The notes below the pieces were generated by a model, which saw nothing but the letters and a program-made list of their open reading frames with translations, did not search any database and was not told where the DNA came from. Both the position numbers and the translations under genes were made by a program. A DNA stretch of 28,259 nt from a virus: the IMG/VR virus record IMGVR_UViG_3300032561_000100, positions 1-28,259 of that record. One strand, given 5' to 3'. This document shows positions 1 through 28,259 of the stretch, piece after piece. Numbering within the stretch: the first letter of the stretch is position 1; each line of letters opens with the position of its first letter.

Positions 1-220
1 ATGCTTCTTGTGCTGTATCGTAAGAAATAGCACCGCCTTCATTCTTAACTGGAGCTGCGGAGAAACCAGAGAGTTTGGTTTCTTCTTCGAATGAACGCTC
101 AGAGCTTTCGATTTCAAAAAGTTCTTTATGTTCTTCGCCGTAGCGCTTGTACTCTAATCCGAACAATGCGTTCAGTCCTGGGAGCAACTCTTTTAGGAGC
201 TGCGAGCGTGAAATAGCCAT
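1..220 (-). CDS. Major capsid protein, N-terminal fragment (cut by window edge)
   Basis: The reading frame starts with ATG at 220 and runs off the left edge, so only the first 73 residues are visible. It begins MAISRSQLLKELLPGLNALF and continues with an acidic stretch rich in Glu. This opening resembles the N-terminus of major capsid proteins of many environmental tailed phages, and the position, last in the terminase-portal-scaffold series, is where the capsid gene is expected. The start is supported by AAGGAG 8 bases upstream. The assignment rests on the N-terminal similarity from memory and on gene order; the HK97-fold core lies outside the window. Confidence 0.7.
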   Translation of the reverse strand, partial: MAISRSQLLKELLPGLNALFGLEYKRYGEEHKELFEIESSERSFEEETKLSGFSAAPVKNEGGAISYDTAQEA

Positions 221-235
221 TATTTAGCTCCTTTA

Positions 236-892
236 TTAGTTAGTTGTACCAGCAGACTGATAGTACTGATGCACGCCAAAGTTTAATTTAACGATGCAAT
301 CGGTATATGCGTCACCGGGGTTAGATGGGAAATTGCCGCCGAAAGTAGAGCTGGAGTTAACCAAGTCAACAATCTTAACAGCCAATGCATTGGTGTTAGC
401 GATAGTAGCTGACAATGCAACTAAAGAGTTACCAGAAGTTGTATTACCAGTTGCGCCGCCTGTACCAGCTGCAAAGTTTGCCAATGCAACAGTCTTACCA
501 ATAGAGCCATAGCCAACAGAACCTAAGCTTTGAACTTGGTAGAGTTGATCTGGGTCTTCGATAACACGGATGAAAATGTTAGTGTAGCCAGCTGTAACAG
601 CATTAGCAGGCAAGTACTCAGCATACAAAGGATAGCCGAGTTGCTGGCCAGATAACTGGTAGCGAACACCAACGCAAACACCAGCGATACCAGCAGAGCT
701 AGTAGTTGGTGTAGAAGTTACAACAGTAGGTTGTCCAGCTGCAGACGCGCCTAACTGCACCAAGTCGCCGGTAAAAATAGCGGCGCTATTGTTTGTGGTC
801 AACAAATACTCACGGATTGTTCCGCCAGTAAAGGATTGACCGCCGATCAAACTGACCGGTTTAAGCCCGTACGGGGCCGATACTGTGCTCAT
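236..892 (-). CDS. Conserved virion protein, possible head decoration protein
   Basis: A 218-residue protein, rich in Gly, Ser, Thr and Ala with almost no charged patches, a composition typical of beta-rich virion proteins. It starts MSTVSAPYGLKPVSLIGG, an opening (PYGL-P-V) shared by a family of phage proteins encoded beside the capsid gene. No enzymatic motif is visible. It lies 15 bases upstream of the capsid gene on the same strand and follows the 148-residue gene. A role as a decoration or minor head protein is inferred from position and composition; a tail or fibre-related role cannot be excluded. AGGAG sits just before the ATG. Confidence 0.6.
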   Translation of the reverse strand: MSTVSAPYGLKPVSLIGGQSFTGGTIREYLLTTNNSAAIFTGDLVQLGASAAGQPTVVTSTPTTSSAGIAGVCVGVRYQLSGQQLGYPLYAEYLPANAVTAGYTNIFIRVIEDPDQLYQVQSLGSVGYGSIGKTVALANFAAGTGGATGNTTSGNSLVALSATIANTNALAVKIVDLVNSSSTFGGNFPSNPGDAYTDCIVKLNFGVHQYYQSAGTTN

Positions 893-914
893 AAAAAGCT
901 CCTTAGATTAGAAA

Positions 915-1361
915 TTATTTACTGCCATTTCCAAAACCACCACGGCTTGTTGAACTTTTACGCTCGCTAAACAGAGGCATTCTTGGATCGTTGTTGCGCA
1001 TGTAATGATTGTCCACAGAATCCATTTGAGCCCTTGCTTGATTATCAAAGTACTGTTTTCTAGATTCCAAGTATTCGGTAGAGACCTTGCACAACATTAA
1101 GCCTCCAATTTCTACGTTGCCGTTTTCGTTGCCTTGCACCATTAGTTCTGGATGGTCTGCAGCTTTTACTGGTTCCCAACCTTCACGGAAACGTGTTGAA
1201 ACGTTTGTTTGGTTAGACTGACCTAATATTGCTGTAGCAATCCATCTAAAACTATAGCCTGGTTCCGGTGTCGGATCAGGTAATGCGCTAGAAGGTATGT
1301 AAACGTTGCGGGTTGTTTTTTCACGAGTTTCAATCTCGCGTGGATTACGTGTATTAGCCAT
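915..1361 (-). CDS. Conserved head-module protein of unknown function
   Basis: A 148-residue hydrophilic protein with no recognised domain. It has a basic, disordered-looking N-terminus, a central GGLMLC segment, and a C-terminus ending in a Gly/Ser-rich tail (RGGFGNGSK). Proteins of this pattern (…GGLML…, then a Tyr/Gln-rich helix and a short FG-containing tail) recur next to scaffold and capsid genes of aquatic phages. Its first 8 bases overlap the end of the scaffold gene, which suggests translational coupling. A role in head assembly is inferred from position only. Confidence 0.6.
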   Translation of the reverse strand: MANTRNPREIETREKTTRNVYIPSSALPDPTPEPGYSFRWIATAILGQSNQTNVSTRFREGWEPVKAADHPELMVQGNENGNVEIGGLMLCKVSTEYLESRKQYFDNQARAQMDSVDNHYMRNNDPRMPLFSERKSSTSRGGFGNGSK

Positions 1362-2325
1362 TTTTGGCCTCCTGTTTTAAGTATTCTTGAGCATAAAGAT
1401 CGCGGGGGATTCCTAACCTATCGGCAAGTGCTGCTGCCGAAGCGGATATCTTGACTGACTTCTTGGCCCCCGTAGTACGAGTAGCAGAAGCAACAACCGT
1501 CGATGGCTTCTTAGCTGGTTCCGAAGTCTTGCGACTTTCAGGTTCCTGGAATACTTCCGGGAATACACTTTTTAAGCGGCCGTCAATGCGGTCGAAATAT
1601 TCATCACTTCGAGGGTCGACACCCGTCGAGACTAGCTTTTGGTGCAGTCCAAGAGCGAAGGCTGTCATATCTTCGTACCCCGGAGATCCGAACCACTGGT
1701 TTTTTGCTTGCCAGCGCAAGGTCTTTTCGTCGGTCTGGGGTGTATCTTGTCCCGATGTTTGTAGTTGTACAGGAGTTTCGTAGTTTTGTAAAGGGGTTGG
1801 CTTGAAATTTTTTGCTGCTTCTTTTTCAAACATAGCCTCAGTCAATGCCTCATTAGCTGCAATGATGGCATCAGTGTCGTAGGATTCCTGTGCTTCTTTC
1901 AATTTACGGCGCGCAGCATCGAGTTTATTCTCTGCTGCTGTCTTCATCATATCTTGATAGGTAACTTCGCCTGTCTGTACGTACTGCTTCAAGCGTTTGT
2001 TCTCTTCAAGGACTTGCTGTGCTAAACGTAAAGCCTCTTCCCGTTGACGTTCCGCTGCTTCTTTTGCACGACGTTCGTCGTGGCGAGCATGGGTCAGTTC
2101 TTTGATTCGGCCCTGCACACCTTTGGTGTAGCCTTCGATTTCTTCCTCAGAAGGATCTTCAACTTCACGGTTAAGCGGCTTGGCAAATCGGTCTTTCTCG
2201 GGGGTATCATCCTCAATAATGATGTCTGTTTCTTCCCCTTCTACGGAAATATCCAGTTCATCTGTAGGATTATCCAGAGGATTTACGCTATCCACCTCAT
2301 CTGGAAACTTAAATTCTTGTGCCAT
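1354..2325 (-). CDS. Head scaffolding protein
   Basis: A 323-residue, highly charged protein. Residues 1-65 are strongly acidic (runs such as VEGEETDIIIEDDTPEKD), residues about 70-185 are predicted long helices and coiled coil rich in Glu, Lys, Arg, Ala and Gln, and residues 265-300 are basic and Ser/Ala-rich. This acidic, helical architecture with a basic C-terminal segment that could contact the coat is typical of phage scaffolds, which direct procapsid assembly and then leave. It lies between portal and capsid genes, the normal scaffold position. No protease motif is visible, so how the scaffold is removed is unclear. It overlaps the next gene by 8 bases and has AAGGAG before its ATG. Confidence 0.7.
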   Translation of the reverse strand: MAQEFKFPDEVDSVNPLDNPTDELDISVEGEETDIIIEDDTPEKDRFAKPLNREVEDPSEEEIEGYTKGVQGRIKELTHARHDERRAKEAAERQREEALRLAQQVLEENKRLKQYVQTGEVTYQDMMKTAAENKLDAARRKLKEAQESYDTDAIIAANEALTEAMFEKEAAKNFKPTPLQNYETPVQLQTSGQDTPQTDEKTLRWQAKNQWFGSPGYEDMTAFALGLHQKLVSTGVDPRSDEYFDRIDGRLKSVFPEVFQEPESRKTSEPAKKPSTVVASATRTTGAKKSVKISASAAALADRLGIPRDLYAQEYLKQEAKNG

Positions 2326-2335
2326 AAACTACTCC

Positions 2336-2791
2336 TTAATAAGCACCGAAATAACGCTCGGTGTGTACGTTTGACTTGCGCCGGTTCCATTCGGCGGGTA
2401 CTACTTGTAAGTTGCTAGCTACGCTTAAACCGCCTTTTGACACAGGAACAATGTGGTCTACATGCCAAGAAAAGCCTGTAATAGCGCTGCGCTTACGCAT
2501 AAGATCGACTGCTTCAGTAAGAACTAGCCTGTCAAACTCGGGTAAGTTCTTTTCAAAACTACGGCGAACTATCTGGTATCTAAGTTTTGCTTGTTTTCTA
2601 GCTTCAGAAAGCGGTTTAGCACTTCTACGTTTTTCATATGCTGCCTTACCACCAACTGCTACATAGGCTGCGTCTTCTTTCCGTTTTTGTGCTTTACCTT
2701 TTTCAGAAGAGTAATACTTTCGTTTAGCCGCTTTAACCTTTTCAGGGTTTGCGGCTCTCCAAGCTCTAAGATATTCAGTTCTAGTACGCAC
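2336..2791 (-). CDS. HNH endonuclease
   Basis: About 151 residues. The C-terminal half has the HNH (ββα-metal) nuclease signature: WHVDHIVPVSKGG, then SNLQVVPAEWNRRKSN, giving the paired His/Asp, the central Asn and the last Asn/Lys-rich helix. The N-terminal half is a basic helix with YLRAW and KRKYYSS, like DNA-binding regions of phage HNH proteins. I chose the GTG at 2791 because AAGGGG lies 8-9 bases upstream; an in-frame TTG at 2818 would add nine residues and overlap the upstream gene by 38 bases. It sits between the co-chaperonin and scaffold genes and looks like a free-standing homing endonuclease, though HNH enzymes also assist packaging in some phages. Confidence 0.8.
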   Translation of the reverse strand: MRTRTEYLRAWRAANPEKVKAAKRKYYSSEKGKAQKRKEDAAYVAVGGKAAYEKRRSAKPLSEARKQAKLRYQIVRRSFEKNLPEFDRLVLTEAVDLMRKRSAITGFSWHVDHIVPVSKGGLSVASNLQVVPAEWNRRKSNVHTERYFGAY

Positions 2792-3239
2792 GCGTGATTC
2801 CCCTTGGGTCCTCGACAACTGCTTCTACTTGGTCGTCGTTGATAATCCGAAACTCTTTTCCGTAAATCATTACACGGGTTCCTGAGTACGCCCGAGTGAT
2901 AACAAAATCACCCTCTTTACACCAAGCACCTGTTGGAAATTTTGTTTCGTCTTTATAAGCGAGATCGCCAATCTTTAAAACAAATAAAACTGGAGAAGTC
3001 TGTTCTTCGATCTTCATAGTTTCTTTTGCTTTTTTAATCAGTGAGTTCTCGAACTCGTCCTTAGCTTCAATCAGAGCGCATAAAATTTTCCACCCTTTTG
3101 GATCAGGTAGTTGTTTTGCTGCTTGCTCATTAGCGATATCTGCTTCGTCCATTGCTGCTTGCTCCGCCTGTGAAGTTGGAGATACTACGCCCGGTGGCAG
3201 GATTAACCCTTCCGGTGGTAATGCGATGGTTTCACTCAT
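2781..3239 (-). CDS. GroES-like co-chaperonin
   Basis: A 152-residue protein. After a Pro/Ala-rich N-terminal extension of about 45 residues, residues 46-145 follow the GroES (Cpn10) pattern: a first strand (KGWKILCALIEAK), a variable loop where the mobile loop would be, a VLFVLKIGDLAY strand, and then the characteristic second half with GDFVITRAYSGTRVMIYGKE followed by FRIINDDQVEAVV. In GroES the corresponding part reads roughly GD-V-F--Y-GTEVK-DG-EY-IL-E-DILA. Phage T4 gp31 is the known precedent: a co-chaperonin that lets host GroEL fold the capsid protein. Placement within the head gene cluster supports the same role. The canonical IVL tripeptide of the mobile loop is not obvious. Confidence 0.72.
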   Translation of the reverse strand: MSETIALPPEGLILPPGVVSPTSQAEQAAMDEADIANEQAAKQLPDPKGWKILCALIEAKDEFENSLIKKAKETMKIEEQTSPVLFVLKIGDLAYKDETKFPTGAWCKEGDFVITRAYSGTRVMIYGKEFRIINDDQVEAVVEDPRGITRAY

Positions 3240-3441
3240 CGTTGTCTTCTTTCAGTTTGTCAGCGAGGTCAAGTAAGTGGCGCTCTGCGAAAGCTAGACC
3301 TCGAATCACTCCGCAAAGCTCTTTGTACTGCTCAAAGCTAGAACACTGACCATTTGCCAAATCATCAGTGTAGTTGTTCATATCTGTGCGCAACTTGTCA
3401 CGCATTGCGGCTACGAACTGAGCCGTTAGTAGATCGATCAC
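3232..3441 (-). CDS. Small helical protein of unknown function
   Basis: A 69-residue protein, mostly helical, acidic at the C-terminus (KLKEDNDE). No family recognised. It overlaps the portal gene by 4 bases (ATGA) and the co-chaperonin gene by 8 bases, so it is embedded in the head operon and probably translationally coupled to both. Small proteins at this position are common in podovirus-like head clusters, but no function can be assigned. Confidence 0.6.
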   Translation of the reverse strand: MIDLLTAQFVAAMRDKLRTDMNNYTDDLANGQCSSFEQYKELCGVIRGLAFAERHLLDLADKLKEDNDE

Positions 3442-5948
3442 TCTTCAGTGCCTCCTTCAGGGGTTTGGTGTTGCTGTAAAAGATTAGTCTGGTGCTTAAA
3501 CAAATCCGCCGCGGTATCTATCTGTTTGTGCTTATCCTTTTGAGCAATATCTGCAACTTTCAAAAGGCCTTGTGTAGCATTAGTACGGAAGGTATCGTGG
3601 TGCATTTGTTGCTTATCAATAAAGTCTGTAGCAACGCCAACAGCTTTCTGCACTTTTTCACTATGCATTTGCTGCGCCTTAAGTTGCAGTTCTTGTTCAC
3701 GGAATGCATTATCAGCTGCGTCTTTTGCTTTCTTGCGTTCAAGTTCACCTTGTTTAACTTGCTGATCAATTAACTGTGCTTGTAGAACAGGGTCTTGGGC
3801 ATTTTGCTGTGCTTGTTGCTGAGCAGCTGTAGCTTGGCTTTGGGCCAATACTTGTGGGGCAGCTTGGGCGACCAAACGAGAAATCTGAACTTCAAGGCTT
3901 TGTGGGATATCGTCTTCTGGATCAGGTAACGGAGCGCCCAAGGCAGCTTCGATCTTAGCTCTATAAGCGTATCCAAGGTGTTCTGCAATATGTGATTCCA
4001 TTGCAGCTTGAATGGCTTGTGCCTGTGGGTTCTGCCCAATCAACTGCATAATTAACGGGTCTTGCATAGCAGAAGTGTGGACCTTAATGTGCGCTTCGTG
4101 GTCCTGATACATAAACGCTTTCATTGGCTTACCTTTAAGGGCGGCCATATTTTCTGCTACAGGGTCACGGGGCTTCTGGTCATCATCCAAAGGAACAAGT
4201 TTGTCGGCATTCTTAATACCAATAACATCAAGCATTTGCCGATGTAGCTGTGGAAGATTGTAGATTTGTGGTGCTGATTGCGCAAGCTGAATAACGGCTT
4301 GGTATTGGACTACCCGTTGTGACAACGTAGCTGCATTAGGGTCTGAAACTGGGATTACATCAACCAAACTGTAGTCAGATTTTTTGGCAGAAACAGGGCC
4401 TTCTTCTGGTTCGTAGTTATAGTCTTCTTCAGTATAGTCGCGGATAATACCGGCTAGCAGTTTTAGTTCTTGGCGAAGTGCATAATGCACACGAGCCTGA
4501 ACCGCGCTCATTACTTTCAGCGTTCTTTCCAGAATAGCCAATGTTGTACCGACAGGTGCGTTGGCTGACATGTCAGCAACTTGCATATCAGAAGTAGACG
4601 CAAAGCGACGACCTTCTTCAATAATCTTATCCATCAAACCAGCTAATACTGCAGATGGCTCTTTGTAAGGAAGTGGCAGAATGTTGTCACGGATTGAACC
4701 AGAACCAACGTCAACGTCACGGAACTCGCCCGGCGCTATAGGAGTATCGTCGCCTTTGATTCTTAATCCGCGAGACTTAAGGCCACCTGGTAAATTGGAA
4801 AGAGTACCGGCATCAACCAACTGACGCAAAATAGAAGTGGCTGACTTAGCAAATCCACCAATAAGGTGAAAAAGACCAAAGCCATAAGCGCCATATCCGG
4901 GGATGTATTGGTAATGTACGAAATGCTGCCTTTTAAGTTTAAGGTCATCGTCTTCTTTCCAGTTTCTGCGAATTGCCAGAATCTTGTTTGAGCCGCGAAT
5001 TAATGTAACTACGTAAGGCAGAGCAATTCCAGTTTTCTCTCCGTCTTCTTCATCTTCATAACCGGGCAAGTCTAAATCGACGTGGCACTCATACAACTCG
5101 TAGCGCTCGTCATGGGTTGCAGTAAATCCTGTTTCTTTGTCTTTCTTTTCCTGAATCTCTGTACGGAAACGCTGTGGCTCACCAACATCAATATCACGGT
5201 AAAAGCCAGCGTACATTAGTTTGGTCAGCTCATTCTTAGTCTTATACATGCGGTGCGTTACACGGTAGCATGATGCAATCTCACTGGCGCCATATGGAAG
5301 AATAATGTCTTCAGCAGGAATAAAAATAGAAATCTGACGGCCAATACTTGGGTCGTAATAAACCTTCTTAAAAGCAGAACCAGCAGATGGTAAGTTCCAT
5401 AGCATGCGTTCATGCTCATTACGGAACTCAGGCATCTTTTCAGTCAGCTGGTAGTTCATGTCTTCTTCTACGCGCTGAGCAGCTTCAATTTTTTCTTGGC
5501 TATCTTTACCAATAATTGCCGCTTTAACTGGGCCTGACGCTGGGAAAGTTTCCATAATTGTTTCGGACTGGAAACGTACAACTGCTTCTGTAATCATTGG
5601 GTGGAATACACCACAAGCGCCATCCCAAGGTTCTACGCGTTCTTCAAACTTCAGGCCAAGCAAAGTAATACCGTCTTTGTACATCTTCTCCCAGTCTTTG
5701 CGGGAGTTCAGGTCATTATCAATATCGCCAGCTAATTCGGAAGCTAGACTCTCTAGCTCGCCTTCATCCATTTCTTCCGCTAAGTTAGTATCAAACTCTG
5801 GGTCTTCGGCTGGCTCAATATCAATTTCCATACCGTCAATGCCAATATGAACGGCCTCCGGGTCTTCGATTTCAATTTCTAAATCGGGTTGCCCATCTTC
5901 TTCTTGTAATCCTTGCGGAGCACGGTATAAACTTTTGTCGACTGCCAT
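3438..5948 (-). CDS. Portal (head-tail connector) protein
   Basis: An 836-residue protein forming the dodecameric portal at one capsid vertex, through which DNA is packaged and to which the tail attaches. Residues 1-80 are very acidic; the core carries features of the large P22-type portals: WDGACGVFHPMITEAVVRFQ, ETFPASGPVK, FIPAEDIILPYGA, QYIPGYGAYGFGLFHLIGG, and a helical barrel region. Residues from about 690 onwards are Gln/Ala/Lys-rich coiled coil (runs such as QATAAQQQAQQNAQ). Length exceeds that of lambda-type portals (about 500-550) and resembles P22-like portals. It is downstream of the terminase genes, 8 bases after the oxygenase gene, as expected for a packaging cluster. Confidence 0.88.
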   Translation of the reverse strand: MAVDKSLYRAPQGLQEEDGQPDLEIEIEDPEAVHIGIDGMEIDIEPAEDPEFDTNLAEEMDEGELESLASELAGDIDNDLNSRKDWEKMYKDGITLLGLKFEERVEPWDGACGVFHPMITEAVVRFQSETIMETFPASGPVKAAIIGKDSQEKIEAAQRVEEDMNYQLTEKMPEFRNEHERMLWNLPSAGSAFKKVYYDPSIGRQISIFIPAEDIILPYGASEIASCYRVTHRMYKTKNELTKLMYAGFYRDIDVGEPQRFRTEIQEKKDKETGFTATHDERYELYECHVDLDLPGYEDEEDGEKTGIALPYVVTLIRGSNKILAIRRNWKEDDDLKLKRQHFVHYQYIPGYGAYGFGLFHLIGGFAKSATSILRQLVDAGTLSNLPGGLKSRGLRIKGDDTPIAPGEFRDVDVGSGSIRDNILPLPYKEPSAVLAGLMDKIIEEGRRFASTSDMQVADMSANAPVGTTLAILERTLKVMSAVQARVHYALRQELKLLAGIIRDYTEEDYNYEPEEGPVSAKKSDYSLVDVIPVSDPNAATLSQRVVQYQAVIQLAQSAPQIYNLPQLHRQMLDVIGIKNADKLVPLDDDQKPRDPVAENMAALKGKPMKAFMYQDHEAHIKVHTSAMQDPLIMQLIGQNPQAQAIQAAMESHIAEHLGYAYRAKIEAALGAPLPDPEDDIPQSLEVQISRLVAQAAPQVLAQSQATAAQQQAQQNAQDPVLQAQLIDQQVKQGELERKKAKDAADNAFREQELQLKAQQMHSEKVQKAVGVATDFIDKQQMHHDTFRTNATQGLLKVADIAQKDKHKQIDTAADLFKHQTNLLQQHQTPEGGTEE

Positions 5949-5956
5949 AATATGTC

Positions 5957-6505
5957 CTATTTAAAAGCTGGACCAGTTGCCCAGCATGTTGCTGTGTATC
6001 GTTTGCCTTTAGTAACTTCGGTAACGCGGTGCTCTAAAACGGAAGGAAAAATAATTATGCTTCCTTGTGGCAGCTTAGGATTTAGATTTGGGTTTATGGC
6101 CAGTTCTAAATTACCGCCTTCAAAACTATCCGGATTACTTAAGAATGCTATAGCCGATAGTTTACGCTGTTTATTCGCTTTATCGGGTGGAAAACTATCA
6201 ATATGCCATTTATAATGTCCGCCGTTCTGGTATTTGGCTATCTGAATATCCTCTACCCCATCAATATCAAAGCGCCAATCTATCTTATTTACGGCGTTTA
6301 TGTGGGTTTGAAGTACGCAACCAATGATGCTCATGGGCGTTAGGAACGCTATATCTGTTTTACGAGTGGGATTTTCCACACGGTTTTCTTGGTCGCGCCC
6401 AACTTTGGCATTGTGCGCTTGATCCCAAGGTGTAGTTTTAATGATGTATTCGCACATAGAACGTGGAATAACTTTCTCGGAGACGTAGTAGTAGTTGTTT
6501 AGCAT
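5957..6505 (-). CDS. 2-oxoglutarate/Fe(II)-dependent oxygenase (prolyl 4-hydroxylase-like)
   Basis: A 182-residue protein with the double-stranded beta-helix fold of the P4H/PKHD group. The iron ligands are visible as HxD (WHIDSF, His101 and Asp103) and a distal His159 in LEHRV, with Arg169 in KGKRY as the likely 2-oxoglutarate ligand. Upstream, IQIAKYQNGGHYKW and SAIAFLSNPDSFEGGNLEL match the usual strands of the family. The length is that of a lone catalytic domain. These enzymes hydroxylate amino-acid side chains or nucleobases; the substrate is unknown. It sits between the packaging genes and portal, with a 1-base overlap with the preceding gene (TAATG), so it is co-expressed with virion genes. 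Confidence 0.85.
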   Translation of the reverse strand: MLNNYYYVSEKVIPRSMCEYIIKTTPWDQAHNAKVGRDQENRVENPTRKTDIAFLTPMSIIGCVLQTHINAVNKIDWRFDIDGVEDIQIAKYQNGGHYKWHIDSFPPDKANKQRKLSAIAFLSNPDSFEGGNLELAINPNLNPKLPQGSIIIFPSVLEHRVTEVTKGKRYTATCWATGPAFK

Positions 6506-6792
6506 TATTTTGTTTTAGCTTGGTCTTCTAGTTCAAGGATCTTTATTTTTAGTTCGCGCACTTGGTCTTCTAAAGCAAAATTATGCTTAGCGACTTCTTC
6601 AACAAACTCAACCATTTTAGGGTAAACCCGCAGCGCTTCGTACGCAAACGCATCTTGCCAGTCTTTAAGAGTCTTACCATCGTTAGCTGTTCTAACATTT
6701 TTAAGCATTATCAGCTGGTCGCCGTACGCCTCAATACGTTTAGCCCGTTCAACGGCTTTATATAAAATCTCTAGTTTGCTTAGCATGTACAT
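6505..6792 (-). CDS. Small coiled-coil protein of unknown function
   Basis: A 95-residue protein, helical, with a C-terminal heptad-like segment (LEDQVRELKIKILELEDQ) suggesting a coiled coil. I kept the ATG at 6792: it overlaps the terminase stop by one base (TGATG) and has GGAG 9 bases upstream; an internal ATG at 6786 is 6 bases further. No family recognised. Its place between large terminase and the oxygenase gives no clear function. Confidence 0.6.
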   Translation of the reverse strand: MYMLSKLEILYKAVERAKRIEAYGDQLIMLKNVRTANDGKTLKDWQDAFAYEALRVYPKMVEFVEEVAKHNFALEDQVRELKIKILELEDQAKTK

Positions 6793-8309
6793 CAGTAGTA
6801 GCTCCTTCTCCGTCTATACTGCGCTGATTCTTCCGCCATATCAGAACTTAATGTTACAAACCCGCCCTGCCTATAGCGTAGCAAGGCTTGAGATACCGTA
6901 TCCACATAGTCATCATGCTCGCCTACAGGGAACGCGGCAACTTCCTCAATCACATCTTTAGCCCAACGACGGTCAGGCGCCCACACAGCTCCAGAGGCAA
7001 ACAAGTCACTGATTGCATTTACACGGGCGATTTTATCATTACCTCGGCTTGGGTTGGTTTCTTGCACAGGTATGCCCATGCGTCTAAGTTCTTGAATCAA
7101 CGGAGCACCAGACGCTTTTTTCTCGATGATGAACGCATCAGGGTCCCATTCTTTCCAGTGTTTGTACGCCGTAGCTTTTAGTTCTGGGAACGTCATCCGG
7201 TCTTTGAACGCATCTAATAGAATCAACTGAGGGGCATTGCCTTCCTCCTCGTTGTACCAAACACCCCATGTTGTGCAGGCGCTATAGTCCGATGTGGTCT
7301 TAACTTCAAACGCCGTATCCCATGACTGGATCACAAACTCAACGTCCGGTGGGGTTTCTTTCTCCCATATGCGCCAGTCACTTCTTTTAATCACGGCGCT
7401 TGTATCGCCTGTGGGGTTCTGCATGTACTGCGCGTTCCAGTACCGTGGGTCCATCTGAAGTTTTTTAGCTTCTAACTGCTCGAGTGGCCACTGCTCAGGC
7501 CAAAGACTTTTTCCGCTAGGCAGGATGGCTGGCAGCTCAACAACTTCCCAAGGTTCTGCTTCCGGGTTTTGTATAGTGAAGTTCACTAGCCGCCCAGTTA
7601 AATCTACCAAAGACCAGCGCGTCATAATAACAATGATCGCACCCCCCGGCATTAGTCGCTGCAAGGGACCGGTTTGAAACCAGCTCCACGCATTATCAAA
7701 GGTAGCTCTACTATTCGCTTTAATGTCTTGCTCGGAGTGGGGGTCATCAATAACGAACAAATCAGCACCACGACCGGCAAGAGCGCCGCCAACACCAACA
7801 GCGTAATACTGACCACCAGCTCCCGTCGACCACTTACCTGCTGCTTTTTGGTCGTCCGCGACAACCGTGTTCGGAAACACCTCTTTATATTCTTCGGATT
7901 CAATTAAATTCCTCACTCTTCGACCAAAGTCTTCAGACAAGCCCGCCGTATGCGTAGCCATAATGATTTTTTTAGTGGGGTCCTGGCCTAGATAGAACGC
8001 CGGAAACAGATAAGACGAGAACTCAGACTTACCCATACGCGGTGCGATGTTAATAATCACCCGTTTTTTCTTGCCAGCCAATACGTCTTCAAAAATTTTA
8101 GCCAACTTGCGGTGGTGGGGCCCTACTTTAAACCCCGGATATACGTGTTTTGCAAAATCAATCGGATCTTGCTGGGCTTTTTTAAGACTGGCTCGGTTTT
8201 CCTGCTCTTCTAAGTCTGCTAAGAACATCGCTTTCTCAACAGTCGTCATGTCTTTGAGCGCCATCTGTGCAGCTAACGCTTCTTCTGGGGTTAAATAGTC
8301 CAGTTTCAT
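6792..8309 (-). CDS. terL: Terminase large subunit (packaging ATPase/nuclease)
   Basis: A 505-residue DNA-packaging motor. The ATPase domain has a Walker A-like loop IAPRMGKS (88-95), Walker B with catalytic acid LFVIDDP (184-190), and a coupling motif around VIMTRWS (227-233). The nuclease domain (RNase H-like) has the first catalytic Asp in QSWDTAF (Asp331), the second acid in FIIEKKASG (Glu396), and the last acidic cluster in HDDYVDT (466-471). The Arg in the Walker A position (PRMGKS) and the WDTA motif are typical of the terminase_6/GpA-like phage enzymes. It overlaps the upstream small terminase gene by 4 bases (ATGA). Confidence 0.95.
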   Translation of the reverse strand: MKLDYLTPEEALAAQMALKDMTTVEKAMFLADLEEQENRASLKKAQQDPIDFAKHVYPGFKVGPHHRKLAKIFEDVLAGKKKRVIINIAPRMGKSEFSSYLFPAFYLGQDPTKKIIMATHTAGLSEDFGRRVRNLIESEEYKEVFPNTVVADDQKAAGKWSTGAGGQYYAVGVGGALAGRGADLFVIDDPHSEQDIKANSRATFDNAWSWFQTGPLQRLMPGGAIIVIMTRWSLVDLTGRLVNFTIQNPEAEPWEVVELPAILPSGKSLWPEQWPLEQLEAKKLQMDPRYWNAQYMQNPTGDTSAVIKRSDWRIWEKETPPDVEFVIQSWDTAFEVKTTSDYSACTTWGVWYNEEEGNAPQLILLDAFKDRMTFPELKATAYKHWKEWDPDAFIIEKKASGAPLIQELRRMGIPVQETNPSRGNDKIARVNAISDLFASGAVWAPDRRWAKDVIEEVAAFPVGEHDDYVDTVSQALLRYRQGGFVTLSSDMAEESAQYRRRRSYY

Positions 8310-8992
8310 TCGTCGGTGTCGTCAATGTGTTGTTTTGGCGCAACAATTTTCTCTACAACTTCAATTTCATCGACTTCTACCACCTCAGCCTTGCCCATGT
8401 ACTTAGCCAACTTCTCCCGAATGCGCTTTTCCAAATCTTCATCAGACACTTCTGTGCTTTTTACTTCAACGCGATCTGTAAACAGGGCAACTTCTGTTAC
8501 CTTCCCAAGCAACTCCAAAGCTTTTAATCTGATTCGGGCATCAGGGTGGTCAGTTTCTTTTACTATTTTTGCTACGCTCATTGAACGTAGCTCGTTGGCC
8601 TGCTTTACAAACTCCCACTGATACCCCGTCACCATAGCTACGGCATTAACAATTTCTTCTGGGGCTTGTAAGTTAAGCAGTTGGTTTTTTGCGTCGGGGG
8701 AATTAGTTGTTAGGGCCGCAAACGCGTTGGCCACTTGTTGTTCCTGCGCTTTTGATAAGACTTCTTGGTCTTCTTCTTCGGAGGCAAACTGATTTAACCA
8801 GTCCGCCGTTTGCTTTTGCGCTCCAAGAGTTTGGGGCGCGTTGATTTTTTCTAAAGGTACGAAGCCCCCAGCATCTGACTGAACGTCAGGAGTAAAATCG
8901 GCTTCATCTGCTGAAACTAGGTGTTCTAGTAACAAAACTGTATTCCCTTTGGTTGCGTGGTTGGGGTCACGAATGTGTGTAGTATAGTACAC
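8306..8992 (-). CDS. Terminase small subunit-like protein
   Basis: A 228-residue protein ending in a stretch typical of small terminases: helices ending in DHPDARIRLKALELLGKV, then FTDRVEVKS, then an acidic tail. The region before (LRSMSVAKIVKE) would be part of the oligomerising helices. Small terminases recognise the pac/cos DNA and hand it to the motor. The N-terminal 75 residues are poorly conserved in appearance. The ORF opens with GTG at 8992, and the frame is closed by TAA just upstream (9008-9010); there is no good ribosome binding site for this GTG, so an internal start is possible. It overlaps terL by 4 bases. Confidence 0.72.
   Translation of the reverse strand: MYYTTHIRDPNHATKGNTVLLLEHLVSADEADFTPDVQSDAGGFVPLEKINAPQTLGAQKQTADWLNQFASEEEDQEVLSKAQEQQVANAFAALTTNSPDAKNQLLNLQAPEEIVNAVAMVTGYQWEFVKQANELRSMSVAKIVKETDHPDARIRLKALELLGKVTEVALFTDRVEVKSTEVSDEDLEKRIREKLAKYMGKAEVVEVDEIEVVEKIVAPKQHIDDTDE
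8977..8992. promoter_or_regulatory. GTGTA...TACAC inverted repeat at the terminase start
   Basis: GTGTA (8977-8981) and TACAC (8988-8992) form an inverted repeat around the presumed GTG start of the small terminase; on the minus strand the centre reads TATACT. On the plus strand it is followed by six T residues (8993-8998). It could be an operator, a weak terminator, or a -10 box for an internal start. Nothing more decisive is visible. Confidence 0.25.
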
Positions 8993-9008
8993 TTTTTTAG
9001 TTTTGCGT

Positions 9009-9014
9009 TATACT
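9009..9014 (+). promoter_or_regulatory. Candidate -10 box (TATACT) for the small RNA
   Basis: TATACT lies 7 bases before the first paired base of the hairpin at 9021, the spacing expected between a -10 box and a transcription start. No good -35 hexamer is present at 16-18 bases upstream (AGTACA at 17). The same TATACT appears at 9743 and 11293 in other non-coding stretches, so it may be a recurring phage promoter element or chance. Confidence 0.3.
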
Positions 9015-9020
9015 ATGCGC

Positions 9021-9117
9021 ACGTATGGCTTTTCCTCCTTCGTTTGGGTCGTACGTAAATCTCCTTTGTTGTGATGGTTTAGCCCCCGGACTTAAAACGC
9101 CCGGGGGTTTTTTTTTA
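9021..9117 (+). ncRNA. Candidate small RNA with anti-Shine-Dalgarno loop
   Basis: No plus-strand gene lies between here and the left edge, yet a strong plus-strand intrinsic terminator ends at 9116. Bases 9021-9031 pair with 9046-9056 (ACGTA/TACGT at the base, then G-U and G-C pairs inward), closing a 14-base loop containing TCCTCC. A single-stranded linker with TCTCCTTT follows, then the terminator hairpin. The resulting RNA of about 96 bases has the layout of bacterial small RNAs that expose CU-rich loops to ribosome binding sites. The opposite strand carries AAGGAGG in the same loop and lies in the leader of the terminase operon, so this could instead be a structured leader on the minus-strand transcript. 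No covariation data are available. Confidence 0.35.
9083..9116 (+). terminator. Intrinsic terminator, plus strand
   Basis: A perfect 7-bp G/C stem, CCCCCGG (9083-9089) with CCGGGGG (9101-9107), an 11-base loop, then nine T residues (9108-9116). The T tract follows only on the plus strand; on the minus strand the hairpin is preceded by A residues and not followed by T, so it terminates rightward transcription. Its T tract overlaps the end of the opposite 43-residue gene. Confidence 0.8.
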
Positions 9118-9246
9118 TTTGGCTTTTGGTTTTACGTATTGCTTTAAAGAAGAAATAAAGTGGTCTAGCCAAAACTGGTTACCTTGCGCAACAGCCTCAA
9201 CTGTATCAATCCATTTCTTTACCGCGGCTACATATTCGTCGTACAT
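9115..9246 (-). CDS. 43-residue protein of unknown function
   Basis: A short ORF starting MYDEYVAAVKKWIDTVEAVA and ending KPKAK, with AAAGGAAA ending 5 bases before the ATG. It is amphipathic and helical, with aromatic residues (Trp, Phe, Tyr) on one face and a Lys-rich C-terminus. No family recognised. It is the first gene of the leftward operon, downstream of the candidate leftward promoter, and its stop codon falls in the T tract of the plus-strand terminator. Codon use and a good ribosome binding site support it as real. Confidence 0.55.
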   Translation of the reverse strand: MYDEYVAAVKKWIDTVEAVAQGNQFWLDHFISSLKQYVKPKAK

Positions 9247-9265
9247 ATCGTTTCCTTTTAGTTAT

Positions 9266-9275
9266 GGGGTACCCC
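9266..9275. promoter_or_regulatory. GGGGTACCCC palindrome
   Basis: A perfect 10-bp palindrome in the leader of the 43-residue gene, about 20 bases upstream of its ATG and just downstream of the likely transcription start of the leftward promoter. It could be a protein-binding site or a small hairpin in the leader. Confidence 0.3.
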
Positions 9276-9291
9276 CCGTTGATATAGGTCT

Positions 9292-9320
9292 ATTTTAGTT
9301 TGTTTTATTGTGCACTGCAA
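9292..9320 (-). promoter_or_regulatory. Candidate leftward promoter
   Basis: On the minus strand TTGCAG (9320-9315) and TAAAAT (9297-9292) are separated by 17 bases, giving a sigma70-like promoter for the head operon with a start near 9285 and the first gene at 9246. The -10 matches consensus at 5 of 6 positions; the -35 at 3 of 6. A 14-bp palindrome lies just upstream, a position suited to a regulator. Confidence 0.4.
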
Positions 9321-9324
9321 CAAT

Positions 9325-9338
9325 ACTCATTAATGAGT
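9325..9338. promoter_or_regulatory. ACTCATTAATGAGT palindrome (possible operator)
   Basis: A perfect 14-bp palindrome immediately upstream of the -35 of the candidate leftward promoter. A symmetric AT-centred site of this size fits a dimeric helix-turn-helix regulator. No regulator gene in the window can be linked to it. Confidence 0.4.
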
Positions 9339-9386
9339 CCGTATGGGGGTTAAGGCTTCTTTTATGAGTCATTTGGGGTTTGTCTT

Positions 9387-9402
9387 GATACCTATGGGTA
9401 TC
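9387..9402. promoter_or_regulatory. GATACC-TATG-GGTATC inverted repeat (possible operator)
   Basis: Perfect 6-bp arms around a 4-base centre. Its core ACCTATGGGT differs by one base from ACCTATAGGT found 33 bp downstream, about three helical turns, as expected for paired sites of one protein. Confidence 0.4.
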
Positions 9403-9422
9403 ATTTCGCGGGTTGTTTTTGT

Positions 9423-9432
9423 ACCTATAGGT
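9423..9432. promoter_or_regulatory. ACCTATAGGT palindrome (possible operator)
   Basis: A perfect 10-bp palindrome, near copy of the core at 9390-9399 (ACCTATGGGT). The 33-bp spacing places both on the same face of the helix. Confidence 0.4.
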
Positions 9433-9682
9433 TGGGTTTTGCTGTGTTGTAGGCGTTACTTTTTTATACACTTGCGCACTTTTTCTTACATTTGTGTAGT
9501 TTGTTACACATTTTTATCCGGTTTTGTTGTCTAAGATTTGACATAGCTTGTCCGAAATTTGTTATTTTTTTGTGCTGTATGTATTTGATTTTGCAAGGGT
9601 TTTACACAATTTGACATTTTTTAGCTGTGCGGTTACGAAACAATGATCTGGTCACCATGCCACCACTCCCCAAAATAGGTCG

Positions 9683-9701
9683 GGTGGGGGGTGGGTGGGG
9701 T
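9683..9701 (+). other. G-quadruplex motif
   Basis: Four G runs (3, 6, 3 and 4 bases) separated by single T residues: GGGTGGGGGGTGGGTGGGG. Single-base loops make this among the most stable parallel quadruplex patterns. It lies on the plus (coding) strand upstream of the first early gene, about 40 bases before the TATACT at 9743. Role could be in transcription, replication initiation or recombination. Confidence 0.6.
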
Positions 9702-9742
9702 CTACAAAACCACAGTACGAGGGGGAAACATACCCCTAAAGC

Positions 9743-9748
9743 TATACT
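9743..9748 (+). promoter_or_regulatory. Candidate -10 box (TATACT) of the rightward early operon
   Basis: TATACT lies 9 bases before a small hairpin (9757-9773) and 33 bases before the terminator at 9781. No matching -35 is present at the standard distance. If active, its transcript would meet the terminator within about 50 bases, before the first gene. Confidence 0.3.
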
Positions 9749-9780
9749 GTTTACATGGATAGAACATCTATTCATTCGTT

Positions 9781-9806
9781 GCCAAGCCGATATGCTTGGC
9801 TTTTTT
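9781..9806 (+). terminator. Intrinsic terminator ahead of the early operon
   Basis: GCCAAGC (9781-9787) and GCTTGGC (9794-9800) form a perfect 7-bp stem with loop CGATAT, followed by six T residues. It ends 20 bases before the ATG of the first early gene. A small hairpin, GGATAGA-ACA-TCTATTC (9757-9773), precedes it. The arrangement suggests premature termination, attenuation, or antitermination control of the early operon, or isolation from upstream transcription. Confidence 0.75.
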
Positions 9807-9826
9807 ATTTACAGGAGTATCACATC

Positions 9827-10285
9827 ATGGCTACATTAGCTAAAGCAACTTCATACCTCAACGCCAACAAAGGTGAGGCAATCACATACGAGCAATTCGC
9901 TTATGGCATGGGAGCAAAGGACAGGCTCACGCAAGCAGAGAGCCAAGTGTGGCACGAGCAATATGTCAAGCTCGATAGTACACAGCAGAAGGAGTGGTTG
10001 CATGACTGGCAACACGAGTACCTTATGGGCAAGCTGGGTATTACGAGTAAAGAGGCGGACAGGATTCTGTCCCAAACGAGAGATGAGAGAAGCCGTACAC
10101 ACCAGCTCGCTTACAAGGCTGGCACAGAGCAATTCCGCAACCACATCGTCAGACCCGAGCCAAAGGCAGGATCATTCAAGCAGAAGAAGGTTACGCTTGA
10201 CCAAGTGGCTAACTACCTCAAGGGAACAGGGTTCACCAAGTCCCAAATGCTCAAGGCTGTCGAGCAAGCCGTATCAACCAAGTAA
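9827..10285 (+). CDS. Early protein of unknown function
   Basis: A 152-residue protein, hydrophilic and helical, starting MATLAKATSYLNANKGEAIT. I use the ATG at 9827, which has AGGAG 9 bases upstream; a longer frame from 9755 would run through the terminator hairpin. No family recognised. The C-terminal part (KKVTLDQVANYLKGTGFTKS) looks like a small helical domain. Around residue 80 the DNA carries a copy of the GGACAG-N4-CTGTCC element, read as DRILS. It is the first gene of the rightward transcript. Confidence 0.65.
   Translation: MATLAKATSYLNANKGEAITYEQFAYGMGAKDRLTQAESQVWHEQYVKLDSTQQKEWLHDWQHEYLMGKLGITSKEADRILSQTRDERSRTHQLAYKAGTEQFRNHIVRPEPKAGSFKQKKVTLDQVANYLKGTGFTKSQMLKAVEQAVSTK
10057..10072 (+). 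repeat. Palindromic element copy 1 (GGACAG-GATT-CTGTCC)
   Basis: Perfect 6-bp arms, inside the coding sequence of the first early gene, where it is read in frame as DRILS. First of seven copies in the window. Confidence 0.75.
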
Positions 10286-10340
10286 TCGTGCCAGCGAGGC
10301 TTTCACGCAGTTTAAATTTATGTCAAACCAAGGAAACATC

Positions 10341-10508
10341 ATGCACCTAACTAAAGCACAACAGCTACAAATGCGTCAATTAGTAAGACAACAACGGGAC
10401 AGAATCCTGTCCGATACCAAGGCTAAGCCTGACCTACATAAGCCCATAACCATGGGCGAAGTGTTTATGACATTCAACCGCAACACCTACAAAGAGGGGA
10501 AATACTGA
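10341..10508 (+). CDS. 55-residue protein of unknown function
   Basis: Starts MHLTKAQQLQMRQLVRQQRD; basic and helical. The ATG at 10341 has AAGGA 7 bases upstream; an in-frame ATG at 10320 lacks a ribosome binding site. The stop overlaps the next ATG (TGATG). A palindromic element copy lies within it and is read as DRILS, the same peptide as in the preceding gene although the element is inverted. Function unknown. Confidence 0.6.
   Translation: MHLTKAQQLQMRQLVRQQRDRILSDTKAKPDLHKPITMGEVFMTFNRNTYKEGKY
10397..10412 (-). repeat. Palindromic element copy 2 (GGACAG-AATC-CTGTCC)
   Basis: Reverse complement of copy 1, with perfect 6-bp arms; it lies within the 55-residue gene. Confidence 0.75.
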
Positions 10509-10645
10509 TGGGCATATTTAAAAGCCGAGCCATTGAAATAATGTGGCTTCACCAAGATGGGCTGACGCCTTTGGCTATCGCAAGAGAACTAATGATGTCG
10601 GTCAAAGAAGTCCTAGAAGTAATCAACGCAAACTCAACCAACTAA
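10508..10645 (+). CDS. 45-residue helix-turn-helix protein
   Basis: A tiny protein beginning MGIFKSRAIEIMWLHQDGLT. The pattern of IEIMWLHQDGLTPLAIAREL followed by MMSVKEVLEVI is that of a helix-turn-helix (helix, short turn with Gly-Leu-Thr, recognition-type helix), like the C-terminal domains of resolvases and sigma factors. The stop of the preceding gene overlaps its ATG by one base, so it is probably translationally coupled. It likely binds DNA, perhaps as a regulator of this region, but the target is unknown. A helical protein without DNA binding is the alternative. Confidence 0.6.
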   Translation: MGIFKSRAIEIMWLHQDGLTPLAIARELMMSVKEVLEVINANSTN

Positions 10646-10656
10646 GGAGCATCAAC

Positions 10657-10935
10657 ATGAAATCTATCGCTTACAAACCAAACACCGCCTTCAAACAAAT
10701 CCTAGCCACAGGCACGCTAGGCAACCGCAGTAATGTGTGGGTCGTATGCCGCAAGAGGGGCAATGAAGTGGGCAGTATCCACAGAATAGGCAACACCCGC
10801 AAGCTACAACCATTCAAGTCCCTAAAGCGAGCCACCAACGCCTTGCGTAAACACATTGAGGCAGACGGAAAAGATGCAGGCTGGGTGATCCTCACCTCAG
10901 ACCAATTAGCCCGTTGTGGATTGATCTGGCTTTAA
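10657..10935 (+). CDS. Early protein of unknown function
   Basis: A 92-residue basic protein starting MKSIAYKPNTAFKQILATGT. ATG at 10657 has AAGGAG 7 bases upstream; an upstream extension to 10543 would overlap the helix-turn-helix gene in another frame and is rejected. No family recognised. It has a basic, helical middle (KSLKRATNALRKHIEADGKD) and a hydrophobic end (LARCGLIWL). Followed by a non-coding stretch of 411 bases. Confidence 0.6.
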   Translation: MKSIAYKPNTAFKQILATGTLGNRSNVWVVCRKRGNEVGSIHRIGNTRKLQPFKSLKRATNALRKHIEADGKDAGWVILTSDQLARCGLIWL

Positions 10936-10948
10936 TTAGAGGGTGTTT

Positions 10949-10966
10949 GGGACAGGTTTCTGTCCC
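10949..10966 (+). repeat. Palindromic element copy 3 (GGGACAG-GTTT-CTGTCCC)
   Basis: Perfect 7-bp arms in the non-coding stretch just after the 92-residue gene. A short T-containing tail follows, so it might act as a weak terminator. Confidence 0.8.
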
Positions 10967-10977
10967 GTTTATCTAGA

Positions 10978-11002
10978 CAAGTGCCTATTATTTAGGCACT
11001 TG
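10978..11002. promoter_or_regulatory. Stable hairpin without T tract
   Basis: CAAGTGCCTA (10978-10987) pairs with TAGGCACTTG (10993-11002), a 10-bp perfect stem with 5-base loop. No T tract follows on either strand, so it is not a standard terminator. It could be a transcript-processing or protein-binding site. Confidence 0.45.
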
Positions 11003-11025
11003 GTAATTGTCCAGTTTATTTAGCT

Positions 11026-11037
11026 AGTGGACACTAG
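11026..11037 (+). repeat. 12-bp direct repeat, left copy (AGTGGACACTAG)
   Basis: Identical to the 12 bases at 11281-11292. This copy sits inside the palindrome GCTAGTG-GA-CACTAGC (11023-11038), so it also works as an inverted repeat. The two copies bracket the AT-rich tract. Confidence 0.5.
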
Positions 11038-11280
11038 CGTGACGCCCGCAACCCTTGTGTTTATAAGCGTCTACCACATTCCCAGCACACATATATATAT
11101 AAATACTAATATCCTAATATATATATATAAGGGTAATAAAGTGGACATTTTCTTTTGTCTAGCTTTTTCTTAGTCTTTAAATTGCTGGAAATCCGTAGAC
11201 AGCTATGTCAGTTTTGGGAAAAACCCTATATACTCAGGGCTTCAGAGGCGTCAACTACTGTGGACAACATAGGTCTGCGA

Positions 11281-11292
11281 AGTGGACACTAG
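11281..11292 (+). repeat. 12-bp direct repeat, right copy (AGTGGACACTAG)
   Basis: Identical to 11026-11037, 255 bp downstream. It is followed directly by TATACT (11293-11298) and palindromic element copy 4. Confidence 0.5.
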
Positions 11293-11312
11293 TATACTTT
11301 TTTGGCTAAACG

Positions 11313-11328
11313 GGACAGAAACCTGCCC
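11313..11328 (-). repeat. Palindromic element copy 4 (GGACAG-AAAC-CTGCCC)
   Basis: Inverted orientation relative to copies 3, 6 and 7 (loop AAAC rather than GTTT), with CTGCCC instead of CTGTCC, one mismatch in the stem. Lies just before the ATG at 11347. Confidence 0.6.
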
Positions 11329-11346
11329 GAACACGAGGAACACCAC

Positions 11347-11958
11347 ATGAAACGACTACAAAAAACCAGCCACATCACATGTAAGAAATGTGGGGAAACT
11401 AAGGGGCGAGATGAGTTTAAGCGCAGGATGTCGGCAGAGGAATACAGTAATGTAATAAAGAGGCGAGTAGAAACAGGAACTACGGTCATCAGCTCTTTGT
11501 GCAAATCGTGCCAACCAAAACGCAAACCACGCAACAAATTAACCTTAAAGGAACTACGCACCAAGATCACAAACAAACGACTTAACCCCTACTTAGGGGA
11601 GCAACTAATAGCTGAAAAACGCCAAGCAATCAATAAAACTAGATCACGCCATATGCGTGAACGCTGGCAAAAAGAACGGGGTAAAGCACGCGATGCACTA
11701 AAAGCGAGCCTAGATAAAGAAGTGAACCGAGCCAAAAGCACTTACTCCGCATACAAAAGACGGACAGAAACCTGCCCCATAAAACAGACAAGGCAGACCA
11801 AATGGAACACGGAAGACGAAAGAAGGGCATTAGAGCAAGCCCGCCTAGATCACTTGGCGGTTTTAGAAACGCAGTATAGATTGACACAACAGAAACGAAA
11901 GGAGCGACTAGAAGAATACGACCAACAACATCGGGACAGGTTTCTGTCCGAGAAGTAA
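11347..11958 (+). CDS. Cys4 zinc-binding, basic coiled-coil protein
   Basis: A 203-residue, strongly basic protein. Residues 12-15 (CKKC) and a second pair about 40 residues on (CKSC) form a Cys4 zinc-ribbon pattern of the type that often precedes phage HNH nucleases and DNA-binding proteins (C-x2-C-GETK…F…C-x2-C). The rest (about 60-203) is basic helix with repeated Lys/Arg/Gln, likely coiled coil; no HNH or other catalytic motif is visible. I chose ATG 11347 with AGGA 7 bases upstream over an in-frame TTG at 11302 that lies inside a palindromic element. Two further element copies lie in the gene, one at its extreme C-terminus. Probably DNA- or RNA-binding; function unknown. Confidence 0.6.
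   Translation: MKRLQKTSHITCKKCGETKGRDEFKRRMSAEEYSNVIKRRVETGTTVISSLCKSCQPKRKPRNKLTLKELRTKITNKRLNPYLGEQLIAEKRQAINKTRSRHMRERWQKERGKARDALKASLDKEVNRAKSTYSAYKRRTETCPIKQTRQTKWNTEDERRALEQARLDHLAVLETQYRLTQQKRKERLEEYDQQHRDRFLSEK
11762..11777 (-). repeat. Palindromic element copy 5 (GGACAG-AAAC-CTGCCC)
   Basis: Inside the Cys4 gene, read as TETCP. Same T-to-C variant as copy 4. Confidence 0.6.
11934..11949 (+). repeat. Palindromic element copy 6 (GGACAG-GTTT-CTGTCC)
   Basis: At the extreme 3' end of the Cys4 gene, read as DRFLS just before the stop codon. Confidence 0.7.
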
Positions 11959-11988
11959 ACAAGCACTAACAAACGAAGGATAACTAAC

Positions 11989-12585
11989 ATGACAATTAGA
12001 GAAATACTAGACAGACCAGCTGTCGAAACAGGCGAAGAAATAAATGTCGACTGGCGGGAGGTCGAAAAGCTGTATCGTCTGCGTTTGGAATATAACAGCT
12101 CGCGACCCCAACCCCGCCCTACGGCACTCACCATACCTAACAGTTTCATCAGGCACAACCCGCTAGAGTATGACGACCAAGTAAGGGTTAATGCGTTACC
12201 CGAAGGGGTTGATCGTGACTCGATGGTTAGAGTCATCTTGCGTAATGGCGAGAGGTCGAGTTATTTTGCGCGCCATTATAGCTGGGGTGATGACGAGGAC
12301 ATCAATGATACGGCGATCGTGGCGTATCGGGTTATCAAGGTACCTAAACTGTGGATAGACTGGGGCGCTTTACACACCCGCAGAAGTTTGGAGACCACCC
12401 CCATCACAACGCCCGTTATCCCGCCGCACCCCGCCTTAGAGGGTAATCCGTTAGTAAAGGTGTGGCTTAGAGATCAGCGCAGACCACAGCGGTATGCCCA
12501 GCATGCTAATCAGTGGTTTTGGGGCTTGAATGGTACAACTAACGACATCATGAAGTACCGATTTTTACACGAAGGAGAGATGTGA
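11989..12585 (+). CDS. Protein with duplicated phage domain, unknown function
   Basis: A 198-residue protein whose second half contains two related units: residues 79-115 (MVRVILRNGERSSYF, …HYSWG…, IVAYRV) and 155-192 (LVKVWLRDQRRPQRYA, …QWFWG…, IMKYRF). Each has V-x-V-x-LR(N/D), a YA/FA-H turn, an aromatic-Trp core and a final ND-I--YR strand. This compact beta-strand unit, ending in (D)II-YR, is common in phage proteins of unknown role. The start has AAGGA 8 bases upstream. Its stop overlaps the next ATG (TGATG), so it is coupled to the small membrane protein that precedes the amidoligase. Confidence 0.6.
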   Translation: MTIREILDRPAVETGEEINVDWREVEKLYRLRLEYNSSRPQPRPTALTIPNSFIRHNPLEYDDQVRVNALPEGVDRDSMVRVILRNGERSSYFARHYSWGDDEDINDTAIVAYRVIKVPKLWIDWGALHTRRSLETTPITTPVIPPHPALEGNPLVKVWLRDQRRPQRYAQHANQWFWGLNGTTNDIMKYRFLHEGEM

Positions 12586-12689
12586 TGAGAGCATTTGATT
12601 TAGCAGGTCGGCTTCTTTTATTATTCACAACCATATTTATAGGAGGGCAAATCGTTAGATTTTTATTAACAAAACTAATAGGAGGGTAG
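12585..12689 (+). CDS. 34-residue membrane protein
   Basis: Starts MRAFDLAGRLLLLFTTIFIG, followed by GGQIVRFLLTKLIGG. Residues about 8-20 form one hydrophobic helix after a short charged start; the rest is amphipathic. AAGGAGAG lies before the ATG, and the stop of the upstream gene overlaps by one base. It immediately precedes the amidoligase and is one of several miniature membrane proteins interleaved with the ligase genes; a membrane anchor role for the complex is inferred, not shown. Confidence 0.5.
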   Translation: MRAFDLAGRLLLLFTTIFIGGQIVRFLLTKLIGG

Positions 12690-12692
12690 GTT

Positions 12693-14294
12693 ATGCCGTT
12701 AACTTTTACTAGGGGTACAGACGGCACTCCAACAATGATATACACAGTACCACAAACAACAGCAACATTTACATACACAAACGAAGGAGTTACAGATATG
12801 CCAGTACCAACATATACATCCGAACAAATCCGTGCTATGGAATTAAAGCGTGAGAATGCGACAACGGAGATGACTCGTAGCTACTATGGGATTATGCTCA
12901 ACCACATGACCCGACCACATATATGGTCAATCGCAGAGGCTTTAGGTCACGCTAAGTACATTATCAAGAACAACCTTGGTAAGGATGAGAAGCATAGTAG
13001 GTTCCATAGAGAAGCCCGCAGTGCGTACGAAACTCTTATGACTAGACGGCGTGAGTTCTATTCGTTTGGGGTTGAGGCTCGTGAGGCTTTTCGTAATCAA
13101 GACCACAGAAGGCTAGTCGAGATGCTTAACGATGAACCTGAGATCCGTAATCAGCATGGGTCTACTAACTGGTGCGACATACTCAACGACACTGATAAGT
13201 TTCCCGATGCTCCGAATTACGATTATTGTTCTGACTGTGACTACATAGAAGACGAAGAAGACGGCTCTTGGGTTTACAACGGCGACCGCTGGGTGTGCTC
13301 ATCTTGTCGTGATAATAACTATCGCTGGTCTGACTATCACGATACAGTAGTGGCAGACGATGAAGAAGAACCTTATGATGAAGAAGATGATGACGATGAT
13401 GACGATGATAACGACAGCAGTCTTATCGGGGGATACCACAGTAGTAGACGCAAGCTAGGTCTGATACCTACAAAATTCACTCAGCGTGCTACGCCTGTCT
13501 ATATGGGCTTAGAGTTAGAGATGGAGATAGATGACGATGAGAGCCGCCATGACAAGGCTGAGGAGTTGCTTACTTCTATCGGTACACACAAGTCTGACAT
13601 TAGCGGTAATCAGTCTACATATAACTACTGCTTGCTAGAGGAAGATGGTTCACTTAGCAACGGCTTCGAGATGGTTACTGGCTATACTGGTCTAGATGTT
13701 CATGCCAAGCAGTTAGAGTTCTTCAAGCGTAGATGGTCTGGTGTCAGGTCACACGATACAAAGACTTGTGGTCTTCATGTGCATATCTGCAAGAAGGGTA
13801 TGACTATGTTTCATGCCGCTAAGTTAATCTTGTTTATGCACGACAGCCGTAATCAAAGACTGTTCCGTGCTATCGCAAGGCGTGACGCTAACCGCTACTC
13901 ACAAGTTAAGAACAAGACTGCTGACTACTCTTGGCTTAAGTATGGTAGACGCAATGGTATGCAACGCTTGAACGAAGACCGCTATGAGTCAGTTAACTTC
14001 CAACCAGAGAAGACTGTCGAGTTCCGATTATTCAAGGGCTCACTGCGCTACGAAACAATCATGGCTTGCTTAGAGTTTACATATGCAACATGGTTCTTTA
14101 CGCGTGACACAGGGCAACAAGACTTAACTGCTGACAACTTCCTCAAGTACATCAGCCAACCTAGCCAACGCAAGGACACAGCCCATCTACGGTCATTCTT
14201 GCGGTCTAAGGGATTCAGCCTAGATAAAGCAGCCATCGTCAAGGTTAACCCACGCATCGAGAAACAAGCCGAGCAACAGACAGCAGAAGTATGA
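12693..14294 (+). CDS. Amidoligase (COOH-NH2 ligase family) with zinc ribbon
   Basis: A 533-residue protein whose C-terminal half carries the amidoligase (glutamine synthetase/gamma-glutamylcysteine synthetase-like) signatures: GLELEMEI (272-279), EEDGSLSNGFEMVT (316-329), CGLHVHIC (359-366) and VNFQPEKTVEFRLFKGSL (434-451). The family joins a carboxylate to an amine with ATP; phage and bacterial members are predicted to modify peptides or small metabolites. Upstream are a Cys4 zinc ribbon (C179, C182, C202, C205) and an acidic Asp run (232-239), suggesting a substrate-binding or partner-binding arm. Two possible starts exist: ATG 12693 (AGGAGG 7 bases before) and ATG 12798 (GAAGGAG 8 bases before). 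It is followed by glutamine amidotransferase-like and ATP-grasp genes. Confidence 0.85.
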   Translation: MPLTFTRGTDGTPTMIYTVPQTTATFTYTNEGVTDMPVPTYTSEQIRAMELKRENATTEMTRSYYGIMLNHMTRPHIWSIAEALGHAKYIIKNNLGKDEKHSRFHREARSAYETLMTRRREFYSFGVEAREAFRNQDHRRLVEMLNDEPEIRNQHGSTNWCDILNDTDKFPDAPNYDYCSDCDYIEDEEDGSWVYNGDRWVCSSCRDNNYRWSDYHDTVVADDEEEPYDEEDDDDDDDDNDSSLIGGYHSSRRKLGLIPTKFTQRATPVYMGLELEMEIDDDESRHDKAEELLTSIGTHKSDISGNQSTYNYCLLEEDGSLSNGFEMVTGYTGLDVHAKQLEFFKRRWSGVRSHDTKTCGLHVHICKKGMTMFHAAKLILFMHDSRNQRLFRAIARRDANRYSQVKNKTADYSWLKYGRRNGMQRLNEDRYESVNFQPEKTVEFRLFKGSLRYETIMACLEFTYATWFFTRDTGQQDLTADNFLKYISQPSQRKDTAHLRSFLRSKGFSLDKAAIVKVNPRIEKQAEQQTAEV

Positions 14295-14304
14295 GCAACA
14301 TAGC

Positions 14305-14322
14305 GGGACAGGTTTCTGTCCC
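14305..14322 (+). repeat. Palindromic element copy 7 (GGGACAG-GTTT-CTGTCCC)
   Basis: Perfect 7-bp arms in the 77-base gap between the amidoligase and glutamine amidotransferase genes; last copy in the window. Confidence 0.8.
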
Positions 14323-14371
14323 AAGTAATACACAACAAACGATCAATCAAACAAAGAGAAGGATTTAAATT

Positions 14372-15574
14372 ATGTGTTTATTATTAACTCAACCAGCTTC
14401 AGCTCCATCTTTAACTCAAGAGTGGTTAGAGGACTTTTACTTATCTAACTCAGACGGCGTAGGTGTTATGCGTGTAGTAGACGGCGAACTGCTTATTGAG
14501 AAGATTCTGCCTAAGAATGCCCAAGAGTTTGTTGACTTCTACCTTAACCACATCGATGGTCACGATTGCGCGTTCCACTTGCGTATGAAAACGCATGGCA
14601 ATATCGACTTAGAGAACTGCCATCCGTATGAGGTGTTTAATCAATCTGAGCATGGTCGTTCTATGTGGCTCATGCATAATGGCGTGCTATCTACTGGCAA
14701 CCAAGCAGATGTTACCAAGTCCGATACATGGCATTACATTCGCGACTATCTGCGCCCTATGCTTGCTAACAACTTAGATTTTGCGTTTACCGAAGCGTTT
14801 GCGGAAATCATCGGCGACCATATCGGCGCATCTAACAAGTTTGTAATCATGGACAGCTTAGGTAATGTACAGATTGTCAATCAAGGCTCAGGTGTATTTT
14901 GGGGCGGTCGTTGGTTATCTAATACATATGCGTGGTCTAGCCCTACTAATGTACCCAAGGATTTCAAAGATGACTTAGGCTTGGCTCTACAACAAATCGA
15001 GGCAGCACCATATAAAGCGTCGTGGAAATCAGGTGGTAGCTCATATAAAAGTTCTGCCAGTCGTTGGAATGGTTATGGCGCTGGGTATGGTTCAGGCTAC
15101 GATGATTATGATGATGAGTGGACTGACTATGAGTATGACTATTCTAAGAAGCAGTATGTAAAGAAAGTCACAACAGTTAGTAAATTGCCTGCACCGCAAA
15201 ACCAATACGATCGCCCTGTGTATGTACCGCCTGTTGGCAGTCCGTTTGAGTATGAAGATGAGGATGCTGACTACGAGCAAGATTCACTGCGTAGCCCTGA
15301 GTTTGGTGTATCGCCTGAGGAGATTGATGATGTGATGGAGGACTTAGTGTTCGAGATCGAGCAACAGTTTGAGATCAAGTACATCAGTCGCACCGCCGCA
15401 TATGAGTTCATCGAAGAGTTTGGTATCGACAACTTTATGGAGATCAGCTACATGGCGTTAGATGAGATGATTGACGAGGGCTGGTATGTTCGCATCTTGA
15501 CTGACTTCGCGACTGCTCGTGAGGCGTTCCCTTGGCTTGAGCGTACTAAGCCTGTTAAAACAATGATTTCTTAA
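14372..15574 (+). CDS. Class II glutamine amidotransferase-like (Ntn hydrolase) protein
   Basis: A 400-residue protein beginning MCLLL: removal of Met exposes Cys2 as the N-terminal nucleophile of class II glutamine amidotransferases. Matching core motifs are DGVGVM (28-33), FHLRMKTHG with Arg71, His75 and Gly76, ENCHPY (81-86), MHNGVLS (101-107) and KSDT (116-119). Such domains release ammonia from glutamine for a partner ligase, or hydrolyse amides. Residues about 215-310 are Gly/Ser/Tyr/Asp-rich and probably disordered; the last 90 residues form an acidic helical domain. Located directly between the amidoligase and ATP-grasp genes, it probably works with one or both. AAGGA precedes the ATG. 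Whether it is a true amidotransferase or a peptidase-like Ntn enzyme cannot be told from sequence. Confidence 0.82.
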   Translation: MCLLLTQPASAPSLTQEWLEDFYLSNSDGVGVMRVVDGELLIEKILPKNAQEFVDFYLNHIDGHDCAFHLRMKTHGNIDLENCHPYEVFNQSEHGRSMWLMHNGVLSTGNQADVTKSDTWHYIRDYLRPMLANNLDFAFTEAFAEIIGDHIGASNKFVIMDSLGNVQIVNQGSGVFWGGRWLSNTYAWSSPTNVPKDFKDDLGLALQQIEAAPYKASWKSGGSSYKSSASRWNGYGAGYGSGYDDYDDEWTDYEYDYSKKQYVKKVTTVSKLPAPQNQYDRPVYVPPVGSPFEYEDEDADYEQDSLRSPEFGVSPEEIDDVMEDLVFEIEQQFEIKYISRTAAYEFIEEFGIDNFMEISYMALDEMIDEGWYVRILTDFATAREAFPWLERTKPVKTMIS

Positions 15575-15589
15575 CAACTGGAGGATTAT

Positions 15590-15823
15590 ATGGAATTTAG
15601 TATTGCTGAAATGTTTTTATTATGCTGGTCTGTTAGTGCGACCATTGCGTTTGTTTACTTTAATCAGATGTTCCGTAAGGCTATGAGAGGAGGCGTTATT
15701 TTATGCGTGATTATTAGTGATATAGCTGAAGGTAAAGCTACTGTTAAAAAGACTGCTGATGGCAGGATAACCATCACTCGTGAAGACGATGGTACTGAGT
15801 TTGTTCTAAAGGAGGTTGACTAA
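15590..15823 (+). CDS. Small membrane protein in the ligase island
   Basis: A 77-residue protein. Residues 6-25 (AEMFLLCWSVSATIAFVYF) form a transmembrane helix with N-terminal acidic residue, followed by a basic turn (RKAMRG), a second moderately hydrophobic stretch, and a hydrophilic tail with EGKATVKKTADGRITI. GGAGG precedes the ATG by 5 bases, and its stop overlaps the ATP-grasp start by one base (TAATG). Placement between Ntn-type and ATP-grasp genes suggests a membrane-associated partner of the ligases; function is not known. Confidence 0.6.
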   Translation: MEFSIAEMFLLCWSVSATIAFVYFNQMFRKAMRGGVILCVIISDIAEGKATVKKTADGRITITREDDGTEFVLKEVD

Positions 15824-16254
15824 TGTTAAGCACATCAAGGGTAGCAATAGCCCCGTATAAGCGGGGCAGTAAAAGCGCAAGATTACTGCGCGATGCGTTA
15901 ACGCAGGAGCTAGGGCGTAGGGTTTTATTTATTGCACCCGAGCGTGTAGCCTTGTGTAAGCCAAGCCGTATTGTTATTAACTGGGGCAGTAGCATGGTCT
16001 ATGGTTCAAGAGCTACGGTCATCAATAATTCTGTTTGCGTGGGGGTTGCGGCAAATAAACTTAGCACGCTTAACTCTTTTGCCTTCCGCAATATCCCTCA
16101 CCCCGACTACACAACTGACAAGCAGCAAGCCGTTGATTGGTTGACTCAAGGGCACAAGGTAGTGTGTTACCGCTCACTCAGGGCAAGGCATTGTTGTAGC
16201 CAAACAACAGGAGGATATAGTAGATGCACCGCTATATACCAAATACATAATTAA
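15823..16254 (+). CDS. ATP-grasp ligase, first part before the frameshift
   Basis: The frame encodes an ATP-grasp enzyme up to about residue 115 and then meaningless sequence until the stop at 16254. Visible family features are IVINWGSS (preATP-grasp fold), a VGVAANKLSTLNSF segment that matches the conserved NK before the ATP-binding lobe, HPDYTTDKQQAVDWL, and GHKVVC, the first strand of the ATP lobe. The remainder of the domain continues in another frame (16163-16585). ATP-grasp ligases form amide bonds via acyl-phosphate. The ribosome binding site AAAGGAGG ends 8 bases before the ATG. Either the gene is broken, the sequence has an error, or translation shifts frame. Confidence 0.75.
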   Translation: MLSTSRVAIAPYKRGSKSARLLRDALTQELGRRVLFIAPERVALCKPSRIVINWGSSMVYGSRATVINNSVCVGVAANKLSTLNSFAFRNIPHPDYTTDKQQAVDWLTQGHKVVCYRSLRARHCCSQTTGGYSRCTAIYQIHN

Positions 16255-16585
16255 AAAGAAGGAGTTTCGTGTTCATGTATTTAGGAGTAAAATTATTGAC
16301 ATTCAAGAAAAACGGAGGAGTTCAACTGCTAGTAGCCACCATCCTTATATTCGTAATCATGCTAATGGATATGTATTTTGCAGAGGGGACATTGACGAGC
16401 CGATTGATTTACGACCTACTGCGGTATCCGCAGTACAGGCTCTTGGCTTAGACTTCGGCGCAGTAGATATCGTATGGAATGAGGCGCAGAATAAGTGCTA
16501 CGCACTAGAAGTAAATACTGCGTGTGGTCTAGAGGGCTCAACTGTACATAAATATGTTCAAGCAATTAAGGAGGTTGTATGTTGA
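16163..16585 (+). pseudogene. ATP-grasp ligase, second part in the +1 frame
   Basis: Starting near 16163 in the +1 frame, the sequence reads CVTAHSGQGIVVAKQQ (Gly-rich ATP-binding loop), DAPLYTKYI, KKKEFRVHVF, IDIQEKRRS, HPYIRNHANGYVFC, QALGLDFGAVDIVW and ALEVNTACGLEGS, the full C-terminal ATP-grasp core, including the Lys/Glu and Asn residues that hold ATP and metal. The frame has no ATG, GTG or TTG between the TAG at 16160-16162 and its stop at 16583-16585, so it cannot be a separate gene: it must be joined to the upstream part. The conserved spacing suggests the break is around 16163-16178, with possibly a few missing bases. Its stop overlaps the next start by 7 bases. Confidence 0.75.
16565..16581 (+). 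promoter_or_regulatory. Repeated ribosome binding cassette, copy 1
   Basis: ATTAAGGAGGTTGTATG spans the end of the ATP-grasp gene and the start of the 55-residue gene. The 16-base TTAAGGAGGTTGTATG recurs exactly at 16743 and 16901, each time initiating the next gene. Confidence 0.7.
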
Positions 16586-16746
16586 TAGCTTTAGGGTTTT
16601 TATTTTTAGCGTGGTTTGGCGTGTTTGTGTTCTTGTGGGGTTGGGCACTAGAACATATTGATGGTTGGTGGGGTGGACTGCTTCCTGTGGGTTGGTTTAT
16701 TTTAGCCCCACTTACTGTGGCTCAGATTTGTATTTGGTTTAGTTAA
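16579..16746 (+). CDS. 55-residue membrane protein
   Basis: Starts MLIALGFLFLAWFGVFVFLW; a first transmembrane helix (2-22), a polar turn (ALEHIDG), then a second hydrophobic stretch (about 31-54: WGGLLPVGWFILAPLTV). Aromatic-rich, typical of tiny phage membrane proteins. It overlaps the ATP-grasp reading by 7 bases and begins with the AAGGAGG cassette. Its location within the ligase island suggests membrane association of the system. Confidence 0.6.
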   Translation: MLIALGFLFLAWFGVFVFLWGWALEHIDGWWGGLLPVGWFILAPLTVAQICIWFS

Positions 16747-16758
16747 GGAGGTTGTATG
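16743..16758 (+). promoter_or_regulatory. Repeated ribosome binding cassette, copy 2
   Basis: TTAAGGAGGTTGTATG, identical to the cassettes ending at 16581 and 16916; here it initiates the 53-residue gene. Confidence 0.7.
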
Positions 16759-16917
16759 AGCAGATGGAATGTATTAGTAACTGGGTGTGCGTATGTAGAA
16801 GTGGAGGCAGATAACTGCGATGATGCCGAAGCTGAAGCTGGTAAGCACTTTAATGTTTTGGACATGCAGTTTGATTTTATATGTGAGGAAGCTGATCGAA
16901 TTAAGGAGGTTGTATGA
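16756..16917 (+). CDS. 53-residue protein of unknown function
   Basis: Starts MSRWNVLVTGCAYVEVEADN; acidic, with a likely beta-strand core (WNVLVTG…YVEVEA) followed by a helix (DDAEAEAGKHF), a pattern seen in small phage proteins that bind an unknown partner. It contains four Cys/His-type residues (C11, C21, H31, C43), not in a clear metal pattern. It begins with the repeated ribosome binding cassette and its stop overlaps the next ATG by 4 bases. Confidence 0.55.
   Translation: MSRWNVLVTGCAYVEVEADNCDDAEAEAGKHFNVLDMQFDFICEEADRIKEVV
16901..16916 (+). promoter_or_regulatory. Repeated ribosome binding cassette, copy 3
   Basis: TTAAGGAGGTTGTATG again; initiates the 106-residue gene at 16914. 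As in copy 1, the upstream protein ends IKEVV because the cassette is also coding. Confidence 0.7.
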
Positions 16918-17234
16918 GTAAAGCAATAACAAAAGTGCAGTTAAGATTTATGTGGAACGACGGCAAGATAGAAGAGTTTCCCGAGAATCTTTTAACTAGC
17001 GATTCCGATTTAGGTCTGGAGTTACAAAGCTACGCTGTGGATTATGAAGCGTTGCGAAATGATAACGAAGCAGAATACGATTCGTTTACCGACTGGCTAC
17101 CCATACCAAAAGACTATGACGAGTACATGGATAGCGGTATGGTAGATACATTGTGGGAAGCGGGTTTTATAGCAGGAAAGATGCACGAGTTAAGTAAGTT
17201 ACATAAACAATTCAAGGAGAAAAGTAATGTTTGA
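16914..17234 (+). CDS. Protein of unknown function
   Basis: A 106-residue acidic protein (MSKAITKVQLRFMWNDGKIE…) with no family recognised. The first 25 residues look like beta-strands; residues 45-106 are helical with many Asp, Glu and Tyr. Overlaps the next gene (membrane SPFH-like) by 8 bases, so it is translationally coupled to it. Confidence 0.6.
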   Translation: MSKAITKVQLRFMWNDGKIEEFPENLLTSDSDLGLELQSYAVDYEALRNDNEAEYDSFTDWLPIPKDYDEYMDSGMVDTLWEAGFIAGKMHELSKLHKQFKEKSNV

Positions 17235-17619
17235 TATAGAAGATCATATTGGTAAGGTTGGTTTAAGCATAGTGGTAGCGGTGCCTTTGTTCATCGGTAG
17301 TTGTATGTATGGTATGCCTATGTACAATGTGTACCACCAAAAGATGGAAGGCGAAGCTGAACTAGCTAAGGCTAACTTCAGTAAGCAAGTCATGGTACAA
17401 GAAGCCCAAGCCAAGATGGATGCAGCAACTATGTTAGCTAATGCAGAAGTAGAACGAGCAAAGGGTGTGGCAAAGGCTAATCAAATCATTGGCGATAGCT
17501 TGAAGAACAATGAAGATTACTTGCGCTACTTGTTTGTGAATAACCTAGAGCATACGCAGAACCAAGTTATATACATTCCAACCGAAGCAAACCTACCTAT
17601 TTTGGAAAGGAGAAAGTAA
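17227..17619 (+). CDS. SPFH/stomatin C-terminal-like membrane protein
   Basis: A 130-residue protein with one hydrophobic segment at 12-33 (GLSIVVAVPLFIGSCMYGMP), then a long amphipathic helix (37-90) with AEAELA/AEVERAKG repeats, and a C-terminus (NQVIYIPTEANLPIL) like the ends of stomatin/prohibitin-type proteins. The SPFH (band 7) core itself is missing, so it is a shortened membrane anchor plus coiled coil. Such proteins form ring-like membrane scaffolds in the host family. It follows the ligase island on the same transcript; an assembly or membrane-organising role is a guess. Confidence 0.65.
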   Translation: MFDIEDHIGKVGLSIVVAVPLFIGSCMYGMPMYNVYHQKMEGEAELAKANFSKQVMVQEAQAKMDAATMLANAEVERAKGVAKANQIIGDSLKNNEDYLRYLFVNNLEHTQNQVIYIPTEANLPILERRK

Positions 17620-17804
17620 TGACAACATTCACATCTGAAGATAGGGCGCAAGCCCAATCAGAAGTAATACAAGGAGCCACGGGTGCGCAGTATAGATTTA
17701 TGGACACTAGCCCCCAAGCGCAGGAAGTAAACATGATTATCAACGCCTTGTGCTCTAACTTGCAGGCGTTAGGTGTAGTACTAAACAAACTAAGGAACTC
17801 ATGA
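17619..17804 (+). CDS. 61-residue protein of unknown function
   Basis: Starts MTTFTSEDRAQAQSEVIQGA; helical, ends KLRNS. Start overlaps the previous stop by one base (TAATG) with AAAGGAGA upstream. No family recognised. Confidence 0.55.
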   Translation: MTTFTSEDRAQAQSEVIQGATGAQYRFMDTSPQAQEVNMIINALCSNLQALGVVLNKLRNS

Positions 17805-18022
17805 CACTAGCAGAAAAACCCCCGCGCAGTAGAAATAATGTTGTTCAAGAAGCCAACAAGAATGCTTTGTTTACAACCATACCACTAGCCGAAACGCTAG
17901 AGGAGAAGCGAGGCTTAGTAATAAAGGACAACCCCAACCACTATGCGTTTGGTGAAATACGCAGAGCATGGAAGCCTTGGCTTACATACGAAGAAAACAT
18001 GAATGAGGAGTTAGGACTATGA
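17801..18022 (+). CDS. 73-residue protein of unknown function
   Basis: Starts MTLAEKPPRSRNNVVQEANK, hydrophilic. Overlaps the previous gene by 4 bases (ATGA) and the following one by 4 (ATGA). No family recognised. Confidence 0.55.
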   Translation: MTLAEKPPRSRNNVVQEANKNALFTTIPLAETLEEKRGLVIKDNPNHYAFGEIRRAWKPWLTYEENMNEELGL

Positions 18023-18216
18023 GTGTAAGAGATGGGGGTAAGGGCGATACCCCGCGCCCATTAGGTGTAAGCATGGAGGAGTTTGATGAAAACTTCGATA
18101 GAATATTTGGTAAAAAAGAAAAGGAGCCTGTGCCTTTTGCGGGGCACATCGATGTAGATATTGAAGCCACTAATGATGAGCAAAGCATTATGGTTACTAA
18201 GACTTGGGATCTGTGA
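18019..18216 (+). CDS. 65-residue conserved phage protein
   Basis: Starts MSVRDGGKGDTPRPLGVSME and continues EFDENFDRIFGKK. The pattern (R)DGGKGD-PRP…FD-NFD-IF recurs in small phage proteins of unknown role. AGGAG sits before the ATG. Confidence 0.55.
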   Translation: MSVRDGGKGDTPRPLGVSMEEFDENFDRIFGKKEKEPVPFAGHIDVDIEATNDEQSIMVTKTWDL

Positions 18217-18671
18217 TGAGCATATTAAAAATAGCTGATGAAATAGACGACTTGCTAAAAGAACAGGAGCAACTACCTTGGGGAACCAAGCAAGTATATT
18301 TAGACCTAGCCGCTACCATTATACGTAAGCAACAAGCTGAAATAGAGGCGTTGAAAAAAGACAACAAAGAGCTACACGCCATTGCACAAAGAATGGCTAT
18401 GGCAGAGTCCGACGCTAGAAAGTCATTGCAATGGTTTAAAGATGCACAAGAAAGACAAACTGAACCAGTAGCATGGATGCGAACTAATAAACAATGGCGC
18501 AAAGAAGTATCTTGGGTAGAAAAAGAAGGATTTGAAATCCCACTCTACACCCATCCAGCAGACCTAACAGATAAGGAAATACTCGATGTTGAAAAAAGGT
18601 TGCGAAACAATGGGGATTTTTGTGAATTGCATTTTGCTAGAGCAATACTAAGAAAGGCACAAGAGAAATGA
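18216..18671 (+). CDS. Phage protein with EPVAW...PLYTHP motif, copy A
   Basis: A 151-residue protein. Residues about 40-70 are coiled coil, then TEPVAWM (85-91) and IPLYTHP (112-118), a pairing frequent in proteobacterial phage and prophage proteins of unknown function, then a helix ending FARAILRKAQEK. The ATG at 18216 overlaps the previous stop (TGATG); a TTG extension to 18204 is unnecessary. The next gene is a shorter relative with an identical 40-base 3' end (18633-18672), so this pair arose by tandem duplication. Confidence 0.6.
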   Translation: MSILKIADEIDDLLKEQEQLPWGTKQVYLDLAATIIRKQQAEIEALKKDNKELHAIAQRMAMAESDARKSLQWFKDAQERQTEPVAWMRTNKQWRKEVSWVEKEGFEIPLYTHPADLTDKEILDVEKRLRNNGDFCELHFARAILRKAQEK

Positions 18672-18672
18672 A
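18633..18672 (+). repeat. 40-bp direct repeat, copy 1
   Basis: Identical to 18947-18986; covers the last codons (FARAILRKAQEK) and stop of copy A of the EPVAW pair and the start of the next gene. A shorter 15-base relict (GCACAAGAGAAATGA) ends the following gene at 19171-19185. Confidence 0.9.
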
Positions 18673-18985
18673 CAATGAACCAGTAGCGTGGATGAACCCT
18701 AAAACTTTAGAGTGTGGCTATGGTGGTGATGTTGATTGGGAAGATACAGGCTGTATTCCACTCTACACCCATCCGCACCCTGACAATTTAGGACTTGCAT
18801 TAAGCATCATTGACCAACAAAAACTAAAGATTGAAGCATTAAAAGCAAAGACACTAACAGATGAGGAAATAGCAGACATAATTTCTAGTGGTGAATATTG
18901 GACATTAGATGAGCATTTAAATATTGTTTCGGTTCATTTTGATAAATTTGCTAGAGCAATACTAAGAAAGGCACAAGAGAAATGA
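18668..18985 (+). CDS. Phage protein with EPVAW...PLYTHP motif, copy B
   Basis: A 105-residue protein. NEPVAWM (3-9) and IPLYTHP (30-36) match copy A, with the stretch between the motifs almost the same, and the last 12 residues are identical. It lacks the coiled-coil region. Overlaps copy A by 4 bases. Function unknown; its value is as evidence of a recent duplication in this gene row. Confidence 0.6.
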   Translation: MNNEPVAWMNPKTLECGYGGDVDWEDTGCIPLYTHPHPDNLGLALSIIDQQKLKIEALKAKTLTDEEIADIISSGEYWTLDEHLNIVSVHFDKFARAILRKAQEK

Positions 18986-18986
18986 A
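18947..18986 (+). repeat. 40-bp direct repeat, copy 2
   Basis: Exact copy of 18633-18672, 314 bp away, at the end of copy B of the EPVAW pair. Confidence 0.9.
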
Positions 18987-19185
18987 GTCAGATAAAAAGA
19001 ACATAAGTAAAGAGTCATTGGAAAACCTTCTAATTACTTTGATGCAATGCAGAGATGAAGATGGATTGCTTCTAAATATCAATCCAGCAAATGCGTTTCA
19101 AGACTGGTTAATTGAAATGTACCCCGAGTCAATGCGCCAGCATTGGTTTAATATGCACAGCTATGTGAAAGCACAAGAGAAATGA
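18982..19185 (+). CDS. 67-residue protein of unknown function
   Basis: Starts MKSDKKNISKESLENLLITL; ends YVKAQEK, coded by a relict of the 40-base repeat. The middle has FQDWLIEMYPESMRQHWFNM, aromatic-rich. Overlaps its neighbours by 4 bases on both sides. No family recognised. Confidence 0.55.
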   Translation: MKSDKKNISKESLENLLITLMQCRDEDGLLLNINPANAFQDWLIEMYPESMRQHWFNMHSYVKAQEK

Positions 19186-19385
19186 GCAAGCAAAGAATCA
19201 ACGAGTTAGGGTCGGATGTCAGATCGTTACATAATGAGATAGTAGAGTTGGTACAGACGGGGGCAATTGATAATGCCGCTAGCCTAACGCCAGCTTTTAA
19301 TGCAAAGCTACTAGCACTTATAGATACTGCATTAGACTCCGAGACTATGGTAGAAAAGCTTTTCAAGTTAATTGAAAAATCGTAG
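19182..19385 (+). CDS. 67-residue helical protein of unknown function
   Basis: Starts MSKQRINELGSDVRSLHNEI; helical, probable coiled coil, no Cys. Last gene of this close-packed row; a 73-base gap with three GTAGTAAAA motifs (19382, 19406, 19419) follows. Confidence 0.55.
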   Translation: MSKQRINELGSDVRSLHNEIVELVQTGAIDNAASLTPAFNAKLLALIDTALDSETMVEKLFKLIEKS

Positions 19386-19427
19386 TAAAAAAACAACAGT
19401 AACAAGTAGTAAAAATTTGTAGTAAAA
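19382..19427 (+). promoter_or_regulatory. Three GTAGTAAAA repeats before the winged-helix gene
   Basis: GTAGTAAAA at 19382-19390, 19406-19414 and 19419-19427, in the 73-base gap ahead of the 183-residue gene. Direct repeats of this kind in a promoter gap could bind a regulator, maybe the winged-helix protein itself. The last copy contains TAAAAT, a possible -10; no convincing -35 is seen. Confidence 0.35.
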
Positions 19428-19458
19428 TTAACCAGTAACACAAACAAAGGAAAACGTT

Positions 19459-20010
19459 ATGCCAGACTTACAAACTGAAGTATCTAAAATCATCAATAGC
19501 TGGAACTTACCAGCCGAAGAAGTGAAGACAACCGCTGAGTTGTCCTCGGAAAAGAAAGGGCTTAGTGAACGAGTGTATGAATTCATTAAGTCAACCCCTA
19601 AGTGTACGCTAGAAGACATCCGTGTTAAGTTTGGTGTGCCTCATGACGATGTTGGGGGTATCGCCACTTCCCTTAAGTCTTTGTACGATCGTCAATTAAT
19701 TGGGCGCTCACAAGAACCCAATAAAAACTATCGTGGCTTTGGTCGACGCATGGTGTTCGTATACTGGGCGGTATCTGATACTTACACTACAAAGATTAAA
19801 GGCTTATACAGCAAGAAGAATCGCAATGTAAAGATAGAAGCCAAGAAAAAGCCTGTGGTTAAGGCTGCCTTTAAGGGCGTGTCTAAACCCGCGGTCCCCC
19901 CTACTCAAGGTACTTTTGATGCGCAGGCTTTTGTTAACTCGCTCAATATCTATGATGCTCGCCATGTATGGGGCTTACTTGATATTGTGTTTGGTAAGCA
20001 AGGTAAGTAA
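19459..20010 (+). CDS. Winged-helix DNA-binding protein
   Basis: A 183-residue protein. Residues about 35-78 look like a winged helix: SERVYEFIKSTPKCTLEDIR, VKFGVPHDDVGGIATSLKSL and YDRQLIGRSQ (helix-turn-helix followed by wing). The middle (103-145) is basic and Lys-rich, and the C-terminus (NSLNIYDARHVWGLLDIVFG) is a helical region. AAAGGAAA precedes the ATG. It leads the DNA-replication gene row and may regulate it. Confidence 0.6.
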   Translation: MPDLQTEVSKIINSWNLPAEEVKTTAELSSEKKGLSERVYEFIKSTPKCTLEDIRVKFGVPHDDVGGIATSLKSLYDRQLIGRSQEPNKNYRGFGRRMVFVYWAVSDTYTTKIKGLYSKKNRNVKIEAKKKPVVKAAFKGVSKPAVPPTQGTFDAQAFVNSLNIYDARHVWGLLDIVFGKQGK

Positions 20011-20306
20011 TGACAATCTTCGCAACCCAGCATATTAGAGATAAAGCTGATATATCTTGGGGCGAAGAGTATGTGTTGGGCTTGGTCGAAATGACTGAGC
20101 CCATCAACACCACCCGCATCCAAGCGTTAGTGCTTAAGCAAGGTGCGATGGTATACTCCACCGCCCAGTACCACATAGAACAGGCAATCGCTAAGAGCTT
20201 TATCCGCAAGCACAAAGATAAGGAAGATGGGCGCATTGTCTACCACTCATTAACGGAGAAAGGAAAGAAGCTAATGGAGAAATTGAGAGATGCGGAACAA
20301 CGATGA
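20010..20306 (+). CDS. Winged-helix (MarR-like) protein
   Basis: A 98-residue protein. VLGLVEMTEPINTTRIQALV, then YHIEQAIAKSFIRKHKDKED, then GRIVYHSLTEKGKKLMEKL fit the MarR-type winged helix: helices, recognition helix, wing with D-R-x-V, and final LT-x-G-x-x-L helix. Overlaps the previous stop by one base (TAATG). Likely a small DNA-binding regulator or replication accessory. Confidence 0.6.
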   Translation: MTIFATQHIRDKADISWGEEYVLGLVEMTEPINTTRIQALVLKQGAMVYSTAQYHIEQAIAKSFIRKHKDKEDGRIVYHSLTEKGKKLMEKLRDAEQR

Positions 20307-20611
20307 GCGCCACACCCGAGTCAAAAGTAAAGAAGAAAGTCGTCAATGTTCTTAAAGATTATGGGGCGTATTATTTCTACCCTGTTACTGGAGGCTTTGG
20401 GCGTAGTGGTGTACCTGATATTGTGGCTTGTTACCTTGGTTTCTTTATTGCTATCGAGTGTAAAGCGGGTAATAACAAACCTACGCCTTTACAGGAAGCG
20501 CAGATGGCGCAGATAAGACAGGCTGGTGGCACTGCTGTCTGGGTCAACGAGGACAATATACATATAGTAGATAGCTGGTTACAGCATGTAAAGGAAACTT
20601 ATGGACGCTAA
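20303..20611 (+). CDS. VRR-NUC domain nuclease
   Basis: A 102-residue single-domain PD-(D/E)xK nuclease of the VRR-NUC type. Glu6 (PESKV), GVPDIV with Asp39, and IECKAG with Glu52 and Lys54 form the active site; TPLQEAQMAQIRQAGG is the characteristic helix. In phages these are thought to act on branched or damaged DNA (FAN1 relatives). It overlaps the MarR-like gene by 4 bases. Confidence 0.88.
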   Translation: MSATPESKVKKKVVNVLKDYGAYYFYPVTGGFGRSGVPDIVACYLGFFIAIECKAGNNKPTPLQEAQMAQIRQAGGTAVWVNEDNIHIVDSWLQHVKETYGR

Positions 20612-20828
20612 AAATACCTTACAGGCAATAACAGCAATTTTAAAAGACTGCCTAGATGAAAATAAAAATGCCTGTGTTGTTGTTGTAGGGTATGACTATG
20701 ATTCAGAAATGGTAAAGGTTTACGGGCTTAACATTGAAGAGTGGGAAGTCTCCGATCTTTTACAAGATGCAGCAGATACAACAGGCCAGTTCGTAGAACA
20801 GCTAATGGCTAGTAGAACATTAAACTAA
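20601..20828 (+). CDS. 75-residue acidic protein of unknown function
   Basis: Starts MDAKNTLQAITAILKDCLDE; a strand NACVVVVGYDY then helix EEWEVSDLLQDAADTTGQF. Overlaps the nuclease end by 11 bases. No family recognised. Confidence 0.55.
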   Translation: MDAKNTLQAITAILKDCLDENKNACVVVVGYDYDSEMVKVYGLNIEEWEVSDLLQDAADTTGQFVEQLMASRTLN

Positions 20829-20837
20829 GGAAAGCAA

Positions 20838-21029
20838 ATGGTTACAAAAACTAAAAACGCAAAAGTATATAAAAAGATTCTCGAGCAGGATAAATCTGAT
20901 CCAATCAAATGGGCACAACCTCGCGTAGTGGGAACTACGGTCATCTTTAAACCATCCAACCATCCCCGCGCACGCGACATTGCAACATTCAGAAACATTC
21001 CAAGCTTGGTTACAGGAGGTCGCCCATGA
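20838..21029 (+). CDS. 63-residue basic protein of unknown function
   Basis: Starts MVTKTKNAKVYKKILEQDKS; basic, with ARDIATFRNIP near its end. AAGGAAAG precedes the ATG; overlaps the next start by 4 bases. No family recognised. Confidence 0.55.
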   Translation: MVTKTKNAKVYKKILEQDKSDPIKWAQPRVVGTTVIFKPSNHPRARDIATFRNIPSLVTGGRP

Positions 21030-21235
21030 GAACACCATACAACACAGGCAAAATTAAAATTGGTAGCAACTACAACCCTGACCTACGCCCAGCTATTGAC
21101 GGCGATATGGAATACCTACAGACAGCGCTGATTGGTGACATCAAAAAAATCAAACTGGCGCGTCTGATGTGGTTGGTATACGGGGCCTCACTTATTGGCG
21201 TAGCACTATATATGTGGTTGGGGGCGGCTAGATGA
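21026..21235 (+). CDS. 69-residue protein with C-terminal transmembrane helix
   Basis: Starts MRTPYNTGKIKIGSNYNPDL; the last 22 residues (LMWLVYGASLIGVALYMWLG) are hydrophobic, suggesting a tail-anchored membrane protein. AGGAGG precedes the ATG, and the stop overlaps the polymerase start by 4 bases. Function unknown. Confidence 0.55.
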   Translation: MRTPYNTGKIKIGSNYNPDLRPAIDGDMEYLQTALIGDIKKIKLARLMWLVYGASLIGVALYMWLGAAR

Positions 21236-23217
21236 GCAAACCTTTTGACCGCATACTGGTCGTGGACTTTGAAACAAGATGGTCAAAGTCTGATTACACA
21301 CTATCTAAAATGACAACGGAGGAATACATACGCGATGATAGATTTAAAGCATTCGGTATTGGCTGGAAAGAGTACGGACAAGAAGGGTTTTATTGGGTCA
21401 CACACGATAACTTACCGCAATGGGTTGAGTCGATTGATTGGAGTAGGACTGCGGTACTTGCGCACAACGCTCAGTTTGATGTGGCAATTCTTAGTTGGGT
21501 ATATAAAGTACAACCAGCGTTTATTTTTGACTCTCTTTCAATGGCTCGAGCACTCCGCGGTGTGGAGGTGGGTAACAGCCTTAAAATTCTTGCCGCATAT
21601 TACGGTCTCCCTCCTAAAGGAGAAGCTGTTCATGATACTGACGGTTTGGAAGAGCTACCGCAAAATGTAGAGGACGAGTTGGCGGCATACTGTCTTCATG
21701 ATGTATTTTTATGCGAAGAAATATTTAATATTTTGAATGCTGAACTTGAAGGCGGATACCCTAAGAGTGAGTTAAAACTAATAGACATGACGCTCAGAAT
21801 GTTTACCGACCCTGTTCTTGAGCTAGATAAGGAGATGCTAAATGAAGCCATTGTCGACGAACGCAGCAAGCGCGAAGCGATTCTTAAAAAAGTTAACATT
21901 GATGAAACGGCGTTGGCTAGTAACGATCAGTTTGCTGGAGTCCTTGAGGCGCTCGGGGTATCCCCCCCAAAGAAAATTAGCAAAACGACTGGTAAAGAAG
22001 CTTTTGCATTCGCTAAAACGGATGCCCTCTTCCAAGCATTGCTTAATTCAGACAACGAAGACGTATCACTTATTTGTGAAGCAAGGCTTAAAGTTAAGTC
22101 GACGCTTGAACGAACGAGAGCGCAGAGGTTCATCGATATATCGCAACGAGGTACACTTCCTGTCCCGCTCAACTACTACGGAGCGCACACAGGTCGTTGG
22201 TCGGCGAGCAAAGGCTCGGGCCTTAATTTACAAAACCTCAAGCGGGGGTCTTTTCTACGCAAAAGTATTCAAGCGCCGGAAGGCTATACCTTGGTGGTCT
22301 GCGATCTCTCCCAAATCGAGCCCCGAGTACTTGCGTACCTTGCGGACTTTACGCCTCTTCTCACGATCTTTTCCTCCGGGCAGGATGCGTATGCCGCGTT
22401 TGGCGCGCAGATGTTTGGCATTCCTACCCTTACCAAAGACACCCATCCCGATCTCCGCCAGTCAGCTAAATCGGCGCTTCTAGGTTGCGGCTATGGTATG
22501 GGTTGGGCTAGCTTTGCGGCGCAGTTATTAACTGGCTTCCTTGGCGCTCCACCTACTATGTACGATAAGGCTTTTGCCAAACAGCTAGGTGTTACTGGTC
22601 AGGATATGCAAGACTTTATTAGCTGGGAAAAAAACCTAGAGAAGATGAATGAGATACCTCATACATGCACTAAGGACGAGTTGCTTATTCATTGCGTTGC
22701 AGCAAAAAAGATCATTGATATTTACCGAGCCACATCGCAGGATGTTGTGGCCTTTTGGCAACTGTGTAACGACTCTATCCTTTCATGCTTGTCTAGGGGT
22801 AAGGAATATAAATATAAATGTATTACATTTAAGAAAGAAGCTATTGAACTACCGAGTGGCTTATCTATCCGCTACCCTAACCTTGAAGGACATGCAGACA
22901 ACAAGGGTAGAGTCCAGTGGCAGTATGGTGGAGACGCTAAAAACAAGCCTAAGAAACTGTACGGTGGTAAAATAGTAGAAAATATTGTGCAAGCAGTAGC
23001 ACGATGTGTCATGACGGATGGTATGTTACGGATTCAAAGGAGATATCCGTGCGTATTAACTGTGCATGATGAAGTTGTAGTACTAGTCCCCGAGTCAGAA
23101 GCTAAAGAAGCTGAAACTTGGGTATACGCGCAGATGGTCACAGAACCTAAATACATGTCAGGAATCCCTCTTGACGCTGAGACCGGCTGTGCCAAACGAT
23201 ACGGAGAAGCGAAGTGA
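21232..23217 (+). CDS. DNA polymerase, family A, with 3'-5' exonuclease
   Basis: A 661-residue replicative polymerase. Exonuclease motifs: VVDFET (Asp12, Glu14), HNAQFD (78-83), YCLHD (153-157). Polymerase motifs: A, CDLSQIEPR (Asp358, Glu363); B, RQSAKSALLGCGYG (Arg409, Lys413, Tyr421); C, VHDEV (His612, Asp613, Glu614). The residue equivalent to E. coli Phe762 is Leu417, a substitution known from many phages and linked in the literature to slow, accurate synthesis and perhaps a temperate habit. No 5'-3' exonuclease domain, as usual for phage forms. Flanked by nuclease and helicase genes. Confidence 0.95.
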   Translation: MSKPFDRILVVDFETRWSKSDYTLSKMTTEEYIRDDRFKAFGIGWKEYGQEGFYWVTHDNLPQWVESIDWSRTAVLAHNAQFDVAILSWVYKVQPAFIFDSLSMARALRGVEVGNSLKILAAYYGLPPKGEAVHDTDGLEELPQNVEDELAAYCLHDVFLCEEIFNILNAELEGGYPKSELKLIDMTLRMFTDPVLELDKEMLNEAIVDERSKREAILKKVNIDETALASNDQFAGVLEALGVSPPKKISKTTGKEAFAFAKTDALFQALLNSDNEDVSLICEARLKVKSTLERTRAQRFIDISQRGTLPVPLNYYGAHTGRWSASKGSGLNLQNLKRGSFLRKSIQAPEGYTLVVCDLSQIEPRVLAYLADFTPLLTIFSSGQDAYAAFGAQMFGIPTLTKDTHPDLRQSAKSALLGCGYGMGWASFAAQLLTGFLGAPPTMYDKAFAKQLGVTGQDMQDFISWEKNLEKMNEIPHTCTKDELLIHCVAAKKIIDIYRATSQDVVAFWQLCNDSILSCLSRGKEYKYKCITFKKEAIELPSGLSIRYPNLEGHADNKGRVQWQYGGDAKNKPKKLYGGKIVENIVQAVARCVMTDGMLRIQRRYPCVLTVHDEVVVLVPESEAKEAETWVYAQMVTEPKYMSGIPLDAETGCAKRYGEAK

Positions 23218-23510
23218 AAAAACAATACGCAGTACCAAAAGAAATAAAGATAGGTAACCGCAAAATTAAAATTGCTGTGTATGACGATGTGTTTGTAGGT
23301 AGGGCTGAGTGTCGCGGGGCTTACTGTTTTACCGACCACACGATTTCCATTGCCAAGCAAGCGGCAACTCGCCAGCATAATACCTTATGGCATGAGATCA
23401 CCCACGCCATTCTCTACGATATGGGCGAGAGCAAACTTAACCACAACGAGAAATTTGTTAGTGGGTTTGCAGACCGCCTTGAACAAGCTATACGGACAGC
23501 GAAATTCTAA
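23214..23510 (+). CDS. Zinc metallopeptidase-like protein (HExxH)
   Basis: A 98-residue protein with HEITHAIL (HExxH at 60-64) and a downstream Glu (NEKFVSGFADRL) that could be the third zinc ligand, as in ImmA/IrrE- and SprT-related peptidases. The N-terminal half gives short strands. In phages such proteins may cleave repressors or act on DNA-protein links. Overlaps the polymerase gene by 4 bases, supporting a replication-linked role; the substrate is unknown. Confidence 0.7.
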   Translation: MKKQYAVPKEIKIGNRKIKIAVYDDVFVGRAECRGAYCFTDHTISIAKQAATRQHNTLWHEITHAILYDMGESKLNHNEKFVSGFADRLEQAIRTAKF

Positions 23511-24181
23511 TGGATAAAATTAAGTGGAGTCATTCAGGACTCAAGGATTACGAAGGTTGTGCTCGGCGGTTTCAAGAAGTTAAAGTACTTAAAAACTACC
23601 CCTTCACTGACACAGTTCACACTATCTACGGTAAACAAGTACATGAGTCGGCTGAGTTATATATTAGGGACGGTAAAGAGTTGCCCCCCGAGCATGCATT
23701 CATGAAGCCTGTACTGGATAGCTTACTTAAGAAAGAAGGACGCAAACTTACGGAGTACGAAATGGGGGTGAGAGAAGATTTAACCCCTTGCGATTTCAAG
23801 GCAGATGATGTTTGGGCGCGCGGTATTGCTGACTTACTTATTATTGATGACGACGGCTTAAAAGCTTGGGTCATCGACTATAAGACCGGCAATAACAAGT
23901 ACCCCGATAAAGACCAGTTAATTCTAATGTCGTTAATGGTCTTTGCGCACTTCCCACATATACGCCAAGTTAATTCAGCGTTGTTGTTTGTGGTTAAAGG
24001 TACGGCAGTAAAACAAAAAATGATGTTAGAAGATGTAGATTTTCATTGGTGGCGCTATCGTGAACGAGTTGCGAAGTTGGCTAGTAGTTATAGCACAGGG
24101 GTTTGGAACCCAACATCTTCTGGTCTTTGCAAGCAGCATTGTCCTGTGATATCATGCGAATTTAACGGGAAACATAAATGA
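23510..24181 (+). CDS. Cas4/RecB-like Fe-S exonuclease (PD-(D/E)xK)
   Basis: A 223-residue nuclease. WSHSGLKDYEGC (Cys17) and KQVHES (conserved His) lie at the N-terminus; GIADLLIIDDDGLKAWVIDY holds the Asp and then DYKTG gives the D-x-K catalytic pair. The C-terminus GLCKQHCPVISC provides three Cys, which with Cys17 form a 4Cys Fe-S cluster, as in Cas4 and AddB. Length fits single-domain phage Cas4-like exonucleases. It follows the metallopeptidase with a 1-base overlap and probably processes DNA ends in recombination or replication. Confidence 0.8.
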   Translation: MDKIKWSHSGLKDYEGCARRFQEVKVLKNYPFTDTVHTIYGKQVHESAELYIRDGKELPPEHAFMKPVLDSLLKKEGRKLTEYEMGVREDLTPCDFKADDVWARGIADLLIIDDDGLKAWVIDYKTGNNKYPDKDQLILMSLMVFAHFPHIRQVNSALLFVVKGTAVKQKMMLEDVDFHWWRYRERVAKLASSYSTGVWNPTSSGLCKQHCPVISCEFNGKHK

Positions 24182-24678
24182 GCATACACACTAAAGTCAT
24201 AGTAGGTAAAAAGTACGGCAGGCTAACAGTTTTAGCGCGTGTCGGTAGCACAGCTCGCGGAGCTGCTTTATGGTCATGCCTATGTGATTGTGGAACTAAA
24301 AAAGTTCAAAGGTCTGATCAACTAACTAAAGGAACTTCTGTCAGTTGTGGGTGCTATAGGCAAGAGCAGGCTTCCCTAAGAAATAAAACGCATGGGCTGA
24401 CGAACACTTTTGAGTTTAGCGTATGGACAGCAATGAAAAAACGCTGTTCTTATGAAAAGCACCCTCGGTATCACAGGTACGGCGGGCGTGGTATTACTGT
24501 TTGCAAACGCTGGGAAAAGTTTGAAAACTTTTACGCTGATATGGGTAAATGCCCAATTAAAAACGGTTCCATAGAACGAATCAATAACGATAAAGGATAC
24601 ATGCCATCTAACTGTAAATGGATCTTAAAAACAGAACAATCGCGCAACCGAAATTGCGTCAGAAAGGAAAATATATGA
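24178..24678 (+). CDS. HNH-type homing endonuclease-like protein
   Basis: A 166-residue protein of the phage family with a Cys-rich start (YGRLTVL, CLCDCG, SCGC), then HGLTNT, VWTAMKKRCS, YGGRGITVC, WEKFENFYADMG and, at the end, IERINNDKGYMPSNCKW: the DN-x-G-Y-x-P-x-NC-x-W motif of this HNH-related endonuclease group. Such enzymes are usually free-standing mobile elements that insert between phage genes. Overlaps the nuclease gene by 4 bases. Confidence 0.78.
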   Translation: MSIHTKVIVGKKYGRLTVLARVGSTARGAALWSCLCDCGTKKVQRSDQLTKGTSVSCGCYRQEQASLRNKTHGLTNTFEFSVWTAMKKRCSYEKHPRYHRYGGRGITVCKRWEKFENFYADMGKCPIKNGSIERINNDKGYMPSNCKWILKTEQSRNRNCVRKENI

Positions 24679-24932
24679 CATATAAACGTGATTACAAAGC
24701 CGAGTATGCAAACTACGACGGCACAGAAGCAGTAAAAAAGAAACGCGCCCAGCGCAATAAAGCAAGACGCATGCTGGAAAAAGAAGGCGTAGTTCATAAA
24801 GGTGACGGCAAAGATGTAGACCACACCAAGCCGTTAAGTAAAGGCGGTAAGACGGTGCGAAGTAACCTCAGAGCAAAGAGTGCCAGCGCCAATAGAAGTT
24901 TTGCAAGAAAATCAGACGGCTCAATCAAATAG
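24675..24932 (+). CDS. Small HNH-like protein
   Basis: An 85-residue basic protein, MTYKRDYKAEYANYDGTEAV..., with the motif KDVDHTKPLSKGGKTVRSNL: an HNH-type D-H plus the GG and N, lacking the usual final His/Asn helix in full form. Start ATG 24675 has AAAGGAAA upstream and overlaps the previous stop by 4 bases; a longer frame from 24618 is out of frame with its neighbour and rejected. Possibly an active short HNH nuclease. Confidence 0.7.
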   Translation: MTYKRDYKAEYANYDGTEAVKKKRAQRNKARRMLEKEGVVHKGDGKDVDHTKPLSKGGKTVRSNLRAKSASANRSFARKSDGSIK

Positions 24933-24940
24933 GAGGATAT

Positions 24941-25396
24941 ATGAGCACAAACGAAGGAGCAGGTACAGGCTATAACTGGCATACAGATGATACGGTAACT
25001 AAGATACCGTTAAGAATTCCACAACAACCCGCAATACCAGAGGCGGGTGGGATAGGCGATGTTAGTAGTACAGCCAAAGGATCAGGCGCTAGGTATAACG
25101 GAGGTAAACCGGACTTTAGTTTGATACCTTTAGTTACTCTTGAAGAAGAAGCTAGAGTATGGATGTACGGCGCTAAAAAGTACGCCGCCCATAACTGGAT
25201 GAAAGGGATGCCTTGGTCTGTCCCACTAGCGTGCGCTTTGCGCCACATTGCCGCTTGGCAGGCTGGGGAAGATATTGATTCTGAATCAGGGCAAACCCAT
25301 TTGGCTCACGCCATGTGTAATCTAAGAATGCTAATGCTTTATACAAACACATACCCCGAGGGTGACGACCGACCACCTAAGGAACTAATGCCATGA
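24941..25396 (+). CDS. MazG-like dATP/dGTP diphosphohydrolase-related protein (DUF5664-type)
   Basis: A 151-residue protein. After a Gly-rich, poorly conserved 45-residue start, the rest matches the phage DUF5664 pattern: ARYNGGKPDFSLIP, EEEARVWMYGAKKYAAHNW, CALRHIAAWQAGEDID and SESGQTHLAHAMCNLRMLML. The Glu clusters and the RH..AW..GE.D/ESG..HL.HA..N motif resemble the metal-binding site of all-alpha NTP pyrophosphohydrolases, of which a phage relative (MazZ) converts dGTP to dGMP for base-modified DNA. Its substrate here is unknown, and no purZ-like gene is visible in this window. AGGAGG lies before the ATG. Confidence 0.75.
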   Translation: MSTNEGAGTGYNWHTDDTVTKIPLRIPQQPAIPEAGGIGDVSSTAKGSGARYNGGKPDFSLIPLVTLEEEARVWMYGAKKYAAHNWMKGMPWSVPLACALRHIAAWQAGEDIDSESGQTHLAHAMCNLRMLMLYTNTYPEGDDRPPKELMP

Positions 25397-25512
25397 GTTT
25401 TACAATCATGCAGCATGATGGCACGAAAGTTATTCAATGGTTCTTTAATACAGATGAACTTATTAAATCCATGTTGGATAACCCCAGAGATGTGTATTGG
25501 AGAAATTCTTAA
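25393..25512 (+). CDS. 39-residue protein of unknown function
   Basis: Starts MSFTIMQHDGTKVIQWFFNT and ends YWRNS. Overlaps the previous stop by 4 bases (ATGA) and abuts the helicase gene exactly, with no intervening base; so tight packing supports a real gene. No family recognised. Confidence 0.5.
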   Translation: MSFTIMQHDGTKVIQWFFNTDELIKSMLDNPRDVYWRNS

Positions 25513-27075
25513 ATGCAAATTATAGAAAACAAAGCATTAGTATTTAGAACAAGAGACCCCGATAAGTACAGCATCATACCCCGCAGTAAAGTAGTAGGTG
25601 AACAAAACGGTGTGTATGAAATGGCAGTATTTTGGGGGTTAGACGAAACTAGAGTATTAAGAAATTTAGGGGTTAAAGATGTAGTATCCCCGATAACGGC
25701 TAGATATGATTGGCCTGGTCGCCATCGTCCTTTTTCGCACCAAATAGAAACAGCATCTTTCTTAACGCTACACCCCAAAGCATTTGTGTTCAATGATCCG
25801 GGTACGGGTAAAACCCTTAGCGCCTTATGGGCGGCTGACTATCTTATGCGATTAAAGAAAGTACGGCGGTGTTTAATTCTATGTCCGCTGTCTATTATGC
25901 ATGACGCTTGGATGAGTGGTATATCAAGTAGCATAATCCATAGATCCGCAATTGTGGCGCACCATGCTCAGGCTAGTCGACGTATAGAAATGGTACAAGG
26001 CGATTATGAGTTTGTAATAGTCAATTATGATGGGCTCAATCTTATTGCCGATGAAGTTGCGATGGACGGGCGGTTTGATTTGGTCATAGTAGATGAAGCA
26101 AACGCATACAAAAACTCTTCTACTAAACGGTGGAAATCGTTAAACAAAATCGTCCGTCCTGATTCATTACTGTGGATGATGACTGGTACCCCATCAGCGC
26201 AATCTCCCGTGGATGCGTATGGCTTGGCTCGGTTAGTTAATCCTTCTGGCGTCCCTAAGTTTGCTACTGCATGGCGCGATAAGGTTATGAAAAAACTAAC
26301 GCAGTTTAAATGGGTTCCAAAAAGCGGTGCGGCAGAGGCAGTATTTGATGCGCTTCAACCCGCCATTCGGTTTACCAAAGAAGAGTGCACAGACCTGCCA
26401 CCTGTGATTACCGTTACCCGTGAAATACCACTAACCCCACAGCAAGTCAAGTACTATAAGTTGCTTAAGGAAAGAATGGTTATGCAGGCATCAGGGGAAA
26501 CCATTACTGCGGTAAATGCCGCGGCAGGCGTATCAAAGCTTTTGCAGATATCAGCGGGCGCTGCTTATACAGACGCGCATGAAGTAGTGGAGTTTGATTG
26601 CGCGCCCCGCTTGAATGTTTTGCTAGAAGTGTTGGAAGAAACCAACAGAAAGGTTATTGTCTTTGCACCATTTAGGCACAGCATTGAAACGATCCACACC
26701 TATTTACTTAAGCACAATATAGGCTCTGAGGTTATTCATGGTGACGTATCCGTAAATAAACGCACGGATATTTTTAAACGGTTCCAAACTGAACCAAACC
26801 CGCGTATACTAGTTGTTCAGCCCCAATCAGCTTCTCATGGGGTGACGCTTACCGCCGCGGATACAGTAGTGTTTTACGGCCCCGTTATGTCTGTAGAAAC
26901 CTACCTACAGTGTATTGCTAGAGCAGATCGTATTGGTCAGACCAGTACAAATGTTACTGTGATACACTTGCAAGGTAGCGATATAGAAAAGCGGATGTTT
27001 GCTCAACTAGAGAAGCGTGTTGAAGGGCACGATATTCTGCTGAATTTGTATAAGGAGGAAGTTGGTTTAAATTAA
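25513..27075 (+). CDS. SNF2-family helicase
   Basis: A 520-residue superfamily 2 ATPase of the SNF2/Rad54 type. Motif I DPGTGKT (95-101), II DEAN (194-197), III TGTP (224-227), and late motifs around HGVTLTAADTVVF and IARADRIGQT (468-477, motif VI). The first 75 residues are a phage-specific start. Such enzymes translocate on double-stranded DNA and, in phages, act in replication or recombination. It is the only helicase gene in the window and follows the polymerase, so it is probably part of the replication set, though SNF2 members rarely serve as replicative helicases. Confidence 0.9.
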   Translation: MQIIENKALVFRTRDPDKYSIIPRSKVVGEQNGVYEMAVFWGLDETRVLRNLGVKDVVSPITARYDWPGRHRPFSHQIETASFLTLHPKAFVFNDPGTGKTLSALWAADYLMRLKKVRRCLILCPLSIMHDAWMSGISSSIIHRSAIVAHHAQASRRIEMVQGDYEFVIVNYDGLNLIADEVAMDGRFDLVIVDEANAYKNSSTKRWKSLNKIVRPDSLLWMMTGTPSAQSPVDAYGLARLVNPSGVPKFATAWRDKVMKKLTQFKWVPKSGAAEAVFDALQPAIRFTKEECTDLPPVITVTREIPLTPQQVKYYKLLKERMVMQASGETITAVNAAAGVSKLLQISAGAAYTDAHEVVEFDCAPRLNVLLEVLEETNRKVIVFAPFRHSIETIHTYLLKHNIGSEVIHGDVSVNKRTDIFKRFQTEPNPRILVVQPQSASHGVTLTAADTVVFYGPVMSVETYLQCIARADRIGQTSTNVTVIHLQGSDIEKRMFAQLEKRVEGHDILLNLYKEEVGLN

Positions 27076-27089
27076 AACCTATATTTAGG

Positions 27090-27118
27090 TTGTACAGTTG
27101 TCTGCATTTATGTATAAT
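27090..27118 (+). promoter_or_regulatory. Candidate promoter before the 134-residue gene
   Basis: A consensus -10 TATAAT (27113-27118) lies 17 bases after TTGTAC (27090-27095), in the 62-base gap following the helicase gene. The -35 is imperfect (3 of 6). The start would be near 27125, giving a very short leader. Confidence 0.5.
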
Positions 27119-27137
27119 TATTGACAAAGGAGGAAGT

Positions 27138-27542
27138 ATGTCAGACGAAAATATCCCGCTAGACAAACTAGCAAAAGTGTATCGCAAGATATACGCACGA
27201 GTAAACGAGCTTACGACGCAATACGAGTCACAGCTCGAAGCCTTAAAAGCGCAACAGGAAGAAATAAAGAACGCTATGAAAGATCAGATGGTGGCGCTCG
27301 GACTTCAGTCTGTAAAAACTGACGAAGGCACAATTATCCTGTCGCAAAAGACACGCTACTACACAGATGACTGGGATTCATTTAAGACATTTGTTGTAGA
27401 GCATGATGCCCTAGACTTGTTTGAGAAGCGTATTGCTCAAAAGAATATGGCGATGTTCTTAGATGAAAATCCTGGGGTTGTTCCAATGGGGTTAAACTCT
27501 ATGTCCGAAGTATCAGTATCAGTACGCAAACCAACTAAATAA
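27138..27542 (+). CDS. Conserved phage protein with coiled-coil N-terminus
   Basis: A 134-residue protein. The ATG at 27138 has AAGGAGGAA 7 bases upstream; a longer frame from 27090 would overlap the promoter and is rejected. Residues 8-50 form a helical, coiled-coil segment (YARVNELTTQYESQLEAL); then comes a small beta domain with KTDEGTIILSQKTRYYTDDW, and a final region (RIAQKNMAMFLDE, PMGLN). Similar proteins are common in phages, encoded next to nucleic-acid-binding and recombination genes. Function unknown. Confidence 0.6.
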   Translation: MSDENIPLDKLAKVYRKIYARVNELTTQYESQLEALKAQQEEIKNAMKDQMVALGLQSVKTDEGTIILSQKTRYYTDDWDSFKTFVVEHDALDLFEKRIAQKNMAMFLDENPGVVPMGLNSMSEVSVSVRKPTK

Positions 27543-27552
27543 GGAGAAGTAA

Positions 27553-27783
27553 GTGGAAACATTATCCCCAGCGCAACAAGAAGCAGTAGAACAGGCGTCA
27601 CGAAACATTTGGCTAGAAATTGAGCTACGCAAAACAGCTCTTGAAAGAGCAGTAAGCCACTTGTACGAAGGAGACGCATACGAAGTAACTGAAGTAGCAG
27701 AAGTATTTTTACAATTTTTACAGGTAGGCGCAGCTATTGTTAGGCCAACCGCATTTAAAGAAGGAGCAGCAACAAATGAGTAA
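27553..27783 (+). CDS. 76-residue protein of unknown function (GTG start)
   Basis: GTG start at 27553 with AAGGAG upstream: METLSPAQQEAVEQASRNIW, then a helix with LYEGDAYEVTEVAEVF. Overlaps the next gene by 8 bases. No family recognised. Confidence 0.55.
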   Translation: METLSPAQQEAVEQASRNIWLEIELRKTALERAVSHLYEGDAYEVTEVAEVFLQFLQVGAAIVRPTAFKEGAATNE

Positions 27784-28259
27784 AGAACTCACAGCATTTA
27801 ACCCCACTAACTTACCTGCATTTGCTAAGAGGGTAGACCTTTCCTCCCTTGCCAAAAGCTTGGCGGGCGGTGGCAATTTTGGTAAACGCATTTCCGTTAA
27901 AGGTGGCGTATTTCGTTTAATGTCCGGCAGTGAAGAAGTTGCGGCAATTGACGACCGCCATCTTGATGTAGTTATTGTTCAAGCTGCGCCTAAGATTAGC
28001 CGTACATTCTACGCAGGTACATACGAAGAAGGTTCTACAAAAGGCCCCGATTGTTGGTCTGCCGATGGTGAACTACCAGATGCATCTGTCCGTGATCAAC
28101 AGCACACTAACTGCGCATCATGCCCACAAAATGCCAAAGGTTCAGGCCAAGGTGATTCTAGAGCGTGCCGTTTTAGCCAGCGTTTAGCGGTTGTACTTGC
28201 TAACGATGTGGGCGGAGATGTTATGCAGTTAACGTTATCTGCTACATCAATCTTCGGTA
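27776..28259 (+). CDS. Conserved phage protein, Cys-rich (cut by right edge)
   Basis: The first 161 residues are visible. Start MSKELTAFNPTNLPAFAKRV; AAGGAG lies 11 bases before the ATG. It has a basic Gly-rich segment (LAGGGNFGKRISVKGGVFRL), a strand pair (VVIVQAAPKISRTFYAGTY), CWSADGELPDASV, then NCASCPQNAKGSGQGDSRAC and RFSQRLAVVL. The Cys set (C-ASC plus later Cys) might bind zinc. The protein is a recognisable member of a conserved phage family found near replication genes, possibly a DNA-binding protein, but I cannot name its function with confidence. Confidence 0.65.
   Translation, partial: MSKELTAFNPTNLPAFAKRVDLSSLAKSLAGGGNFGKRISVKGGVFRLMSGSEEVAAIDDRHLDVVIVQAAPKISRTFYAGTYEEGSTKGPDCWSADGELPDASVRDQQHTNCASCPQNAKGSGQGDSRACRFSQRLAVVLANDVGGDVMQLTLSATSIFG

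Follow-up and report, generated by a model that had tools for sequence, protein, structure and literature searches.

A compact amide-bond enzyme set in a freshwater phage is a member of a known group of phage cassettes

Genes at the locus

The window, i.e., the whole stretch of DNA analysed here, covers positions 1 to 28,259 (28,259 nucleotides) of IMG/VR record IMGVR_UViG_3300032561_000100. A first-pass annotation of this DNA had placed three amide-chemistry enzymes in a row, and their families, order and coordinates stood: the genes for an amidoligase, a class II glutamine amidotransferase (GAT-II) and an ATP-grasp ligase are consecutive on the + strand (Table 1), except that the open reading frame taken for the ATP-grasp protein (15823-16254) is only the N-terminal part of that gene. 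The profile comparison by which these family assignments were to be judged placed the amidoligase above its Pfam cut-off and GAT-II just below, and matched the ATP-grasp protein to PHROG 2599 and to RimK structures. The dN/dS values of ~0.05-0.33 across all three enzyme genes indicate purifying selection, and the cassette is thus not a product of chance. The enzyme genes lie upstream of the replication genes on the same strand. Comparison with named phages at the DNA level gave zero matches, and none of the four proteins searched matched any PADLOC defence model.

Table 1. Features of the amide-ligase region, in window coordinates
Feature	Coordinates	Strand	Basis
34-aa micropeptide, MRAFDLAGRLLLLFTTIFIGGQIVRFLLTKLIGG, with one TM segment followed by a Q-x-x-R motif	12585..12689	+	Hydropathy, conservation, motif enrichment
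Amidoligase (Amidoligase_2), putative glutamine-synthetase-like carboxylate-amine ligase	12693..14294	+	Pfam, PHROG, motifs, fold, dN/dS
Predicted class II glutamine amidotransferase, N-terminal nucleophile Cys2	14372..15574	+	Pfam, catalytic columns, GlmS profile and fold
77-aa single-TM protein, accessory	15590..15823	+	Conservation
RimK-like ATP-grasp ligase gene, broken	15823..16585	+	PHROG 2599, RimK, intact homologue in contig L002
Spurious hydrophobic 60-aa ORF, not a gene	16269..16451	+	Other phase within ATP-grasp C-terminal coding region
55-aa hydrophobic protein, outside the conserved unit	16579..16746	+	Absence in relatives, flanking repeats
53-aa soluble protein, outside the conserved unit	16756..16917	+	DNA identity, flanking repeats
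130-aa SPFH/stomatin-like membrane protein	17227..17619	+	PHROG 11227, E 2.7e-53

The amidoligase and amidotransferase pair

The amidoligase matched Pfam PF12224 with an E of 2.9e-5 (24.5 bits against a cut-off of 22 bits) and PHROG 2443 (amidoligase) with an E of 2.6e-13, and its dN/dS was 0.06-0.25. The motifs ExE, DxS, GxHxH and ExR are all invariant, with E274/E276, D318/S320, E326, H362/H364, R430 and E443/R445 as the invariant residues, and so are all four cysteines (C179, C182, C202 and C205) of a zinc-ribbon-like insert. A search of its sequence profile against solved structures returned no match, while the leading matches to the predicted fold all belong to the GS superfamily, namely YbdK (1tt4), GS, GmaS, PafA and Dop, at E values of 4e-4 and weaker and with TM-scores of only 0.2-0.37.

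GAT-II fell just under the cut-off for Pfam GATase_4 (E 1e-3), and all of its catalytic columns are unchanged across 37 sequences, in which M1-C2, R71, T74-H75-G76, H84, H102-N103-G104 and D118-T119 are invariant. The profile of this protein matched GlmS (E 1e-3), and its predicted Ntn-hydrolase fold was matched by Foldseek to the GlmS glutaminase with a probability of 1.00 and an E of 2.4e-5, the TM-scores of the fold searches being low (0.2-0.5). Catalytic residues and predicted fold are common to GlmS and GAT-II, whereas the sugar isomerase domain of GlmS has no match in the phage protein, which carries in its place, beyond the glutaminase domain, a low-complexity linker predicted with low confidence and a helical C-terminal region. 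EgtC of ergothioneine synthesis was also among the fold matches.

When loci were retrieved with GAT-II as the seed, the gene lay directly 3′ of an amidoligase gene in 85 of 85 informative loci. Seven of these loci are on bacterial genome contigs, Polynucleobacter included, and Mycobacterium phage Marvin has the same amidoligase-then-GATase order. The obligate unit is the amidoligase and amidotransferase pair. A neighbour survey of 57 distinct amidoligase-GATase loci, covering genes under ~220 aa, revealed no small gene in more than nine of them.

The ATP-grasp gene and the small genes around the enzymes

The ATP-grasp protein matched PHROG 2599 (E 3e-16) and RimK structures (E 5.7e-7, profile positions 43-239), its metal/ATP residues D219, E233 and N235 are invariant, and RimK and MptN are its nearest families. 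Compared with RimK, the ribosomal protein S6 glutamate ligase, the phage protein is shorter and divergent and falls far under the RimK-family cut-offs, and the window copy is broken. Relative to the contig L002, which is 99.9% identical over 10,574 bp and carries an intact 257-aa ATP-grasp protein, an 11-nt deletion after about position 16166 shifts the frame of the window gene, such that the 143-aa front half is followed in another phase by an open frame at ~16163-16585 that has no start of its own. The hydrophobic 60-aa ORF (16269-16451) lies out of frame inside this gene and was discarded. Among 12 other contigs, 11 have the complete gene and one is truncated by the contig end, and programmed frameshifting was rejected because L002 and the full-length relatives are intact. 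ATP-grasp is confined to one clade of the amidoligase-GATase loci and is probably dispensable, being disrupted in the window and missing from most relatives.

The enzymes had also been described as interleaved with membrane partners, which held for the 34-aa peptide, kept in 10 of the 13 contigs of the ATP-grasp clade (near-identical copy counted), and in part for the 77-aa protein. The 34-aa peptide has a hydropathy of 2.04 over 19 residues. Of the 57 distinct loci, 12 have a single-TM Q-x-x-R peptide immediately before the amidoligase and most are without one; small-TM ORFs of any kind stand at this position for 17 of 56 amidoligases, against 17 of 238 other large ORFs. The motif Q[AVILT][VIAT]R, which was picked after viewing these ORFs, is present in 12 of 34 nearby small TM ORFs and in 3 of 1117 others, and the QxxR micropeptide was not found beside other amidoligase clusters at nine loci of named phages. 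The 77-aa protein is encoded in 8 of 13 clade contigs with the near-identical copy counted, or in 7 of 12 non-identical ones at 45-52% identity, and its family was found in 9 of the 57 distinct loci.

Conservation beside the enzymes did not extend to the remaining two membrane candidates, as the gene-order survey located neither the 55-aa nor the SPFH-like gene in any of the 12 non-identical clade contigs, only the near-identical copy having each. Two exact copies of AAGGAGGTTGTATG flank the 55-aa gene, which is probably an exchangeable cassette, and copies at 16745 and 16903 flank the 53-aa gene. The latter had been considered as a highly constrained precursor peptide, and this was dropped since its DNA is equally near-identical (~95-98% to L044/L050, against ~68-81% for neighbouring genes), which points to a recently exchanged cassette. 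The SPFH-like gene is an independent moron unlinked to the enzymes; copies ~57% identical occur in jumbo Klebsiella and Serratia phages.

Relation to known cassettes and possible function

The compact amide-bond enzyme set of this freshwater phage belongs with cassettes previously described in other phages. The related gene set is termed a peptidoglycan modification cassette or module and has been predicted in LUZ24-, PA11-, RIO-1-, CW02- and phiEco32-like podoviruses (PMC5498523; PMC11945000), where the classic form is assigned to peptidoglycan side chains (PMC5498523); Iyer 2009, in the form cited in PMC10580990, proposes cell-wall modification against superinfection, and the gene order has precedent in the named phage UFV-P2 (PMC3890496). 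This agrees with the earlier claim that such clusters are predicted and their product is unproven, and we found no measurement of substrate or product for any such phage cluster in the literature searched. Homology to the classic cassette was detected for the amidoligase (E 3e-10) and the GATase (E 2e-7). In the LUZ24/RIO-1-type cassette a single operon encodes homologues of the amidoligase, the class II GATase and the RimK-like ATP-grasp protein, interspersed with small proteins, its ATP-grasp protein being 39-45% identical to that of the window type, and an operon of the same three enzymes is present in the window's clade. Relatives of the ATP-grasp protein occur in >300 named phage records.

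On sequence comparison, the window type nevertheless differs from the known cassettes in being without the COOH-NH2 ligase and in its larger amidoligase with the 4-Cys insert that resembles a zinc ribbon; in addition, the GATase follows right after and ATP-grasp is optional. COOH-NH2_lig (PF14395) was found in 0 of 16 related records, whereas the same search recovered it in all four classic phages used as positive control. Likewise, a ~190-aa protein before the amidoligase is conserved in the classic cassette and is without counterpart in the window type; an equivalence with the upstream 198-aa protein was not supported (hhalign probability 0.1%, E 0.41). Gamma-glutamyl cyclotransferase, found in 0 of 8 related virus records, is not strictly defining for the cassette since it is present in CW02 and missing from TC6 and VPp1. 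Methylophilales phages MEP401/402, Mycobacterium phage Marvin and phage ctgrD200 share the adjacent pair and its gene order, and their annotation shows no ATP-grasp alongside, but identity is only ~20-36%, and ATP-grasp and the QxxR micropeptide are additions of the window's clade.

We tentatively read the conserved pair as an amide synthetase fed by glutamine, with a peptide carboxylate, most likely of the host envelope, as its target; to this pair the clade-specific ATP-grasp ligase was added. Cys2 of GAT-II would split glutamine to release ammonia, which the presumed glutamine-synthetase-type amidoligase could use after activating a carboxylate with ATP to form an amide, or the carboxylate might instead be joined to another amine; the RimK-like ATP-grasp protein of the window's clade could couple a carboxylate to an amino acid. 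The likeliest substrate would be a peptidoglycan stem peptide or precursor, and in part of the family the tiny membrane peptide may place the amidoligase near the membrane; superinfection might be affected. Against this reading, the class II glutaminase could act instead as a peptidase or amide hydrolase, and the survey of genes under ~220 aa at the 57 loci identified no dedicated envelope protein conserved across the family. With the obligate unit reduced to two genes whose active sites are complete, a direct biochemical test is simple, and identifying the reaction would tell whether phages keep competitors out by remodelling the cell wall.

The ligases might alternatively tag a host or virion protein, by RimK-like addition of amino acids or by side-chain amidation, and so redirect host machinery. 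The nearness of the ATP-grasp protein to RimK and MptN, the presence of the Pup-tagging enzymes PafA and Dop in the amidoligase fold list and the position of the enzyme genes upstream of replication genes on the same strand are consistent with this; yet ATP-grasp is clade-restricted and broken in the window, and the 57-locus neighbour survey revealed no conserved tag peptide nearby, Pup-like or otherwise, and we consider tagging unlikely. Rather doubtful, too, is a small-molecule role, in which the pair would produce, in the infected cell, a soluble metabolite that is amidated or of gamma-glutamyl type and serves as an osmolyte, antioxidant or antibacterial. YbdK, which is glutathione-synthase-like, and gamma-glutamylmethylamide synthetase are among the nearest folds of the amidoligase, and EgtC among those of GAT-II, but gamma-glutamyl cyclotransferase was found in none of the eight related virus records searched and no gene under ~220 aa is widely conserved beside the pair.

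Amidation or amino-acylation of a modified DNA base is chemistry possible in principle for such enzymes, and the phage encodes a dATP/dGTP diphosphohydrolase (PF18909) at 24941, genes for which also occur in modified-base phages. Hypermodification is nonetheless very unlikely because a thymidylate-synthase-like gene was found in 0 of 8 related virus records and PurZ/adenylosuccinate synthetase neither in the window nor in nine relatives, some of these records being fragments. Between the enzyme genes there are several tiny ORFs, and ATP-grasp ligases make graspetides, which would suit a RiPP-like system with one tiny protein as the modified precursor; however, each tiny ORF is conserved in at most 9 of 57 loci, the near identity of the 53-aa ORF reflects DNA exchange and the 60-aa ORF is spurious, leaving this highly improbable.

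Returning to the glutamine-fed amide synthetase, a more specific and decidedly speculative version is that a membrane-placed minimal enzyme, made up of the Q-x-x-R single-TM micropeptide, the zinc-ribbon amidoligase and the class II glutaminase, amidates a cell-wall precursor without ATP-grasp or a second ligase. Such an arrangement would operate in freshwater phages and also, without the micropeptide, in integrated elements of Polynucleobacter.

Arrangement and assignment of the three enzymes

The record is a linear viral sequence of 28,259 bp, in which the first-pass annotation had placed an amidoligase, a class II glutamine amidotransferase (GAT-II) and an ATP-grasp protein in a row, and these genes were indeed found to be consecutive on the plus strand, between the structural-side and the replication genes. 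The family assignment of the amidoligase was borne out by a Pfam score of 24.5 bits, over the cut-off of 22 bits, and by ligase motifs preserved in an alignment of 35 sequences; its zinc-ribbon-like insert carries four cysteines that are invariant within the close family. The folds closest to its predicted structure (mean pLDDT 80.5) were YbdK, glutamine synthetase, gamma-glutamylmethylamide synthetase and the Pup enzymes; the TM-scores of these matches were low. GAT-II scored slightly below its Pfam cut-off, but Cys2, R71, T74, H75, H84, N103-G104 and D118, which correspond to the known glutaminase residues of GlmS, were unchanged across 37 sequences, and a fold search with the predicted protein found GlmS, upholding the class II assignment.

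Features of the window
Feature	Position	Strand
GroES-like 152-aa protein	2781-3239	
Portal and terminase genes	3.4-8.3 kb	minus
2OG-Fe(II) oxygenase	5957-6505	
34-aa peptide	12585-12689	
Amidoligase	12693-14294	plus
GAT-II	14372-15574	plus
77-aa protein	15590-15823	
ATP-grasp, front part	15823 onward	plus
AAGGAGGTTGTATG copies	16568-16581, 16745-16758, 16903-16916	
55-aa protein	16579-16746	
SPFH-like protein	17227-17619	
40-bp direct repeat	18633-18672, 18947-18986	
DNA polymerase, exonuclease, helicase	from 21.2 kb	plus
dATP/dGTP diphosphohydrolase	24941-25396	

The ATP-grasp assignment held in part: the profile matched RimK at 5.7e-7, while the frame in the window is broken, its 143-aa ORF being the front part with an out-of-frame tail. 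Because the remaining domain runs on in another phase to 16585 and the coding is intact in relatives, the ORF at 16269-16451 is not a gene. A second contig, which matches the window at 99.9% identity across 10,574 bp, carries 11 extra bases at the break and encodes an intact 257-aa protein, and the gene was full-length in 11 of the 12 other contigs (73-75% identity), that of the twelfth (L051) being cut by the contig end. The 11-base deletion that breaks the window's assembled gene may be genuine variation or may have arisen in assembly.

The conserved pair and its small neighbors

In a search seeded with GAT-II alone, the amidoligase lay directly upstream of GAT-II in all 85 informative loci (median spacing 30 bp), two further loci cut by contig ends being outside this count. 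ATP-grasp turned up only in the window's clade, and was not found in any of ten long records from other clades. Between clade members, dN/dS was approximately 0.05-0.33 for all three enzymes.

The proposed conservation of membrane partners stood for the 34-aa peptide and partly for the 77-aa protein, kept in 10 and 8 of the 13 clade contigs, respectively (near-identical copy counted), and failed for the 55-aa and SPFH-like proteins, which occurred in no clade contig except that copy. No small gene was present in more than nine of 57 distinct loci. Small single-TM ORFs were enriched directly before the amidoligase (17/56, versus 17/238 before other large ORFs; p ~1e-5). A Q-x-x-R motif follows the membrane segment in 12 upstream peptides versus 3 of 1117 among the remaining small hydrophobic ORFs, a ratio that overstates the significance, as the motif was picked after the peptides were seen. 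These micropeptides (~32-37 aa, single-TM), which include the window's 34-aa peptide and those of loci L038, L004, L114, L017, L042 and others, directly precede the amidoligase in 12 of the 57 loci; other loci have a second kind, ending in LSI, in the same position. This suggests that the micropeptide places the amidoligase at the membrane in part of the family.

The pair was also observed in three Polynucleobacter genomes (L138, L139 and L140). Since it adjoins an integrase gene in L138 and L140, and in L138 also lies close to a protein that gave a terminase-like match, integrated elements use it as well. These genomes hint at a freshwater betaproteobacterium related to Polynucleobacter as the possible host of the window's phage.

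Relation to known cassettes and proposed reaction

Phage UFV-P2 encodes an amidoligase, a GATase, a 72-aa protein and an ATP-grasp protein in the same order as the window, but an HNH endonuclease gene separates its amidoligase from its GATase (PMC3890496). For RIO-1, phiEco32, PA11, LUZ24, CW02 and others, a predicted peptidoglycan modification cassette of seven genes has been described (PMC5498523); the term also appears in PMC11945000, and a passage of PMC10580990, citing Iyer 2009, gives a role against superinfection. Profile comparison with this larger cassette showed homologous amidoligases (E 3.4e-10) and GATases (E 1.7e-7), whereas its COOH-NH2 ligase was detected in 0 of 16 window-type records (the positive control worked), and its ~190-aa protein and cyclotransferase were not found in the window type. 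With these three missing, the window type is therefore a reduced variant that combines a Marvin/MEP401-type pair with a LUZ24/PA11-type ATP-grasp. The enzyme set is real and largely known, a variant and not a new category, and it merits a biochemical test.

Glutamine-dependent amidation is the best-supported reading: GAT-II, as glutaminase, would provide ammonia, the amidoligase would make an amide on a carboxylate, and ATP-grasp would be an optional additional step. A cell-wall substrate is predicted from published proposals, from the micropeptide and from the likeness to the larger cassette.

Gene exchange and other genes

The element AAGGAGGTTGTATG, a ribosome-binding site with start, occurs in three exact copies, each preceding one of successive tiny genes (chance expectation 0.15, even with 2 mismatches allowed). 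The 53-aa gene between two copies is 95-98% identical in DNA to related contigs L044/L050, versus ~68-81% for its neighbors, which suggests that tiny genes may have been swapped at shared start sites. Consecutive small genes whose products share a C-terminal tail (ARAILRKAQEK) carry the 40-bp direct repeat at their ends; it is possibly another exchange point.

The diphosphohydrolase matched PF18909 (E 8.6e-30); such genes also occur in 2-aminoadenine phages, and no PurZ-like gene was found in the window or nine relatives. The oxygenase gene lies between the portal and terminase genes, and the 152-aa protein matched GroES co-chaperonin (E 1.1e-7).
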